NCBI RefSeq assembly: GCF_003852405.1
Contig: NZ_QAJM01000039.1
Coordinates: 62,001 to 126,000 of the forward strand
Length of the DNA: 64,000 bases
Direction of reading: 5' to 3'
Origin: Pseudomonas sp. KBW05
GTDB lineage: Bacteria; Pseudomonadota; Gammaproteobacteria; Pseudomonadales; Pseudomonadaceae
The position numbers and the translations under genes were made by a program. Positions 1 to 64,000 of this stretch are shown piece by piece (position 1 is the stretch's first letter; the number at the start of each line of letters is the position of its first letter). The notes under the pieces are model-generated. The model had not been told where the DNA came from, did no database searches, and was given only the letters and a program-made list of their open reading frames with translations.

Positions 1-693
1 TTCCCGTTGGCTCGCGGTGCCCGGCCACAGGTAGTGCCCGGCGGTGAAACGTTGCGTGCTGTGGGCTTGGGGCAGGCTGCGGAAGTCCTCGGGCGAGCTG
101 ACTTCCAACACGTCCATGCGCGCGGCGATCAGGTCGATCACCGGCTTGAACCGTTGGTGGTACAGCGGGTTGGGCAGCAGGCCAGCGGGCGGGTAGTTGG
201 AGGTGACCAGCACCCACACACCGCGCTGAAACAATGCCTTGAACAGCCGACTGATAAGCATGGCATCGCCAATGTCATGCACGTGGAACTCGTCGAAACA
301 CAGCACCTGGCAATCGGCCAGCAGCTCGTCCAGGGTCACCGCCAGGGCATCGTCCTGTGCGCGGTGCTTGAACATGCCCCGGTGCAACCGCGCAAAGAAA
401 TCGTGGAAGTGCACACGCTGCTTTTCGGCCATCGGCAGCGCCTGGAAAAAACCGTCCAGCAGCCAGCTTTTGCCGCGCCCCACCGGACCGTGCAGGTACA
501 GGCTGCGGGTCGGCTGGCGTGCCAGCAGGTGCCGGGATTCGCGGGCCAGGGCGCTGATGGCGCGGGTTTGCCCGGCGCTGAGGGTATAGCCCTGTTGTGC
601 GGCTTTTTGCGCAAAAAACGTGGTGATAGGCGAAGCGTCGTGGGGCACGGTTTTTTTACCGAGCAAGCGACGGATCAGTGAAAGCGCGGCCAA
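1..693 (-). CDS. zapE: AFG1/ZapE-family P-loop ATPase (3' end cut by the window edge)
   Basis: The minus-strand frame gives a protein beginning MAALSLIRRLLGKKTV and containing a Walker A (GPVGRGKSWLLDGFF), a Walker B-like CFDEFHVHDIGDAML and a sensor-like LVTSNYPP. This is the order seen in AFG1/ZapE ATPases, which assist FtsZ-ring dynamics and protein quality control at the membrane. About 230 residues are present; the family is usually 350-380 residues, so the C-terminal part lies beyond base 1. No ATG exists in the frame. The only early start after the in-frame stop is TTG at 693, and an internal GTG further in is the alternative. It is divergent from the pilus operon. Pseudomonas genomes can carry more than one AFG1-like gene, so orthology to ZapE is inferred. 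Confidence 0.8.
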   Translation of the reverse strand, partial: MAALSLIRRLLGKKTVPHDASPITTFFAQKAAQQGYTLSAGQTRAISALARESRHLLARQPTRSLYLHGPVGRGKSWLLDGFFQALPMAEKQRVHFHDFFARLHRGMFKHRAQDDALAVTLDELLADCQVLCFDEFHVHDIGDAMLISRLFKALFQRGVWVLVTSNYPPAGLLPNPLYHQRFKPVIDLIAARMDVLEVSSPEDFRSLPQAHSTQRFTAGHYLWPGTASQRE

Positions 694-881
694 TGGGGAT
701 CACTCTGTCTACCGGTGGTCGCCTACTTTAGGGCGGCCATCGCGTTTTGACCAATACAGAAGGGCCCCTCGCGCTATCTCGAAAAAGCATGACACGCCTG
801 CGTTGCCCGGTGAGCTGGCAGTTTCCCCCTGACTGGCTAGGCTCATACACAGCAGTCACCCCTGTACAAGGATTTGGGGCA

Positions 882-1409
882 GTGAAGGGACGAGCAGTAT
901 TGGCAGTCATAAGCGCGACGCTCTGCACCACGGCGTACGCTGCGCAGCTTCAGGTCGAAGTGCGCATCGACGTGCAGCGGGGTTGCCAGTTGGTGGGTAT
1001 CACCCGCGAGGCGGGCATCGAGCAACTGGGCGTGTTGGATTTTGGCAGCGGCCCGCGTCTGGACGACCCGGCCGGGCCCTTGAGTGCGGCCTTGATCAGC
1101 CAACGCCAGCCGCGCCTGGAGTGCAACCCCGACACGCCCTATCAGATGCGCGTTGACGGCGGCCTGCATGGTGGCACTGGCGAAGTGCGTTACCTGAGCG
1201 CCGTTGCCCCTTCGAGCAAACCCATTCCCTATCGCATTTATGCCGACGCCGCGCGGCGCATCCCGTTGCCGGTGGATGTGCCGCTCAGCGGTCGGGTGCC
1301 GGATTCCGGCAGCGTCGATTTGCCCCTCTACGGTCGTATTGAACCGCTCAAGGATATTCCCGTCGTTGGGCGTTATTCCGACCTGCTCAAGGTCACGGTC
1401 ACATGGTGA
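882..1409 (+). CDS. Spore coat U domain pilus subunit, first gene of a Csu-like operon
   Basis: This 175-residue secreted protein starts with a signal peptide (MKGRAVLAVISATLCTTAYA, cleaved before AQLQV) followed by a spore-coat-U (SCPU) beta-sandwich domain. It has a disulfide-type cysteine (RGCQLVG) with a second near LECNPDTPY, and the C-terminal donor-strand-like YSDLLKVTVTW. The GTG start at 882 follows AAGGA nine bases upstream, which is better than the upstream in-frame ATG at 747. SCPU proteins are the subunits of archaic chaperone-usher pili such as CsuA/B-A-B. It overlaps the next subunit gene by seven bases, so the genes are likely co-translated. Which subunit is the main shaft cannot be told by eye. 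Confidence 0.8.
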   Translation: MKGRAVLAVISATLCTTAYAAQLQVEVRIDVQRGCQLVGITREAGIEQLGVLDFGSGPRLDDPAGPLSAALISQRQPRLECNPDTPYQMRVDGGLHGGTGEVRYLSAVAPSSKPIPYRIYADAARRIPLPVDVPLSGRVPDSGSVDLPLYGRIEPLKDIPVVGRYSDLLKVTVTW

Positions 1410-1945
1410 GCCGCGGCTTGGCCCTTGTGGCAATGGGCGGCTTGTTGCTGCTGGCGGATGACGCGCAGGCGGCGGTCACCGGGCAGATCCACGCGCGCCT
1501 GGTGATTACCGCCAGTTGCGAGGTGAGCAAAGGCGCCGCCACCACCCCGGTGACCCCGGACAGTGGCGCGGCCGTGCTGGATTTCGGCAGCCACGGGCCG
1601 ACCTGGGACAACCGCTTGACCAGCGGTGTCACCGATGGCGAGAAGGCGCCGCTGGCCGTGTCCTGCAATCCCTCGCTGGTCAGCAGCTTTACGGTGACCA
1701 TCGACGGCGGCGTCAACGGTGATGGCACCACACGGCGCCTGAGCAACGGGCGTCAGACCATTCCCTATCGTTTGTCGGCTGATGCTCTGGGGCGTAGCGC
1801 CTACAGCATCGGCCAGCAACGCAATTTCGTCGTGACCAAGGGCACACAAGTACCGATTCCGGTATTCGGCTCGGTGGTGGCGAATACCAGGGCCCTACCG
1901 GCCGGCATTTATACAGACACCCTGACGGTGACTCTGGATTGGTAA
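1403..1945 (+). CDS. Spore coat U domain pilus subunit, second copy
   Basis: A 180-residue SCPU-domain protein with a signal peptide ending DDAQA before AVTGQIHARL. It has paired cysteines (ASCEVSKG, VSCNPSL), the family-typical VTIDGGVNGDGTTRRLSNG hairpin and the C-terminal TDTLTVTLDW strand. It resembles the flanking subunits in plan but is clearly diverged in sequence, so the array is old rather than a fresh duplication. The start overlaps the preceding stop; a GTG three bases further in is possible. Expected role: a periplasmically folded pilin, kept soluble by the chaperone encoded at 3030 and polymerised through the usher at 3855. Confidence 0.8.
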   Translation: MVSRGLALVAMGGLLLLADDAQAAVTGQIHARLVITASCEVSKGAATTPVTPDSGAAVLDFGSHGPTWDNRLTSGVTDGEKAPLAVSCNPSLVSSFTVTIDGGVNGDGTTRRLSNGRQTIPYRLSADALGRSAYSIGQQRNFVVTKGTQVPIPVFGSVVANTRALPAGIYTDTLTVTLDW

Positions 1946-1948
1946 ACC

Positions 1949-2497
1949 ATGAGGATGAAGATCATGCATGCACGTGTATCCAAGGTTGTTTTTCCATTAC
2001 TGGCACTGGCGTGGGTGTCGGGGTCACAGGCGGCCACGGTGGCCGGGACGATTGGCGCGACCCTGGTGCTGACCAGTAGCTGCCAGGTCAACGGCGCGGC
2101 GGCCACCGGGGGGATGAGCTTCGGCGCATTGACCTTCGGCGCCTCTAACAGCTTGTTTACCGAGTCTTCGGGCCAGGTCCTGGGCGGCGGCGGTGGCGCG
2201 TTGTCGATCCTGTGCTCGGCCGGCACCTCGCCGACACTGACCGTGGCCGGTGGCGCCAATGACGGCAAGTCCACCGGCGGCACCCGCGCATTGTTCGACG
2301 GCGTTGCCAACTACGTGCCTTACGACCTCTATACCGATAGCGGCCATTCGAATCTGGTGGCCATCGGTGGGGTCATCCCTCTCGCCGCCAGTACGGGTGT
2401 GGCCCAGGCCGTGAATATCTACGGTAAAGCCACCGGCAAGGCGGGGCTGCCGGCGGGCACCTATACCGACACGATCAATGTGACCCTGACGTTCTAG
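1949..2497 (+). CDS. Spore coat U domain pilus subunit, third copy (possible major pilin)
   Basis: A 182-residue SCPU-domain protein with a signal peptide ending GSQA before ATVAGTIGATLVLTSSCQV. The mature protein is Gly/Ala/Ser-rich (FGALTFGASNSLF, GGGGGALSILCSAG) and ends TYTDTINVTLTF, the donor-strand-like terminus of the family. Its small-residue composition and matched cysteines are the most CsuA/B-like of the four subunits, which makes it a candidate main shaft pilin; that is inference. It begins three bases after the previous stop. ATG codons at 1949, 1955 and 1964 are all usable. Confidence 0.78.
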   Translation: MRMKIMHARVSKVVFPLLALAWVSGSQAATVAGTIGATLVLTSSCQVNGAAATGGMSFGALTFGASNSLFTESSGQVLGGGGGALSILCSAGTSPTLTVAGGANDGKSTGGTRALFDGVANYVPYDLYTDSGHSNLVAIGGVIPLAASTGVAQAVNIYGKATGKAGLPAGTYTDTINVTLTF

Positions 2498-2502
2498 CCG
2501 CC

Positions 2503-3003
2503 ATGAAACGGGCAGGTTGGGCGGCGTTGGCGTTGTGCATCGGCTGGGGCATGCCGGTGTCGCTGTTGGCGGTGACCAGTCAGTCGTTCCAGGTGAGCGC
2601 GACGATCACCCCGGGCTGTCTGGTGGCCAGCGGTGGCAGCAATTACGGCAGCCTGGCGTTCGGCAGCTATTCGGCGCTGGCGACCAGCACTGCGTCGGTG
2701 GCACTGGCCAACTCGGTCGTCTTGCAATGCACGCCAGGGGTGGCGTTGAGCATGACGGTTGATGGCGGTTTGTATAACAGCGGCGGGCGGCGGATGCAGC
2801 TCAACAGCGGCACGGCGAAGGTGGCGTACCAGCTGTTTCGCGATGCGGCGCTGAGCCAGAGCCTGGGCATCAGCCAGAGCGTCAGCGTGGCCTACGCCAA
2901 CGCGAATAACATCACCTTGCCGATTTACGGCCGGGTGCAGCTACCGGGCAATACGCCTGGGGGGACGTACAGCGACACGCTGCAGGTGCAGCTGACGTGG
3001 TAA
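2503..3003 (+). CDS. Spore coat U domain pilus subunit, fourth copy
   Basis: A 166-residue SCPU-domain protein. Its signal peptide (MKRAGWAALALCIGWGMPVSLLA) precedes VTSQSFQVSATITPGCLVASGG. It has cysteines at PGCLV and LQCTPG, the MTVDGGLYNSGGRRMQLNSG hairpin and the terminal TYSDTLQVQLTW strand. It is the shortest of the four subunits, lies five bases after the third and sits just before the chaperone gene. In the Csu system of Acinetobacter the subunit genes likewise precede chaperone, usher and tip protein, so this may be an adaptor-type minor pilin. Confidence 0.78.
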   Translation: MKRAGWAALALCIGWGMPVSLLAVTSQSFQVSATITPGCLVASGGSNYGSLAFGSYSALATSTASVALANSVVLQCTPGVALSMTVDGGLYNSGGRRMQLNSGTAKVAYQLFRDAALSQSLGISQSVSVAYANANNITLPIYGRVQLPGNTPGGTYSDTLQVQLTW

Positions 3004-3029
3004 GGCGAATGGCATAAGGAGTGGGGTCT

Positions 3030-3812
3030 ATGTATGCAGCTTCCCGGCAATGGTGGGTAGCGGGTTTGTTCGGTGTGTTGGGGGTAGCGGGGCAGGTGCA
3101 GGCTGCCAGTTCGGTGCTGATCTGGCCGATTGATCCGGTGCTGGAGGCCGATCAACAGGCCAGTGCGTTGTGGTTGGAAAATCGCGGTACAGAGACGGCC
3201 AACCTGCAGATCCGCGTATTTGCCTGGACGCAGAGCGGGTTCGACGAGCAATACCAGAACCAGCGCGATGTGATCGGCAGCCCGCCGGTGGCGAAGATCG
3301 AGCCGGGGCAGAAGCAACTGGTGCGCTTGACCCGTACCAAGGAAGTGCCCCCAGGCCAGGAGCTGGCGTATCGCATCATCATCGACGAGATCCCCTCTGC
3401 CGAGCCCGTCGTCACTGCGGCGGACGGCAAGACCGCAGCGGCCGTGCGCTTTCAGATGCGCTATTCGGTGCCGTTGTTCGCTTACGGCCCGGGCCTTTGG
3501 AGCAAGGTTGACGGCACCCGCGACCGTGACCCCAAGACCGCCGGCAAACCGGACCTGAGCTGGAAGAAGGTCACCGTCGCGGGCCGCAACTACGTGGAAA
3601 TGCATAACCAGGGCGCCGTGCATGCGCGCCTGACCGATGCGAGCTTCAAGCAAGGTGCCCAGTCACGCCCATTGGTGGAGGGCCTGATGGGTTACGTATT
3701 GCCGGGGGCGACCATGCGCTGGCAGGTGCCCGACGGCTTGCCGGCTGACCAGCCATTACAGCTGCGGATCAACGGCGGCACACAAGTGGAGAGCCTGGCG
3801 CCGGGTCGGTAG
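3030..3812 (+). CDS. Periplasmic pilus chaperone (CsuC-like)
   Basis: A 260-residue PapD-like chaperone with a signal peptide ending VQAAS. The mature N terminus (SSVLIWPIDPVLEADQQASALWLENRG) is a typical first strand. Motifs NLQIRVFAWTQ and KIEPGQKQLVRLTR, with a basic cleft region, match the archaic chaperone subfamily that serves SCPU subunits. It should donate its G1 strand to unfolded subunits in the periplasm and deliver them to the usher. ATG 3030 is chosen because AAGGAG lies eight bases upstream; the in-frame GTG at 3021 overlaps that ribosome site and is unlikely. Confidence 0.88.
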   Translation: MYAASRQWWVAGLFGVLGVAGQVQAASSVLIWPIDPVLEADQQASALWLENRGTETANLQIRVFAWTQSGFDEQYQNQRDVIGSPPVAKIEPGQKQLVRLTRTKEVPPGQELAYRIIIDEIPSAEPVVTAADGKTAAAVRFQMRYSVPLFAYGPGLWSKVDGTRDRDPKTAGKPDLSWKKVTVAGRNYVEMHNQGAVHARLTDASFKQGAQSRPLVEGLMGYVLPGATMRWQVPDGLPADQPLQLRINGGTQVESLAPGR

Positions 3813-3854
3813 AACAGGCGCGACAGGGCAGGGAATAGCCCCGGGTTTTAACGG

Positions 3855-6248
3855 ATGGAGATGTCCATTGATGGACACAAAGCCTTGGTGAGCCATGTTT
3901 GGGCTCGTTGTCTATGGCGATCGGTGTGGGTAGTGGGCAGCGTGGCGGGCCTGGTGTTTGCACCGCTGGGCATGGCTGCACCATTGCCGCCGCCGCCCAG
4001 CAGTATGGAGGCTGTCGCCGATGCACAGTTGTTCCTGGAACTGGTGGTCAACCAGCAGGATACCGGCCGTGTGGTTGCCGTCAGCCAGCGTGCCGGTGGG
4101 CTGTTTCTGCCGGCGAGCGTGTTGCAGGAAATCGGCATGAAGCTGCCGGGCGAAGTGCCGGTGGAGGTCGATCTGGATAAGGTGGCGGGCCTGCACAGCG
4201 ACTACGACAGCCAGGCCCAGCGCTTGCTGCTCAACGTGCCCGCGAGCTGGTTGCCGGCGCAGTTTATCGGCAATCGCAACAACTACCCGCGCACCCAGGC
4301 GCTGACCAGCTTTGGCGCGTTGCTCAATTACGATGCCTACCTCAACGACACCGATGACAGCAGCACTTACCTGGGCATCTTCAACGAAGTGCGCCTGTTC
4401 GATACCTGGGGCACGCTTTCCAACACCGGCCAGTACCGCACGACCATCGGCCGCGAGACCCAAGGCAGCACGTTCAACAATGGCTACCGGCGCTACGACA
4501 CCACCTGGCGTTTCTCCGACGATGAGCGCCTGTTGACCTACGAGGCGGGCGACGTGATCAGCGGCGCCTTGCCCTGGAGCAACTCGGTGCGCCTGGGCGG
4601 GGTGCAACTGTCCCGCGACTTCGGCGTGCGCCCGGACCTGGTGACCTACCCGTTGCCGCAGTTCGCCGGGGAAGCGGCGGTGCCGTCGTCGGTCGATCTG
4701 TTTATCAACGGCTACAAATCCAGCAGCGCCGACCTGCAGCCTGGGCCTTACACCTTGACCAACGTGCCGTTTATCAACGGTGCCGGCGAAGCCGTGGTGG
4801 TCACCACCGATGCCCTCGGGCGGCAGGTGTCCACCACGGTGCCGTTCTATGTCACCAGCACGTTGCTGCAAAAAGGCCTGGCGGATTTTTCCCTGTCGGC
4901 CGGTAATCTGCGCCGCGACTACACCGTGCGCGACTTCGGCTACGGCCCCGGCGTGGCCAGCGGCACCTTCCGCTACGGGCTGTCGGATGCGTTGACCGTG
5001 GAAAGCCATGCCGAAGCGTCCAATGACCTGACCCTTGGCGGCGTGGGCGGCAACCTGCGCCTGGGCAACTTCGGCGTGCTCAACACCGCCGTCAGCCAAA
5101 GCCAGTTCGACGGCGGTTCGGGCCAGCAACTGAGCCTGGGTTATCAATACAGCAGCCAGCATTACAGCCTGTCCTACCAGCGGGTCGAGCGCCGCGATCA
5201 ATACGCCGACCTGACCCTGATCGACACCCCGTACGCCAGCCTCAGCAAGCGCAGCGAGCAGGTGACCCTGAGCCTGAACCTGAATGACTTTGGCAGCCTC
5301 GGCGTGGGCTATTTCGATGTGCAGGCGGCGGACGATTCGCGCACCCGCCTGCTGAACCTGACGTGGAGCAAATCGCTGTGGCGCAACACCAGCTTTTACC
5401 TGTCGGCCAACCGCGAGATCGGTGACCGCAACTGGGCGGTGCAAGGGCAGTTGATCATTCCGTTCGACGTCTACGGCAGCCTCAGCCTGGGCAGCGAGCG
5501 CAGCAACAGCGGGCAGGTGCAGCAACGGGTGAATTACAGCCGCGCCGTGCCGGCTGGTGGCGGGGTGGGTTTCAATCTGGGCTATGCCAGCGGCGATGCG
5601 CCGACCTACCGCCAGGCGGACCTGACCTGGCGCTTGCAGTCGGTGCAGTTGCAGGCCGGCGTGTATGGCACGCGCGACGCACAAACGCGCTGGGCCGATG
5701 CGGCCGGCTCGCTGGTGTGGATGGACAAGGAGTTCTTTGTCGCCAACCAGGTCAACGATGCCTTTGTGGTGGTGAGCACCGGCGGGTTTGCCGGGGTGCC
5801 CGTGCGTTACGAGAACCAGGTGGTCGGCGAGACCGATCGCAATGGGCACTTGTTGGTGCCGTGGAGCAGCGCCTACTACCGCGCCAAATATGAGATCGAC
5901 CCGTTGAACTTCCCCACCAACGTGCAAGTGGCCAACGTTGAACAGCGGGTGGCGGTGCGCCGGGGCAGTGGTTACCTGCTGGAGTTTCCGGTGCGCCGGG
6001 TGGTGGCGGCCAGCATCACCCTGGTGGATGGCCAGCATCAGGACTTGCCCCTCGGCAGTCAGGTGCGCCATGAGCAAAGTGCCGGGTTGGCGGTGGTGGG
6101 CTGGGATGGTTTGGTCTATCTGGAGAACCTTGCGGCGCATAACACGTTGCAAGTCACCCTCAGTGGCGGGCAAAGCTGTCAGGCCACCTTCGACCTGGAC
6201 ATTACCCAGGCGCAGGTGCCCCTGATCGGGCCGCTGGTGTGTCAATGA
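3855..6248 (+). CDS. Outer-membrane usher (CsuD/FimD family)
   Basis: A 797-residue usher. After a signal region (VGSVAGLVFAPLGMAA) comes an N-terminal periplasmic domain (EAVADAQLFLELVVNQQDTG). A long beta-barrel follows, interrupted by the plug region (VPSSVDLFINGYKSS, GPYTLTNVPFINGAGEAVVVTTDALGR), and C-terminal domains end with SCQATFDLDITQAQVPLIGPLVCQ. It forms the pore through which the SCPU subunits assemble. The start is uncertain: ATG at 3855 or 3861 or GTG at 3888 are all in frame, and no strong ribosome site separates them. It lies 42 bases after the chaperone and 10 before the tip gene, so operonic expression is likely. Confidence 0.92.
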   Translation: MEMSIDGHKALVSHVWARCLWRSVWVVGSVAGLVFAPLGMAAPLPPPPSSMEAVADAQLFLELVVNQQDTGRVVAVSQRAGGLFLPASVLQEIGMKLPGEVPVEVDLDKVAGLHSDYDSQAQRLLLNVPASWLPAQFIGNRNNYPRTQALTSFGALLNYDAYLNDTDDSSTYLGIFNEVRLFDTWGTLSNTGQYRTTIGRETQGSTFNNGYRRYDTTWRFSDDERLLTYEAGDVISGALPWSNSVRLGGVQLSRDFGVRPDLVTYPLPQFAGEAAVPSSVDLFINGYKSSSADLQPGPYTLTNVPFINGAGEAVVVTTDALGRQVSTTVPFYVTSTLLQKGLADFSLSAGNLRRDYTVRDFGYGPGVASGTFRYGLSDALTVESHAEASNDLTLGGVGGNLRLGNFGVLNTAVSQSQFDGGSGQQLSLGYQYSSQHYSLSYQRVERRDQYADLTLIDTPYASLSKRSEQVTLSLNLNDFGSLGVGYFDVQAADDSRTRLLNLTWSKSLWRNTSFYLSANREIGDRNWAVQGQLIIPFDVYGSLSLGSERSNSGQVQQRVNYSRAVPAGGGVGFNLGYASGDAPTYRQADLTWRLQSVQLQAGVYGTRDAQTRWADAAGSLVWMDKEFFVANQVNDAFVVVSTGGFAGVPVRYENQVVGETDRNGHLLVPWSSAYYRAKYEIDPLNFPTNVQVANVEQRVAVRRGSGYLLEFPVRRVVAASITLVDGQHQDLPLGSQVRHEQSAGLAVVGWDGLVYLENLAAHNTLQVTLSGGQSCQATFDLDITQAQVPLIGPLVCQ

Positions 6249-6258
6249 ATTAAGGAGC

Positions 6259-7251
6259 ATGCGTGTGCGGGGCAAGGAATGGCTGTGGAGTCTGCTGGTG
6301 GCGGTGAGCCTGGGTGTGTCGACGCAGGTGCACGCTGCGTGCAGCGCGGTTGCCACCTCGCCGGCCAGCTTTGGCCCGGTGAGTTCGATGTCGGTGCTCG
6401 CCACGGCGCAGCTCAGTTCCACTACCAACGCCGGCCTGAGTTGCACCCCGCTGTTGCTGTCGATACTCGGCAGTGGCGACCAATTCACCGCAAAGATCAC
6501 GGGGTCGACCCAGGGCGGCATGCTGGGGCCGACCGGTGATGTGATCCCCTATACGATCTATGGCAACAACTCCACGACGTATCCCATTACGCGAGGCAGC
6601 ACGTTCGACTTTGGCGGCAGCAGCGGTATCGCCCAGAGCTACGGGTTGGTGTTCGGCCCAGGCACCAAGACCTTGCCGCTGTATCTGCGCAGTGTCGCCG
6701 GCAGCAACGTGGCGGCCGGCCTGTACAGCGAAACCCTGAGCATCGTCTGGACCTGGAACTACTGCTCGACCATCAACCTGATCGGCATTTGCCTGGGTCG
6801 CGACAGTGGCACCGGCACGCAGGCGTTGACCGTCAGCATGCTGGTGACCAACGACTGCCTGATCACCACGCCGGCTATCGCCTTCGGCAGTGCCCCGGTG
6901 GTCAGTGGGTTTGCCACCGTCAACGGCCAGGCCAGCGTCAATTGCACCAAGGGCAGCGCCTACACCGTCGGCCTCAGCGATGGGCAGCAGCCGGTCAGCG
7001 TGGGCGGGCGCCGCCGGATGATTTCCGGCAGCAACTATTTGGCCTACGACATCTTTGTCAGCGCTGGCACCACCCGCTGGGGCAGCGTCGGCGCGGCGCG
7101 GCGGGCCAGTGCCACGGCGGACATCAACCCCGGCAACGGCCTGGGCACCGGCAGCCAGGGCTTTAACTACAACGCCAAAATCTACACCGACCAGGCCACG
7201 CCGCCCGGGGGCACCTACCTGGATAACGTGGTGCTGGATGTCGGGTTCTAG
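6259..7251 (+). CDS. Two-domain spore coat U tip adhesin (CsuE-like)
   Basis: A 330-residue protein with a signal peptide ending QVHA before ACSAVATSPASFG, followed by two SCPU-like halves. The first runs to about TLSIVWTWNYC. The second begins near TVSMLVTNDCLITTPAIAFG and ends PPGGTYLDNVVLDVGF. This duplicated plan is that of CsuE, the tip protein of archaic pili, in which the N-terminal domain carries hydrophobic finger loops that bind abiotic surfaces. A good AAGGAGC site lies upstream of ATG 6259. Its TAG stop interlocks with the stop of the convergent anti-sigma gene in the palindrome TCTAGA, so there is no room for an intergenic terminator. Confidence 0.85.
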   Translation: MRVRGKEWLWSLLVAVSLGVSTQVHAACSAVATSPASFGPVSSMSVLATAQLSSTTNAGLSCTPLLLSILGSGDQFTAKITGSTQGGMLGPTGDVIPYTIYGNNSTTYPITRGSTFDFGGSSGIAQSYGLVFGPGTKTLPLYLRSVAGSNVAAGLYSETLSIVWTWNYCSTINLIGICLGRDSGTGTQALTVSMLVTNDCLITTPAIAFGSAPVVSGFATVNGQASVNCTKGSAYTVGLSDGQQPVSVGGRRRMISGSNYLAYDIFVSAGTTRWGSVGAARRASATADINPGNGLGTGSQGFNYNAKIYTDQATPPGGTYLDNVVLDVGF

Positions 7252-7985
7252 AGCTTTTGCAGCGCAGGCGTCGGCTGATCCACCGGGCTGACCATCGCAT
7301 AGTTGTAGCCGCCGCCGGACCAGTACTCGGCCAGCAAACCATCGGCGCTGCGGCTGCCACGGGGCAGGAAGCCGTTATCCGGGCCCGGTGGGCGAATGTA
7401 GAAACTGACCCGCCGCCCTTGTTGATCCTCGTACAACACCATCGCTGCCGCGCCCTGGTCGGTGGTCAGCAAGCGCCCGCTGACCGGCGCGTAGCCCGCT
7501 GAACTCAAGTCCGGCAGGCGGCTGGCCTGGTGGAAATAGCGATCCAGCCAGGCTTGCATGCTGCCGCCGTCTTGTACGTGATAGTCGGCGGGCAGCACGC
7601 CGTCCTGGGCAAACAGGCGGTAGGCCTGCATGGCGTCGGCCATCGGCACCAGGGGTGGTTGCGTGGCTTCGCGGGCCTGCCAACCGCCAACGCCGCCAAG
7701 GCTGACGGCGACCAACAGCACTGCCGCTGTAGCGAAATGCCGGCGCGATTGGTGCTTGAGGCGTTGGCGAATCTGCGCCGGGTCCAACTGCGGGTTGGCC
7801 GGCTGTTGCAGGGCGCCGCCGAGGGCGGCGCGCAGCAACTGCGCATCCTGCTGCCAGGCATGGACCTGGGCGGCAACGTCGGGGTGGGCGGCCAAGTAGG
7901 TTTCGAGCACACGGCGATCGCTGTCCAGAAGCTGGTGGTCGACGTAGGCATGCAAATCGCGTTCGCTGGGGGGCAGGCTGATCAT
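7248..7985 (-). CDS. Anti-sigma factor with one membrane helix
   Basis: A 245-residue protein with a cytoplasmic N-terminal sigma-binding region (SERDLHAYVDHQLLDSDRRVLETYLAAHPDV, as in many zinc-less ASD anti-sigma proteins). One membrane segment is near residues 85-105 (HFATAAVLLVAVSLGGVGGW) and a periplasmic domain follows, with LPDLSSAGYAPVSGRLL and a C-terminal GGYNYAMVSPVDQP. It overlaps the sigma gene by four bases (ATGA), the usual arrangement for stoichiometric production. Expected role: hold the ECF sigma factor inactive until an oxidative or envelope signal reaches the periplasmic part. The signal is not evident from sequence. Confidence 0.85.
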   Translation of the reverse strand: MISLPPSERDLHAYVDHQLLDSDRRVLETYLAAHPDVAAQVHAWQQDAQLLRAALGGALQQPANPQLDPAQIRQRLKHQSRRHFATAAVLLVAVSLGGVGGWQAREATQPPLVPMADAMQAYRLFAQDGVLPADYHVQDGGSMQAWLDRYFHQASRLPDLSSAGYAPVSGRLLTTDQGAAAMVLYEDQQGRRVSFYIRPPGPDNGFLPRGSRSADGLLAEYWSGGGYNYAMVSPVDQPTPALQKL

Positions 7986-8488
7986 TTGAGTATCCGCAGG
8001 GAAGGGCTGGCAATTTCGCCATCACTGAGTTGACGCAAGGCTTGGCGTGCGCGGGACAGGCGCGACATCACGGTACCGATGGGCACCTCAAGGATGTCGG
8101 CAACTTCCTTGTAGCTCAAGCCTTCGACCGACACCCACAACAGCAGGGCGCGCTGTTCGGGGTTGAGGCGATCGAAGGCTTGCAGGGTCGATTGGGCGAT
8201 GACCGTGCGCTCCACCGACGGCTGCGCGTCGTCGCGACCGCTGAAAAATTCGAGCATGCGCGCGTAGCGCCGGCTGCGGCGGTGGGCGTCGAGGAACTGG
8301 CGGTAGAGGATCGAAAATAGCCAGGCGCGCAAATCGCCTTCGCTGCGCTTGTCGGCCCAGCGGGTGATGGCCCGTTCCAGGGTCGATTGCACCAGGTCGT
8401 CGGCGCTGCTGGCGTTACGGGTCAGGGACACGGCAAAGCGCCGCAGCCTGGGGATGAGTTCACGTAACGCTTCGTCGAGTTCATGCAT
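7982..8488 (-). CDS. ECF-type RNA polymerase sigma factor
   Basis: A 168-residue sigma factor with region 2 (LVQSTLERAITRWADKRSEGDLRAWLFSILYRQFLDAHRR) and region 4 (LNPEQRALLLWVSVEGLSYKEVADILEVPIGTVMSRLSRAR), without regions 1 and 3, as expected for ECF factors. The open frame extends upstream to 8626. A candidate ECF promoter lies inside that extension (8524-8548) and predicts a transcript start near 8517, so ATG 8488 (MHELDEAL) is chosen. A GTG at 8506 would leave a leader of only about 11 bases. The sigma factor probably drives both its own gene and the divergent catalase-cytochrome operon. Confidence 0.9.
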   Translation of the reverse strand: MHELDEALRELIPRLRRFAVSLTRNASSADDLVQSTLERAITRWADKRSEGDLRAWLFSILYRQFLDAHRRSRRYARMLEFFSGRDDAQPSVERTVIAQSTLQAFDRLNPEQRALLLWVSVEGLSYKEVADILEVPIGTVMSRLSRARQALRQLSDGEIASPSLRILK

Positions 8489-8523
8489 GGCAATCGGGTT
8501 GGTCACTGTGCTGGGACTAGAGA

Positions 8524-8548
8524 GACGTCTGGCGTTGGGGGTTATTCC
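8524..8548 (-). promoter_or_regulatory. Candidate ECF promoter for the sigma/anti-sigma operon
   Basis: Read on the minus strand, GGAAT (-35) is followed after exactly 16 bases by CGTC (-10), the standard ECF/RpoE-like pattern. It points at the sigma gene and implies a start about 30 bases before ATG 8488. The same elements and spacing occur in the opposite direction at 8577-8601, which supports autoregulation. Confidence 0.7.
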
Positions 8549-8576
8549 AGGTCCGGGGAAATAAATCATCGGCGGG

Positions 8577-8601
8577 GGAATAGAGCGGGTCGGCGTTCGT
8601 C
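8577..8601 (+). promoter_or_regulatory. Candidate ECF promoter for the catalase/cytochrome b561 operon
   Basis: GGAAT at 8577-8581, a 16-base spacer and CGTC at 8598-8601 match the divergent promoter at 8524-8548 in both elements and spacing. The predicted start near 8608 is about 50 bases before the catalase ATG. Two matching ECF promoters back to back strongly suggest that the adjacent sigma factor controls both sides. Confidence 0.7.
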
Positions 8602-8657
8602 TTAATGTTCCGACCTTATGTTCCACCCCCTAAGGCCTCTGGCCCTGGAGCTCCTTC

Positions 8658-9740
8658 ATGGTAGATCACTCTTCACCGCCCCGTCCTCCGCTGAGCACCG
8701 CGAGCCTGATCGCACGACTGGCCTGTATCGGTGCTGTGGTTGCGCTGGTGGCCGGGGCATTTGCCTACGTCAACGGCACTCTCGACCCACAGCGCTTGCG
8801 GCCAAAAACATTGGTCAATGCCTTGGAAACCAATAACGGTGTGCACCCGGGTTTTCGGCGTAACCATGCCAAGGGCGTGTGTGTCGCCGGGTATTTCGAG
8901 AGCAGCGCTGAAGCCAGGGCGTACTCCAGCGCCCAGGTGTTCAGCGCGGCCAAGACCCCGGTGGTCGGCCGTTTTGCCTTGCCCAGTGGTAATCCCTATG
9001 CGCCGGACAGCAGCGTGCCGATCCGCAGTTTCGCCTTGCAGTTCAGCCAGGCCAACGGCCAGCAATGGCGCACCGGAATGAACAGCATGCCGGTGTTCCC
9101 GGTGGGTACGCCTGAGGCCTTCTACGCGCTGCTCAAGGCGGGTGCGCCGGACCCGGCTACTGGCAAGCCGAATCCTTCGAGCATGCCCGCGTTTTTTGCC
9201 GCGCACCCGGAGACGGCGGCGTTTCTGGCGTGGGTCAAGACCGCCAAGCCGTCGGCCAGTTACGCCACCGAAACCTATAACGGGATCAACGCGTTCTATC
9301 TGGTGGGCGCCGATGGCAAGCGCCAGGCCGTGCGCTGGGGGGTGGTGCCGCTGCGTCAGGATGCCGTGGGTGACACGGCGCCGGCCGGTGCCGATTTTCT
9401 CGAAAAAGACCTGGTGCAGCGCCTGGCTGCTGGGCCGTTGCGTTGGCAGTTGAACATGACCCTGGCCAACCCCGGCGACCCATTGGACGACGCGAGCAAG
9501 ACCTGGCCGGGCGAGCATAAGGTGCTGAACGCCGGGACATTGGTGTTGCAGAGCAGCCAGCCGCAGGCGGAGGGCGATTGCCGCGACATCAACTTTGATC
9601 CGCTGATTCTCCCCAGCGGCATCGAAGCCTCCAATGACCCGCTGCTGGCTGCACGTTCAGCGGCGTATGCCAGTTCCTACCTGCGCCGTGCCGGTGAAGT
9701 CAGCGCGCTGCACAGCGCCCCTCAGGAGTCGAAGCCATGA
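8658..9740 (+). CDS. SrpA-type catalase-family haem peroxidase, membrane-anchored or exported
   Basis: A 360-residue catalase-family peroxidase. An N-terminal hydrophobic helix (residues about 20-38, LACIGAVVALVAGAFAYVNG) should anchor or export it to the periplasm. The distal haem histidine sits in FRRNHAKG (His70), followed by the family-typical VVGRFALPSGNP and SVPIRSFALQF. The proximal tyrosine is probably in the C-terminal RSAAYASSYLRR. It is much shorter than tetrameric catalases (about 480 residues), as is normal for SrpA-like proteins. GGAG eight bases upstream supports ATG 8658. The next gene, a cytochrome b561, overlaps its end by four bases, so electrons for peroxide reduction may come from the quinone pool through that cytochrome (inference). 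Confidence 0.88.
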   Translation: MVDHSSPPRPPLSTASLIARLACIGAVVALVAGAFAYVNGTLDPQRLRPKTLVNALETNNGVHPGFRRNHAKGVCVAGYFESSAEARAYSSAQVFSAAKTPVVGRFALPSGNPYAPDSSVPIRSFALQFSQANGQQWRTGMNSMPVFPVGTPEAFYALLKAGAPDPATGKPNPSSMPAFFAAHPETAAFLAWVKTAKPSASYATETYNGINAFYLVGADGKRQAVRWGVVPLRQDAVGDTAPAGADFLEKDLVQRLAAGPLRWQLNMTLANPGDPLDDASKTWPGEHKVLNAGTLVLQSSQPQAEGDCRDINFDPLILPSGIEASNDPLLAARSAAYASSYLRRAGEVSALHSAPQESKP

Positions 9741-10276
9741 ATGCCCAACCGCGTTTTTTTGCACCCTTGGCGCGCCTGCTGCACTGGCTGATGGCGTTGA
9801 TGATCATCGCCATGCTGTTTATCGGGGCCGGGTTGGCGGCGTCGGTGTCGGAGCGTCATGAGTGGTTGATCCATCTGCATAAGCCGCTGGGGATTGCGAT
9901 CCTGGCGTTGGTGATCGTGCGCTTGCTGGTGCGCTTTGCTACGCGTCAGCCGCCGTTGCCCGCCGACCTGCCGCTGTGGCAAGTGCTGGCGGCCAAGGCC
10001 TCCCACCTGGTGCTGTACGCGTTGATGCTGGTGTTGCCGCTGCTGGGGTGGGCGATGATTTCAGCCGCGGGCGATCCGGTGATGCTCAGCCGTTCGGTGC
10101 AGTTGCCCGCGCTGGTGGCGGCGAATGCGCCGTTGTTCGCGGTGTTGCGCAAGGCCCACGGGTTTCTCGCCTACCTGTTGTTCCTGACGGTGCTGTTGCA
10201 CCTGGCGGCGGCGTTGTTCCATGGGTTGATTCGCCGTGATGGCGTGTTGCAAAGCATGACGGGGACCAAGCACTGA
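9737..10276 (+). CDS. Cytochrome b561-family membrane protein
   Basis: A 179-residue protein with four hydrophobic segments (LLHWLMALMIIAMLFIGAGLAA, LGIAILALVIVRLLVRFA, ASHLVLYALMLVLPLLGWAMIS, AHGFLAYLLFLTVLLHLAAALFHG). Haem-ligand histidines lie in RLLHWL, HLHKPLG, KASHLVLY and LLHLAAALFHG, as in bacterial di-haem cytochrome b561 (YodB/CybB type). It is translationally coupled to the catalase gene (ATGA overlap). Likely role: pass electrons from membrane quinols to the periplasmic catalase-peroxidase. This pairing is recurrent in Pseudomonas, but the electron route here is inferred. Confidence 0.88.
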   Translation: MNAQPRFFAPLARLLHWLMALMIIAMLFIGAGLAASVSERHEWLIHLHKPLGIAILALVIVRLLVRFATRQPPLPADLPLWQVLAAKASHLVLYALMLVLPLLGWAMISAAGDPVMLSRSVQLPALVAANAPLFAVLRKAHGFLAYLLFLTVLLHLAAALFHGLIRRDGVLQSMTGTKH

Positions 10277-10340
10277 CCTTGGGTGAGGGAGCTTGTCCTA
10301 ATACGAGTCAGTCAAGAACTGGAAAGAGTAGACAGTCACC

Positions 10341-10446
10341 TGTGGCGAGGGAGCTTGCTCCCGCTGGACTGCGCAGCAGTCCCCGTCTTTTGAACAAAGA
10401 GCTGGGGGCCGCTTCGCGACCCAGCGGGAGCAAGCTCCCTCGCCAC
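10341..10446. repeat. REPIN: inverted pair of GGGAGCAAGCTCCC-type REP palindromes
   Basis: TGTGGCGAGGGAGCTTGCTCCC and its inverted copy flank a roughly 60-base centre, forming a doublet. A partial third arm (GGTGAGGGAGCTTGTCC) precedes it near 10281. It sits between the convergent ends of the cytochrome b561 and carboxypeptidase genes, where it may stabilise or end both transcripts. Confidence 0.9.
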
Positions 10447-10472
10447 CGTTACAGCGTTCGTCTTCTCTAAGG

Positions 10473-11624
10473 TCAGCGCAATACGCCGACGATATCGGCG
10501 ACGGTGCTCAACACGTCCTTGCCCAATTGCATCGAGCGTTTGCCCGACCAACCGGTGTGGGGGTTGGGCGCGTCGTCGTTGTCCTTGAAGGGCATTTCCA
10601 GGGTCAGCGACAGGCAGTCGTATTTTTCACCAACGGCATTGCAGGCCAGGGTCATGTTGGCCTCACCCGGCAGGTCGCGGGTGTAGCCGTGGGTGGTCTG
10701 GAAGTCGCGGGTGAGGGCGCTCAGGTGGCTGCGGAAGCGCTTTTCCAGCGCTTCGATACGTGGGGTGTAGCCTGGGTTGCCTTCGCAGCCGGCGGTGAAG
10801 ACGTAGGGGATTTCTTCGTCGCCATGGATGTCGAGGAACAGGTCGACGCCGTATTTCTCCATCTGTTGCTGGACGAACAGCACTTCCGGGCTGATCTCCT
10901 GGCTGGCGCTCTGCCAGGCACGGTTGAGGTCCTGGCCCATGGCGTTGGTGCGCAGGTGACCATGAAAGGCGCCATCCGGGTTCATGTTGGGTATCAGGTA
11001 CAGATCGGCGACTTTCAGCAGTTTTTTCAGTTCGCTGTCACCGTCCTGTTGCAGGCGTTCGATGATGCCTTCCATAAACCATTCGGCCATGTGCTCGCCG
11101 GGATGCTGCTGGGCGATGATCCAGATGTTGCGTCGGCCTTCGCCACCTTTGCCACGGCGCAGCAACTGAATGTCGCGGCCCTCGATGCTTTTACCGGTGG
11201 CCAGCAATTGGGTGCCGGCGCGGCTCAAGGCTTGGCCGATCAGCCAGTCGTGGCGTTCGCGGCTATAGGGCTCGAAATAGGCAATCCACGCATGTTTTTC
11301 GCGGGTTTCGAGGCTGATGTGCAGGAGCTCGCCGTCAAAACGCGTGGGCACGCGGAACCAGTTGATATGGTCATAGGAGGCGACGGCGTTGTAACCGCTC
11401 CAGGCATGTTTATAGGAGGACTGGCTCGCGTTGCTCAGGCGGAACGTGTGGGTGTGGCCCACATGCATGCCTTCGGCCTTGAAGTGAAACCACTGGAAAT
11501 GTGCGCTGCGGGTGTCGGGTTTGATGGCGAGCAGCAACTGATAGGCATCGCTGGCGTCAAGCACCTGGATATTGCCACTGTCGAAGTCGGTGCTGATCCT
11601 GATGGAGGTCAAGGCCACTGTCAT
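10473..11624 (-). CDS. M14-family cytosolic-type zinc carboxypeptidase
   Basis: A 383-residue protein with a beta-rich N-terminal domain (residues 1-120) followed by an M14 metallocarboxypeptidase domain. Zinc ligands are visible in QHPGEHMAEWF (His174, Glu177) and LDIHGDEE (His267). Substrate-binding NPDGAFHGHLR and DLNRAW follow, and the catalytic glutamate is in LTLEMPFK (Glu343). There is no signal peptide. This layout is that of the AGBL/Nna1-like cytosolic carboxypeptidases, which trim C-terminal residues, often glutamate, from proteins or peptides. The bacterial substrate is unknown. It is a single gene with a REPIN downstream and the PrrF-like RNA upstream on the same strand. Confidence 0.88.
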   Translation of the reverse strand: MTVALTSIRISTDFDSGNIQVLDASDAYQLLLAIKPDTRSAHFQWFHFKAEGMHVGHTHTFRLSNASQSSYKHAWSGYNAVASYDHINWFRVPTRFDGELLHISLETREKHAWIAYFEPYSRERHDWLIGQALSRAGTQLLATGKSIEGRDIQLLRRGKGGEGRRNIWIIAQQHPGEHMAEWFMEGIIERLQQDGDSELKKLLKVADLYLIPNMNPDGAFHGHLRTNAMGQDLNRAWQSASQEISPEVLFVQQQMEKYGVDLFLDIHGDEEIPYVFTAGCEGNPGYTPRIEALEKRFRSHLSALTRDFQTTHGYTRDLPGEANMTLACNAVGEKYDCLSLTLEMPFKDNDDAPNPHTGWSGKRSMQLGKDVLSTVADIVGVLR

Positions 11625-11893
11625 AGTCTGGTTGCCTGGATATGAGTGTTGTGGCGGATATCTTACACAGGAGCCAGGTAAGATCTTGATGCAAAATTGT
11701 TGCAGGGAGGAGGGGGCGTCGTCCTTGACGCGCCAGCAGCTTAGAATCTATGAGATTGATTCTCAAGCGCTAATTCGCAAAGATCCGACCTAGAGCGTTC
11801 GTTCGGCTTTCTTTTGGCGATGGTCTTTTGCTACCATGCGCGCCATCAAGCAACACACAGTCTTCATTAGCCTGAAGCCATGCCAGGGAAACT

Positions 11894-12012
11894 GGCAAAA
11901 AAAAGACCCGGCCAAAGAGCCGGGTCAAAAACCGTGATTAGCCTGATGAGGAGATATTCCAAGAGTCCGACCTAAGGTCCCTTGGTCTATCGACTGATCT
12001 CGCGATCAGCTA
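11894..12012 (-). ncRNA. prrF: PrrF-family iron-responsive small RNA
   Basis: On the minus strand, a roughly 119-base transcript would begin with a GATCGCGAGATC stem and continue through the strongly PrrF-like core ATCTCCTCATCAGGCTAATC. It ends in an intrinsic terminator: stem GACCCGGC/GCCGGGTC (11905-11912 with 11919-11926) plus eight U. I recognise the core and terminator as those of P. aeruginosa PrrF1/PrrF2, which pair with mRNAs of iron-containing proteins (sodB, sdh and others) when iron is scarce. A Fur box overlaps the promoter. The 5' end is inferred from the -10 element. Only one copy is present in this window. Confidence 0.88.
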
Positions 12013-12016
12013 GGTC

Positions 12017-12046
12017 CAATAATAATCATTATCATTTGCAAGTCAA
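12017..12046 (-). promoter_or_regulatory. Fur box and sigma-70 promoter of the PrrF-like RNA
   Basis: On the minus strand, TTGACT (plus 12041-12046) and TATTAT (plus 12019-12024) are separated by 16 bases. The interval GCAAATGATAATGATTATTATT is a close match to the Fur consensus GATAATGATAATCATTATC. A Fur dimer here would cover the spacer and -10, giving iron-dependent repression as known for prrF genes. Confidence 0.85.
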
Positions 12047-12089
12047 ATGTTTTTATCGTCGGGATAGAAATATTTTTCCTTTGCGCCTG

Positions 12090-12440
12090 TTAAACGCTTG
12101 CCTGGGCCTGCGGCGCACGCAACGATCGCTCCACCATAGCCTTCGCCATATCAATCAAATACACCACTGAAAATGCCAGGTCGCGGTTGTTGCCTTGGTG
12201 GCTGCTCGCCGATTCATAGGCGGTGGCTGCGGCGCTGCGCAACAGGTCCGAGGCGTGAATCAGTGCTTCCTCCTGGCTGATGCCGGGTTTGATGCTGAAG
12301 AGGCTGTCGTCCGTGCCGGGTATCGACACTTCTTCTTTCAAGTAATAGTCCAGCGCGCGCTGGGCGGCGCCACTGCTGCGCATGTCGAGGATATCTGCGG
12401 TTTCGGGTTCGTCGGGCAGGGGATGGGGGCTTGTCGTCAT
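12090..12440 (-). CDS. Small DUF3077/DUF6124-like protein
   Basis: A 116-residue soluble protein. The N-terminal part has AQRALDYYLKEE. The C-terminal part reads LFSIKPGISQEEALIHASDLLRSAAATAYESAS and RDLAFSVVYLIDMAKAMVERSL, resembling Pseudomonas DUF3077/DUF6124 proteins, which are helical and of unknown function. It has no signal or membrane segment. The gene lies immediately upstream of the PrrF promoter on the same strand and is divergent from a LexA-like regulator. Members of this family are often found many times per Pseudomonas genome; function is not known. Confidence 0.7.
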   Translation of the reverse strand: MTTSPHPLPDEPETADILDMRSSGAAQRALDYYLKEEVSIPGTDDSLFSIKPGISQEEALIHASDLLRSAAATAYESASSHQGNNRDLAFSVVYLIDMAKAMVERSLRAPQAQASV

Positions 12441-12489
12441 AAGGGGCGGTACTCCGGTTGGGTGTCGAAAACCTTATGTCCGATGATAG

Positions 12490-12500
12490 TACGTATCGTA
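12490..12500. promoter_or_regulatory. Candidate operator of the LexA-like repressor
   Basis: TACG-N3-CGTA is an inverted repeat in the region between the divergent DUF3077/DUF6124-like gene and the HTH regulator. A further ACGTAT half-site lies near 12555. HTH/S24 repressors usually bind palindromes in their own promoter region, so this is a plausible but weak assignment. Confidence 0.3.
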
Positions 12501-12571
12501 TTTATGTCGTTTTATGGATTACTACAAACTGTTTATTGCCCGAGAAAATACCTCACGTATTGTCAGGCCCC

Positions 12572-13207
12572 ATGGATAAATGGATAGCGTTGGTCAAAGC
12601 CAACATGAAACACCCCAAGGTCACGCAGACCGAGTTGGCCGAGCGCTTGGGCATGACCCAGGGCGGCGTCGGCCACTGGCTCGCAAAACGTCGTGTGCCG
12701 AGCGTGGCGGACATGAACAGGGTGCTGGCGGAGCTGGGTCTGGGGTACCTGGAGGTGTCGTTGCAGATTCGCGAACGGTCCGCTGAGGGGCCCGACACCA
12801 CCAGCCACTACAACCCGTATTTCCGCTACCCGGTCAGCGATTGGAGCGGCCTGTGCGAAGCCCGTGAAGAGCGTGCCAGCTATGGCGCGCCACGCTTCGA
12901 GCTGACGGATTACCACGCCCGAGGCGAAGCGTTCTGGCTGCCGGTCACGGGCGATGCCATGACCGCGCCCAGTGGCCTGAGCATCAGCGCGGGGATGATG
13001 ATCCTGGTGGACCCGGCCATCACCGCCGAACCGGGCAAGCTGGTGGTTGCCCGATGGGCCGACAGCCCACAGGCAACCTTTCGTCAGTTGCTGAAAGAGA
13101 GCGGCCAACTGTACCTGGTGCCGCTCAATCCGACTTACCCGAAGCTGCTGCTCACCGACGATTGCCGCATCCTCGGCGTGGTGGTGCAGGCCACGGCGAA
13201 GTTCTAG
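12572..13207 (+). CDS. LexA/CI-like HTH repressor with a degenerate S24 protease domain
   Basis: A 211-residue protein: an N-terminal helix-turn-helix (residues about 17-55, TQTELAERLGMTQGGVGHWL) and a C-terminal S24 fold (FWLPVTGDAMTAPSGL, GMMILVDP, LVPLNPTYPKLL). Compared with lambda CI or PrtR, the catalytic serine of the GDSM/GNSM motif is alanine (Ala129, codon GCC). The general-base lysine of TFKKL is arginine (Arg171, codon CGT). The protein should therefore bind DNA and dimerise but not self-cleave on RecA activation. ATG 12572 (MDKWIALVKA) is chosen because the upstream extension to 12458 lacks any domain. It overlaps the convergent liuD stop. The targets are unknown. Confidence 0.85.
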   Translation: MDKWIALVKANMKHPKVTQTELAERLGMTQGGVGHWLAKRRVPSVADMNRVLAELGLGYLEVSLQIRERSAEGPDTTSHYNPYFRYPVSDWSGLCEAREERASYGAPRFELTDYHARGEAFWLPVTGDAMTAPSGLSISAGMMILVDPAITAEPGKLVVARWADSPQATFRQLLKESGQLYLVPLNPTYPKLLLTDDCRILGVVVQATAKF

Positions 13208-15129
13208 CCCGCTGTTTCGAGTTCCACCAGCGCGCAACCTTCGGCAACCATTTCGCCTTCCTGGCAGAACAGTGCCTTGACCACGCCAGCCTGGGGCGCA
13301 CGAATGCTGTGCTCCATCTTCATCGCCTCCAGCACCACCAGTTGTGTGCCGGCCTCCACGGTTTGGCCGACCTCGACCAGCACCCGCACGATGCTGCCGT
13401 TCATCGGCGCCGTGAGGCCACCCTGGTGAGACTGGTTGGCCTCGACCGCTGCGATCGGGTCGAACAGGCTGACCGCGTACACTTCGCCGTCCCAGCGCAG
13501 GTACAGGGTCTCGCCGCTGCGCACCGCCAGATGCGCGCGACGCACACCCTGTTGTTCGACCCACACCTGTTCGCCACGCAACAGCGGCGCGTCTGCCGCC
13601 AGCGTCACCAGCCGGTCCTGGCCATCGCAGCGCAAATGCAGGGACACCTCGGCAGGTAACCCGGCGCGAAAGCCACGGGTGTCGGCCCAAGGCCCATCGC
13701 CCACCGGCAAGCTCTGCATAAAGGCCGCACCGGCCGCCTGCCAGAACCCATCGCTCAACGCACCCGGCTCTGGTAGCAGTTCATCCTGATAACGCGGGAT
13801 AAACCCCGTATCCAATTCCGCCGCCGCAAACGCCGGATGGCCGACGATGCGCCGCAAAAAGCCCAGGTTGGTCTTGAGCCCGCCGACGGCAAACTCATCG
13901 AGCATGCTCAGCAAACGCAGGCGCGCCTGTTCACGGTCTTCGCCCCAGGCAATCAGCTTGCCCAGCATCGGGTCGTAGAAGGGCGACACGCTATCGCCTT
14001 GGGCGACGCCGCTGTCCACCCGACGCCCAGGGCCCGCTGCCGATTCGCGGTACAGCGCCAGGTGCCCGGTCGCCGGCAGGAAATCATTGGCCGGGTCTTC
14101 GGCATACAAGCGCACTTCAATCGCATGGCCGTTCAGCGGCACCTGCGCTTGCGTGATGGGCAGCGCTTCGCCCTGAGCGACGCGAATCTGCCAGGCCACC
14201 AGGTCGAGGCCGGTAATCGCCTCGGTCACCGGATGCTCCACTTGCAGGCGCGTGTTCATCTCCATGAAGAAGAACTCACCGCGCGCATCCAGCAAGAACT
14301 CCACGGTGCCGGCGCCGACATAACCGATGGCCTGGGCCGCGCGCACGGCGGCTTCGCCCATGGCCTTGCGTTGTTCAACGCTCAATCCCGGCGCCGGTGC
14401 TTCTTCCACGACCTTTTGATGGCGGCGCTGGATCGAGCAGTCGCGCTCATTGAGGTACAGGCAGTGGCCGTGTCTGTCGGCAAACACCTGGATTTCCACA
14501 TGGCGCGGCTTGAGCAGGTATTTCTCCACCAACATCTGCCCATTGCCGAATGAGGACAGCGCCTCACGCTGGGCAGAGGCGAGGGCCTCGGCAAGCTGGC
14601 TGACCTCTTCGACCACCTTCATGCCCTTGCCGCCGCCGCCCGCCGTGGCCTTGAGCAACACCGGATAGCCGATGCGTGCGCAGGCGTCGCGGAATGTTTC
14701 CAGGTCCTGGGCTTCGCCGTGGTAACCCGGTACCAACGGCACGCCGGCAGTTTCCATCAGCGCCTTGGCCGCAGATTTGCTGCCCATGGCGTCAATGGCC
14801 GAGGCGGGCGGGCCGAGGAAGATCAAGCCGGCCGCCTCAATCGCGCGGGCAAACCCGGCGTTTTCCGACAAAAAACCATAACCTGGATGAATCGCCTGGG
14901 CGCCGCTGGCGTGGGCGGCTGCGATCAACTTGTCGATTTGCAAGTAACTCTCGGTGGCCTTGCTGCCGCCCAGGTCGACGCGGATATCCGCCTCGCGGCT
15001 ATGGCGCGCGTCGCGGTCCGTGGCGCTGTGTACGGCCACGGTGGTCAGGCCCATGGCCTTGGCGGTACGCATTACCCGGCAGGCAATCTCGCCGCGATTG
15101 GCCACCAGTACGGTGGTCAGTGTGCTCAT
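13204..15129 (-). CDS. liuD: Methylcrotonyl-CoA carboxylase, biotin carboxylase/carrier subunit
   Basis: A 641-residue alpha subunit. The biotin carboxylase domain starts TVLVANRGEIACRVMRTAK with the ATP-grasp loop KATAGGGGKGMKVV and EMNTRLQVEHPVTEAITG. The C-terminal biotinyl domain has the lysine-bearing LEAMKMEHSIRAP. It carboxylates biotin and, with LiuB, converts 3-methylcrotonyl-CoA to 3-methylglutaconyl-CoA in leucine catabolism. ATG 15129 overlaps the liuC stop (ATGA); an upstream start at 15237 would add 36 residues of unrelated sequence. It is the last gene of liuA-B-C-D. A geranyl-CoA carboxylase is the main alternative, but the gene order fits liu. Confidence 0.93.
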   Translation of the reverse strand: MSTLTTVLVANRGEIACRVMRTAKAMGLTTVAVHSATDRDARHSREADIRVDLGGSKATESYLQIDKLIAAAHASGAQAIHPGYGFLSENAGFARAIEAAGLIFLGPPASAIDAMGSKSAAKALMETAGVPLVPGYHGEAQDLETFRDACARIGYPVLLKATAGGGGKGMKVVEEVSQLAEALASAQREALSSFGNGQMLVEKYLLKPRHVEIQVFADRHGHCLYLNERDCSIQRRHQKVVEEAPAPGLSVEQRKAMGEAAVRAAQAIGYVGAGTVEFLLDARGEFFFMEMNTRLQVEHPVTEAITGLDLVAWQIRVAQGEALPITQAQVPLNGHAIEVRLYAEDPANDFLPATGHLALYRESAAGPGRRVDSGVAQGDSVSPFYDPMLGKLIAWGEDREQARLRLLSMLDEFAVGGLKTNLGFLRRIVGHPAFAAAELDTGFIPRYQDELLPEPGALSDGFWQAAGAAFMQSLPVGDGPWADTRGFRAGLPAEVSLHLRCDGQDRLVTLAADAPLLRGEQVWVEQQGVRRAHLAVRSGETLYLRWDGEVYAVSLFDPIAAVEANQSHQGGLTAPMNGSIVRVLVEVGQTVEAGTQLVVLEAMKMEHSIRAPQAGVVKALFCQEGEMVAEGCALVELETAG

Positions 15130-15932
15130 GAGCGCGGCTCCTGGGACTGCCAACTTGGCGCACGTTTTTGCAGGAACGCACGCAGGCCTTCCTGGCCTTC
15201 GGCGCTGACGCGAATCCGGGCGATGGCATTTTCGCAATAGCGGCGCAACGCCGGCGTGAGGGCGCCGTTACCGACTTCGCGCAGCAAATCCTTGCTGGAA
15301 CGCATCGCTGCCGGGCTGTTTTGCAACAGGTTGGCGACCCACAGTTCGACATGCAGATCCAACTCGCTGATCGGATAGCTCTCTGCCAGCAAGCCGATCT
15401 CCCGCGCCCGCTGGCCGCCGAAACGTTCGGCGGTCAAGGTATAGCGCCGCGCGGCGCGTTCGCCGATGGCCTGCACCACGAACGGGCTGATCACCGCCGG
15501 GGCCAAGCCAATGCGCACTTCCGACAGACAGAACTGCGCATCATCGGCGCCGATCGCCATGTCGCAGCAGCTGATCAGGCCCAGCGCGCCACCGTAGGCT
15601 GCGCCTTGCACCACCGCCAGGGTGGGGATTTTCAGCTTGGCCAGGTTGTACATCAGCTCCGCCAGTTCGCGGGCGTCGTCCAGGTTGGTGTGGTAATCCA
15701 GCTCGGCCGATTGCTGCATCCAGGCCAGGTCGGCGCCGGCGCTGAAATGCTTGCCGCGCCCACGCAAGACGAGAAAGCGCAGGGTAGGATCGCCCTGCAC
15801 CTGGTCGAGGGCGATGATCAGTTCGCGGATCATCTCGGCATTGAACGCGTTGTTCTTGGCTTCACGACTGAGCCACAGCGTGGCAAAACCACGGCTGTCG
15901 GTGATCAGTTCGAGGGTGTTGAAATCGCTCAT
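15126..15932 (-). CDS. liuC: 3-Methylglutaconyl-CoA hydratase (crotonase family)
   Basis: A 268-residue crotonase-fold enzyme. The oxyanion-hole region reads GRGKHFSAGADLAWM and QGAAYGGALGLISCCDMAIG, with SEVRIGLAPAVISPFV carrying the glutamate side. It hydrates 3-methylglutaconyl-CoA to HMG-CoA, the step after the biotin carboxylase. GGAG nine bases upstream favours ATG 15932 over the upstream ATG at 15947. It overlaps liuD by four bases and starts 15 bases after liuB. Confidence 0.92.
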   Translation of the reverse strand: MSDFNTLELITDSRGFATLWLSREAKNNAFNAEMIRELIIALDQVQGDPTLRFLVLRGRGKHFSAGADLAWMQQSAELDYHTNLDDARELAELMYNLAKLKIPTLAVVQGAAYGGALGLISCCDMAIGADDAQFCLSEVRIGLAPAVISPFVVQAIGERAARRYTLTAERFGGQRAREIGLLAESYPISELDLHVELWVANLLQNSPAAMRSSKDLLREVGNGALTPALRRYCENAIARIRVSAEGQEGLRAFLQKRAPSWQSQEPRS

Positions 15933-15947
15933 GGGGTACAGCTCCAT

Positions 15948-17555
15948 TTACATGCGGAACACGCCGAAGCGGTTCGGCTCGATGGGGGCATTCAACGCGG
16001 CAGAGAGGGCCAGGGCCAGCACGTCACGGGTTTGCAGCGGGTCGATGACCCCGTCGTCCCATAGGCGCGCGCTGGAGTAGTAGGGGTGGCCCTGGGTTTC
16101 GTATTGGTCGAGGATCGGCTGCTTGATCGCGGTTTCTTCCTCGGCACTGAATCCCACGCCTGCGCGTTCGGCCTGCTCGCGCTTGACCTGCACCAGCACG
16201 CCAGCGGCCTGTTCGGCGCCCATCACGCCGATGCGCGCATTCGGCCACATCCACAAGAACCGTGGGTCATAGGCGCGGCCGCACATGCCATAGTTACCGG
16301 CACCAAAGCTGCCGCCGATGATCACCGTGAACTTCGGCACCTTGGCGCAGGCCACCGCCGTCACCAGTTTGGCGCCGTGCTTGGCGATGCCGCCGGCTTC
16401 GTATTTCTGCCCGACCATGAAACCGGTGATGTTCTGCAAAAACAGCAGGGGAATGCCGCGCTGGCACGCCAGCTCGATAAAGTGCGCGCCTTTTTGCGCC
16501 GCTTCGGCGAACAGGATGCCGTTGTTGGCGAGGATCGCAATCGGGTAGCCGTGCAGGTGCGCAAAACCGCACACCAGCGTGGTGCCGAACAGCGCCTTGA
16601 ACTCATCGAACACCGAACCATCCACCAGCCGCGCGATCACTTCGCGCACGTCGAACGGTTGCTTGGCATCGGCCGGGATCACGCCGTATAACTCTTCACC
16701 GCTGTACAACGGCGCCACGGGCGTGCGTTGCAGCAACTGGCCTTGCTTGCGCCAGTTGAGGTTGGCCACGCTGCGCCGCGCCAAGGCCAAGGCGTGTTCA
16801 TCGCTGTCGGCATAGTGGTCGGCCACACCGGAGATCTTGCAGTGCACATCGGCGCCGCCGAGGTCTTCGGCGCTGACCACTTCGCCGGTGGCAGCTTTTA
16901 CCAGCGGCGGGCCGGCGAGGAAGATCGTGGCTTGCTGGCGCACCATGATCGCTTCGTCGGCCATGGCCGGTACATAGGCGCCGCCGGCGGTGCAGGAGCC
17001 CATCACCACGGCGATTTGCGGGATGCCCTGGGCGCTCATGTTGGCCTGGTTGAAGAAGATCCGCCCGAAGTGCTCGCGGTCGGGGAACACCTCGTCCTGG
17101 CGCGGCAGGTTGGCGCCACCGGAATCCACCAGGTAGATGCACGGCAGGCGGTTCTGTTCGGCGATGGTCTGGGCGCGCAGGTGTTTTTTCACGGTGAGCG
17201 GGTAGTAGGAACCGCCTTTCACCGTGGCGTCGTTGGCGACGATCATGCACTCGACGCCTTCCACGCGGCCGATCCCGGCAATCACTCCGGCGGCGGGCAC
17301 GTCTTCGCCATACACCTGATGGGCGGCGAGCTGGCTCAGTTCGAGGAACGGCGAACCCGGGTCGAGCAGGCGGTTGATGCGTTCACGGGGCAGCAGTTTG
17401 CCGCGTGAGGTGTGCCGCTCCTGCGCTTTCGCGCCGCCGCCTTGTTGCACATGGGCGAGCAGGGTGTGCAGGGCATCGACCTGTTGGCGCATCGCTGCGC
17501 TATTGGCGGCAAATTCCGCCGAACGCGGGTTGAGCTGGGTATGCAAGGTGGCCAT
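15948..17555 (-). CDS. liuB: Methylcrotonyl-CoA carboxylase, carboxyltransferase subunit
   Basis: A 535-residue carboxyltransferase of the acyl-CoA carboxylase beta family. Visible motifs are [16 protein letters not shown], the oxyanion-type [14 protein letters not shown] and [13 protein letters not shown], the second half [25 protein letters not shown], and [33 protein letters not shown]. It transfers carboxyl from biotin on LiuD to 3-methylcrotonyl-CoA. Length equals the usual mccB size. It lies between liuA (11-base gap) and liuC, consistent with one operon controlled at the LiuR site upstream of liuA. Confidence 0.95.
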
Positions 17556-17566
17556 GGCGCGCTCCC

Positions 17567-18730
17567 TCAGCGGGTTTCGTTGAAGAGTTCGCGACCGATC
17601 AGCATCCGGCGAATCTCACTGGTGCCGGCGCCGATTTCATACAACTTGGCGTCGCGCAGCAGGCGGCCGGCGGGGAATTCGTTGATGTAGCCATTGCCGC
17701 CGAGGATCTGGATCGCGTCGAGGGCCATTTGCGTGGCGCGCTCGGCGCTGTAGAGGATCACCCCCGCGGCGTCCTTGCGCGTGGTCTCGCCGCGCTCGCA
17801 CGCCTGGGCGACGGCATACAGGTAAGCACGGCTGGCGTTGAGCTGGGTGTACATGTCGGCGACTTTGCCCTGGATCAGCTGGAATTCGCCGATGCTCTGG
17901 CCGAACTGCTTGCGATCGTGGATGTAGGGCACGATCAGGTCCATGCAGGCTTGCATGATCCCGGTGGGGCCGCCGGAAAGTACTACGCGCTCGTAGTCCA
18001 GGCCGCTCATCAGCACTTTCACACCGCCGTTGAGCACGCCGAGGATGTTTTCTTCCGGCACTTCGACGTCATCGAAAAACAGTTCGCAGGTGTTGGAGCC
18101 GCGCATGCCCAGCTTGTCGAATTTGCTGCTGCGGCTGAAGCCTTTCCAGTCCCGTTCGACGATGAACGCGGTGATGCCGTGGGGGCCCTTTTCCAGGTCG
18201 GTCTTGGCGTAGATCACGTAGGTGTTGGCGTCGGGGCCGTTGGTGATCCAGGTCTTGCTGCCGTTGAGCACGTAGTGGTCGCCGCGTTTGTCGGCGCGCA
18301 GTTTCATCGAGACCACATCGGAGCCGGCATTCGGCTCGCTCATGGCCAGGGCGCCGACGTGTTCGCCGCTGAGGAGTTGGGGCAGGTACTTGAGTTTTTG
18401 CGCGTGGTTGCCGTTGCGGTTGATCTGGTTCACACACAGGTTGGAGTGGGCGCCGTAGGACAACGCCACGGAGGCGGAGCCGCGGCTGATCTCTTCCATC
18501 GCCACCACATGCGCCAGGTAACCCAGACCCGCGCCGCCGTACTCTTCCGGCACGGTAATGCCGAGCAGGCCCATGTCGCCGAACTTGCGCCACAGGTCGG
18601 CGGGGAACAGGTTGTCGCTGTCAATTTGCGCGGCGCGGGGTGCGATTTCCTTGGCTACAAAGGACTGCACCTGATCGCGCAGCATGTCGATGGTTTCGCC
18701 GAGGGCGAAGTTCAGGGACGGGTAACTCAT
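17567..18730 (-). CDS. liuA: Isovaleryl-CoA dehydrogenase
   Basis: A 387-residue acyl-CoA dehydrogenase beginning [19 protein letters not shown]. It has the FAD/substrate motif [32 protein letters not shown], and [22 protein letters not shown], the position of the isovaleryl-type catalytic glutamate in helix G. The C terminus is [37 protein letters not shown]. It oxidises isovaleryl-CoA to 3-methylcrotonyl-CoA and passes electrons to ETF. ATG 18730 is chosen; the longer frame to 18793 would run through the operator region. It is the first gene of the liu operon. Confidence 0.95.
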
Positions 18731-18794
18731 GGACAGGCACCTTAATGTGAGCTTTGTTTTTGTGTGGGCTGAACGTCGGGGGAGGGCGCTCACC

Positions 18795-18810
18795 TTTACG
18801 TTAACGTAAG
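18795..18810. promoter_or_regulatory. LiuR-type operator 1 (liuA side)
   Basis: TTTACGTTAACGTAAG is a 16-base near-palindrome in the liuA upstream region. It shares the ACGT-N2-ACGT core with the sites at 18838 and 22485. MerR-family LiuR binds such palindromes between stretched -35 and -10 elements. Confidence 0.75.
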
Positions 18811-18837
18811 CTTGCGTTACGGCGCTGTCAATCGTAG

Positions 18838-18853
18838 TTTACGTTTACGTCAA
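18838..18853. promoter_or_regulatory. LiuR-type operator 2 (acyl-CoA ligase side)
   Basis: TTTACGTTTACGTCAA lies 28 bases before the acyl-CoA ligase ATG and matches the palindromic site ahead of liuR in its two ACGT blocks and spacing. It implies that the ligase is in the LiuR regulon together with the divergent liuABCD operon. Confidence 0.75.
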
Positions 18854-18880
18854 CCTACAAAAAAGACAATAGGGGTCGTT

Positions 18881-20524
18881 ATGGAACAACCGAATCAGAG
18901 CTACAGCCGTGGCGCTCAGGACAAGACCTTGCTGGCCATGACGATTGGCCAGGCGTTCGATCACACCGTGGCGCAATACCCGGAGGGCGAAGCCCTGGTG
19001 GTACGCCATCAACAACGCCGCTACACCTGGCAGCAACTGGCCGAGACCGTTGACCTGCACGCCCGCGCCTTCCTTGCCCTGGGCATGCAGACCGGTGATC
19101 GCCTGGGCATCTGGGCCCCCAACTGCGCCGAGTGGTGCATCAGCCAGATCGCCAGCGCCAAGCTGGGCGTGATCCTGGTCAACATCAACCCGGCCTATCG
19201 CAGCAGTGAATTGGACTACGTGCTCAAGCAGTCCGGTTGCCAGTGGCTGGTGTGCGCCGGGGCGTTCAAGACCTCCGACTATCACGCGATGGTGCAGGCA
19301 CTGAAGCCAGACCTGCGCGGCCTCATCAGCCTCGACCCCAGCCCGCCGCCAGGCTTCATGCCCTGGTCACAACTGGCGGCCCTTGGCGCCGGCATCCCGC
19401 CCGAGCAACTGCACAGCCGCCAGGCCAGCCTGCATTTCGATCAACCCGTCAATATCCAGTACACCTCCGGCACCACCGGTTTCCCCAAGGGCGCCACCCT
19501 CAGTCACCACAACATTCTCAATAACGGTTACATGGTCGGCGAAAGCCTCGGTCTGACGGCGCAGGATCGCCTGGTGATCCCGGTGCCGCTGTATCACTGC
19601 TTCGGCATGGTGATGGGCAACCTCGGCTGCATCACCCACGGCACTACGATGATCTATCCCAATGATGGCTTCGACCCATTGCTGACCCTCACTGCGGTTG
19701 CTGAAGAACGCGCCACCGGCCTTTACGGCGTGCCCACCATGTTCATCGCCGTGCTCGATCACCCACGCCGGGGCGAGTTCGACCTGGCCAGCCTGCGCAC
19801 CGGCATCATGGCCGGCGCCACGTGCCCCATCGAAGTGATGCGCCGGGTGATCAGCGAGTTGCACATGAGCGAGGTGCAGATCGCCTACGGCATGACCGAA
19901 ACCAGCCCGGTGTCGTTGCAGACCGGCGCCAATGACGACCTGGAGCGCCGCGTCACCACGGTCGGGCGTACCCAGCCGCAGCTGGAAAACAAGATCATCG
20001 ACGTTGATGGCAACACGGTTGCGCGCGGTGAGATCGGTGAGCTGTGTACCCGTGGCTACAGCGTGATGCTCGGCTACTGGAACAACCCCGAAGGCACCCG
20101 CGAAGCCATCGACGACGCCGGCTGGATGCACACCGGCGACCTGGCGAGCATGGACGCCCACGGCTACGTGTGCATCGCCGGGCGCAACAAGGACATGATC
20201 ATTCGCGGCGGCGAGAACGTTTATCCGCGTGAGCTGGAAGAGTTTTTCTTTACCCATCCGGCGGTGGCGGATGTGCAGGTCATTGGTATTCCGGATGAGC
20301 GTTATGGCGAAGAGATCGTGGCCTGGATCAAGTTTCACCCGGGCCATGTGGCCAATGCCTTGGAGCTGCAAACCTGGTGCAAGGGGCGCATCGCTCACTT
20401 CAAGACGCCCAGGCATTTCAGGTTTGTGGAGGAGTTTCCGATGACGGTGACGGGCAAGATCCAGAAATTCCGCATGCGCGAGATTTCGATGGAGGAGTTG
20501 CAAATGCAGTCCCAGTCGCACTGA
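18881..20524 (+). CDS. AMP-dependent acyl-CoA synthetase linked to the liu genes
   Basis: A 547-residue ANL-superfamily ligase with the P-loop [19 protein letters not shown]5-type [14 protein letters not shown], the hinge motif [37 protein letters not shown] and the catalytic lysine in [11 protein letters not shown]. It activates a carboxylic acid to the acyl-CoA via acyl-AMP. Divergence from liuA and a LiuR-type operator directly upstream suggest a branched substrate such as isovalerate, or a short to medium acyl acid; the substrate is inferred. ATG 18881 is taken because the longer frame to 18812 would run through the operator. Downstream hairpins probably end the transcript. Confidence 0.88.
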
Positions 20525-20529
20525 GGCTC

Positions 20530-20565
20530 AATGTGGGAGCTGGCAAGCCAGCTCCCACATTTTTA
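20530..20565 (+). terminator. Rho-independent-type terminator of the acyl-CoA ligase
   Basis: A 15-base perfect stem (AATGTGGGAGCTGGC with its complement, 20530-20562) is followed by TTTTT. It lies six bases after the ligase stop. The sequence is also related to REP arms (GTGGGAGC), so it may be a captured REP half serving as terminator. Confidence 0.75.
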
Positions 20566-20597
20566 ATAGTGTGGTGTCAGGCAATCGCGGAATCGCA

Positions 20598-20976
20598 GAA
20601 AGCACAAAGGGGACCCGGGGGTCCCCTTTAATTTGTCGTTGCGTGCTCTTTTTTTATTATTGAGGGGCGGTCTATTGTTGTTTTTGGCAACCGTTACCCT
20701 TTACCGCTGTTTTGGGCGACCCCCATCCGGGGTCAAGAGCAAACGTATTTTTTTGAACGCTGATCTGCTTCTTCGCACGCGATCCAACCAGTGGGTAGCT
20801 ACCTGAGGTAGTTTTATTTTTCTCTACTGGTCGCGGGTTTCGGCATTGCCGTTCCCTGCGAAGCACATCTTCTCCAAAAAAATCTGTTAGCTGCGTCTCT
20901 GCCGTGTTGTTTTTGTTATGTCAGAGTCGTTTCGTCTTATTTTTATTAGGTTTGGCGCTTTTTATTCTTGTTATGC
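20598..20976 (-). ncRNA. crcY: CrcY/CrcZ-type small RNA that sequesters Hfq/Crc
   Basis: The minus strand holds a non-coding stretch of about 375 bases downstream of a sigma-54 promoter. It contains repeated A-rich catabolite-activity-like motifs: AACAAGAATAAAAA (plus 20959-20972), AATAAAAATAAG (20936-20947), AACAAAAACAACA (20905-20917), AAAAATAAAAC (20812-20822), AAAAACAACAATAG (20672-20685) and CAATAATAAAAAAAG (20648-20662). It ends at a GGGGACC/GGTCCCC hairpin (about 20606-20630). CrcZ/CrcY RNAs have several such motifs, are CbrB/RpoN-driven and relieve Hfq/Crc catabolite repression. From memory, P. putida crcY lies next to the HMG-CoA lyase gene, as here. Length and ends are inferred. Confidence 0.85.
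20604..20632. terminator. Hairpin terminator at the 3' end of the CrcY-like RNA
   Basis: AAAGGGGACC and GGTCCCCTTT form a 10-base stem with a short loop. Runs of T follow on the minus strand (TTTGTGCTTT), and the plus side also ends in TTTAATTT, so it can act in both directions between the ligase and the RNA gene. Confidence 0.65.
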
Positions 20977-20985
20977 CATAGAGAT

Positions 20986-21001
20986 AGCAGAAGCCGTGCC
21001 A
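20986..21001 (-). promoter_or_regulatory. rpoN site: Sigma-54 (RpoN) promoter of the CrcY-like RNA
   Basis: On the minus strand TGGCACG-N4-CTGCT matches the -24/-12 consensus (TGGCACG-N4-TTGCW) with exact spacing. It is followed about 12 bases later by the predicted RNA start. A promoter of this class requires an enhancer-binding protein; CbrB is expected. Confidence 0.85.
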
Positions 21002-21083
21002 ACTTTTAAAAGTCCTTTAAAATCAATGGTTTGATTTTTGTGTAGGTAATTGCCTACGGCAAATGAGACAAAATATGTTCCCG

Positions 21084-21113
21084 TGTTACTCGATGTGTTG
21101 GCAGGCGGTAACA
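21084..21113. promoter_or_regulatory. Candidate CbrB enhancer site
   Basis: TGTTAC-N18-GTAACA is an inverted repeat centred about 100 bases upstream of the sigma-54 promoter, the usual distance for an enhancer-binding protein. TGTTAC/GTAACA half-sites are what I recall for CbrB upstream sites of crcZ and crcY. It sits at the 3' end of liuE. Confidence 0.65.
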
Positions 21114-21133
21114 CATTGTCACGGCTATGCTAC

Positions 21134-22033
21134 TCAACCGGCGTTACGTGCCTTGGCCACACGCGAGCCTGTTGGCCGACCGAGCACGCGGCTGATTTGT
21201 TCGCCCGCGCGGATCAAGGCCTCCAGGTCGACACCGGTCTCGATACCCAGGCCGTTGAGCAGGTACAGCACATCTTCGGTCGCCACGTTACCGCTGGCGC
21301 CTTTGGCGTAAGGGCAGCCGCCGAGGCCCGCGATAGAGCTGTCGAACACGTTGATCCCCTCCAGCAGGCTGGCGTAGATATTCGCCACGGCCTGGCCGTA
21401 GGTGTCGTGGAAGTGCCCCGCGAGCTTATCCCTTGGCACTTGCCCACCGACTACCTCGAACAGCCGCCGTGTAGCGCCCGCCGTGCCGGTGCCGATGGTG
21501 TCGCCCAGGGACACCTCATAGCAGCCCATGGCATACAGTTCCCGTGCCACTGCCGCCACCTGCTCCGGGGCGATCTGGCCTTCGTACGGGCAACCCAGCA
21601 CACAGGACACATACCCGCGCACACTGATCCCATGGTGTTTGGCCGCCGCCATGATCGGCGCAAAGCGTTCCAGGCTTTCGCTGATGGAGCAGTTGATATT
21701 GCGCTGGGAAAACGCCTCGGACGCGGCCGCAAACACCGCCACTTCCTTGACCCCGGCGGCCAACGCATCCTCGAAACCGCGCAGGTTCGGCGCCAGTGCG
21801 CCGTAGGTCACCCCGGGCTTGCGCTGGATCTGCGCGAACACCTCGGCCGACCCGGCCATCTGCGGCACCCATTTGGGCGAGACAAAACTGCCGACTTCGA
21901 TATAGCTCAAGCCGGCTGCACTGAGGGCGTCCACCAGCCGGACCTTGTCGGCCACGCTGATGGGCTGGGCTTCATTCTGCAAACCGTCGCGCGGGCCGAC
22001 TTCCACCAGGCGTACATGGGAGGGGAGGGACAT
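21134..22033 (-). CDS. liuE: Hydroxymethylglutaryl-CoA lyase
   Basis: A 299-residue DRE-TIM metallolyase: VRLVEVGPRDGLQNEAQPIS at the N terminus, the signature YVSCVLGCPYEGQI (catalytic loop cysteine), SLGDTIGTGT, and the metal-binding HFHDTYGQAVAN. AGLGGCPYAKGASGNVATEDVLYLL follows toward the C terminus. It cleaves HMG-CoA to acetoacetate and acetyl-CoA, the last liu step. ATG 22033, with AAGGT upstream, is chosen over 22060, which would overlap liuR. It is separated from liuABCD by the ligase and the CrcY-like RNA and is cotranscribed with liuR. Confidence 0.95.
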   Translation of the reverse strand: MSLPSHVRLVEVGPRDGLQNEAQPISVADKVRLVDALSAAGLSYIEVGSFVSPKWVPQMAGSAEVFAQIQRKPGVTYGALAPNLRGFEDALAAGVKEVAVFAAASEAFSQRNINCSISESLERFAPIMAAAKHHGISVRGYVSCVLGCPYEGQIAPEQVAAVARELYAMGCYEVSLGDTIGTGTAGATRRLFEVVGGQVPRDKLAGHFHDTYGQAVANIYASLLEGINVFDSSIAGLGGCPYAKGASGNVATEDVLYLLNGLGIETGVDLEALIRAGEQISRVLGRPTGSRVAKARNAG

Positions 22034-22049
22034 GGCAGCTACCTTCTGA

Positions 22050-22442
22050 TCAATGGCCAACCTGGCTCATGGTGTGGGCCAGGGCCTGGGTGCAGCGCTC
22101 TTCGGCGGTGTCCAGTTCCAGCTTCATCTGTTCGATGTCCAGCAGCTGCTGTTCCAACTGCTCACGGCGCTCGGCGATTTTGCTGAGCATGCTGTTGAGT
22201 TGGATGTGGTTGCCGCTGGTAGGGTCGTAGAGTTCGATCAGCTCGCGGCATTCGGCCAGGGAAAAACCGATGCGTTTGCCGCGCAGGATCAGCTTGAGGC
22301 TGACCTTGTCCCGCGCCGAGTAGATGCGCTCCTGGCCCCGGCGTTCCGGGGCCAGCAGGCCTTGTTCTTCGTAGAAGCGAATGGCGCGGGTGGTGATGTC
22401 GAGCTCGCGGGCGAGGTCGGAGATGCTGTAGGTGGTGCTCAT
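22050..22442 (-). CDS. liuR: MerR-family regulator of leucine/isovalerate catabolism
   Basis: A 130-residue MerR protein: winged HTH (YSISDLARELDITTRAIRFYEEQGLLAPERRGQERIYSARD), then KRIGFSLAECRELIELYDP and a long dimerisation coiled coil (LSKIAERREQLEQQLLDIEQMKLELDTAEERC). This is the plan of LiuR, which controls liu genes in Pseudomonas and related bacteria. It ends 17 bases before liuE. A perfect palindrome (22485-22500) lies 43 bases upstream of its ATG and recurs ahead of liuA and the ligase, so autoregulation is likely. Confidence 0.92.
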   Translation of the reverse strand: MSTTYSISDLARELDITTRAIRFYEEQGLLAPERRGQERIYSARDKVSLKLILRGKRIGFSLAECRELIELYDPTSGNHIQLNSMLSKIAERREQLEQQLLDIEQMKLELDTAEERCTQALAHTMSQVGH

Positions 22443-22484
22443 GGGCGGCGCTCAAGAAAATCTTGGCGTTAAGCTAAAGGCAGG

Positions 22485-22500
22485 TTGACGTAAACGTCAA
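22485..22500. promoter_or_regulatory. LiuR-type operator 3 (liuR promoter)
   Basis: TTGACGTAAACGTCAA: the seven-base arms TTGACGT and ACGTCAA are perfect inverted repeats around AA. It is the cleanest of three related sites in the window and defines the motif TTnACGT-N2-ACGTnAA. Confidence 0.8.
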
Positions 22501-22513
22501 GCGAATCGCTGTG

Positions 22514-22610
22514 TGTGGCGAGGGAGCTTGCTCCCGCTCGACAGCGAAGCTGGAGCCGGCTTTTTTTGGGGCCGCTTCGCAGCCCAGCGGGAGCAAGCTC
22601 CCTCGCCACA
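22514..22610. repeat. REPIN of GGGAGCAAGCTCCC type
   Basis: TGTGGCGAGGGAGCTTGCTCCC and its inverted copy flank a 53-base centre. It is the same family as the element at 10341-10446 and sits between liuR and the LysR gene. Confidence 0.9.
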
Positions 22611-22636
22611 AAAGCTGCCTCACCACAGAAAGCCGC

Positions 22637-23578
22637 TCAGGCTTGTTTACCGTCCAGTTTCTTCTCATGCGCCGTGACCTGCTGGCACAACTCGATCATC
22701 TGCTCACGCATCCAACGGTTCGCCGGGTCCTGGTCGGTGCTTTCGTGCCAGTACAGGTGGGTTTCCACCGGCGGCACGTCGTTGACCGGCAGGTTGAACC
22801 AGTGCAGTTCATGGCGGCGGGCAAAGCGTTCGGGCACGGTCATCACCATGTCGGTCTGCTGCAACACTTGCGAGGCCATCAGGTAGTGCTGGGAGCGCAG
22901 GGCGATCTTGCGTTGCAGGCCCATCTTGCCCAGCGCCAGGTCCACATGCCCCAAGCCGTTGCGGCGGCTGGAGATATGAATGTGGGTCAGCCCCAGGTAA
23001 TCATCCAGCGTCAGTTTGTCCTTGCCCGCCAGCGGATGGCCCTTGCGCATGGCGCACACGTAGCGGTCTTCCATCAGCTTGACGTGGCGCACCTGCGGGT
23101 CGGTGTTGAGCGGCGCATCCACGGCAAAGTCCAGGCGCCCGGCGGCCAGTTCCTTGGTGGTTTCACGGCGTTTGGACAGGAAGCTCTCGATCACCACCGT
23201 CGGCGCCAGGCGGCGCAGGCGCTGGAACAGCGCCGGCAATATCACCGCTTCCGTGAGGTCGGTCATGCTGATGCGGTAGGTCTTGGCCGCCTGCTGCGGG
23301 TTGAAGATACGGCTTTCCTGCACCGACACCCGCAGCAACGACAGCGCATTACGCACCGGGCCGATGATGTTCTGCGCCATCGGCGTGGGCACCATGCCTT
23401 GGGCGGTGCGCACGAACAGCGGGTCGTTGAAGGTTTCGCGCAGCCGCGCCAATGCGTTGGACACCGCGGGCTGGGTGATGCCGACAATCTGCCCGGCGCG
23501 GGTCAGGTTGGCTTCGGTGTAGATGGCGTCGAAGACGATAAACAGGTTGAGGTCGACCTTGCTCAGATTCATGTGCAT
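22637..23578 (-). CDS. LysR-family transcriptional regulator
   Basis: A 313-residue LysR protein: HTH at residues 8-65 (DLNLFIVFDAIYTEANLTRAGQIVGITQPAVSNALARLRETFNDPLFVRT), then an effector-binding domain (YRISMTDLTEAVILPALFQRLRR, GRLDFAVDAPLNTDPQVRH). AAGAG before ATG 23578 supports MHMNLSKVDL as start; the longer frame begins at 23614. It is divergent from the acyl-CoA dehydrogenase gene, the classic LysR arrangement, so it probably regulates it. The ligand is unknown. Confidence 0.88.
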   Translation of the reverse strand: MHMNLSKVDLNLFIVFDAIYTEANLTRAGQIVGITQPAVSNALARLRETFNDPLFVRTAQGMVPTPMAQNIIGPVRNALSLLRVSVQESRIFNPQQAAKTYRISMTDLTEAVILPALFQRLRRLAPTVVIESFLSKRRETTKELAAGRLDFAVDAPLNTDPQVRHVKLMEDRYVCAMRKGHPLAGKDKLTLDDYLGLTHIHISSRRNGLGHVDLALGKMGLQRKIALRSQHYLMASQVLQQTDMVMTVPERFARRHELHWFNLPVNDVPPVETHLYWHESTDQDPANRWMREQMIELCQQVTAHEKKLDGKQA

Positions 23579-23724
23579 TGCGCTCTTATTGTTAGATGCC
23601 GATAGGCCGATCATATATCGGTGATGAATGTTAATACACGCCGAGAATAGGCTAGGTAAATTATCAACGCTGTTCTAGCATCGATTGCATGACCTAAACA
23701 ACCTCTCAGAGAAGGGAGCTGCTC

Positions 23725-24954
23725 ATGGATTTCGCCTATTCGCCCAAGGTTCAGGAACTGCGTGAACGCGTCACCGCGTTTATGGACACATACGTCTACC
23801 CGGCCGAGCCGGTGTTCGAACGCCAGGTCAACGAAGGTGACCGCTGGCAGCCCACCGCGATCATGGAAGAGCTGAAGGCCAAGGCTAAAGCCGAAGGCTT
23901 GTGGAACCTGTTCCTGCCGGAATCCGAACTGGGTGCCGGCCTGACCAACCTCGAATACGCGCCATTGGCAGAAATCATGGGCCGCTCGCTGCTGGGCCCG
24001 GAGCCGTTCAACTGCTCCGCCCCCGACACCGGCAATATGGAAGTGTTGGTGCGCTACGCCAACGCCGAGCAGAAGCAGCGCTGGCTTGAGCCGCTGCTGC
24101 GCGGTGAGATCCGCTCCGCGTTCGCCATGACCGAACCGGACGTTGCGTCCTCCGACGCCACCAACATGGCCGCCCGCGCCGAGCGTCAGGGCGACGAATG
24201 GGTGATCAACGGCAAGAAGTGGTGGACCTCCGGCGCCTGCGACCCGCGCTGCAAGATCCTGATCTTCATGGGCCTGAGCAACCCCGACGCACCGCGCCAC
24301 CAGCAGCACTCGATGATCCTGGTGCCGGTGGATACCCCGGGTGTGAAAATCGTGCGTCCGCTCCCGGTATTCGGCTACGACGACGCGCCCCACGGCCATG
24401 CCGAGGTGTTGTTTGACAACGTACGTGTGCCATACGAAAACGTTCTGCTCGGCGAAGGCCGCGGCTTCGAAATCGCCCAAGGCCGCCTGGGCCCAGGCCG
24501 CATCCACCACTGCATGCGCTCCATCGGCATGGCCGAGCGTGCGCTGGAACTGATGTGCAGACGCGCCGTCAGCCGTACCGCGTTCGGCAAGCCGCTGGCG
24601 CGCCTGGGCGGCAATATCGACAAGATCGCCGACTCGCGCATGGAAATCGACATGGCGCGCCTGCTGACCCTGAAAGCGGCGTACATGATGGACACCGTGG
24701 GTAACAAAGTGGCGAAAAGCGAAATCGCCCAGATCAAGGTCGTGGCGCCGAACGTGGCGTTGAAGGTGATCGACCGTGCGATCCAGATCCACGGCGGCGC
24801 CGGGGTTTCCAACGACTTCCCGCTGGCCTACATGTACGCCATGCAACGCACCCTGCGCCTGGCCGATGGCCCGGATGAAGTGCACCGGGCGGCCATTGGC
24901 AAGTTTGAGATTGGCAAGTATGTGCCTCGGGAACTGATGCGCGGCGGGCAGTAA
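23725..24954 (+). CDS. Acyl-CoA dehydrogenase family protein
   Basis: A 409-residue flavoenzyme with [21 protein letters not shown] (FAD/substrate segment), [46 protein letters not shown] and a C terminus [35 protein letters not shown]. It lacks the GxSE-type end of LiuA and belongs to the ACAD10/11-like group, with HGGAGVS and [11 protein letters not shown]. The substrate may be a hydroxylated or unusual acyl-CoA, which is inference. AGAAGGGAG precedes ATG 23725. It is divergent from the LysR gene. Confidence 0.88.
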
Positions 24955-24972
24955 CACAGACCGAGTCGCCTG

Positions 24973-25047
24973 CATTCGCGAGCAAGCCCGCTCCCACACT
25001 TTGATTTGTGAACACATTCAAAATGTGGGAGCGGGCTTGCTCGCGAA
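24973..25047. repeat. REPIN of GGGAGCGGGCTTGCTCGCG type
   Basis: ATTCGCGAGCAAGCCCGCTCCCAC and its inverted copy are separated by about 27 bases. It lies between convergent genes and is the second REP family of the window. Confidence 0.9.
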
Positions 25048-25080
25048 GAGGCCAGTAGCTTCAACACAAGCCCCAAAACC

Positions 25081-26412
25081 TCAATACACCCAAACCTCCA
25101 CCCGCCGATTCTTGATCCTGCCCTCATCCGCCGTATTCGCCGCCACCGGCATCTGCGCGCCAAACCCGCGAATATCCCTCAGCACCACGCCGCTCTTGAC
25201 CAACTCGCGCCGCACCGCCATGCCCCGCAATTTCGACAACAACGCCGCCCGCTGCGGGTCATCCTTGGCATCACCGAAGCCCACCAGCGTAACCTGCCGG
25301 TCGAGCTTGCCATGGCCTTTCAGATACGCCACCACCCGTTGCAGATCCTGGCGGGCCTTGTTGTCGAGGCTGGCACTGCCTTCTTCGAAGCGGAAATTGA
25401 CAGTCAAACGCTGGGCCTCGCGGGCGATGGCCTGGTAATCCTCAGGCATCGACGGGCGCGCCTGCACGCTCATCGCCTGCACCTGCTGCGCGATAAACCC
25501 ACTGGCCGCGACAATCGCCTGGCCCTTGCTGCTCTGGGTAAAGTCCACCAGCGCCTTGGCCCACGGATTGTGACCGGATGGCGGCAGGTAGAAAAACAAC
25601 CGCCGCGACAGCGGGTAATCTTCAGTCGCAATCAGGCTGTTCAACGGCAACATCGGCTGTGAATCACCGTCGACAATCGCCACCGCCTTGGCCTGGCGCA
25701 CATAGGGCAGGCCGATAAAACCAATGCCTTGCGGGTCCTGGCTGACCGCGTCCGACAACTGCTCGCTGGATTCGAAGCGCTTGGCCGTGGCCGCCAGCGG
25801 TCTGCCGCGCAGGCGCAGCACCAGTTCCTTGAAGGTGTCGTAGGTGCCGGACTGGTCATCGCGCGCATATAAATGAATGCTCCCGCCGACACCGCCCAGG
25901 GCTTCCCAGGTGCTGATCTCGCCATTGAAGATCTGCGCCAGTTGCTCGGTGTTCAGGGTGGTCAACGGGTTTTGCGGGTTGAGGATGATGGCCAGGCCGT
26001 CGATGGCGATCACTTGTTCGGCCTCGGGGCTTTTCAAGTCGCCGAGGGGTTCGAGGTCTACCAGTTCGCTGTCTTTGATCGGCCGGGAGGACGCCGCCAG
26101 GTCGGCAGAGGATTTTTTCAGCGCGGTAAAGCCGGTGCTGGAGCCATGGGCGGCGACTTCGATGGTGACGATCTTGCCTTGGCGCGTCTTGCCGATCACG
26201 CGCTGTTCGTTGGTACCTTGCGCCGGTTCACTGTGCACCGCCTGCAAACCCTGATGTTCCAGCAGGCCCTTGACCAGCGCTGGCCCGAGCGCCGCGCCAA
26301 TGGTGTTGGAACCCTGGATGCGCAATGCGGGGCCTTGATCGGGAACGGGCAGGGAGGCAGCAACGGCGGACAGGGGAAACAGGACCAGCAGGAACAGAAC
26401 GCGCAGCCTCAT
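25081..26412 (-). CDS. PstS-like substrate-binding domain fused to an OmpA C-terminal domain
   Basis: A 443-residue protein with a signal peptide (MRLRVLFLLVLFPLSAVAA). A PstS-type binding fold occupies about residues 27-315 (LRIQGSNTIG, AAHGSSTGFTALKKSSADLAASSRPI, EISTWEALGG, YARDDQSGTYDTFKELVL, GIGFIGLPYV). An OmpA/peptidoglycan-binding domain occupies about 335-443 (TVNFRFEEGSASLDNKARQDLQRV, LVGFGDAKDD, LRGMAVRRELV, NRRVEVWVY). The protein is probably periplasmic and tethered to peptidoglycan, sensing or holding an anion such as phosphate. No ABC transporter genes are adjacent. Ligand and role are inferred. Confidence 0.85.
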   Translation of the reverse strand: MRLRVLFLLVLFPLSAVAASLPVPDQGPALRIQGSNTIGAALGPALVKGLLEHQGLQAVHSEPAQGTNEQRVIGKTRQGKIVTIEVAAHGSSTGFTALKKSSADLAASSRPIKDSELVDLEPLGDLKSPEAEQVIAIDGLAIILNPQNPLTTLNTEQLAQIFNGEISTWEALGGVGGSIHLYARDDQSGTYDTFKELVLRLRGRPLAATAKRFESSEQLSDAVSQDPQGIGFIGLPYVRQAKAVAIVDGDSQPMLPLNSLIATEDYPLSRRLFFYLPPSGHNPWAKALVDFTQSSKGQAIVAASGFIAQQVQAMSVQARPSMPEDYQAIAREAQRLTVNFRFEEGSASLDNKARQDLQRVVAYLKGHGKLDRQVTLVGFGDAKDDPQRAALLSKLRGMAVRRELVKSGVVLRDIRGFGAQMPVAANTADEGRIKNRRVEVWVY

Positions 26413-26495
26413 GCCGGCACCTTCTCAAGCCAAAGGGAGTGCCGCGAGAATAAGTCAGTAAGGTTGCGTAAATATGACAGGTGTTCACAGAGCAA

Positions 26496-26606
26496 AATGT
26501 GGGAGCGGGCTTGCTCGCGAAAGCGGAGTGTCAGGCAATTAATTTTTGACTGACCCACCGCATTCGCGAGCAAGCCCGCTCCCACACAAGCCCGCTCCCA
26601 CATTTT
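26496..26606. repeat. REPIN of GGGAGCGGGCTTGCTCGCG type, with an extra partial arm
   Basis: AATGTGGGAGCGGGCTTGCTCGCGAAAGCGG and its inverted partner (CGCATTCGCGAGCAAGCCCGCTCCCAC) are followed by a short duplicated tail (ACAAGCCCGCTCCCACATTTTT). The duplication looks like slippage or incomplete gain of a third arm. Confidence 0.88.
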
Positions 26607-26626
26607 TGATTGGGTACAACCTGGGA

Positions 26627-27439
26627 TCAGCTCAGCTCAAGCCAGATTGGCGCATGATCCGAAGGCTTTTCCAACCCACGCAATTCATAATCCACCCCCG
26701 CATCCTTGACCCGTGGCAGCAAGCCATTGGAGGCCAGGATCACGTCGATCCGCAGCCCACGCTTGGGCTCATCCTCAAAACCACGGCTGCGGTAGTCAAA
26801 CCAGCTGAAACGGTCGGCCACGTCCGGGTTCAGGTGGCGGAAGCTGTCCACCAGGCCCCAGTTTTTCAGGCGTGCCATCCACTCGCGCTCTTCCGGCAGG
26901 AAGCTGCACTTGCCGGTTTTCAGCCAGCGCTTGGCGTTGTCGGGGCCGATGCCGATGTCGATGTCTTCCGGGGAGATGTTGATGTCGCCCATCACCACCA
27001 GCGGCTGGTCATTGCTGAACTGGCTTTCCAACAGCTGTTGCAGGTCTTCGTAGAAGCGCTTCTTCGCCGGGAACTTGGTTGGGTGGTCGCGGCTTTCACC
27101 CTGTGGGAAATAGCCGTTCATGATGGTGATCGGGTTGCCGTTTTCGTCGGCGAACGTGCCCCAGATAAAGCGCCGCTGGGCATCTTCTTCATCGCTGGCG
27201 AAGCCTTTGTGCAGGCTCAACGCCGGTTGGCGCGAGAGCAGGGCGACGCCGTAGTGGCCTTTTTGGCCGTGGTAGTACACGTGATAGCCAAGAGCCTGCA
27301 CTTCGGCCAGGGGGAACTGGTCGTCGTGGACCTTGGTTTCTTGCAGGCCGATCACATCCGGTTGGTGCTTCTCGATCAGTGCCGCCAGCTGATGAGGGCG
27401 GGCGCGCAGCCCGTTGATATTGAAGGAGACGATTTTCAT
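26627..27439 (-). CDS. xthA: Exodeoxyribonuclease III
   Basis: A 270-residue exo III of the EEP nuclease superfamily: [18 protein letters not shown] (metal site Asn), [13 protein letters not shown] (catalytic Glu), [24 protein letters not shown] (Asp/Asn), [11 protein letters not shown] and the terminal [10 protein letters not shown] (catalytic His). It cleaves abasic sites and degrades the 3' end of duplex DNA in base-excision repair. Length equals the E. coli family member. It is a single gene, divergent from the acetyltransferase. Confidence 0.95.
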
Positions 27440-27609
27440 GGTCGGCAGTCCAGTCCTGGCAAAAGGGCGATGCTAGCCGACAAGTCGGACGGGGGCCAGC
27501 GTGGCGGTAGGGCAGTTGCACTGCTAATGTCTGGGAACGACTGGAGTCGCGTAGGTTCGTACCCATAAGAACGCCATCCTTTTCAGTGGCGCCCAGGGAG
27601 ATCAACTGT

Positions 27610-28260
27610 ATGCCGGACACGTCCACTGCCCCCGCCGAAATCCGTCTGCTCAACAGCGGCTATTCCCGCGAGGCCCGCTCCCTGTTGTACCAGGCCTATC
27701 GGCATGAACCGACGTTCGCCTACATCTTCGAGGCCGAACGCCCAGGTTATGAACAGCGTGTGCGCGCCACCGTGCGCGAACTGGTCAAGCAACATTTCTT
27801 CCAGAAGCTGCCCGCCATTGGTCTGTTCGTCAACGACCGCTTGATCGGCATCGCCCTGATTGCGCCGCCGCAACGCCGCCTGGGGATTACCGAGAGCTGG
27901 GCCTGGCAACTGCGCATGTGGCTGAGCACCGGCGTGCGCGGTACGCGGCGTTACCTGGACTACCATCACGCGGTGTTGGCGTGCCTGCCTGGTGAGGCGG
28001 TGCACATGCTGCCGCTGCTGGGTATTCACCCGCAGTTCCAGGGCAAACATTACGGTGAGCAACTGCTGGAGGCGGTGCACAACTGGTGTGCCGAAGACCC
28101 GCACTCGTCTGGCGTGGTGTTGGACACGGGGAATTCTCGCTATCTGGAATTCTATAAACGCCAGGGCTACGAGGAGATCGGTGAAGTCGCCGTAGGACCG
28201 ATCCTGGAGCATGTGTTTTTCCATGCCAATCCGCAGCGGTTACATGCTGCAACGCCTTGA
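27610..28260 (+). CDS. GNAT-family N-acetyltransferase
   Basis: A 216-residue acetyltransferase with VNDRLIGIALIAPPQRR on the central sheet, the acetyl-CoA-binding stretch LLGIHPQFQGKHYGEQLLEAVHNWC and VVLDTGNSRYLEFYKRQGYEEIGEV near the C terminus. GGGAG nine bases upstream supports ATG 27610 over the frame opening at 27586. The substrate is not predictable. It precedes tamA by 64 bases and may be a separate unit. Confidence 0.85.
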   Translation: MPDTSTAPAEIRLLNSGYSREARSLLYQAYRHEPTFAYIFEAERPGYEQRVRATVRELVKQHFFQKLPAIGLFVNDRLIGIALIAPPQRRLGITESWAWQLRMWLSTGVRGTRRYLDYHHAVLACLPGEAVHMLPLLGIHPQFQGKHYGEQLLEAVHNWCAEDPHSSGVVLDTGNSRYLEFYKRQGYEEIGEVAVGPILEHVFFHANPQRLHAATP

Positions 28261-28324
28261 TCCAGAATTATTCAGATAAATCCGGGTTCAAAGAATCTCC
28301 CCGGCTCGTGTAGCATCCCCGCCT

Positions 28325-30052
28325 ATGAAGTTTCCAGGAAGATGTACCAGCGGCTTGATTCTGCTGTTCACAAGCTGCGGCGCCTTGGCGCAAAGCGAAT
28401 TGGACGTGCGGATCAAACCCTCAAACGACGCGTTGAAAGCCAACATCGAAGGCTATATCGGCGGGGTGGGCGATCGTGATGAAGAAGCGTTGCTGCGGTT
28501 CAGCCGTGGCGCCGAGGAGCAGGCGCGTAAAGCGGCCCAGGCTCTAGGCTTCTATCAGCCACAGATCGAGAGTGACGTGAAGGGCGGCAAGAACCCGCGC
28601 CTGATCCTCACCATCGACCCCGGCGAGCCGGTGCATTTGCGCAACGTGACCATTCGGGTGGACGGCCAGGCCGCCAACCTCAAGGCGTTTCGCGTGCCCA
28701 CCAGCGACGACCTCAAATCCGGCGCCGTGCTCAACCACGGCCATTACGAAGACGCCAAGCGTCTGATCCAGAACCAGGCCTCACGCTACGGCTTTTTCAG
28801 CGGGCGCTTTACCAGCCAGAAACTGGCAGTGGACCCGCAGGCAGGCGTGGCCGATATCGAACTGATCTACGACAGCGGCCCGCGCTATACCTTGGGCCAG
28901 GTCAACTTCAAGGGCGACACGCCGTTTGATGACGAACTGCTGCAACGCATGGTGCCGTTCAAAAGTGGCGCCCCCTACGACTCCGAACTGATCGCCGAAC
29001 TCAACCAGAACCTGCAAGCCAGCGGCTTTTTCGAAGGTGTGCGCGTGGACGCCGCGCCCGCCGCCTCAACCAACGATGTGATCCCGGTGGCCGTGCAGCT
29101 GGAAACCCGCAAGCCGCGCACCATGGGCCTGGGCCTGGGGTATTCGACTGACGTCGGCCCGCGCGGCAAGGCCAACTGGACCCGGCACTGGGTCAACCCG
29201 CAGGGCCATAGTTATGGCTGGGAAGCTGAACTGTCGGCGCCGCGCCAGAACGTCGGCCTGTGGTACGACATCCCGCTCGACCCGCCACTCACCGACAAAT
29301 TGCGCTTCGCCGGCGGCTACCAGAATGAAGAACTGGCCAACACCGACACCTTGAGCAAATTGCTCACCCTCGGCCCCGAATGGCACAGCAAGTTGCCCAG
29401 CGGCTGGACCCGGGTGATCTCGCTCAAATACCAGCGCGAAGAATATCGCCTGGGCAATGACTCCGGCCTCAGTAACCTGGTAATGCCGGGCATCAGCTAT
29501 TCCTACCTGCGCAGCGACAACCGCATCGACCCGCATAACGGCTACCGCCTGCAATTTGATTCCAAGGTGGCCAAAGAAGGCCTGGGCTCCGACACCAACC
29601 TGCTTTACGGCACGGCCATGGTCAAAGGCCTGACCACCTTGTGGGACAACCATCGCTTCCTCGCCCGTGCGCAGGTGGGCGGCAGTGCCACCAATGGCTA
29701 CAAATCGGTGCCGCCGTCGCTGCGTTTCTTTGCCGGTGGCGACCAGAGCGTGCGCGGCTACGAGTACCAGACCCTGTCGCCCGAGAACGACCGGGGCGAC
29801 CGCATTGGTGGCCGCTACATGGTGGCCGTCAGCGCCGAGTATCAATATTCCATCGCCGAGAAATGGCGGGTTGCGACCTTTATCGACCAAGGCAACTCCT
29901 TTAACAGCCTGGAACTGCCCAGCCTGAAAACCGGCGTGGGCGTGGGTATCCGCTGGGTTTCGCCGGTGGGGCCGATCCGCCTCGACCTGGCGCATGCCCT
30001 CGAAGATCCGGGTGGCGTTCGATTGCACTTTTCCATGGGGCCTGAGTTGTGA
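28325..30052 (+). CDS. tamA: Translocation and assembly module outer-membrane protein TamA
   Basis: A 575-residue Omp85-family protein with a signal peptide ending GALAQ. POTRA domains cover about residues 25-260 (ESDVKGGKNPRLILTIDPGEPVHLRNVTI, PRYTLGQVNFKGDTPFDDELL) and a 16-strand barrel region contains the conserved lid-type FAGGDQSVRGYEYQTLSP. The end is VSPVGPIRLDLAHALEDPGGVRLHFSMGPEL. It works with TamB to insert outer-membrane proteins and, as a family, move phospholipids. Its stop overlaps the tamB ATG by one base. Confidence 0.95.
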   Translation: MKFPGRCTSGLILLFTSCGALAQSELDVRIKPSNDALKANIEGYIGGVGDRDEEALLRFSRGAEEQARKAAQALGFYQPQIESDVKGGKNPRLILTIDPGEPVHLRNVTIRVDGQAANLKAFRVPTSDDLKSGAVLNHGHYEDAKRLIQNQASRYGFFSGRFTSQKLAVDPQAGVADIELIYDSGPRYTLGQVNFKGDTPFDDELLQRMVPFKSGAPYDSELIAELNQNLQASGFFEGVRVDAAPAASTNDVIPVAVQLETRKPRTMGLGLGYSTDVGPRGKANWTRHWVNPQGHSYGWEAELSAPRQNVGLWYDIPLDPPLTDKLRFAGGYQNEELANTDTLSKLLTLGPEWHSKLPSGWTRVISLKYQREEYRLGNDSGLSNLVMPGISYSYLRSDNRIDPHNGYRLQFDSKVAKEGLGSDTNLLYGTAMVKGLTTLWDNHRFLARAQVGGSATNGYKSVPPSLRFFAGGDQSVRGYEYQTLSPENDRGDRIGGRYMVAVSAEYQYSIAEKWRVATFIDQGNSFNSLELPSLKTGVGVGIRWVSPVGPIRLDLAHALEDPGGVRLHFSMGPEL

Positions 30053-33000
30053 TGCGTGGTGTGAAAATAGCGGGGCTGGCCGTGGTGGCGATCCTCGCCG
30101 TGCTGGTGCTGGCCCTGTGGGCGGTACTCGGCACCCAGGCGGGCAGCCGCTGGGCCTTGGGCCGTGTACCGGGTTTGAGCGTAGAGAATTTCCAGGGCCA
30201 TTTAGGTGGCCGCTGGAGCGCCGATCACCTGCTGTGGCAACAGGACAGCAGCCGCGTCGAGCTCAAGGCGCCGACATTGGATTGGTCGCCCGCGTGCCTG
30301 TTGCGCATGACCTTGTGTGTCAACCAACTGGACGTGGAGCAGGTCAGCCTGCAATTTCCACCCAGCACCGAGGAGAGCAGCGGGCCGATCCAATTGCCCG
30401 AGTTGAAGCTGCCCGTGGCGATCCAATTGGGCGACGTTCGCGTCGGCAGCCTGCTGTTCAACGGCAGCGAAGAACTCAAGGGCCTGCAACTGGCCGCGCA
30501 CTGGACCGCCGCCGGCATGCAGATCGACTCAGTGCACCTGCAACGCGACGATCTGGTCCTGGATCTGGCGGGCCTGCTGCAACCCACTGGCGACTGGCCG
30601 CTGAGCGCCACCGGTAACCTGAGCCTGCCTTACGCACCCGACGGCGCGCCCTGGACTGTCGCGCTGAAAGTCGATGGCGACCTGCTCAAGACCCTCAAGC
30701 TCGACGCCGACAGCAGCGGCTACCTGCCCGCCAAGCTCAAAGGCGAGCTGCAACCCCTGGCGGACAACCTCCCGGCCCAGGTGCACATCACCGCCGATGG
30801 CTTCAAAGCCAGCGCCGACTTGCCTGACACGCTGCAACTCAATCAGCTGGACCTCACGGCCAAAGGCGACCTGAAAAGCGGTTACCAACTGCTGGGCAAG
30901 GCCGTACTCCCTGCGGAAAAAGGCTCGGTGGATTTGCTGCTGCAAGGCCGGGTCGACGCCAAGGGCGCGCAGATCGCCGGCCTGGACCTGACGGCGGGTG
31001 ACAAGCAAAGCCTCAAGCTCAGCGCCCAGCTGGATTGGCAGCAAGGTTTCAGTGCCGACGCCAAGATCGATTGGCTGGACTTTCCCTGGCACCGTCTGTA
31101 TCCGCTGATCGACGAGCCGCAGGTCACGCTGCGTACTTTCAATGGTGAGATTTCGTACAAAGACGGCAACTACCTGGGCAACCTCAAGGCCGACCTCGAC
31201 GGCCCGGCTGGCAAGTTCAACGTGGTCACGCCGTTCAGTGGTGACCTCAAGCAAATCTTCCTGCCCGAGCTGAAACTCACCGCTGGCCAGGGCAAGGCCG
31301 AAGGCCACCTGAATGTGCAGTTCGCCGACGGCATCGCCTGGGACACCGCGTTGGACCTCTCGGCGCTGAACCCGGCGTACTGGGTCGCGGAACTGCCCGG
31401 CACCCTCGCCGGGCCGCTGCGCAGCAAGGGCGAGTTCAAGAACGAACAGCTCAAGCTTACTGCCGACCTCGACCTCAAGGGCCGCCTGCGTGGGCAAACC
31501 GCCGTGCTTGCGGCCAAGGCCGAAGGTGCCGGTGAACAATGGACCCTGGCCAACCTGGACATCCGCCTGGGCGACAACCGCATCAACGGCAGTGGCAGCC
31601 TGCAACAACGCCTGGCCGGGCAGATCGACATCAAGCTCGCGCGCCTGGCCCAGTTGTGGCCGCAGTTGCGCGGGCAAATCAACGGGCGCCTCGACGTCGC
31701 TGGCAGCCTCAAGGCGCCGCAAGGCAAGCTCGGTCTCAAGGGCCAGCAACTGGCGTTTGCCGACAACCGCCTGCAAAGCCTGAACCTCGACGCCACGCTG
31801 GACAGCGCCCAGCGCGCGAAGATCGACCTCAAGGGCAGCGGCATTCAGGCCGGTGACACCCAGGTCGGCACCCTGACCGCCAGCGCCGCAGGCGACATCA
31901 AGAACCAGAAGGTCCAACTCGACCTGGCCGGCCCGCTGGTCAAGCTGGCCATGGCGTTGGACGGCAATCTCGACAAAGGCAACTGGCGCGGGCGCCTCGC
32001 CAGCGGTGATGTGCAAGCCGGTGGCCAGGACTGGAAGCTGCAAGCCCCGGCGAAAATCGACTACATGGCCGACGGCAAGCTGACGTTCTCCGCGCACTGC
32101 TGGGTGTCCGGCCCCGCCAGCCTGTGCGGTGAAGACCAGCGCCTGATGCCCGAGCCCAAGCTGCGTTACCACCTCAAGCAATTCCCCATCGACAGCCTGG
32201 CGGCATTCCTGCCCAAGGACTTCGCGTGGCAAGGCAAGCTCAACGCCGACCTGCAACTGGACCTGCCCAACAGCGGCCCCAAGGGTGTGGTCGCGGTGGA
32301 CGCCAGCGGCGGCACCTTGCGGGTCAAGGACAAGGACCAGTGGCTGGATTTCCCCTACGACACCCTGAAGCTGGAAACCACCCTCAACCCCAAGCGCATC
32401 GACACCCAGCTGAACTTCCGTGGCGGCAAACTCGGCGAGCTGATGGTGCAGGCGCAGATCAACCCGCTGCCGAAGAACAAACCGATCACCGGCAATTTCA
32501 GCCTGGTCGGCCTCGACCTCGCCGTGGCGCGGCCGTTTGTGCCGATGGTGGAAACCCTCAGTGGCAAGCTCAACGGTAACGGTCGCATCAGCGGTGGCCT
32601 GTTGGCGCCGCTGGTCAACGGCAACATCAACCTGGTGGGCGGCGAGGTCTCCGGGCCTGAACTGCCCATCAGCCTGGAAGGCCTCAATGTGCAGGCGCTG
32701 ATTGCCGGCGAGAGCGTGCAGCTCAATGGCGCCTGGCGCAGCGGCAAGGCCGGGCAGGGCAGTCTCAAGGGCCAGATCGACTGGGGCCGCGCCCTGGCGG
32801 TGGACCTCAGCCTGCAAGGCGCGCAACTGCCGGTGACGGTGGAACCCTATGCCGTGCTGGAAGTGGCACCCGACCTGAAAATCAGCCTCAAGGACGACAA
32901 ACTGGCCATCGCCGGCAAGGTGCAGATCCCGCGGGGTGACATCACCGTGCGTGAGTTGCCGCCGTCTACGGTCAAGGTCTCCGACGACACCGTGATCATC

Positions 33001-33723
33001 GGCAGCCAGACCGAAGAGGGTAAGCCGGCGATGGCCATGGCAATGGATATCGATGTGGTGGTGGGCGAAGACAAGCTCAACTTCTCGGGCTTTGGCCTCA
33101 CCGCCAAGGTGCAGGGCCATGTGCATATCGGCGACAACCTCGACACCCGTGGCGAGCTGTGGCTCAACGACGGCCGCTACCGCGCCTACGGCCAGAAGCT
33201 CGACGTGCGCCGCGCGCGCCTGTTGTTCGCCGGTCCCCTGGACCAGCCGTACCTGGACATCGAAGCGATCCGCAAGACCGACGACATCATCGCCGGTATC
33301 CGCTTGAGCGGCAGCGCCGAGCAACCCACCACGCAAATCTTCTCCGAACCGGCCATGAGCCAGGAGCAGGCGCTGTCCTACCTGGTGCTGGGGCGTCCGC
33401 TGACCACCACCGGCGAAGACAACAATATGCTTGCCCAAGCCGCACTGGGCCTGGGCTTGATGGGCAGCGCCGGGGTCACCTCGGACCTGGCGAAGAACCT
33501 CGGTATCCAGGACTTTGAGCTCGACACCCAAGGCAGCGGGACCAACACGGCGGTGGTGGCCAGCGGCAAGATTACCGAGAAGCTCAGCCTGCGTTACGGG
33601 GTGGGGGTGTTTGAACCGGCGAGCACGATTGCGCTGCGGTATTTGTTGAGCAAGAAGGTGTATCTGGAAGTGGCGAGCGGCGTGGCCAGTTCGCTGGATA
33701 TCTTCTACAAACGCGACTTCTGA
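30052..33723 (+). CDS. tamB: Translocation and assembly module inner-membrane-anchored protein TamB
   Basis: A 1223-residue AsmA-like protein. One N-terminal membrane helix (GLAVVAILAVLVLALWAVLGTQAG) is followed by a long beta-helical body of repeated short strands and the C-terminal DUF490 domain (QEQALSYLVLGRPLTTTGEDNNMLAQAALGLGLMGSAG, ending LLSKKVYLEVASGVASSLDIFYKRDF). It spans the periplasm as a groove that moves hydrophobic cargo toward TamA. TGATG overlap with tamA means coupled translation; ATG 30052 is preferred over GTG 30049. A REPIN follows immediately. Confidence 0.95.
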   Translation: MRGVKIAGLAVVAILAVLVLALWAVLGTQAGSRWALGRVPGLSVENFQGHLGGRWSADHLLWQQDSSRVELKAPTLDWSPACLLRMTLCVNQLDVEQVSLQFPPSTEESSGPIQLPELKLPVAIQLGDVRVGSLLFNGSEELKGLQLAAHWTAAGMQIDSVHLQRDDLVLDLAGLLQPTGDWPLSATGNLSLPYAPDGAPWTVALKVDGDLLKTLKLDADSSGYLPAKLKGELQPLADNLPAQVHITADGFKASADLPDTLQLNQLDLTAKGDLKSGYQLLGKAVLPAEKGSVDLLLQGRVDAKGAQIAGLDLTAGDKQSLKLSAQLDWQQGFSADAKIDWLDFPWHRLYPLIDEPQVTLRTFNGEISYKDGNYLGNLKADLDGPAGKFNVVTPFSGDLKQIFLPELKLTAGQGKAEGHLNVQFADGIAWDTALDLSALNPAYWVAELPGTLAGPLRSKGEFKNEQLKLTADLDLKGRLRGQTAVLAAKAEGAGEQWTLANLDIRLGDNRINGSGSLQQRLAGQIDIKLARLAQLWPQLRGQINGRLDVAGSLKAPQGKLGLKGQQLAFADNRLQSLNLDATLDSAQRAKIDLKGSGIQAGDTQVGTLTASAAGDIKNQKVQLDLAGPLVKLAMALDGNLDKGNWRGRLASGDVQAGGQDWKLQAPAKIDYMADGKLTFSAHCWVSGPASLCGEDQRLMPEPKLRYHLKQFPIDSLAAFLPKDFAWQGKLNADLQLDLPNSGPKGVVAVDASGGTLRVKDKDQWLDFPYDTLKLETTLNPKRIDTQLNFRGGKLGELMVQAQINPLPKNKPITGNFSLVGLDLAVARPFVPMVETLSGKLNGNGRISGGLLAPLVNGNINLVGGEVSGPELPISLEGLNVQALIAGESVQLNGAWRSGKAGQGSLKGQIDWGRALAVDLSLQGAQLPVTVEPYAVLEVAPDLKISLKDDKLAIAGKVQIPRGDITVRELPPSTVKVSDDTVIIGSQTEEGKPAMAMAMDIDVVVGEDKLNFSGFGLTAKVQGHVHIGDNLDTRGELWLNDGRYRAYGQKLDVRRARLLFAGPLDQPYLDIEAIRKTDDIIAGIRLSGSAEQPTTQIFSEPAMSQEQALSYLVLGRPLTTTGEDNNMLAQAALGLGLMGSAGVTSDLAKNLGIQDFELDTQGSGTNTAVVASGKITEKLSLRYGVGVFEPASTIALRYLLSKKVYLEVASGVASSLDIFYKRDF

Positions 33724-33738
33724 GTCATACACAGTAAA

Positions 33739-33834
33739 AAATGTGGGAGCGGGCTTGCTCGCGAATGCGGTGGATCAGCCAATGAATCTGTTGACTGACA
33801 CATCGCATTCGCGAGCAAGCCCGCTCCCACATTT
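33739..33834. repeat. REPIN of GGGAGCGGGCTTGCTCGCG type
   Basis: AATGTGGGAGCGGGCTTGCTCGCGAATGCGG and its inverted partner flank a 35-base centre containing GTTGACTGACAC. The palindrome sits between the convergent ends of tamB and the usher gene. Confidence 0.9.
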
Positions 33835-33836
33835 AG

Positions 33837-36335
33837 TTATTGGTGTTCCTGAACCTGTGGGGCGCACCTCAAGTCCACCCGCTCATAGTTCAACGCCTTA
33901 TTGCGTTCTCCAAGCGCATAGCTAGCCCGGCACTGCTCCTCACCCCACTTGATCACCAACGTACCCGCATCCTGCTCAACCAAGGCCAGCGCCTTGCCGT
34001 TGGGATCGGAAATCGCCATCTGCTTGCCCGCACTGTCTTCCAGCGAAGCACCAAACGGAATCGGCTTGTGCTGTGCATCGAACAGCGCGAACTGCACACG
34101 TCGCCCGGTCTTGCTGACATACCGCGCCAACACCACGGCGCCGCGTCGCGGCACCACTTGTTGGGTGGCGTTGTCGACCTCGATGTCGGCGCCCAAGTCA
34201 CGGGTGTCGAGGCTGATCCAGTTGACCCGATAGGGTTGCGCATTGGGCACTACCGCATAGCCATTGCTGCCGGTCTTGGCCCCGGAAAAACTACCGATCT
34301 TCACCCCGGTCACCCCTTCGACTTGCGCCAGCGCAAAGGTCTCGCCCACGGTTTGCCCCAGGTTGATTCCGCCGCCGTGACCCACCACCGAGCCGGCCAC
34401 ATTAAGGCTCTGCGAGTTGTACCCACGGCCCTGACTGTAACTGGCGCTGATATCTGCCACCGAGGTGCGGGTGCTGAGGTTGGCCGAACCGGTGCTGCCA
34501 CCGGTGCTGCTGTTGCCGCCTTGCAGCGAGTAATAGGTGTCGCTGTTTTCGGTCAGGTAGCCGTTGACGCCCACTTGGGTGGTGTCGTTGTTTTTCTGCG
34601 TGCTGGAAGAGACAAACGCCCTCGGCGCGCGCGGGGTCGAACCGATTGGAAACGACAGCGACAGGTTGATCAGGGTGTCATTGTTCGACGGCCCGGCGTT
34701 GCCTACATCCTTGGTGTAGGTGGCGCCAACGTTGTAGCTCACCTGTCCCCAGTAATTGCTGTAGCCCGCCGACAGGCTTTGCGAACCGCCACGGCTCCAG
34801 TAGCGCTGGTCGCTGGCATTCACATAGACGCTGCCCAATTGCTGGTTGCGGCCCAGGCTCTGGTTGACGGTGAGGTCGGTGCGGGTTTTCGAGTTGCCGG
34901 TGCGCCGTTGGCCGTCGCTGCTCAGTTCCTCGACGTGTTCGGTGAGGGTGCGATAGCCCTCGGTGGAGTAACGGTAGGCGGCGAGGGTAAAGCTGGTGTC
35001 GGTGCCGGTAAACGTCTTGGCATACAAGGCACGCAGGCTGTTACCCGTGACGGCCTGGCCGAAGGTGCGGCTGGCGGAGTGGGTCATGTCCAGCGACACG
35101 GCGCCGATCGGCGTGTTGCGCCCGACACCCACGGACATCGCCTGGAAGTCCTGGCTGGCCTGCACGCCAACGATGCCGGACAAGTTGCTGCTGATGCCGT
35201 AGGCCAGGGTGCTGCTGACAAACTGCGGCGACTGTTGCCCGTCGCTGTTGCTGTTGTATTGGCCTGCCGACAGGCTGTATTTGAGTTGGCCTTCGCGCAC
35301 CATGATTGGCAGGCTGGAAAACGCCTGCACCGTGACCCGGCGGCTGCCATCGGCTTCGATCACGGTTATTTCCAGGTCGCCGTTGGAGCCGCTGGGGTAG
35401 ATGTCGCTGATCTCGAACGGGCCCGGCGGCACGTTGGCGGTGTAGAGGATGTAGTTGTTCTGGCGGATCTCCACGGTGGCGCTGGTTTGCGCGATACCGC
35501 GGATGATCGGCGCATAGCCGCGCTCGCTGTCGGCGCGCATGCCGTCGTCGGAGCCCAGCTTGACTCCGCGATAGCGCACGCTGTCGAACAGGTCGGCGTC
35601 GGAGAAAATATCCCCGGCGCTGAACTGGCCCTTCAACGCGGTCACATCGTGTTGCACGTAGGTGCGGTTGCTCTTGAACGTGCTCGGGCGGTCGGTGCTG
35701 CTGTTGAAGTTCGACTCGTTGCGCAAGCGCCAGCCGCCCAGGTTGATGCCGTTGCGCAGGCCGAGGTTGTTGGACAGGGTGTTTTGCCCCTCGGTGCTGT
35801 TGCGGTTGCTGCTCAACTGGTAGTTGATAAACGCCGCCGACACGCCGGCATCCCACAGCGCCGGGTCCACGTAGCCACGGCGGCCGCGCTCCATGGCGAT
35901 CTGCGGCACACTCACCAGCAGACGCAGGCGCGGCACGTCGTAGCGCATGCTGGCGCCGGGGATCAACGTGGGCAGGTCGAGGCAGGCGTCAGGGTCGCTG
36001 CCTTCGAGCTTGCCGCTGGCCTGTAGCTTGGCGATATCGACTCCCAGTTGTTGCACCATATCCAGGGTCAGGCAGGCCTCGATCCTGCCGTTGCCGGGGT
36101 TGCGTCGGAAGTCGATATCGCGACGGCCCACCAGGGTTTCGTTGCCATACAAGTCCACCCGGTAGTTACCGGGTAATACGTTGCTACTGGCCAGCAACGA
36201 TTGCAGATCGACCGAGGAGGCCGCGCCTTGCAGAAAGGAGGTATTGAATTGTTCATCGCCTTCGGCCTGGCACGCGGTACTGAAACCCAGGGCAACCAGC
36301 AGCGGCGACCATCCATTGCGCTTGATTAAAAACAT
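33837..36335 (-). CDS. Fimbrial outer-membrane usher (CupD3/FimD-like)
   Basis: An 832-residue usher with a signal peptide ending CQAEGDE. The N-terminal domain has FNTSFLQGAASSVDLQSLLASSNVLPGNYRVDLYGN. Barrel and plug follow (GYAPIIRGIAQTSATVEIRQNNYILYTANVPPGPFEISDIYPSG, DLEITVIEADGSRRVTVQ). The C-terminal domains include QPYRVNWISLDTRDLGADIEVDNATQQVVPRRGAVV. It is distinct in sequence from the Csu-like usher at 3855 and belongs to the classical FimD type. It is the last gene of a three-gene operon, and its 3' end abuts a REPIN. Confidence 0.92.
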   Translation of the reverse strand: MFLIKRNGWSPLLVALGFSTACQAEGDEQFNTSFLQGAASSVDLQSLLASSNVLPGNYRVDLYGNETLVGRRDIDFRRNPGNGRIEACLTLDMVQQLGVDIAKLQASGKLEGSDPDACLDLPTLIPGASMRYDVPRLRLLVSVPQIAMERGRRGYVDPALWDAGVSAAFINYQLSSNRNSTEGQNTLSNNLGLRNGINLGGWRLRNESNFNSSTDRPSTFKSNRTYVQHDVTALKGQFSAGDIFSDADLFDSVRYRGVKLGSDDGMRADSERGYAPIIRGIAQTSATVEIRQNNYILYTANVPPGPFEISDIYPSGSNGDLEITVIEADGSRRVTVQAFSSLPIMVREGQLKYSLSAGQYNSNSDGQQSPQFVSSTLAYGISSNLSGIVGVQASQDFQAMSVGVGRNTPIGAVSLDMTHSASRTFGQAVTGNSLRALYAKTFTGTDTSFTLAAYRYSTEGYRTLTEHVEELSSDGQRRTGNSKTRTDLTVNQSLGRNQQLGSVYVNASDQRYWSRGGSQSLSAGYSNYWGQVSYNVGATYTKDVGNAGPSNNDTLINLSLSFPIGSTPRAPRAFVSSSTQKNNDTTQVGVNGYLTENSDTYYSLQGGNSSTGGSTGSANLSTRTSVADISASYSQGRGYNSQSLNVAGSVVGHGGGINLGQTVGETFALAQVEGVTGVKIGSFSGAKTGSNGYAVVPNAQPYRVNWISLDTRDLGADIEVDNATQQVVPRRGAVVLARYVSKTGRRVQFALFDAQHKPIPFGASLEDSAGKQMAISDPNGKALALVEQDAGTLVIKWGEEQCRASYALGERNKALNYERVDLRCAPQVQEHQ

Positions 36336-36420
36336 GCAGGAACCCTATATCACCTCCGATACGAACTAACGGAGCGAAGAGAAATACAGTGAAAGTGCGT
36401 TTGCCAGAATGGCAGACGGG

Positions 36421-37164
36421 TTATGGCGATTCTTTATTCAACGTGGCGCGGCTGTCGGCGCTGTTTGAAAGGTGTGCGGTGTATCGGTCTTGTGCGCCAT
36501 AGTCATTAATGCTGCTGAACAACAATGTTGGCGAACTGTCCCGGCTTAGTTGTTTGAGGGGGAACTCTTTTTGTTCGCCGGGCGCGATCATCATCGAATC
36601 AAAAGGATGTTCTTTGACGCCGCCGGCATGCAGGGTGATTTCGGCAATTGACACGTGATACAGCCCCGGGTTGGTCACCACCAGCACCGGCTTGCCGGCA
36701 CGTTCGGCCAGGCTCCACATCAGCTCGGTCGGTGCCAGGTAGGCCTCGTTCTTCATGCCCGCAGGTCGGAAGAACACTTTGATGCGCTGGCGCACGGCAA
36801 GCTGCAAGGTGTTCTGCACTTTCGATGCCTGGGGGATTTCCTGCACGTTGAGCCACACCACCGATTCACGGTCGGCGGGCATGCCAGCGCCTTCGTAGAT
36901 GACCCGCAACAGTTGTTGCTCCAGGCCGTTGACCCGAGCCAGGGGCGGGGTGACGGCAAACGGTGCGTTCGGGGTGTTGTCGGTATCGACCCACGACTGG
37001 ATCAGCACCGCTTCACCGTTGTTGCGCACGGTGATACCGGCTTCCTTGTGGCTGCCGTCAAAGATCAGGCGTGTGCTGCTCAATGAAATGCCCGCTGTGG
37101 CCTGGCTGGCCGCGAGCAGGCCCAGCAGGCCCATGCAGAGGGACAGGGAGTGACGTTTAAACAT
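36421..37164 (-). CDS. Fimbrial periplasmic chaperone (CupD2/FimC-like)
   Basis: A 247-residue PapD-type chaperone: signal peptide ending SQATAG, then ISLSSTRLIFDGSHKEAGITVRNNG (the conserved basic-cleft region) and VNGLEQQLLRVIYEGAGMPADRESVVWLNVQEIP, the G1 strand region with the family proline. It folds and ferries the pilin at 37235. ATG 37164 is chosen; the frame to 37275 would run into the pilin gene. An 85-base gap separates it from the usher gene. Confidence 0.9.
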   Translation of the reverse strand: MFKRHSLSLCMGLLGLLAASQATAGISLSSTRLIFDGSHKEAGITVRNNGEAVLIQSWVDTDNTPNAPFAVTPPLARVNGLEQQLLRVIYEGAGMPADRESVVWLNVQEIPQASKVQNTLQLAVRQRIKVFFRPAGMKNEAYLAPTELMWSLAERAGKPVLVVTNPGLYHVSIAEITLHAGGVKEHPFDSMMIAPGEQKEFPLKQLSRDSSPTLLFSSINDYGAQDRYTAHLSNSADSRATLNKESP

Positions 37165-37234
37165 GATGACTACCGCGCTGTTTGATGAAAGTGCAGGGCC
37201 GTAGGGCCCTGCACTGCGCTGGGGTTCGCGCGGG

Positions 37235-37819
37235 TTATTCGTATTGCAGGGTGAACGGCAGGGTGGCGTCGCCACGACCGGCTACAGCCGTTGCGGCATC
37301 AGCGGTGGTGACATAGGCAGCCGAGAATTTCAGCGTGGTGTTGCTGTCTTGCAGGGTGTTTTCGATCTTCGCGGTGGCCGGGGTGCTCAGGTCGATAAGT
37401 GCGCCATTGGCGTCGAGCAGGGCGATACCGACGTTCTTGGCGGCCCCCAGGCCGTCGATCAGTTTCAGTACCTTGGTGCCGGTCACAACGCCCGAGCCTG
37501 CGCCTTTGGTCGGTTCGAAGAGCATGGCCACTTTGGTGCCGGCGTTGCAGCTGATCTTCATGTCGAAGTTCTCGGCGCTCAGGGTGCCGCTGCCTTGCGG
37601 TGCGGTGGCGGTGCCCATGTCTTTGATCGACACTTCGCCCATGTTGACCGAGATGGTTTTGTTCAGGCCGATGCCTTCAACGGAGCAGGCATCGTTGTTG
37701 ATGGAACCGGTGAAGTTGATGGTGCCGCTACCGGCTTTGGTGGGTGTGCCTTCAACGGCGAACGCGTGGCCTGCGGCGAAGATCGACAAGGCGATAAGTG
37801 TCCGGGAGAGCTGTTTCAT
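37235..37819 (-). CDS. Major fimbrial subunit (CupD1/FimA-like)
   Basis: A 194-residue type 1-like pilin with a signal peptide (MKQLSRTLIALSIFAAGHAFA). The mature part has GSGTINFTGSINNDACSVEGIG and MKISCNAGTK, which hold the two disulfide cysteines, and a C-terminal donor-strand-type sequence ending RGDATLPFTLQYE with the penultimate tyrosine. It is the only pilin in the operon; no adhesin gene follows the usher. Its promoter carries the 15-base motif shared with the pvrS-like promoter. Confidence 0.9.
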   Translation of the reverse strand: MKQLSRTLIALSIFAAGHAFAVEGTPTKAGSGTINFTGSINNDACSVEGIGLNKTISVNMGEVSIKDMGTATAPQGSGTLSAENFDMKISCNAGTKVAMLFEPTKGAGSGVVTGTKVLKLIDGLGAAKNVGIALLDANGALIDLSTPATAKIENTLQDSNTTLKFSAAYVTTADAATAVAGRGDATLPFTLQYE

Positions 37820-37881
37820 GTTGTTTTTCCATACAGGGAGTTGAAACAACACGATATAGCGCGGCTGGTTAGTTGGGCATA

Positions 37882-37896
37882 AGACGATCCTTAGAA
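37882..37896 (-). promoter_or_regulatory. Shared 15-base motif, pilin-promoter copy (candidate RcsB-type box)
   Basis: TTCTAAGGATCGTCT on the minus strand, 63 bases before the pilin ATG. An exact copy lies ahead of the pvrS-like kinase gene at 45821. TAAGGAT resembles the half-site used by RcsB-family response regulators, and the local RcsB-like protein is the obvious candidate binder. Confidence 0.6.
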
Positions 37897-37917
37897 GTCA
37901 AAATATCCAAACAGTAA

Positions 37918-38565
37918 CTAGTTGAACAAGTTGCGCTCGATACAATAAGCCAATAAGTCCCGGTCGCTGCCAACTTCCAACTTGCGCATCGCCGCCACTT
38001 TTTGGGTGCTGATGGTCTTGGCACTTCGGTTCAAGTTTCGGGCGATCTCGTTGACACTTTGCCCACCCACGAATAAACGCAGGATTTCATGTTCCTTGGG
38101 CGACAACCGGGTAAAGCGTTCATTCAAGTCCGCGCCAGACTCGATCACTGATGTGGGCGCCGGCCCGCTGTTGCGAATCGGGTTGCCCCGGGCAATTGCC
38201 TTGAGCGCTGCCTGGATCTCGTCGTGCAACTGGTGCTTCTGGATCACCGCCAATACCCCGAGTTCTTGCAGGCGCGTCAGGATCAACGGGTTTGAGATCA
38301 TGGTCAGCACCAGCACCCGCACGTCGGGGAAGTGCCGAGTCAGGTACTCCACCAGTTTCAGGCCATCACCGTAGGGCGAATCGCCGGGCATATTGAAATC
38401 GGTGATCACCAGGTCCACGCGGGTGGACTCCAGCAGGCTGATCAATGCGCTGGAGCACACGGCCTCGCCGACTACGCGAAAGCGCTCATTGCGCTCGATC
38501 AGCTCCCTGACCCCGACCAGCACGATGGGGTGATCGTCTGCGATGACTACGTTGAGGATTTCCAT
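37918..38565 (-). CDS. rcsB: RcsB/RocA1-like response regulator (NarL/FixJ family)
   Basis: A 215-residue regulator with a REC domain (MEILNVVIADDHPIVLVG, phospho-acceptor Asp56 in VDLVITDFNMPG, TMISN, and K of VIQKHQ) and a LuxR-type HTH (RLSPKEHEILRLFVGGQSVNEIARNLNRSAKTISTQKVAAMRKL). In P. aeruginosa PA14 the homologous RcsB activates cupD and RocA1 activates cupC. Here it sits between the RcsC-like kinase gene, six bases upstream, and the pilin operon, so it is expected to activate pilin transcription. Confidence 0.88.
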   Translation of the reverse strand: MEILNVVIADDHPIVLVGVRELIERNERFRVVGEAVCSSALISLLESTRVDLVITDFNMPGDSPYGDGLKLVEYLTRHFPDVRVLVLTMISNPLILTRLQELGVLAVIQKHQLHDEIQAALKAIARGNPIRNSGPAPTSVIESGADLNERFTRLSPKEHEILRLFVGGQSVNEIARNLNRSAKTISTQKVAAMRKLEVGSDRDLLAYCIERNLFN

Positions 38566-38571
38566 GGGTGT

Positions 38572-41500
38572 TTATCCAGAGTGAAATGATTCGAGGGCAT
38601 CGAGTAGAGCATTCAGTTGAGCCAGGTTCTGCCGGACCTCAAGGGCCAGGGCAGGGGTGATGGCCATGCCGGTCAAGCGGCACTCCAACGCGACAAATGC
38701 CGTGGCCATGGCGCCCATTTGCACCGCACCGAGGGCGCCGGCCATGCTGTGCAGGTGCTGGGCCACGCCGTTGGCATCGTTCAGGTTCAGCGCCGCCAGG
38801 GTGGTGTGGACGTCCTGGCGCAGGGTGCTGACAAACAACTCACGCATTTTCGGCGACAGCTGTGGCAGTTCGACGGGCGTCGGCAGGGCGATCTGGCAAT
38901 GTTGCTCCAACTGCGCGCGCAAGGTGGCGAGGTTCAGCGGCTTGACCATCCAGGCGTTCATGCCGACGGCGGCGCAGCGCTCGCCTTCTTCGCGCAGGGC
39001 GTTGGCGGTGATACCGATAATCGGCAGCGTGGCGTCTTGCTGGCGCAGGGCTTCGGTCAATTGGTAGCCGTTCATCACGGGCATGTTGACGTCGGTGAGG
39101 ACCAGGTCGAACCGCCCCGGCAGCCATTGGGCCAGGGCTTGTTCGCCGTTGGCGGTCAGCGTCACTGCGCAGCCCAGGGCTTCCAGTTGCTCCTGGATGA
39201 TCGCCGCGTTGATCGCGTTGTCTTCGGCCACCAGCACGTGCAGGTTCAGGTCGTGGTGCTTGGCCGACGGCGCGGGGCGGTTGGGGTTGGCGCCTTGCTG
39301 CGCCAGGTCAATCGCCCAGGCCATTGCACGAATGTCATGGGCGTCGACGGCCCAATCTGCTCCCCTGCGTTGCGCGGGGTTCGGCCCGCCGGGGTCGGCG
39401 ATGACCCGTGGCCCCGGCCAGTCGGGGCTGTTGGCGGCGGGCAGCAGGTCCACCAGCAACGCCGAGTCGGTCGCGGGTTCCGCTGTCACGAGGCGGCTGT
39501 CGAGGCCAAGGCGGTTGAGCCAGCCCGTGACGTGCTGCGCCAGCTCGGTGACTGGAGCGCGTACGTAGACGGCGGGTGCTCCCGCGCTGAACACGGGACA
39601 ATCAGCCAAGTCGCCCGGCACCACTGCTAATGCAAGGTGCAGGGTGAAGCTGCTGCCTAGCCCGGGTTCGCTGACCAGGTTCAACTGGCCGTGCATCAAC
39701 TCACACAACCATTTGCAGATCGCCAGGCCCAACCCGGCGCCGGCCTGGCTGGTGGCATCGTTGACCTGATAGAACGGGTCGAACAGTTGTTGCTGTTGTT
39801 CCTGGGAAATGCCGACGCCCGAGTCACTCACTTGCCACTGCAGGTTCACCTGGCCGTCCGCCGGTTCCGCCACCCGCACGCGCAGCACCACGCGGCCGTA
39901 ATCGGTGAACTTGATCGCATTGCTCAGCAGGTTGTTGAGGATCTGGCGAATGCGCAGCGGGTCGCCGCGCAGGCGGTTGGGCAGCGTTGGGTCGATGCAG
40001 GCATACAGTTGCAGCCCCTTGGCTTGGGCGAAGGCGCTGTAGGTGCGCACGCTGTCTTCGATCAGCTCCAGCGGGCAGAAGTCCTGGTGTTCAAGGGTCA
40101 TCTGCCCGGCCTCGATCTTCGACACATCCAGCACGTCGCTGATCAGTTGAAACAACGTGGCCGAGGAGCGCTGGATGGTGTGCAGGTAATCCTGCTGGCG
40201 CGGGGCGAGTGGGGTGAGGCCGAGTAATTCCAGGGTGCCCAGCACGCCGTACAGCGGGGTGCGGATTTCATGGCTCATGGTCGCCAGGAAGCGGCTCTTG
40301 GCCTGGTTCGCCGAGTCGGCAGCGTGGCGCGCCTCTTCCAGGGCGGCGGCGTCTTCGACATGCCGGGTCACATCATGCAGAGCGCACAGCCAGGCATCCT
40401 GGCCCTGATAACGGGTGGGCACGAAGGCCACGTGCAGGTGGCGGCCATCTATTTCCAAGTGCGCCTGGCCAGGTTGGGTGGGCGGCTGTTGCTGGAGCAA
40501 GTCGATCAGTTGGCGGGTGTCGTGCCACTGTTGGGCGCGTTGGTTCGCCAGGAGTACGCGGTGATCGTCGCGGCGGATCACGCACAGGCCGGTGGGCGCG
40601 GTGTCGATCACCGCGCGGCCGAACGCTTCGCTCTCGGCGATACTGGCGTGTGCTTGCTGGGCGGGCAGCACCACCTCGGCGGTGTACCAGCGATTGACCA
40701 CGCGACTGCAACCCAGTGCCGCCAGCACCAGGGCCACCAGGCACAGCAAGGGCCACAGCGCGAAATCGAGGAAGCTCGCCATGCTGATGACGTAGATCGC
40801 GGTCCAGTGCTGCGTGCCGGCACTGATCAGCTTGAACACCAGGCCGTCGCGGGTGACGTTGACGCCTTCATGCAGCACCTGGCCAGGTTTTAGGGTGCCC
40901 GTCAGGACCGCGCCGGTGGGCGTGACCAAGGTGAACTCATCGTAGGTCGTCCATTGCATCAACCGCTCGATATTGTTGACGTGCGCCAGTTTCAACAGCG
41001 AAGCCACGATCACCCGGGGGTTGGCACCCTCGATGTCCAGCGCGGTCGCAGCCAAGTTGATGTCGACGTAAGCCAGCAGGGTCGGCGCGCCGCTGTCATC
41101 TGCGTAGGGTTGCCACTGCACCTGATGCGCTGGCGTGTTTTGCCCGTCCGGGCGCGTGTGCAGCGGGGCCATGGCCTCCACCAGCGCGCCGATCGAGATC
41201 TGCCCCGCGCCGCGCAAGCGCCCGGCGGCGGGCACGGTCACGTCGTAGTTGTCCGGGCCGTTGAGCAGGATCACCTGGGGCGATTGATAGTGCGACGCCG
41301 CCCAGAACGCGCTGTAGTAGGCCGAGAGGTAGGTGCCGAGGGCGAAGACCTTGGGGTATTGGTCGGCGGCGATCTTCTCCGGGTTGATCTTCAGGCTGTA
41401 GGGCAGGGAGAACGGCAGCCCGCGTCCTTCAAAGATATTCGGCCCGGCCTCGGGCAGCGGCTTTTGGATAAACGGCGGCAGCATGGTCGAGGGGTCCAGC

Positions 41501-41739
41501 TTGTCCTTGATGCTATACCGCGAGATGTCCTGCAGGAAGACTTCCTGTTCGCGGATATTTTCCATCAGCCGCGCGAAGTGGAACTGGAAGGTGTCGTGCT
41601 GTTCGTCGATTACGCGCTGCACCCCCAGGTAACTGATGCCCAGCAACAGCAGCACCAGGGCGCCGAGCACCATCAGGCCTTTGTTCAGGCGCAACGAATT
41701 GCGCGCCAGCTTCTCCAGGAAGGCGTTGGGATGGGGCAT
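38572..41739 (-). CDS. rcsC: RcsC/RocS1-like hybrid histidine kinase with REC and Hpt domains
   Basis: About 1055 residues. Two membrane helices (GLMVLGALVLLLLGISYLG; FLDFALWPLLCLVALVLAALG) flank a periplasmic sensor domain. A PAS-like segment, HisKA (FLATMSHEIRTPLYGVLGTLELL), HATPase (LNNLLSNAIKFTDYGRV, GAGLGLAI), a REC domain (HVLVAEDNAINAA, LVLTDVNMPVMNG) and a C-terminal Hpt (QHLHSMAGALGAVQMG) follow. It can thus serve as phosphotransfer hub for the RcsB-like and PvrR-like partners. The open frame runs to a TTG at 41811 that overlaps the upstream stop; ATG 41739 is preferred, but the start is uncertain. Confidence 0.88.
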   Translation of the reverse strand: MPHPNAFLEKLARNSLRLNKGLMVLGALVLLLLGISYLGVQRVIDEQHDTFQFHFARLMENIREQEVFLQDISRYSIKDKLDPSTMLPPFIQKPLPEAGPNIFEGRGLPFSLPYSLKINPEKIAADQYPKVFALGTYLSAYYSAFWAASHYQSPQVILLNGPDNYDVTVPAAGRLRGAGQISIGALVEAMAPLHTRPDGQNTPAHQVQWQPYADDSGAPTLLAYVDINLAATALDIEGANPRVIVASLLKLAHVNNIERLMQWTTYDEFTLVTPTGAVLTGTLKPGQVLHEGVNVTRDGLVFKLISAGTQHWTAIYVISMASFLDFALWPLLCLVALVLAALGCSRVVNRWYTAEVVLPAQQAHASIAESEAFGRAVIDTAPTGLCVIRRDDHRVLLANQRAQQWHDTRQLIDLLQQQPPTQPGQAHLEIDGRHLHVAFVPTRYQGQDAWLCALHDVTRHVEDAAALEEARHAADSANQAKSRFLATMSHEIRTPLYGVLGTLELLGLTPLAPRQQDYLHTIQRSSATLFQLISDVLDVSKIEAGQMTLEHQDFCPLELIEDSVRTYSAFAQAKGLQLYACIDPTLPNRLRGDPLRIRQILNNLLSNAIKFTDYGRVVLRVRVAEPADGQVNLQWQVSDSGVGISQEQQQQLFDPFYQVNDATSQAGAGLGLAICKWLCELMHGQLNLVSEPGLGSSFTLHLALAVVPGDLADCPVFSAGAPAVYVRAPVTELAQHVTGWLNRLGLDSRLVTAEPATDSALLVDLLPAANSPDWPGPRVIADPGGPNPAQRRGADWAVDAHDIRAMAWAIDLAQQGANPNRPAPSAKHHDLNLHVLVAEDNAINAAIIQEQLEALGCAVTLTANGEQALAQWLPGRFDLVLTDVNMPVMNGYQLTEALRQQDATLPIIGITANALREEGERCAAVGMNAWMVKPLNLATLRAQLEQHCQIALPTPVELPQLSPKMRELFVSTLRQDVHTTLAALNLNDANGVAQHLHSMAGALGAVQMGAMATAFVALECRLTGMAITPALALEVRQNLAQLNALLDALESFHSG

Positions 41740-41807
41740 CAGAAGGGACAGCCTTTGGACACAATGACCTCGGTGGCAAGCGACGTACGTCAACAGCCGG
41801 CTGCGGG

Positions 41808-42995
41808 TCAATACACGTTTGCCGGCCCGTCATGGGTCAGCAATTGCTGGAACTGATCCGAAGACACGGCGTGGGAGATCAGGAAACCCTGGACCTGAGT
41901 GCAGTCGATCTTACGCAACAGCGCAAGTTCTTGCGCAGTTTCCACACCTTCGGCCACCACGGTCAGGCCCAATTGGCGCCCCAGGCTGACAATACTGGTG
42001 AGCGCCTGGGCCATTTCCTCGTTGGCGTTGCAGCCCTGCACCAGCGCACGGTCGATCTTCAATTCGGTAAACGGCGCCGACACCAGGTTCATGTACGAAC
42101 TGTAGCCCTTGCCGAAGTCGTCCTGGGACAGGCCGAAACCCTTGATGCGCAAGCGGCAGGCGCCGGCGTAGAAGTTGCTGATGTCATCGGGCACCGAGCA
42201 TTCCATCAGTTCGAAGCAGATCCGCGCGGGCAGGCCCTCATGGGCGTGGACGAAGGCGAGGATGCGGTCCGGCAGGTCATGGCTGTTGAGCAGGTGGGTG
42301 GGCAGGTTGACCGACACAGGGATGTCATAGCCCTCTTGGCGCCACGTGGCCTGGGCGGCGATGGCCTGTTCGAGTATCCGCCAGAGCAAGCGTTCTTCCA
42401 GGTTGAAGGCGATCAGCGCGGGCAAGAACACCCCCGGCAGCAGCGTGCCATGCTCGGGGTGAATCCAGCGCACCAGGGCTTCGGCGGCGACGATGCGGCC
42501 ATTGTTCAGGGCTTTCTTCGGTTGGAACCAGGCTTGCAGCTCGCCGTTATCCAAGGCGTTCAACAGGCTCTGGCGATCGATGCCGGGCTGGGTTTCGGCC
42601 GGTGCCATATGGCGCAGCACCTGCAATTGGTCGATCAGGCAGCGCAGGGCGGCGGCATTCACCGGTTTGGAAATCAGCCCGATGACCTTCACTTGCAGGT
42701 TGCTCGCCACCAGGCTGGCGCCCATCAGCATGCGCCGGGAGGCGGCGCTCATGATCGCCAGCGCCGGTCGCGAGGGTTGCGCGGCCAGGCCCTGGATAAA
42801 TTGCACACCGTCCATGCCCGGCATCAACAGGTCGGTGAGCACCAGGTCATAGTCGCGTTTTTTCAAGCAGGCCAAGGCTTCCTCGCCGTCCTTGGCGCAC
42901 TCCAGGTGAAAATCCCCCAGCTCGTTGAACAGGTTTTGCAAATACAGGTGTTGGAAGGGATGGTCTTCGACAATCAGGATGCTACAGGGCTTCAT
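41808..42995 (-). CDS. pvrR: PvrR/RocR-like response regulator with EAL c-di-GMP phosphodiesterase domain
   Basis: A 395-residue protein: a REC domain with Asp55 (YDLVLTDLLMPGMDG) and an EAL domain. Catalytic residues appear intact: Glu172 (AEALVRW), Asn230 (VSVNLP), Glu262 or Glu265 (CFELMECS), Asp292-Asp293 (SQDDFGKGYSS), Lys313 (ELKIDRALV) and Glu349 (VVAEGVET). It should hydrolyse cyclic di-GMP and counteract RcsB-driven fimbrial expression, as known for PvrR and RocR. ATG 42995 overlaps the end of the pvrS-like gene by 14 bases. Confidence 0.9.
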   Translation of the reverse strand: MKPCSILIVEDHPFQHLYLQNLFNELGDFHLECAKDGEEALACLKKRDYDLVLTDLLMPGMDGVQFIQGLAAQPSRPALAIMSAASRRMLMGASLVASNLQVKVIGLISKPVNAAALRCLIDQLQVLRHMAPAETQPGIDRQSLLNALDNGELQAWFQPKKALNNGRIVAAEALVRWIHPEHGTLLPGVFLPALIAFNLEERLLWRILEQAIAAQATWRQEGYDIPVSVNLPTHLLNSHDLPDRILAFVHAHEGLPARICFELMECSVPDDISNFYAGACRLRIKGFGLSQDDFGKGYSSYMNLVSAPFTELKIDRALVQGCNANEEMAQALTSIVSLGRQLGLTVVAEGVETAQELALLRKIDCTQVQGFLISHAVSSDQFQQLLTHDGPANVY

Positions 42996-45783
42996 AAACG
43001 ACTCGTTCGTAGGGAGCCAGGGCACTGAACAAGGCTCGCAGCGTAAAAGGTTTGACCAGGCACTGGTTCATGCCCGCCGCCAGGCACAGGGCGTCCTCAC
43101 CGCGCAGGGCGTTGGCGGTGGCGCCGATGATCGGGGTGGTGCAGCCCAGGTTGCGCAGGGCTTCGGCCAGTTCGTAGCCGTTGAGCCTGGGCATGTTGAC
43201 GTCCGTGAGCACGATGTCGAAGGCGCCGTCGTGCCAGCGTGACAAGGCTTCTTCACCGTCGCTGCTCAAGACCACGGTGCAGCCCAGCTCTTCGAGTTGG
43301 TCACGCAGGATCAGTTGGTTGATCACGTTGTCTTCGGCCACCAGGATGTGCAGGTGTAACGGGCGCAGGTCGCGCAGATCGCCAGGCGCCGACGGCAGGG
43401 CCACCTGGCCACCCTGGGCTTGGTGAACCGCTTGTTGGATGGCTTGCAGGTCGTTGAGGTTGACCTGCCAGCCGCCGCCCGTGAACTGCGGGGCAAACGC
43501 CCCTTCGCCGCTGGCGATAACGCGCGGCCCGTGCCAGGGCGCGCTGAATGACGGTTCGATGGGGCCGGGATGCAGTTCCAGGAGCACGCCGTTGTCGGCC
43601 AGCGCCAGGCAGGACGGCACGCCGATCTGCGGGCGGGCGCCCCAGCGGCGCAACCAGCCACAGGCGCTCTCGGCCAGTTCGCGTACCGGCGAAATCACGT
43701 AGACAATCTCCGCCGCCAGCTCGTTCAGGTGCGCAGCCGTTGCACTGGCGCAGGGTTGCTCCAACGGCAGGGTCAGGGAAAAGCTGCTGCCCAGTCCGGG
43801 CTCGCTGACCGTGCGCAGGGTGCCGTTCATCAAGTGGGTCAGGCGCAGGCAGATAGGCAGGCCGAGACCGGTGCCCGCGACCACGTTGGTGTTGCCCTCG
43901 GTCTGGTAGAACGGCTCGAAAATCAGCGCCTGGTCGGCCGGCGCAATGCCTTTGCCGGTGTCCGAGACTTGCCATTGCAGGCACACCCGCTCGCCTTCGC
44001 GGCTGAGCAACTTGACCCGCAACACCACGCGCCCGGAGTCGGTGAACTTGACCGCATTGCTCAGCAGGTTGTTGAGGATCTGCCGCACGCGGCTGACGTC
44101 GCCGATCAGCCGTTCCGGCACGTGCGGGTCGAGGCAGGCGTACAGGTGCAAACCCTTGCTGTGCGCGGCGGCGGCGTAGCCTTGTACCGCCTCCAGCACC
44201 AAGGCGGGCACGGAGAATTCGCTCAACTCCAGGGCCAGTTGCCCGGCTTCGATCTTGGACACGTCCAGCACATCGCAGATCAGTTGCAGCAAGGTCGCGG
44301 AGGAACCTTCGATGGCGCGCAGGTAGCTTTTCTGTTGCGCGTCCAGGCGTGTGCGGGCCAGCAGTTCGAGGGTGCCGAGCACGCCGTAGAGCGGGGTGCG
44401 GATTTCATGGCTCATGGTGGCGAGGAACAGGGTCTTGGCTTCGTTGGCGGTATCGGCGGCCTGGCGCGCCTGTTCCAGCGCCGCTTCGATCTGGGTGCGC
44501 GCGCTGATGTCGCTGAAGGCGCAGAGCAACACGTCTTCACCTTTGTAGCGCGTGGGCGCGCAGCTCAGGTACAGGTGGCGGCCATCGGCGGTCTCGAAGT
44601 AGTCCGTGAGGCACGGCGCGGTGGGGTCGAAGGCGCCATTGATCCAGCCAGCGCCGAGTTGCGCGCTGCTGTGGCCGAGCCAGTGTTGGGCCAGGGTGTT
44701 TTCCAGCACGATTTGGCCGTCGGTGCGGCGCAGCACGCAAAGGGCCACGGGGGCGGTCTGGATCACGTCGCGGCTGAACAGCTCGCTTTCCACCAGCGCC
44801 TGGATGCGGTGGATCGCGGGTTTGATAAAGCGGTGCTCCAGGCGCCGGGTCAGCAGGCACACCAGGCTGATGCTCAGCAGGCAGAACAGCAGCGCACCGC
44901 TGATTTGCGGCCACAAGGCCCAGAGCACCGCGCGCAGGTCGATGGAGTAGGTGAGTTGCCAGTCCGAGGATTTCAGCTGTTTGCGTAACACCAATTGCTC
45001 GGGCAACCAGCCGTTGCCGACAAAGCCAAAGAAGTCCTGTTGCCGCAGCAGCGGCAGGTTTTGCCCGGGCGGGGGCTTGTGGCTGTTGGTGAACAGCGGC
45101 ATGCCCTGGGCATTGAACATGGTGAACTCACCGGCGCTGTGGTCGTTGAGGGCATTGGAGACTTCGCGGTCGTCCATTTCCAGGCCGAGCCAGCCGGACT
45201 CCGGGTCGCGCTCGTCCAGGCGAATGAAGATGTACAACTGTGAGTGGCCGTCGCTGGCGTGGGTCAGCCAGAGTTCGCGCAAGGCGTCCTGATGTTTGAG
45301 GGCTTGCAGTTGGCCGAGCATCGCCGGGGGGAAGTCGGCGGCCGCCGGGGTGGTGTCGTACAGCCGCGACACCTGGGCTGCGCTGCTGACGTACAGCAGG
45401 TTGAGCTGCTTGGCCTGCAAATAATCGCGCATGCGCTGGGTCAGCCAGATGCTCCATTGCCGGCCCGGCGTGTGCCCCAGCAGCAGGCGGATTTCTTCAT
45501 CGGAGACCGGCAGGCTCACTTCGGCCTTGCGTGTGGCCGACAGGCTGAGGCTCTCCAGCAGCGCCTCGCGGGTGGTGAAAAAGGTATGCGCCTCGGCGAT
45601 GGCGCTGCTCATGTAGCTGCGCCGCTGGGAGACTTCATTGTTGAAGGTGAACAGCAAAAAGCTGTACACGCCGCCGAGAATGCCCACCAGCAGCACCAGG
45701 GCAAACACGCGCAGAAGGCGGCGTGCGGCATAGGGCGTGGACAGGACCGGGCTGATTTGATGGAGGACGTTCTTTAATCGCAT
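42982..45783 (-). CDS. pvrS: PvrS/RocS2-like hybrid histidine kinase without Hpt
   Basis: A 933-residue kinase: a membrane helix (LLRVFALVLLVGILGGVYSFLLF), a periplasmic sensor, a second helix (ISGALLFCLLSISLVCLLTRR), a PAS-like part, HisKA (FLATMSHEIRTPLYGVLGTLELLAR), HATPase (LNNLLSNAVKFTDSGRVVL, AGTGLGLPICLRL) and a C-terminal REC (HILVAEDNVINQL, FDIVLTDVNMPRLNG). It ends 40-odd residues after the REC, with no Hpt domain, so it probably needs the Hpt of the neighbouring RcsC-like kinase, as described for PvrS in PA14. ATG 45783 is chosen because the longer frame would include the promoter motif at 45821. Confidence 0.88.
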   Translation of the reverse strand: MRLKNVLHQISPVLSTPYAARRLLRVFALVLLVGILGGVYSFLLFTFNNEVSQRRSYMSSAIAEAHTFFTTREALLESLSLSATRKAEVSLPVSDEEIRLLLGHTPGRQWSIWLTQRMRDYLQAKQLNLLYVSSAAQVSRLYDTTPAAADFPPAMLGQLQALKHQDALRELWLTHASDGHSQLYIFIRLDERDPESGWLGLEMDDREVSNALNDHSAGEFTMFNAQGMPLFTNSHKPPPGQNLPLLRQQDFFGFVGNGWLPEQLVLRKQLKSSDWQLTYSIDLRAVLWALWPQISGALLFCLLSISLVCLLTRRLEHRFIKPAIHRIQALVESELFSRDVIQTAPVALCVLRRTDGQIVLENTLAQHWLGHSSAQLGAGWINGAFDPTAPCLTDYFETADGRHLYLSCAPTRYKGEDVLLCAFSDISARTQIEAALEQARQAADTANEAKTLFLATMSHEIRTPLYGVLGTLELLARTRLDAQQKSYLRAIEGSSATLLQLICDVLDVSKIEAGQLALELSEFSVPALVLEAVQGYAAAAHSKGLHLYACLDPHVPERLIGDVSRVRQILNNLLSNAVKFTDSGRVVLRVKLLSREGERVCLQWQVSDTGKGIAPADQALIFEPFYQTEGNTNVVAGTGLGLPICLRLTHLMNGTLRTVSEPGLGSSFSLTLPLEQPCASATAAHLNELAAEIVYVISPVRELAESACGWLRRWGARPQIGVPSCLALADNGVLLELHPGPIEPSFSAPWHGPRVIASGEGAFAPQFTGGGWQVNLNDLQAIQQAVHQAQGGQVALPSAPGDLRDLRPLHLHILVAEDNVINQLILRDQLEELGCTVVLSSDGEEALSRWHDGAFDIVLTDVNMPRLNGYELAEALRNLGCTTPIIGATANALRGEDALCLAAGMNQCLVKPFTLRALFSALAPYERVVYEAL

Positions 45784-45820
45784 CCCGGCACTGTAGGGAC
45801 GGGGGAGTGTAGGAGAAATC

Positions 45821-45835
45821 AGACGATCCTTAGAA
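45821..45835 (-). promoter_or_regulatory. Shared 15-base motif, pvrS-promoter copy (candidate RcsB-type box)
   Basis: AGACGATCCTTAGAA on the plus strand is identical over 15 bases to the copy at 37882-37896. It lies 38 bases before the pvrS-like ATG, whereas the other copy lies 63 bases before the pilin ATG, suggesting that one regulator controls both the signalling operon and the fimbrial operon. Confidence 0.6.
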
Positions 45836-45873
45836 CCGTTCCGCTGAAATACCAAGCAAGCTAATTATTCCAT

Positions 45874-45928
45874 TTGACATTCGCTGCCTAAGCAGTAACA
45901 TCTCGTCACACATTCACTGCTTAGGCAG
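45874..45928 (+). promoter_or_regulatory. Promoter and twin MarR operators of the efflux operon
   Basis: TTGACA (45874-45879) and TAACAT (45896-45901) are spaced 16 bases. CTGCCTAAGCAG (45884-45895) fills the spacer. Its exact reverse complement CTGCTTAGGCAG (45917-45928) lies 33 bases downstream, past the expected start, in a repeated context (ACATTC...GCAGTAA). Binding of a MarR dimer at either site would block RNA polymerase. Confidence 0.75.
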
Positions 45929-45946
45929 TAATAAGGTGACTTCCCA

Positions 45947-46420
45947 ATGAAACACTTCACCCCCGACAACTTCCACAACTGCCACCTCGGCCTGTTGCTG
46001 GGCCGCGCCGCACTGCTCAAAGACCGGATTATCGACACCCATATGGAGCCGTACGGCATCACTGCCGCGCAGTTCAAGGTGTTGGTGATCATGGCGCTCT
46101 ACGGCATCGACACCCCGGCCGAGCTGTGCCGCCACCTGTCGCTGGACAGCGGCTCGATGACCCGCATGCTCGACCGCCTGGAGCAAAAGGGCCTGCTCGA
46201 ACGCCAACGTTCGGCCCAGGACCGCCGCCAAGTGCAGCTGGTGCTGACGGCCGAGGGCCAGAAGCTTGCGGACACCTTGCCCCACGTTGGCACCGAAGCC
46301 CTGAACCAGTTGGCCGGCTCTCTGGAGCCCGGCGAACTGGCAGACCTGGAACGCATCCTCAAGAAAATTCTGATAGCCGCAGGTGACTCCATCACCCTGC
46401 TGCGGGTAGGTAAAGAATGA
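45947..46420 (+). CDS. MarR/EmrR-family repressor
   Basis: A 157-residue winged-helix regulator: GLLLGRAALLKDRIIDTHMEPYGITAAQFKVLVIMALYGIDTPAELCRHLSLDSGSMTRMLDRLEQKGLLERQRSAQDRRQVQLVLTAEG is the DNA-binding core, with the wing RSAQDRRQVQ. It starts 18 bases after a palindromic operator and overlaps the outer-membrane channel gene by four bases. It probably represses its own operon and is released by a phenolic or drug-like ligand, as in EmrR and MprA. Confidence 0.9.
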   Translation: MKHFTPDNFHNCHLGLLLGRAALLKDRIIDTHMEPYGITAAQFKVLVIMALYGIDTPAELCRHLSLDSGSMTRMLDRLEQKGLLERQRSAQDRRQVQLVLTAEGQKLADTLPHVGTEALNQLAGSLEPGELADLERILKKILIAAGDSITLLRVGKE

Positions 46421-47868
46421 ACACACGTGCCCTTTGCCTGGTGCTGGTGGCCATGAGCATGGCCGGTTGCGCCAACTTCAGCGGCCTCGACACCCAGGGC
46501 CAGCGCCTCGACGCCAACAGCCTGCAAACCGGTAAATCCCTGAGCGGTGTGACGCTGTCGCCCGCCGCCTGGCCGAGCGCCGACTGGTGGAAAAGCCTCG
46601 GTGACCCACAACTCGACGGCCTGATCGTCGAGGCCCTGCAAAACAGTCCCGACATGCAAGTCGCCAGCGCCCGTGCCCACCAGGCCGAAGCCGCGGCGTT
46701 TGCCGCCGATGCCGCGCGCATGCCGACCCTGGACGCCAGCGCTGGTGTCAGCCGCTCGCGCCTGGCCAAGGATAAAGACCCGCTGGGGCAGGGCGATGCC
46801 TACGCCACCGTGCGAAATATCGGCGCCAGCTTCAATTACAACTTCGACCTGTGGGGTGGCCAGCGCGCCGCCTGGGAAGCCGCGCTGGGCCAGGCCCGCG
46901 CCGCCGAAGTCGACCAGCAGGCCGCGCGCCTGACCCTGGCCGCCAACGTGGCCAAGGCCTACAGCGATCTGGGCCAGGCGCATATCGTGCGTGACCTGGC
47001 CAATGACGACCTCAAGCGCACCCGGCAGATGCTCGACCTCGGTAAGCGTCGCTTGAATTCGGGCATCGACAGCCAGTACCAGTACCAGCAGACCGAAAGC
47101 CTGGAAGCCAGCTCGCAGTCGCAATTGATCGACGCGGAGAAACAACTGGCCAGCGCCAAGATCGCCCTGGCGGTGTTGCTCGGCAAAGGCCCGGACCGTG
47201 GCGGCGAGTTGAGCCGGCCCAACGTGCTTAAACCCGGCGCCGTCGCCGTGCCATCGGTACTGCCCGCCGAATTGCTCGGCCGTCGTCCCGACCTGATCGC
47301 GGCGCGTTGGCGTGTCGAGGCGGCGAGCAAGAACATCGCCGCGAGCAAGACCCGCTTCTACCCCAACCTCAACCTGAGCGCGAGCGCTGGGGCCGAGTCG
47401 TTGCTGGGGGATGCGATGTTTGGTTCGGCCAGCCGTTTCTTCAGCATTGCGCCGACGATCTCGCTGCCGATCTTCGACGGCGGCCGCCTGCGCGCCGACC
47501 TCGATGCCCGCGACGCCGACTACGACCTGGCCGTGGCCCAGTACAACAAAACCCTGGTGCAAGCCTTGGGTGACATTGGCAACACCATCACTCAACTGCG
47601 CGACACCGGCCGGCAGATCCAGGCCCAGCAACACGCCGCCGACATCGCCCAGCAGTCCTACGACACCGGCGTGCAGCGCTACAGCTCCGGCGTCGGCAAC
47701 TACCTGGATGTGCTGAGCATCGAGCAGCAATTGCTGCAGGCCCAGCGCCAGTTGGCCACGCTCAACGCGGCGCAGATCGATCTGTCGATTCAATTGATGC
47801 AGGCCCTGGGTGGCGGGTTCAACGCCGCAAACGTGGCAGCGGCCACCCCAGCAACGCGTACGGAATAA
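46417..47868 (+). CDS. Outer-membrane efflux lipoprotein (NodT/OprM family)
   Basis: A 483-residue TolC-like channel. The lipobox MSMAGCANF puts lipidated Cys18 at the mature N terminus. It contains the OEP signatures PSADWWKSLGDPQLDGLIVEALQNSPDMQVASAR and LLGRRPDLIAARWRVEAASKNIAASKTRFYPNLNLSASAG, with long coiled-coil helices. It supplies the outer-membrane part of an EmrAB-type pump, and the three pump genes are adjacent. Confidence 0.92.
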   Translation: MNTRALCLVLVAMSMAGCANFSGLDTQGQRLDANSLQTGKSLSGVTLSPAAWPSADWWKSLGDPQLDGLIVEALQNSPDMQVASARAHQAEAAAFAADAARMPTLDASAGVSRSRLAKDKDPLGQGDAYATVRNIGASFNYNFDLWGGQRAAWEAALGQARAAEVDQQAARLTLAANVAKAYSDLGQAHIVRDLANDDLKRTRQMLDLGKRRLNSGIDSQYQYQQTESLEASSQSQLIDAEKQLASAKIALAVLLGKGPDRGGELSRPNVLKPGAVAVPSVLPAELLGRRPDLIAARWRVEAASKNIAASKTRFYPNLNLSASAGAESLLGDAMFGSASRFFSIAPTISLPIFDGGRLRADLDARDADYDLAVAQYNKTLVQALGDIGNTITQLRDTGRQIQAQQHAADIAQQSYDTGVQRYSSGVGNYLDVLSIEQQLLQAQRQLATLNAAQIDLSIQLMQALGGGFNAANVAAATPATRTE

Positions 47869-47883
47869 TTTGAGGTAATCGTC

Positions 47884-49077
47884 ATGGCCACTGCCGACAG
47901 CAACACCGCAACAGCGCAAGACAACAACCCACGCAAACGCAAGGTCATGCTGATTGGCCTGGCGCTGATCGTCATCCTCAGCGTTGCCGGCGTATGGGCC
48001 TGGCACGAGCTTTACGGGCGCTTCAGCGAAAGCACCGACGACGCCTACGTGAACGGCAACGTGGTGGAAATCACCCCGCTGGTCACCGGCACCGTGGTCA
48101 GCATCGGCGCCGACGATGGCGATCTGGTCCACGAAGGCCAGGTGCTGGTCAACTTCGACCCGAACGACGCTGCCGTTGGCCTGCAAAGTGCCCAGGCCAA
48201 CCTGGCCCGCACCGTGCGCCAGGTACGTGGCTTGTACAGCAACGTCGATGGCATGAAGGCCCAGGTGCTGGCGCAGCAAGCCAACGTGCAAAAGGCCCAG
48301 GACAACTACACCCGGCGTAAGAACCTCGCCGCTGGCGGGGCGATTTCCCAGGAAGAGCTGTCCCACGCTCGCGATGACCTGACCTCGGCGCAAAACGCCC
48401 TGGCCAACGTGCAGCAACAGTTCAAGACCAGCAGCGCGCTGGTGGATGACACGGTGATTTCGTCCCACCCGGACGTGCAGGCCGCCGCCGCCCAACTGCG
48501 TCAGGCGTATCTCACGGATGCGCGCAGCACCTTGATTGCACCGGTGACTGGCTATGTGGCCAAGCGCACCGTGCAACTGGGCCAGCGTGTACAGCCAGGC
48601 ACGGCGTTGATGGCGGTGATTCCGCTGAACCAGCTGTGGATCGACGCGAACTTCAAGGAAACCCAACTGCGCGACATGCGCATCGGCCAGCCGGTGGACA
48701 TCGAGTCGGATATCTACGGCAGCGACGTGAAGTTCAGCGGCACCATCGACAGCCTTGGCGCGGGCACCGGCAGTGCGTTTGCCCTGCTGCCGGCGCAGAA
48801 CGCCACCGGTAACTGGATCAAGATCGTGCAGCGGGTGCCGGTGCGCATCCACATCAATGCCGAGGAGCTGGCCAAACATCCGCTGCGGGTGGGCTTGTCC
48901 ACCGTGGTCAATGTGGACCTGCACGACCAGAGCGGCCCGGTGCTGGCGCAACAGGCGCCGCAAAAAGCCTCGTTCAGCACCAACGTGTATGACCGCCAAC
49001 TCGCCGAAGCCGACGCCATGATCACCCAGTTGATCCATGACAACAGCCTCGCCGCACCCAAGGCTGTGCAACGCTGA
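47884..49077 (+). CDS. EmrA/HlyD-family membrane fusion protein
   Basis: A 397-residue adaptor: a short cytoplasmic N terminus, one membrane helix (VMLIGLALIVILSVAGVWAW), the lipoyl motif (STDDAYVNGNVVEITPLVTGTVVSIGADDGDLVHEGQVLVNFD), a helical hairpin and the barrel (RSTLIAPVTGYVAKRTVQLGQRVQPGTALMAVIPLNQLWIDANFKETQL). It links the inner-membrane transporter at 49077 to the lipoprotein channel. One-base TGATG overlap with the transporter gene. Confidence 0.93.
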   Translation: MATADSNTATAQDNNPRKRKVMLIGLALIVILSVAGVWAWHELYGRFSESTDDAYVNGNVVEITPLVTGTVVSIGADDGDLVHEGQVLVNFDPNDAAVGLQSAQANLARTVRQVRGLYSNVDGMKAQVLAQQANVQKAQDNYTRRKNLAAGGAISQEELSHARDDLTSAQNALANVQQQFKTSSALVDDTVISSHPDVQAAAAQLRQAYLTDARSTLIAPVTGYVAKRTVQLGQRVQPGTALMAVIPLNQLWIDANFKETQLRDMRIGQPVDIESDIYGSDVKFSGTIDSLGAGTGSAFALLPAQNATGNWIKIVQRVPVRIHINAEELAKHPLRVGLSTVVNVDLHDQSGPVLAQQAPQKASFSTNVYDRQLAEADAMITQLIHDNSLAAPKAVQR

Positions 49078-50606
49078 TGAGCAATAACGCCTCCTTCACG
49101 CCACCCAGCCTGTTGATGGCCACTATTGGCCTGTCGCTGGCGACCTTTATGCAGGTGCTCGACACCACCATCGCCAACGTGGCGTTGCCGACGATTTCCG
49201 GCAACCTCGGCGTGAGTTCGGAGCAGGGCACCTGGGTCATCACCTCGTTTGCGGTGAGCAACGCCATCGCCTTGCCGCTCACCGGTTGGCTCAGCCGCCG
49301 GTTTGGCGAGGTGAAGCTGTTCCTGTGGGCGACCATCCTGTTTGTGCTGGCCTCGTTCCTCTGTGGCATTTCCACGTCGATGCCGGAGCTGATCGGCTTC
49401 CGGGTGTTGCAAGGCTTGGTCGCCGGGCCGTTGTACCCGATGACCCAGACGCTGCTGATCGCGGTCTACCCGCCGGCGAGGCGCGGCATGGCCCTGGCGC
49501 TGTTGGCGATGGTCACGGTGGTGGCGCCGATTGCCGGGCCGATCCTTGGCGGTTGGATCACCGACAGCTACAGCTGGCCGTGGATCTTCTTTATCAACGT
49601 GCCCATCGGCATCTTTGCGGTGATGGTGGTGCGTTCGCAGCTGAAGAAACGCCCGGTGGTCACCAGCCACCAGCCAATGGATTACGTCGGCCTGCTGAGC
49701 TTGATCGTCGGCGTCGGCGCTTTGCAGATCATCCTCGACAAAGGCAATGACCTGGACTGGTTCGAATCCAACTTCATTATCATCGGTGCGGCGATTTCGG
49801 TGATTGCCCTGGCGGTGTTCATCATCTGGGAACTCACCGACAAGCACCCGGTGGTCAACCTGCGGCTGTTTGCCTACCGCAACTTCCGCATCGGCACCAT
49901 CGTGTTGATCCTGGGTTACGCGGGCTTCTTTGGGATCAACCTGATCCTGCCGCAATGGCTGCAAACCCAGATGGGCTACACCGCGACCTGGGCCGGCCTG
50001 GCGGTGGCGCCGATTGGCATCCTGCCGGTGTTGATGTCGCCGTTCGTGGGCAAGTACGCGCACAAGTTCGACCTGCGCTTGCTGGCGGGCCTGGCATTCC
50101 TGGCGATTGGCTTGAGCTGCTTTATGCGCGCGGGCTTCACCAATCAGGTGGACTTCCAGCACATCGCCCTGGTGCAACTGTTCATGGGTATCGGCGTGGC
50201 GCTGTTCTTTATGCCGACCTTGACCATCCTGATGTCCGATTTGCCACCGCACCAGATCGCCGACGGCGCTGGCCTGGCGACCTTCCTGCGCACCCTGGGC
50301 GGCAGCTTTGCGGCATCGCTGACCACCTGGATCTGGATTCGCCGGGCGGACCAGCACCATGCGTACATGAGCGAAAACATGACCACCTACGACTCGGCCA
50401 CGCGCAATGCACTGGACGCGTTGGGTGGGGCAGGGCAGAAGGCCTATACGCAGCTGGACCAGATTCTCACCAGCCAGGCGTACATGATGTCCACCGTGGA
50501 TTACTTCACGTTGCTGGGGTGGATGTTCATGGGGTTGATGTTGCTGGTGTGGTTGGCGAAGCCGCCGTTTACGGCGAAGGCGGGGCCTGCGGCAAGCGGC
50601 CACTGA
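49077..50606 (+). CDS. EmrB/QacA-family MFS drug transporter (DHA2, 14 helices)
   Basis: A 509-residue transporter of the DHA2 group with motif D1-like LDTTIANVALPTISGNLGVS, the family WVITSFAVSNAIALPLTGWLSRRFG, LQGLVAGPLYPMTQTLLIAVYPPARRGMA, motif C (VTVVAPIAGPILGGWITDSYSWPWIFFINVPIG) and later GYTATWAGLAVAPIGILPVLMSPFVG. It should use the proton gradient to export hydrophobic compounds directly to the outside through the adaptor and channel. Substrates are not predictable. A REPIN follows. Confidence 0.93.
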   Translation: MSNNASFTPPSLLMATIGLSLATFMQVLDTTIANVALPTISGNLGVSSEQGTWVITSFAVSNAIALPLTGWLSRRFGEVKLFLWATILFVLASFLCGISTSMPELIGFRVLQGLVAGPLYPMTQTLLIAVYPPARRGMALALLAMVTVVAPIAGPILGGWITDSYSWPWIFFINVPIGIFAVMVVRSQLKKRPVVTSHQPMDYVGLLSLIVGVGALQIILDKGNDLDWFESNFIIIGAAISVIALAVFIIWELTDKHPVVNLRLFAYRNFRIGTIVLILGYAGFFGINLILPQWLQTQMGYTATWAGLAVAPIGILPVLMSPFVGKYAHKFDLRLLAGLAFLAIGLSCFMRAGFTNQVDFQHIALVQLFMGIGVALFFMPTLTILMSDLPPHQIADGAGLATFLRTLGGSFAASLTTWIWIRRADQHHAYMSENMTTYDSATRNALDALGGAGQKAYTQLDQILTSQAYMMSTVDYFTLLGWMFMGLMLLVWLAKPPFTAKAGPAASGH

Positions 50607-50612
50607 TTCCGG

Positions 50613-50722
50613 GAGTGTGGAATACAATCCCCTGTGGGAGCGGGCTTGCTCGCGAAGGCGGTGGTTCAGTCGATACATAAGTTGACTGACACACCGCCTT
50701 CGCGAGCAAGCCCGCTCCCACA
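50613..50722. repeat. REPIN copy A at the left edge of the T6SS island
   Basis: A pair of GGGAGCGGGCTTGCTCGCG arms around a 41-base centre, preceded by GAGTGTGGAAT. This 110-base unit matches the one at 62163-62272 without gaps and with about six mismatches. It is a near-identical direct repeat bracketing the vgrG-to-tssM-like block. The next 138 bases to vgrG hold no recognisable gene. Confidence 0.9.
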
Positions 50723-50860
50723 GTTGGATCGGTGTTCACATCAGCAACTGACGCTATAGGTTGGGAAGTACCCTGCTTTTAAAGAGGACCTTTCCGACAT
50801 TATTCACCGATAGCAAATCTTTACTCTCTGGACTTTCGCACCGTCCAGGGATGACAAGGT

Positions 50861-53254
50861 ATGGCTATCAGCGTATTGCCGAGTACTTTCTTTGATCACA
50901 GCCGCCACAAACTCAGGGTCTACGGTGTCGACCCCTTGCTCGACGTGCTGGCCTTTCACGGCGAAGAGCGGCTGAGTCATCCTTTCAAGTACCAGATCGA
51001 ATTCACGTGCACCGAGCGTGACCTCGCCGCCGACCAAATATTGGGCAAGCCCGCGACGTTCAGTCTGTTTCACGTGCCGCCCAAGCCTGTGCTGGTTTGG
51101 CAGCCACCACCAGAAAACCAACCACTTCGCACCCTGGCCGGGGTTGTCACCGGCTTCAAGCGCCTGTCTGGCTCCAATGATGAAGGCCGCTACGAAATCA
51201 CCCTGGAACCGCGCTTGGCGCTGTTGGCGCAGGGCAAGCAATTTCGCATTTACCAGCAGCAATCTGTACCGCAGATCGTCGAACATATCCTGCGTAATCG
51301 TCACGGTTATGAGGGGCAGGATTTTTACTTCCAACTACTGCGCGACTATCCCAGGCGCGAGCAGGTCATGCAGTACGACGAAAGTGACCTGGCCTTCATT
51401 TCGCGGCTGCTGGCCGACGTTGGCATCTGGTATCGCTTTGTTCACGATGAGCGATTGAATTTTGATGTCGTGGAGTTTCACGATCACCAGCGTTACTACC
51501 AGTTCGACGTCGAGTTGCCCTATCGTCCGCCCTCCGGGCTGAGCAGCGATCAGGACTGCGTGTGGAAACTGCAAACCCACCATCAGGTTGTAGAGCAACA
51601 CGTCAACGTTCGCGCCTATCAATACCGGGATGCCAATGCCTGGCTCGACGGCGACATCGACCAGACCCGTGGTGCCACCACCACTTATGGCGAGGCTTAC
51701 CACTACGCCGAACCCTACAGCGTGCTCGGGAACAGGCTGGACACTGACGAGGACCTGCCCACCGAAAGCGGCTACAGCTACGCGCGCCTGCGCCATGAAC
51801 GCTACCTCAATAACCAGACCCGGCTCAGCGGGCTCAGCACCAGCGCAACGCTCGCGCCAGGCCAAGTCCTGACCATTACCGACGGTGCGCCCCAGGCGTT
51901 TATGCCGAGGGTGGTGATCATCGAGCTGAATGCCCGGGCTGCCCGTGATCGCAGCCTCGAGGTCAGCTTTGGCGCCATCCCCTATTCGGAGACCGTGTGT
52001 TTCCGACCACCGTTGCTACCCAAGCCAAGCATCGCCGGTACTGTCCCGGCCCGTGTGTCCAACCCGGGGGTGAACGACCCTTACGCGCACATCGATCTGG
52101 AGGGGCGCTACAAGGTCAATTTCCTGTTTGATCGCGACACTTGGAAGCGCGGCGAAGAAAGTCTGTGGCTACGCCTTGCGCGGCCTTATGCGGGCGACAC
52201 GCACGGTTTGCACCTGCCACTGATTGCGGGCACCGAAGTGGCCGTGGCGTTCGAGCAAGGTGATCCGGACCGCCCCTACATCGCCCACGCCCTGCACGAC
52301 AGTGAACACCCTGATCACGTCACCCTGCGCAACTACAAACGCAATGTGCTGCGCTCGCCGGCCAACAACAAATTGCGCATGGATGACACCCGGGGTGAGG
52401 AACACATCAAGCTCAGCACCGAATACAGCGGCAAGAGCCAGCTAAACCTCGGTCATATCGTGGATGCCGGAAAGAAAAAACGCGGCGAGGGGTTTGAACT
52501 GCGCACTGACGGCTGGGGCGCGGTGCGGGCCGCGAAGGGCCTGCTGATCAGCGCGGATCAACAGAGCAAAGCCTCTGGCGCGGTCTTGGTGATGGACCCG
52601 GCCACGCAGCTGATTCAGGGTGCTGCGCAGCAAATTGCCGACTGGCAGGCAATCGCCCAGGCCCACCGAAGCCCTCGACCGTCTCTCAACGGTTTGCAGC
52701 AGTTGCAGGCCGACGCAAAAGACCTGGCAGCGCCCGTCATCCTGCTCAGCGCCCCCCAGGGAATTGGCGCGGTTACGCCGTCCAGCCTGCTGCTCAAAAG
52801 CGGCGACGCGCTGTACCTGCAAAGCCACGACGACATCCATCTGGCCGCCGCCGAGCAACTCTCGGCCCACGCCAACAGAGGTATTTCCCTGCTCGCTCAG
52901 CAGCAAGGCATGCGCCTGGTCTCGGGCAAGGGACCGCTGGAAATCGAATCCCACGGTGATTTGCTGAACTTGATCGCACAGCAGGACATCAGCGTGCAGT
53001 CGGTGCAGGGGCAAGTGCACCTGACCGCCAGGAACGGCATCACCCTGGGGTGTGGCGGCGGTTACCTGCGCATCCACCCGAGTGGCGCAATCGACATCCA
53101 CAGCCCCGGCAAGTTGCTCCTCAAGGGGCAGCATGTGTGGGAGGGGCCTGCGGGCCAGGAGTTTGCGTTGCGGGAGTTGCCGCAGTCGGTGTGTGAGGAC
53201 TGCCTTAAGAGAGCCCGCGCAAAGGCCATCACCCTTTTGATGCGTGAAGGTTGA
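50861..53254 (+). CDS. vgrG: T6SS spike protein VgrG with a DUF2345 extension
   Basis: A 797-residue VgrG: a gp27-like N-terminal part (RLSHPFKYQIEFTCTERDLAADQILGKPATFSL, DLAFISRLLADVGIWYRFVHDERLNF), the gp5 OB-fold (PARVSNPGVNDPYAHIDLEGRYKVNFLFDRD, WLRLARPYAGDTHGLHLPLIAGTEVAVAFEQGDPDRPYIAHALHD), and a DUF2345-like beta-helix to the C terminus (GGGYLRIHPSGAIDIHSPGKLLLKGQHVWEG). It trimerises as the spike of the injection needle and delivers cargo placed on its tip by the downstream adaptor. ATG 50861 follows an AAGG site. Confidence 0.93.
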   Translation: MAISVLPSTFFDHSRHKLRVYGVDPLLDVLAFHGEERLSHPFKYQIEFTCTERDLAADQILGKPATFSLFHVPPKPVLVWQPPPENQPLRTLAGVVTGFKRLSGSNDEGRYEITLEPRLALLAQGKQFRIYQQQSVPQIVEHILRNRHGYEGQDFYFQLLRDYPRREQVMQYDESDLAFISRLLADVGIWYRFVHDERLNFDVVEFHDHQRYYQFDVELPYRPPSGLSSDQDCVWKLQTHHQVVEQHVNVRAYQYRDANAWLDGDIDQTRGATTTYGEAYHYAEPYSVLGNRLDTDEDLPTESGYSYARLRHERYLNNQTRLSGLSTSATLAPGQVLTITDGAPQAFMPRVVIIELNARAARDRSLEVSFGAIPYSETVCFRPPLLPKPSIAGTVPARVSNPGVNDPYAHIDLEGRYKVNFLFDRDTWKRGEESLWLRLARPYAGDTHGLHLPLIAGTEVAVAFEQGDPDRPYIAHALHDSEHPDHVTLRNYKRNVLRSPANNKLRMDDTRGEEHIKLSTEYSGKSQLNLGHIVDAGKKKRGEGFELRTDGWGAVRAAKGLLISADQQSKASGAVLVMDPATQLIQGAAQQIADWQAIAQAHRSPRPSLNGLQQLQADAKDLAAPVILLSAPQGIGAVTPSSLLLKSGDALYLQSHDDIHLAAAEQLSAHANRGISLLAQQQGMRLVSGKGPLEIESHGDLLNLIAQQDISVQSVQGQVHLTARNGITLGCGGGYLRIHPSGAIDIHSPGKLLLKGQHVWEGPAGQEFALRELPQSVCEDCLKRARAKAITLLMREG

Positions 53255-53269
53255 TCAGGAGATCGTGAA

Positions 53270-54019
53270 ATGGCAGCACCTATCCCATGGCAAGACCAGA
53301 TCGAGCACGTATGTGCCACCGCTGGTGTGCACTACGTAGATCTGTTGTTTGATCAGGCCGCCTGGCACACCGACCTTACCGGGGCGCTGGAGCAAATAAG
53401 GCCAGCGATCCCTTGGTTCTCACTGTTCACGGCAACCCCCGAGGAACACATGCTGGACCAGGCGCCCCTATTGATGCGCCTGGACTTGACCCATTGGCGG
53501 CATAAAGCCTGGTTGGAGGAACTGCTGACTCACGGCGCAGCCGACGCACGCGTGTTGGTGGTGATCTCGCCACTGGCCTTTGAAACCCTGAGTCACGCGC
53601 TGCGATCACTTTCGCAAATCCGCTGGGGTGGTAAGGCTGGCCTGTTGCGTTACTACGACCCGCGCAGCTTTCCCTCATTGATGTCTTCGATTTTTACCGA
53701 CGAACAACGCGCTGAGTTTCGGCAACTGGCTTTTTTTTGGAGCTGGTTTGATCGAGATGAGCAAGTGCAGTGGCTCAAGGGACACGCGTCGAGTGGTAAG
53801 AGCGCCGTTCACGTTTCACCTTTTCTGGAAATGAGCGACGAACAGTTCGAGTTGATGGGGTGTATCAGCGATGCGCAGGAATTAATGAACAGCGGAGAGT
53901 TTCATCAAGCACTTGGAGGCCGGGAGCAGCGTTTTTCTTTGTTCTACTCATTCGCCTTGGAGGCCAGTCGGGAAAATTACTTTGGTGATTTTAATGAGTA
54001 TGTAAGGAGCAGGTTATGA
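53270..54019 (+). CDS. DUF4123 adaptor/chaperone for T6SS effector loading (Tap/TEC-like)
   Basis: A 249-residue DUF4123-like protein with HYVDLLFDQA near the N terminus, LEELLTHGAADARVLVVISPLAFETLSHALRSLSQIRW and RYYDPRSFPSLMSSIFTDEQRAEF. Such proteins bind a specific effector and place it on VgrG. It begins 15 bases after the vgrG stop and overlaps the first DUF3304 gene by four bases, so it likely loads the Tle1-like lipase encoded at 55115. Confidence 0.88.
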   Translation: MAAPIPWQDQIEHVCATAGVHYVDLLFDQAAWHTDLTGALEQIRPAIPWFSLFTATPEEHMLDQAPLLMRLDLTHWRHKAWLEELLTHGAADARVLVVISPLAFETLSHALRSLSQIRWGGKAGLLRYYDPRSFPSLMSSIFTDEQRAEFRQLAFFWSWFDRDEQVQWLKGHASSGKSAVHVSPFLEMSDEQFELMGCISDAQELMNSGEFHQALGGREQRFSLFYSFALEASRENYFGDFNEYVRSRL

Positions 54020-54537
54020 GATTGAAGAGCTGCTTGCTTTGTTTTGGTTTTGTGGGGTGCGGCCTGACGGCTTTATTGTTATTGGGGTGTACGTTCTCTG
54101 AAAATAAGATGGTGGCCGGGAATATAGCAGCGATTAATCATGTTGAAGGTACTGCGATTAATTGGTTTTCGGTGAATGGCTATAGAGCGCACGGCGGAGG
54201 GGGGAGTTCGTGTTGCATTATTATGCCGGTTAAGTGGCGGCCGGGGTTGGAAGTGGAGGTTGAGTGGGAGGTTGATCCGAATAGCGATGCTTCTACGCCT
54301 CCGTTAGGAACGGAAGAGTTCAAAGCCTTTATGGTCAAGCATAAATCCAATTACCGACATTACAGCGCAGTCGTTGATGTTCCTGAGTGGCCAGAAAAAA
54401 AATCTTGTGATCTAAAGGTGCATTTTTTAACTTGCAATCGCGTTGCGGTTACTACTGCTTGTGCGATGTATGGTCGACCAGATTATCCGATCAGAGAGCC
54501 TAGATATGCAAAGGAGCCAGTTGTATGTACGAAGTGA
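54016..54537 (+). CDS. DUF3304-type lipoprotein, candidate immunity protein, copy 1
   Basis: A 173-residue protein with a lipobox LLLLGCTF (lipid-modified cysteine 25) after a hydrophobic stretch. Its mature domain (MVAGNIAAINHVEGTAINWFSVNGYRAHGGGGSSCCIIMPVKWRPG) resembles DUF3304 lipoproteins. A periplasmic lipoprotein next to a lipase effector fits an immunity role (Tli), since Tle1-type lipases act on periplasmic membranes. The gene is AT-rich compared with vgrG and closely matches the next gene. Confidence 0.82.
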   Translation: MRLKSCLLCFGFVGCGLTALLLLGCTFSENKMVAGNIAAINHVEGTAINWFSVNGYRAHGGGGSSCCIIMPVKWRPGLEVEVEWEVDPNSDASTPPLGTEEFKAFMVKHKSNYRHYSAVVDVPEWPEKKSCDLKVHFLTCNRVAVTTACAMYGRPDYPIREPRYAKEPVVCTK

Positions 54538-55127
54538 CGCGTTTCATGACTGATTCTTTTGGGGGCGCGAGTTTTCTTTTCTCGTTGCGGGGATCGGTAG
54601 TGCGTTTTATTGGAAAGGCTAGAACGGTGGTGAAATGCCTGTGTGGATTGTTGGGGCTTACGTTGTTGGGGTGTACGTTCGCTGAAAATAAAATGGTGGC
54701 CGGAAATATAGCGGCGATTAATCATGTTGAAGGTACTGCGATTAATTGGTTTTCGGTGAATGGATATAGGGCGCATGGCGGAGGTGGGAGTTCGTGTTGC
54801 ATTATTTTGCCGGTTAAATGGCGGCCGGGGATGAAGGTGGATGTTGAGTGGGAGGTTGATCCTGATCGCTTTGCGAAAATAAAAAGAAAAACAATCGGGT
54901 TTGGATTTGATGAGGAAGCCTGGGCCAGTCATAAGGCTAAATTTCAACAGTATCGCGTTACAGTCGATGTTCCTGAATGGCCGGAAAGAAAATTGTGCAG
55001 TCTGAATGTTCATTTCTTGACTTGTAAGCGAGTGGAGGTGACGACCTCGTGCTCGATATATGGTCAGCCTGATTATCCTGTCAAAGAACCTAGGCATGCA
55101 AAGGAGCCAGCCGTATGTCCAAAGTAA
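54082..55127 (+). repeat. Tandem duplication of the DUF3304 immunity gene segment
   Basis: Bases 54082-54537 and 54666-55127 are clearly homologous, with an offset drifting from 584 to 590 bases. The similarity extends through the ribosome site (GCAAAGGAGCCAG) into the next gene's first codons: ATGTACGAAGTG after copy 1 and ATGTCCAAAGTA after copy 2. The duplicated unit therefore included the start of the downstream effector gene. Confidence 0.85.
54525..55127 (+). CDS. DUF3304-type lipoprotein, candidate immunity protein, copy 2
   Basis: A 200-residue paralog of the previous protein. The mature part (CTFAENKMVAGNIAAINHVEGTAINWFS...) is nearly identical over its first 50 residues and diverges after VEWEVDPDR. 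ATG 54525 has a strong AAGGAG site; starting there adds about 30 residues before the signal segment (LCGLLGLTLLGC). Internal starts (ATG 54546, GTG 54600) would give a normal lipoprotein signal. The long start may be a relic of the duplication. A second, diverged immunity copy may broaden protection against related effectors (inference). Confidence 0.78.
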   Translation: MYEVTRFMTDSFGGASFLFSLRGSVVRFIGKARTVVKCLCGLLGLTLLGCTFAENKMVAGNIAAINHVEGTAINWFSVNGYRAHGGGGSSCCIILPVKWRPGMKVDVEWEVDPDRFAKIKRKTIGFGFDEEAWASHKAKFQQYRVTVDVPEWPERKLCSLNVHFLTCKRVEVTTSCSIYGQPDYPVKEPRHAKEPAVCPK

Positions 55128-57439
55128 AAAAACAACTTGAAGATAAAACTTTTGGGCCGCCTGTTTTTCCTCTTGGCGGGCGCTTACCTAAAGATGTCTC
55201 AGTGGTGGGTGCTAACTATCGTAGGCAAAATGCTGAAGAGAACCTCTTTTGTCGACAGCCTGATTCTGCTGGGAGGAGTCAGCGCTTTGTATGTTGTCAT
55301 AGCATACACGTAAGCCTGTTTTTCGATGGAACCAATAACAACGACGATAATGACACCAAGAAGAACCATCCCAGTAATATCGCCAAACTCTATCATGCGT
55401 CGATTCAGGATGATGAAGCTAAAGGGAGCGGCTATTACTCCTACTACATGCCCGGTGTTGGCACTCCATTTCCGGAAGTGGGCGAGTTGGATTACAGCGA
55501 GGATGGGTTGAAGTACGCCACCGGTGGAGAGGATCGCATCAACTGGGCGCTGGTCTCCATCGCCGATGCGTTGCATTGGGCATTGACCAGGAATCGATTG
55601 TCATTGGATGACTGTGCGAAAGCAGTCAGCAAAATGAGCACGTGGCCTACGCCCTTGATGAGTACCCTTGGCCCAGGCAATCGCCGCTCCGTAATGACCA
55701 ACCTGCTTGCCCCTTTGAAAGCCCGCGTGCCGGTAGCGCAGCCCAAAGTCCTTGGAATCAAACTCTTCGTATACGGCTTCTCCCGAGGCGCCGCAGAGGC
55801 CCGTACTTTTGTCACTTGGCTAAGCCAGCTATTCCACACCCCAGAAGGCGCCGAACGCCCTGAACAAAGCCTGATTGGCCTGCCCATCAGCGTCGAATTT
55901 CTCGGCCTGCTGGATACCGTGGCTTCGGTCGGTATCGCTCATGCCGCGCCGTTTTTTGCCGGGCACATGGATTGGGCTGATAACACTCAATTATTGCCCG
56001 ACGCCCTACGCTTCCCGGATCTGGTCAAGTGCTGTCGACACTTTGTTGCAGGCTTCGAACAGCGCTCGTGTTTCCCGCTGGATTCGATACGCAATGAGGA
56101 TGGCAAGTACCCAGCCAACACCATCGAAGTGGTCTACCCCGGTGTTCATTCCGATGTGGGGGGCGGCTACCCAAAAAATGATCAGGGCAAGGCACGCGGT
56201 GGCACCAATGAATTGGTGTCACAGATCGCGTTGCATGACCTGTACGCCGAGGCTTTTGCTGCGGGGGCACCTTTGCAGGTGCCGGAAGCTGCGCTGCCTG
56301 TAGGGCTCTCCAATCATAACTCCTGGCGTGTCATGGACCCCAGCACAGAGAGTGAATTTGGTCTGAGCAGCGAATTAGTCGAACGCTTCAACGCCTGGCG
56401 CCAAACCCTCCCAGGCATCCCTTCCGACCCACCCACCGCCACTCCCCCCTGGTCCTACCAACCCATCCAGCTCACCACCACTGTCGAAGACACCCTGGCC
56501 GACCAACTGGGCTGGATCACCGGCTGGCGCATCGGCCGTTTTGCCAACGACAGCTACAAACAACAACCCTTTTTCACTCAAGCCCACGAGACCACGGCCT
56601 ACGATGAGGGCCAACAACGCGAACACTATGAAACGTTGAAAAGTGGTCTAAAAAAAGACCGCCAACAAGCCCCCGAGGCCGCCAAAAACTATCCCGGCCC
56701 ACCCATCTACGAACCGAAGATCGACCAGACCCAACTCAGCCAGGCCGCTGCCGAGTTCAAGGCCGACTACACCGGCAGCAAGCGCGAACAAACCAGCTTG
56801 AAGGGTTACGTGCTGGACGTGGTGCTGCGCGACGCGATCTACCTGCTCAACGAAGATGACGAAGCCAAGGACCACGCCGCACTCAAGGCGGCGGGCGAGC
56901 GACGTTGCAAACAGCTGTTCCGGGATGACCGAGGTACACCCAGTACGCAAACCAATATGGCCCTGCTGGTCGCGCTGTTCGACGATCAAGTCCACGATTC
57001 CCGCGCCTGGTTTATGCATGACGCATTGAAAACCCGTGAGCTGTGGGCCGGTTACTTTTTCTATCGCATGACCTATTTCGGCAATGAAAACAGCCGCGAG
57101 CTTTCCCCAGTGGTGGTGGCGGGGCGGATGCTGGGTGTGGCGATGGTGGTTGGGGCCACGGTGTATGGCATCAAGCGAAAAAATGCCCTGGGTGGCCTCG
57201 CCGCCGGCATCGGCGGCGCGACCATCGGTTATCAGGTCATCGACAAGGCCACGGGCTTGGTGGTGCCGTTCTTGCCAGGGGCCGAGCAAATCCTCAAGCC
57301 AACCGCGCATATCGGCTTGGTGGCCGCCGAGCTGAAAACTCAAATCGCCCAGGAGGACCTGGCCGAGCGCCTGGAACGCACCACTGCCATGTTGCGCGCG
57401 GCAGGCAGCTTGTTTGAGATCGACGGGGAGTTGGCCTGA
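55115..57439 (+). CDS. tle1: Tle1-like T6SS lipase effector (DUF2235 alpha/beta hydrolase)
   Basis: A 774-residue effector. HVSLFFDGTNNN (residues 64-75) is the family start motif. The nucleophile elbow GFSRG (Ser223) is followed by LLDTVAS (Asp267) and YPGVHSDVGGGY (His345, Asp347), which complete the Tle1-type triad. The C-terminal third has hydrophobic segments (VVVAGRMLGVAMVVGATVYG, GGLAAGIGGATIGYQV) that may act at membranes. It is expected to hydrolyse phospholipids in the target periplasm. It lies after the immunity pair (13-base overlap) and ends at the PAAR gene start. Substrate specificity is not shown. Confidence 0.9.
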   Translation: MSKVKKQLEDKTFGPPVFPLGGRLPKDVSVVGANYRRQNAEENLFCRQPDSAGRSQRFVCCHSIHVSLFFDGTNNNDDNDTKKNHPSNIAKLYHASIQDDEAKGSGYYSYYMPGVGTPFPEVGELDYSEDGLKYATGGEDRINWALVSIADALHWALTRNRLSLDDCAKAVSKMSTWPTPLMSTLGPGNRRSVMTNLLAPLKARVPVAQPKVLGIKLFVYGFSRGAAEARTFVTWLSQLFHTPEGAERPEQSLIGLPISVEFLGLLDTVASVGIAHAAPFFAGHMDWADNTQLLPDALRFPDLVKCCRHFVAGFEQRSCFPLDSIRNEDGKYPANTIEVVYPGVHSDVGGGYPKNDQGKARGGTNELVSQIALHDLYAEAFAAGAPLQVPEAALPVGLSNHNSWRVMDPSTESEFGLSSELVERFNAWRQTLPGIPSDPPTATPPWSYQPIQLTTTVEDTLADQLGWITGWRIGRFANDSYKQQPFFTQAHETTAYDEGQQREHYETLKSGLKKDRQQAPEAAKNYPGPPIYEPKIDQTQLSQAAAEFKADYTGSKREQTSLKGYVLDVVLRDAIYLLNEDDEAKDHAALKAAGERRCKQLFRDDRGTPSTQTNMALLVALFDDQVHDSRAWFMHDALKTRELWAGYFFYRMTYFGNENSRELSPVVVAGRMLGVAMVVGATVYGIKRKNALGGLAAGIGGATIGYQVIDKATGLVVPFLPGAEQILKPTAHIGLVAAELKTQIAQEDLAERLERTTAMLRAAGSLFEIDGELA

Positions 57440-57702
57440 TGTTGCCTTTAGTGCGTGTCGGTGATCCTTTGCAGCCCTTTGGTGGCGAAGTTTTGCAAGG
57501 CCATTTCCTGGCCTTCGGCAAACCGGTGGCCTGCATGGGCGACCCAGTCCGCTGTAAAAAGCATGGCTTGAACAAAATCAGTGAAGGCACTGCGGGTTCC
57601 ATTATGGACGGCAAACCTGTGGCGTTGCACGGCCACCGGTGTGAGTGCGGCTGCCGTTTGGTGAGCACCCTTGCGACCTCATCGATGGGGGTGTCGCCAT
57701 GA
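57439..57702 (+). CDS. PAAR-domain spike tip protein
   Basis: An 87-residue PAAR-like protein: MLPLVRVGDPLQPFGGEVLQG, CMGDPVRCKKHG, ISEGTAGSIMDGKPVALHGHRCECGCRLVSTLATS. His and Cys residues (H64, H66, C68, C70 region) would hold the zinc that sharpens the tip. It caps VgrG and helps mount the effector. It overlaps tle1 by one base (TGATG) and the next gene by four (ATGA), so its expression is coupled to both. Confidence 0.9.
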   Translation: MLPLVRVGDPLQPFGGEVLQGHFLAFGKPVACMGDPVRCKKHGLNKISEGTAGSIMDGKPVALHGHRCECGCRLVSTLATSSMGVSP

Positions 57703-58835
57703 CTCGGCCACCGCTGTATCCGCAGGTCATTGCGCCGCGAGCACCCCAGTGGCGACGCTGGTGGCTGGCGTTGCTGATGCTCTGTAGCGTGCAGGCTGCA
57801 GTCCTGCTGGCGTTATGGCCCAAAGGGCAGCCTCAGCTTGAACTGTGGTTATGGAGTGCAGTGCTGCCATTGAGTTGGGCGATGGTATTGGCGCTGCGTG
57901 TATTGGTTTGGCAGATTGCTCAGTTCCAGACGGATGTGTACCGAGGCATCCGTGATGAAGACCTGCAGCGCTGGTGGCGGCGGCGTGGTTTGGGTTTGCC
58001 GGTGCAACAGGTGCTGTTGCTCGGGCCGGCGGGCGATGAGCAGGCGCAGTACCGCGGGCTGATGGCCGCCACGTCAGTCCCGAAACCGTCGCTGATACCG
58101 GGGGCGACGCAGCCTGCGCTACGGTGTCGATTGTCACTGAGCAATGTCACTGAGCGCGGCCCTGCCCTGGCCCGCCACCTTGCCCGGTTGACCCTTGCAC
58201 TTCCTGAGTTATCTGCGCGCTGGCCAGCGCTGTGCGGCGTTGCCTGGGCGGGTGATGCGGGCAGCGAGACGGCGTTCACGCAACAGTTGGCCAAGGCCGG
58301 TGTGAGGCTGCCCGAAACCCGCGTGCCATTGGGCGATCTGGCTGACCTCGACGCGCTGATTGAAGGCTTTTACCCGCTCTGCCAGGAAGCAGCTGATTGG
58401 TTCTTGTGTGCTGGCGTAGTGTCTTTGGAACGCGCCGGAGACGGCGACCTGCCAGGCGAAGCAGGCTTTCTGTGGGTAGTGGATCGGCAAGCCAGGCAGC
58501 TGTTGCATCGAGGTGAGTATCTATTGAGCGAGTCGAATGAGTCGCCCGCTGAACTGTGCGCGCAGGTGCAATGTTATGCCGGCCTTGATGGGCCTCCACC
58601 CAGCTGTTTGGCATTGGATAAGATCAGCCAGGTAGCGTTTGCGCAGGGAGGTTGGTGCGCAGCAGAGCACCAACTGAGCACGCAATGGGGCCTGCTGGGG
58701 AACCTGGCGCCTTTCATCGGTATGTCGCTGGCGCTGTTGCAGGCGACGGTGGCAGCTCAGCCCTGCGGCTGGTTGAGTCAGGATGCCGAGGAGCGACTGG
58801 CCATTGGAGTGGTGGTACCTCATGGCAATCATTAA
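57699..58835 (+). CDS. Unknown two-helix membrane protein of the T6SS island
   Basis: A 378-residue protein that I do not recognise by family. Two membrane helices lie at about residues 20-40 (WLALLMLCSVQAAVLLALW) and 48-68 (LWLWSAVLPLSWAMVLALRVL). A soluble part follows (LGPAGDEQAQYRGLMAATSVPKPSLIPG, FLWVVDRQARQLLHRGEYL, PPSCLALDKISQVAFAQGGWC). A further hydrophobic stretch is near the C terminus (LLGNLAPFIGMSLALLQATVAAQ). It overlaps both the PAAR gene and the TssM-like gene, so it probably partners the latter in the inner membrane, in the place that TssL holds in a full T6SS; it shows no clear TssL signature. Confidence 0.75.
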   Translation: MTRPPLYPQVIAPRAPQWRRWWLALLMLCSVQAAVLLALWPKGQPQLELWLWSAVLPLSWAMVLALRVLVWQIAQFQTDVYRGIRDEDLQRWWRRRGLGLPVQQVLLLGPAGDEQAQYRGLMAATSVPKPSLIPGATQPALRCRLSLSNVTERGPALARHLARLTLALPELSARWPALCGVAWAGDAGSETAFTQQLAKAGVRLPETRVPLGDLADLDALIEGFYPLCQEAADWFLCAGVVSLERAGDGDLPGEAGFLWVVDRQARQLLHRGEYLLSESNESPAELCAQVQCYAGLDGPPPSCLALDKISQVAFAQGGWCAAEHQLSTQWGLLGNLAPFIGMSLALLQATVAAQPCGWLSQDAEERLAIGVVVPHGNH

Positions 58836-61800
58836 AGGTGGGCTTAAAGCCTCTTTGGTCGGCATGGGGTTGGGCTATCTGGTGGTCGTGTGGTTGCTGG
58901 TCACGCTCGGCTGCTTGTTCTATGCATTGTGCAACAACTATTTCGCTTGGCCAGCGCTGTCGCTCAAGGATCTGGCGCTACGGGGCCTGTTCATTGGGTT
59001 CGCGCTTTGCTGGTTTTGCCCGCTGATTGTATTGGCTTGGGACCGTGTTGCGGTTGGCTGGGCAATGGGGTTGGTGGCGACGGTGGCTGAACCCTGGGGG
59101 GCTTTTTCGAGCCCCGTCGAGCCTGAAGGAAACCTGTGGCTGGAGGCGTTACGCAAGTCTCTTCGCACGCAGCACGGGTACTTCTGGCGCAGCAAAGTCC
59201 GCGTGTTTTTAGTGTTTGGCGAACCGGATCAGATCAGCGCTATCGCCCCTGGCTTGACGCCACAGAACTGGCTGGAAGGGCAAGGCACGGTGTTGTTATG
59301 GGGTGGCAGTGTCAATTCCGGGCTGGACGAGGCAGCCCTTGCACCGTGGTGCGAGTTGAGCCGCTGGCGTGCGCTGGATGCTGTGGTCTGGGCGCTGAGC
59401 AGTGAGCAAAGCCTCGATGATGTGGCGATGGGTGAGGGTGTGCGGCATTTTTGCAAACTGTCCCGTGAGCTGCGCTGGCAGATCCCACTGCACCTGTGGC
59501 AAGTCTGCGCCAGCCAATGGCCGCAGGCCCAGCGCACGGTCGAGCCGGTTGGCAGTGTGTTGCCGACGAAGCTGACCGTCGCCGCCCTGCAAGCGTGCTT
59601 GCAAGGCTTGATCGAGCCCCTGCGTCACGCAGGTCTGGCACAGATGCATGATCAGACTACCCATGATTTTCTGCTCCGGCTGTCTCGCGATTTGCAGGCC
59701 GAAGGCATTACCCGTTGGCGCCAGGCGCTTGCGCCGTTGCTAGGCCAGTCCGCCCGCGGAGTACCTCTGCGTGGTGTGTGGTTCAGCCTGCCGGTGCAGC
59801 GTGAGCAGGCGGGCCATTATTGGCCGACGGATCCCGCCTGGAACGGCGTGCTGGAGGACAAGCCCGTACGGCGTCGAGTGGGCTGGAGCGCCGCTCGCGT
59901 GGGTTACGCCGTGACGATGCTGCTGATGCTGGCCTGGGGGATTGGCTTGTTGCTGTCCTTTTCCAGTAACCGCGCGCAGGTTGCGCAGGCACACGTTTCG
60001 CTCGCTGCGCTGCAGCAATCGGAACAAGGTGACCAGCAATTTCAGGCCCTCAACGAGCTGACCCGCGCACTCGCCCGGCTGGACTACCGCGCCGAACACG
60101 GCACGCCGTGGTATCAGCGCTTCGGCTTGAACCAAAACCAAGCCTTGCTTGAAGCCCTTTGGCCGCGCTATGTCGAAGCCAATAACCGATTGATGCGCGA
60201 CCCGGCGGCCGCGAATTTGCGACGCCAACTCGACACTCTGATCAGCCTGGCACCGGGCAGCCCGGACCGCGCCCGTCACGCCCAGGTTGCCTACGATCAA
60301 CTCAAGGCGTACCTGATGATGGCTCGCCCGGAGAAAACCGATTCTGTCTTCCTGGCCAAGGTCTTGGGCGAGGCTGAGCCGCTGCGTGCCGGTTTGTCCC
60401 CCGGCATTTGGCAGAACCTGTCGCCGACGCTCTGGCAGTTCTACAGCGTACAGTTGGCTGCACATCCCGAGTGGCGCATCGCGGCTGACTGGAAGCGGGT
60501 CGCTCAGGCCCGGCAGGTCTTGCTCGGCCAGTTGGGTCGACGCAATGCCGAGGCCAGCCTGTACCAACAGGTGCTCGATGGCGCCGCCAACCATTCGCCG
60601 GACTTGAGCCTGCACCAGATGGTCGCCGATACCGATGCACTGGCACTGTTTTCCACCGACGCCAGTGTAGCGGGGGTGTTTACCCGCCAAGCCTGGGAGG
60701 GCCATGTGCGCCAGGCCATCGACGATATTGCCAGCGCCCGACGCGAGGAAATCGACTGGGTGCTCAGCGACAAGCCCATCGATGTTGACCCCCATCTGAC
60801 GCCAGAAAAGCTGCGCGAGCGTCTTACCGAACGCTACTTCCAGGACTATGCCCGCGCGTGGCTGGACTTCCTCAACAGCCTGCGCTGGCAGCAAACCGAA
60901 CGGATGGCCGATGTCATCGACCAATTGACTTTGATGAGCGATGTGCGCCAGTCGCCATTGATTGCATTGATGAACACCGTGGCCTACCACGCGCATGCAG
61001 GTCAGCGTGGCCGGGCACTGGGGGACTCGCTGATCCAGTCGGCACAAAAGTTGATCGGCCAGGACGAGACGCCAGTGATCGACAGATTGACGCGTGAGCC
61101 GAGCGGCCCGATGGATGCCACTTTCGGCCCGCTGCTTTCACTGATGAGCATCGACGGCAGCGGCAATAAGCTCACCCTGCACGCCTTTCTCACCCAAGTC
61201 ACCCGCGCTCGCCTGAAACTGCAGCAAGTCAGCCACGCCCCGGACCCACAGGCCTTGACCCAGGTCCTGGCGCAAACAGTCTTCCAGGGTAAAAACGTCG
61301 ATCTGACCGACACCCAGTCCTACGGCAGGCTGATCGCTGCCAGCCTTGGTGCGCAGTGGGCCGGGTTCGGTGAGGCGTTGTTCGTGCGTCCAATGGACCA
61401 GGCCTGGCAGCGGGTGCTGCAACCTTCAGCGGTGAGTCTTAATCGCCAGTGGCAACGCGCCATCGTGACACCCTGGCACAGCGCGTTTGCCAGCCGCTAC
61501 CCGTTTGCCGCCACAGGCAGTGACGCCTCGTTGCCGATGTTGGGGCAAATGATCCGCGCCGATTCGGGGCGGATCGAGCAGTTTTTGCAGCATCAACTAA
61601 GCGGCGTGTTGCGCAAGGAGGGCAATCGCTGGGTGGTCGATCCGTTGCATAGCCAGGGCCTGCGCTTCAACCCGCAGTTTCTGTCAGCCATCAACCAGCT
61701 CAGCAACTTGGCGGACGTGCTCTACACCGACGGTGGCTTGGGGTTGAGCTTCGAGCTCCAGGGCAGAGCGGTCAGAGACGTGGTGCAAACCACCTTTGTT

Positions 61801-62175
61801 CTCAATGGTGAAAAACACCACTACTTCAACCAGAAAGAACGTTGGCAGCGCTTCAGCTGGCCAGGCCATAGCGATTACCCCGGGGTGAGCCTGAGCTGGA
61901 CCAGTGTACATGCCGGCGAACGCCTGTTTGGTGATTACCAGGGCACCTGGGGTCTGATTCGTCTGTTGGAAAAAGCCCGCGTCACGCCATTGGACGATGG
62001 CGACAGCCTCTTTCGCATGGTGCTCAAGGCGCCTGACGGTATCGACCTGAGCTGGCGTCTACGCACTGAACTGGATGCCGGGCCGTTGGCGTTGCTCAAG
62101 TTGCGCGGCTTCACGCTGCCTTCAAAGATATTTCTGGTTGACGAGTCATATGCACAAACCGCGAGTGTGGAATGA
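58822..62175 (+). CDS. Orphan TssM/IcmF-like inner-membrane protein lacking Walker A
   Basis: A 1117-residue TssM-like protein. Membrane helices lie at about residues 15-38, 53-75 and 361-380. The region between the second and third has NTPase-fold landmarks (VRVFLVFGEP, DAVVWALSS, IPLHLWQVC), but the P-loop is GEPDQIS (133-139) instead of GxxGxGKT. The long periplasmic part (ALNELTRALARLDYRAEHGTPWYQRFGL..., ending WRLRTELDAGPLALLKLRGFTLPSKIFL) matches the IcmF/ImcF C-terminal plan. No other core tss genes are nearby. It may dock the VgrG-Tle1 cargo, act as an alternative membrane-complex part, or be a degenerate relic. The start at 58822 overlaps the previous gene by 14 bases. Confidence 0.82.
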   Translation: MAIIKGGLKASLVGMGLGYLVVVWLLVTLGCLFYALCNNYFAWPALSLKDLALRGLFIGFALCWFCPLIVLAWDRVAVGWAMGLVATVAEPWGAFSSPVEPEGNLWLEALRKSLRTQHGYFWRSKVRVFLVFGEPDQISAIAPGLTPQNWLEGQGTVLLWGGSVNSGLDEAALAPWCELSRWRALDAVVWALSSEQSLDDVAMGEGVRHFCKLSRELRWQIPLHLWQVCASQWPQAQRTVEPVGSVLPTKLTVAALQACLQGLIEPLRHAGLAQMHDQTTHDFLLRLSRDLQAEGITRWRQALAPLLGQSARGVPLRGVWFSLPVQREQAGHYWPTDPAWNGVLEDKPVRRRVGWSAARVGYAVTMLLMLAWGIGLLLSFSSNRAQVAQAHVSLAALQQSEQGDQQFQALNELTRALARLDYRAEHGTPWYQRFGLNQNQALLEALWPRYVEANNRLMRDPAAANLRRQLDTLISLAPGSPDRARHAQVAYDQLKAYLMMARPEKTDSVFLAKVLGEAEPLRAGLSPGIWQNLSPTLWQFYSVQLAAHPEWRIAADWKRVAQARQVLLGQLGRRNAEASLYQQVLDGAANHSPDLSLHQMVADTDALALFSTDASVAGVFTRQAWEGHVRQAIDDIASARREEIDWVLSDKPIDVDPHLTPEKLRERLTERYFQDYARAWLDFLNSLRWQQTERMADVIDQLTLMSDVRQSPLIALMNTVAYHAHAGQRGRALGDSLIQSAQKLIGQDETPVIDRLTREPSGPMDATFGPLLSLMSIDGSGNKLTLHAFLTQVTRARLKLQQVSHAPDPQALTQVLAQTVFQGKNVDLTDTQSYGRLIAASLGAQWAGFGEALFVRPMDQAWQRVLQPSAVSLNRQWQRAIVTPWHSAFASRYPFAATGSDASLPMLGQMIRADSGRIEQFLQHQLSGVLRKEGNRWVVDPLHSQGLRFNPQFLSAINQLSNLADVLYTDGGLGLSFELQGRAVRDVVQTTFVLNGEKHHYFNQKERWQRFSWPGHSDYPGVSLSWTSVHAGERLFGDYQGTWGLIRLLEKARVTPLDDGDSLFRMVLKAPDGIDLSWRLRTELDAGPLALLKLRGFTLPSKIFLVDESYAQTASVE

Positions 62176-62272
62176 AGTCCCCTGTGGGAGCGGGCTTGCT
62201 CGCGAAGGCGGTGGTTCAGTCGATACCTAAGTTGACTGAACCACCGCCTTCGCGAGCAAGCCCGCTCCCACA
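62163..62272. repeat. REPIN copy B at the right edge of the T6SS island
   Basis: A 110-base unit matching 50613-50722 with about six differences and no gaps. Its first 13 bases (GAGTGTGGAATGA) are the end of the TssM-like coding sequence; the left copy keeps the matching GAGTGTGGAAT although no tssM-like gene precedes it there. Confidence 0.9.
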
Positions 62273-62293
62273 TTTGAACTGTGTTGGCAGGGG

Positions 62294-63043
62294 TTATGCG
62301 CCTGGCAGCGCGAGCTGCGGATTGCCGAAATCAAACGCCGCCAACTGAAACCCCTGCTCATCCACCTGCAACGCCCACCCTTGCTTGTCCCAATCCCCCA
62401 GCACAATGCGCTTGGCCGCTTGCTCGCCAATCTGCAACTTGTGAATGGCGGGGCGGTGGGTGTGGCCGTGGACCAGGGTGCGCACGCCAAACTGCTGCAT
62501 CACCCGGGGCACTTCCTCGGGGGTCACATCGACAATGTCGTTGGCCTTCATGCGCGTCTGCGCACGGCTCTCGCTGCGCAGCTTGCGCGCCAGTTTGTGG
62601 CGGGTGCGCAACGGCAGGTGGCGCAGGATAAACAGCACGATGGGGTTGCGCAGGATGCGGCGCAGCTTCATATAGCCGACGTCGCGGGTGCAGAGACTAT
62701 CGCCGTGCATCAATAGCACGGGCTCGCCAAACAACTGCACGACACTCGGGTCCTTGAGCAAGGTTGCGCCTGCTGCTTTGCAGAACGCCTTGCCGATGAG
62801 GAAATCGCGGTTGCCATGCATGATGAAAATCGGGGTGCCGCTGTCGCTGAGTTCGCGCAGGGCCACGCAAATCGAACGTTGGAAGGGGGTCATGCCATCG
62901 TCGCCAATCCAGGCTTCAAAGAAGTCCCCCAGAATGTACAACGCCTGGGCGCCACGGGCGCGGCCGTGGAGCAGATCCAGAAACGCCCGGGTAATGTCCG
63001 GGCGCTCCTCTTCCAGATGCAAGTCTGAAATAAGCAGGATCAC
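62294..63043 (-). CDS. lpxH: UDP-2,3-diacylglucosamine diphosphatase
   Basis: A 249-residue calcineurin-like phosphoesterase: [54 protein letters not shown] and [10 protein letters not shown] supply the metal-binding Asp, His and Asn residues, and [17 protein letters not shown] is in the lid region. It removes UMP to form lipid X in lipid A synthesis at the inner membrane face. Length fits LpxH. It is cotranscribed with ppiB, which ends two bases upstream of its ATG. Confidence 0.95.
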
Positions 63044-63045
63044 CC

Positions 63046-63546
63046 TTAGATGATCTCGGCTTTCTCGACGATAACGTCTTCTACCGGAACGTCCTGGTGA
63101 CCGGCTTTACCGGTGGTCTGCACGCCTTTGATCTTGTCAACGACGTCCTGGCCTTCGGTGACTTTACCGAATACCGCGTAGCCCCAACCCTGCACGTTCT
63201 TGCCGCTGTGGTTGAGGAAGGCGTTGTCGGCCACGTTGATGAAGAACTGCGCGGAGGCCGAATGCGGCTCCATGGTACGGGCCATGGCGACGGTGTACTT
63301 GTCGTTGGAAAGGCCGTTGTCCGCTTCGTTCTGGATGCTTGGGCGCTTGTCTTTCTTTTCTTTCATGCCTGGCTCGAAACCGCCGCCCTGGACCATGAAG
63401 TTGCCGATGACACGGTGGAATACGGTGTTTTCGTAGTGGCCGGCGTTCACGTACTCGATGAAGTTGGCGACGGTGATCGGCGCTTTCTCGGCGTTCAGCT
63501 CGATGACGATGTCACCGTGGTTGGTGGTCAGTTTGACTTGAGTCAT
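63046..63546 (-). CDS. ppiB: Peptidyl-prolyl cis-trans isomerase B (cyclophilin)
   Basis: A 166-residue cytoplasmic cyclophilin: [29 protein letters not shown], catalytic [19 protein letters not shown] (with the Arg and Phe of FHRVI), [24 protein letters not shown] and [20 protein letters not shown]. It speeds prolyl isomerisation during folding. ATG 63546 is chosen; the frame to 63633 adds a non-conserved lead. It is the upstream gene of lpxH and divergent from glnS. Confidence 0.95.
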
Positions 63547-63806
63547 GGTCGTTTCTCTTTCAAGGAATTCGTGGGTGTGGACGCCGGGGCGCCTTACCGA
63601 TTTGGCGACACTTTTTGGCAAAGCAGCGGCCAAGGGGCGCAGTTTAGCGTGACCTGTAGGAATTTCGAGGTGGTTTTTTACCGCCCATGCAATTAATGCA
63701 GCAGTTTTTGACCACGCTCTGTCAGTGTCTTGACGGCTTCGGCTATTATGAGCGCTTTGTTTTATCTGGCCTTACCCGGCCACGAACCTGTCTGTTCAAG
63801 GATCCT

Positions 63807-64000
63807 ATGAGCAAGCCCACTGTCGACCCTACCTCGAATTCCAAGGCCGGACCTGCCGTCCCGGTCAATTTCCTGCGCCCGATCATCCAGGCGGACCTGG
63901 ATTCGGGCAAGCACACGCAGATCGTCACCCGCTTCCCGCCAGAGCCCAACGGCTACCTGCACATCGGTCACGCCAAGTCGATCTGTGTGAACTTCGGCCT
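63807..64000 (+). CDS. glnS: Glutaminyl-tRNA synthetase, N-terminal part (cut by the window end)
   Basis: The first 64 codons encode [19 protein letters not shown], then [45 protein letters not shown]. The class I signature HIGH (in LHIGHAKS) and the preceding PPEPNG are typical of GlnS and GltX-like enzymes, and [19 protein letters not shown] is the GlnS form. The rest lies beyond base 64000. AAGGATC nine bases upstream supports ATG 63807. The 260-base divergent region to ppiB holds no gene I can identify. Confidence 0.95.

Follow-up and report, generated by a model that had tools for sequence, protein, structure and literature searches.

In Pseudomonas aeruginosa, the RNA CrcZ binds the distal face of Hfq and titrates this protein, and six (A-R-N)n stretches have been described in it (PMC4063720). 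Its relative in P. putida, crcY (PP3540b), for which CbrB ChIP-seq, mutation and IHF data have been presented, has a sigma-54 promoter that CbrB activates directly with the assistance of IHF, on which crcY expression depends; four CbrB subsites, F1, R1, R' and R2, have been named there (PMC6296734). The CbrAB system has been described as exclusive to pseudomonads (PMC6296734), and a review presents both CbrAB and the cbrA-cbrB-crcZ arrangement as unique to Pseudomonadaceae (PMC8871633). The accessible text of PMC9049629 is confined to P. putida, while that of PMC5073097 reports cbrAB transcripts in a marine metatranscriptome and names no RNA. In the open-licence literature we found no claim of this circuit outside Pseudomonadaceae, and such a claim may be in print elsewhere. 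Here, we compare these systems with a locus in a 64,000-nucleotide stretch of Pseudomonas DNA (hereafter, the window). The window holds an ordinary crcY; what its relatives reveal is of greater interest.

Identity and distribution of the RNA downstream of liuE

A covariance-model search, the check proposed in an earlier sequence-only reading that had named the feature crcY, matched the Rfam CrcZ family (RF01675) to window positions 20575-20974 on the minus strand with 314.8 bits (E 2.2e-87; gathering score 95 bits), the alignment covering the full length of the model (positions 1-398 of 398). From this match, the fold, the alignment and the consensus structure, the crcY RNA is placed at 20598-20974 (minus strand, ~375 nt), with a predicted start at 20974, about 12 bases past the GC of the -12 element. 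No open reading frame of at least 100 aa overlaps 20598-20974, in agreement with the absence of a convincing gene noted previously; a plus-strand frame from 21050 overlaps the enhancer and lies antisense to liuE. Upstream of and co-directional with the RNA is the gene of a hydroxymethylglutaryl-CoA lyase (21134-22033, minus strand), which we take, following the earlier reading, to be liuE/mvaB. It is preceded by a MerR-type regulator gene (22050-22442, minus strand), recognised by its sequence and presumably liuR-like.

The source genome carries two CrcZ-family copies, and the second sits in the gap between genes that we take, from their sequences, to be cbrB and pcnB, with cbrA upstream; it is thus crcZ. 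Since the other copy is crcZ and the window copy follows liuE, the window copy is crcY by synteny. The covariance model, the presence of crcZ elsewhere in the genome and the liuE synteny all bear out the identification made at first sight, and the neighbourhood then given for P. putida, crcY beside the HMG-CoA lyase gene, corresponds to the mvaB-crcY synteny given in PMC6292655. Judged by its sequence, the feature is hence a standard crcY, the second CrcZ-family RNA of this Pseudomonas strain, and known biology. The genes crcZ, crcX and crcY form one Rfam family and have similar sequences, but the strain's own crcZ is located elsewhere, between cbrB and pcnB, and no liuE was found in the 4-kb stretch around each of five extra copies from other genomes (L200, L202, L204, L206, L210), which makes it exceedingly improbable that the window copy is crcZ or crcX instead of crcY.

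Across the genus, the CrcZ family is present in 248 of the 250 genomes sampled, and a DNA match to crcY with its promoter was obtained at E<=1e-3 in 240 of them, the weak ones among which may be crcZ. The RNA lies directly 3' of liuE in 19 of the 28 named Pseudomonas and Halopseudomonas liuE loci (L033-L060), and no profile match at E<=1e-3 was found in the 52 liuE loci of other taxa and of a second Halopseudomonas liuE (L061-L112; the latter is L065). Further copies were also seen: L144 (G266, P. resinovorans) and L146 (G272, MAG CAL) are second copies of the CrcZ family whose surrounding 15-16 kb contain no liuE and no cbrB, and G082 and G151 each hold four copies. Two of the three enhancer sites of G151 are identical in sequence and lie on different contigs, so an assembly effect is possible.

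Decoy sites, fold and termination of the RNA

In an alignment of 23 CrcZ/CrcY/CrcX-type RNAs, invariant adenines recur in an A-A-N rhythm that matches the (A-R-N)n code given for the six CrcZ sites (PMC4063720). Six A-rich motifs had been counted in the window copy beforehand; six clusters do exist, but only five reach (ARN)n with n of at least 4. The putative Hfq-type site 1 is (ARN)5 at 20958-20972, with the AAN-spaced adenines invariant in the 23 RNAs; site 2, (ARN)4, lies at 20936-20947, and site 3, (ARN)4, at 20906-20917, where the consensus structure forms a hairpin loop. Site 4, the shorter AAAAATAA, occupies 20814-20821, followed by site 5 at 20671-20685 and site 6 at 20647-20661, both (ARN)5. 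All six are on the minus strand, and sites 2, 4, 5 and 6 were assigned from sequence together with the 23-RNA alignment. The consensus structure contains 57 pairs, 22 of them with at least one two-sided compensatory change, and leaves the A-rich sites mostly unpaired. The crcY RNA has a fold z-score of -3.5, and none of 100 shuffled sequences was as stable. The terminal hairpin described earlier is present at 20630-20605 (20605-20630, minus strand) as a GC-rich terminator with an 11-pair stem, a 4-base loop and a short T-rich tail; four of its pairs show two-sided compensatory changes.

Other features were noted in the window. A REP-type palindrome lies at 20533-20558, separating crcY from an acyl-CoA synthetase gene; the 3' ends of the two genes face each other there. 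The window contains 12 matches to the REP-type sequence GTGGGAGCTGGCTTGCC with at most 2 mismatches (0.04 expected), and paired palindromes occur at 24981-25041, 26499-26585, 33743-33830, 50634-50721 and 62184-62271. The iron-stress small RNA PrrF lies at 11897-12046 on the minus strand (RF00444, 157.3 bits, gathering score 90).

Promoter and enhancer of crcY

The -24/-12 element previously placed at 20986-21001 is indeed there: a sigma-54 promoter of the form TGGCAC-N5-CTGC, TGGCACGGCTTCTGC, reads from 21001 to 20987 on the minus strand. A sigma-54 match stands at -27/-28 in 80 of 81 CrcZ-family loci, several genomes being entered twice, with L125 as the exception. Between enhancer and promoter lies a perfect IHF consensus, AATCAAACCATTG (21024-21036, minus strand), which the sequence-only reading had not described; among 70 liuE-linked crcY promoters, a few genomes appearing twice, the consensus is found strictly in 21 and with at most one mismatch in 45.

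The inverted TGTTAC/GTAACA site reported upstream was likewise recovered, at 21113-21108 and 21089-21084. Counted from the start at 20974, the putative CbrB subsite TGTTAC (21108-21113, minus strand) lies at -139 and corresponds to F1 in the nomenclature of PMC6296734, while the putative subsite GTAACA (21084-21089, minus strand) lies at -115 and by position equals R' of P. putida crcY, which is centred at -112 (PMC6296734). A second R-like half-site, GGAACA, is found 8 bases past GTAACA (21076-21081, minus strand). Of 19 crcY promoters compared, 18 contain GTAACASGGRAACA, the exception being L142 with GTAACG, and R' is among the best conserved sequences of the crcY promoters studied here; in P. 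putida, its substitution was reported to be without effect on crcY expression (PMC6296734). Hence the window's crcY has a sigma-54 promoter, CbrB subsites and an IHF site in order, as sequence elements, and the promoter, CbrB and IHF elements align across the genus.

The position of these sites bears on how transcription of liuE might affect crcY. The enhancer had been assigned to the 3' end of liuE, and it had been proposed that liuE transcription could hinder activation of crcY by CbrB. The enhancer does begin about 20 bases beyond the liuE stop codon. However, the CbrB-like sites are intergenic, 21-50 bases beyond the end of that codon (21134), and the read-through published for P. putida is productive and was reported to supply CrcY (PMC6292655); we therefore regard such interference as very unlikely. 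That same publication, on Azotobacter, describes a longer PP3539-mvaB-crcY transcript in P. putida that is processed to a CrcY form of similar length, and when 20480-21300 was scanned for terminators, none lay in the interval from liuE to the crcY promoter. Both observations agree with a model in which most crcY RNA is processed from a liuR-liuE-crcY read-through transcript and crcY's own sigma-54 promoter plays a secondary part; yet this promoter, like the IHF and CbrB sites, is strongly conserved, as one would hardly expect if it were dispensable, and we give this origin of the main supply very little credence.

Two further palindromic elements were noted in these promoters. In the window, an inverted repeat ATGTGTT-N10-AACACAT (21093-21116, minus strand) wraps F1, and similar repeats are found in four of the five other clade members shown, L142 being without one. 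An ANR-like TTGAT-N4-ATCAA has been mentioned, as data not shown, for the crcY promoter of P. ogarae F113 (PMC12552145). An ANR reading of the ATCAA-N4-TTGAT element was considered and rejected: the orientation TTGAT-N4-ATCAA occurs within 175 bases in none of the 70 liuE-linked crcY promoters, while the everted ATCAA-N4-TTGAT, overlapping the IHF consensus, occurs in 22 of the 70.

We are almost certain that the window contains a crcY working as a decoy RNA for Hfq/Crc that is driven by CbrB, sigma-54 and IHF. Upon exhaustion of the preferred carbon source, CbrB would bind TGTTAC/GTAACA about 115-139 bases upstream, the bend made by IHF would carry bound CbrB to the promoter, and CbrB would activate RNA polymerase-sigma-54 at 21001-20987, with a ~375-nt RNA being transcribed from 20974 downwards. 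The six mostly unpaired A-rich stretches of this RNA would then contact Hfq on its distal face, together with Crc, and the resulting titration would relieve the translational repression of catabolic mRNAs. Transcription, dependence on CbrB, RpoN and IHF, and titration of Hfq are what the behaviour of the family leads us to expect in this strain.

Two enhancer spacings one DNA turn apart

The crcY enhancers have two spacings that differ by one DNA turn, and the window has the short form. In the crcY promoters compared from outside the window's clade, F1 is near -150 and GTAACA near -115, whereas in the window and its relatives F1 is at -139; the distance from F1 to GTAACA is 24 bases in the window versus 34-35 in the nine crcY-bearing P. 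putida-type loci among L040-L052, that is, about one helical turn longer. A pattern search permitting distances of 20-42 bases, in which mismatched sites were not counted, matched 184 of the 250 genomes. Among the 150 matches listed, some of which are third copies outside liuE, 39 sites had a distance of 24-26 bases and 111 a distance of 33-36, and no other distance was found.

To explain the short spacing, present in 45 of the 112 rows of a liuE tree, 6 changes are required, and well-supported branches force at least 4 of them; hence, the one-turn shift has recurred. Thirty of the 45 short rows represent the window's clade, chosen by similarity to the window (L113-L142) or to its liuE (L033); a further twelve (L171-L182) entered the tree on account of the short spacing seen in the pattern search. 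An extra TGTTAC at about -194, ~54 bases above F1, was also observed in L172-L176, L178, L181, L188 and L189, which belong to two short-spacing clades.

CbrB has been reported to be monomeric in solution, and in P. putida neighbouring CbrB subsites are 20-25 bases apart (PMC6296734). The site equivalent to R' falls at this neighbouring-subsite distance from F1 in the window's clade, and from its position it may have taken over the role of R1. With F1 at -139 rather than about -150, the subsite roles measured in P. putida may not carry over. This naturally occurring one-turn difference between crcY enhancers offers a ready-made experiment on the assembly of CbrB at scattered half-sites.

A probable CbrB-driven A-rich RNA outside Pseudomonadaceae

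We consider it highly probable that the CbrA-CbrB/CrcZ-type circuit is an old order-wide module, not an invention of Pseudomonadaceae. In the genera named below and in others, the gap between cbrB and pcnB would contain a sigma-54/CbrB-type promoter driving an A-rich decoy RNA for Hfq/Crc, which the Rfam model mostly fails to detect and which is in some cases tandem (at least two units); the CbrB half-sites would lie on a helical lattice of ~10.5-11 bases, and the window's clade would be one of several lineages that shifted an enhancer half-site by one full turn.

RF01675 scores over its cut-off in 10 of 194 genomes of the order, three of which (G289, G334, G369) are outside Pseudomonadaceae, and matches at E<=1e-3 in 42, the weakest (E 1e-4 to 1e-3) possibly by chance. 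A CbrA-like protein was found at E<=1e-200 in 137 of the 194 genomes, and most genomes with a strong CbrA match are without an RF01675 match. Although RF01675 ignores the neighbouring genes, every fetched RNA match with CbrB in reach sits between cbrB and pcnB, and the sub-threshold matches of Marinobacter sp. F3R08 and Halioglobus japonicus are also in this gap. In L158-L160 (G295, G449, G471), the CrcZ-like match precedes pcnB, the stretch contains no CbrB, and cbrA is located elsewhere in the genome; in L228 and L233, pcnB was not found in the stretch.

Because choice by the RNA was to be avoided, 33 loci were chosen by CbrA alone (L237 being identical to L155). Twenty come from high-scoring CbrA genomes without a CrcZ match and are not a random draw, and 13 come from 15 strong CbrA carriers among 37 named genomes, the other two being in the sample already. 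After cbrB, (ARN)4+ runs are in excess over base shuffles (p<0.01) in 30 of the 33, the exceptions being L218 (p 0.027), L245 (p 0.01) and L233 (none), and a strict sigma-54 match is present in 25. An ordered unit, defined as a CbrB-like site, then a sigma-54-like element, then at least two (ARN)4+ runs, occurs in 27 of these 33 loci and in 47 of 53 overall (3 Pseudomonadaceae, 17 found via the RNA match and the 33 chosen by CbrA; L158-L160, L144-L146, L150 and L168, which lies at a contig start, were left out of these counts). The unit was absent from all 53 antisense strands, and 100 rounds of base shuffling produced it in no locus; it is missing from L218 and L232-L236, with L233 falling short in nearly every respect. 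In the 53 stretches, the density of (ARN)4+ runs is 6.37 per kb on the sense and 0.69 on the antisense strand, versus 0.31 in the rest of the loci, which is mostly coding. The 900 bases preceding pcnB were also examined in 12 genomes that have no strong CbrA; none showed an excess at p<0.01 (lowest 0.013, L251) or a sigma-54 match. All 15 named CbrA carriers have the ordered unit: Halomonas (3), Marinobacter, Microbulbifer and Marinobacterium (2 each), and one each of Cellvibrio, Neptuniibacter, Haliea, Pseudomaricurvus, Halioglobus and a Cellvibrionaceae MAG. By NCBI taxonomy, Marinobacter, Halomonas and Microbulbifer belong to Marinobacteraceae, Halomonadaceae and Microbulbiferaceae.

The consensus structure of the distant set is a single long-range helix of 15 pairs, so the common fold of these RNAs is thin. 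Several loci appear to hold more than one unit. Self-BLAST of L222 showed a 558-base stretch twice at 99% identity, a duplication that could be an assembly effect, together with more distant copies. The repeats of L246 (71-80%) fit three units, L224, L230, L231 and L217 have weaker repeats between cbrB and pcnB, and L221 contains two ordered units that BLAST does not recognise as similar to each other.

The presumed protein partner was found alongside. Using as query a protein that we take to be Crc from its location between pyrE and rph, a Crc-like protein was detected in 32 of 32 CbrA-positive genomes (33-72% identity, E<=4.1e-55), of which G455 and G485 are apparently the same genome. Nine genomes without a strong CbrA comprised seven with weak Crc matches only and two (G483, G491) with a Crc-like protein.

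The CbrB half-sites of 46 promoters fall on a lattice with a best period of 10.5 bases for TGTTAC (60 sites) and 11.25 for GTAACA (75 sites). When each site was jittered by +-6 or +-12 bases, with sigma-54-like matches within 60 bases merged, none of 2000 sets was as strong. Near-copies of more than 55% ungapped identity had been dropped (58 to 46 promoters), which removes shared ancestry only partly.

The distant A-rich RNAs would presumably be expressed and bind Hfq. If such decoys follow cbrB in Halomonas, Marinobacter, Microbulbifer and Cellvibrio, carbon control by Hfq/Crc titration would be general in a large marine and soil group and, if so, this form of catabolite control could be tested in new hosts.

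Comparison with known systems

The window locus resembles crcY of P. putida KT2440 in its neighbour gene and gene order, sigma-54 promoter, F1, R', IHF site and CrcZ-family RNA, a likeness drawn from papers and from the sequences of P. putida-type loci. With CrcZ (RF01675) it shares the sequence and structure family, the A-rich decoy sites and the terminal hairpin; however, crcZ lies between cbrB and pcnB, whereas the window's crcY follows liuE, and the strain's own crcZ has a different enhancer spacing, with TGTTAC at -152 and GTAACA at -132. CrcX of Pseudomonas syringae is assigned to the CrcZ family in the literature and has a genomic place other than that of crcY; five third copies located outside liuE, which are candidate CrcX RNAs, have a crcY-like enhancer. 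RsmY and RsmZ of the Gac system differ from CrcY in target protein and binding motif, acting on RsmA via GGA motifs. Like CrcY, they are protein-titrating RNAs that are driven by a two-component system and occur in several copies (PMC8871633; PMC4063720).
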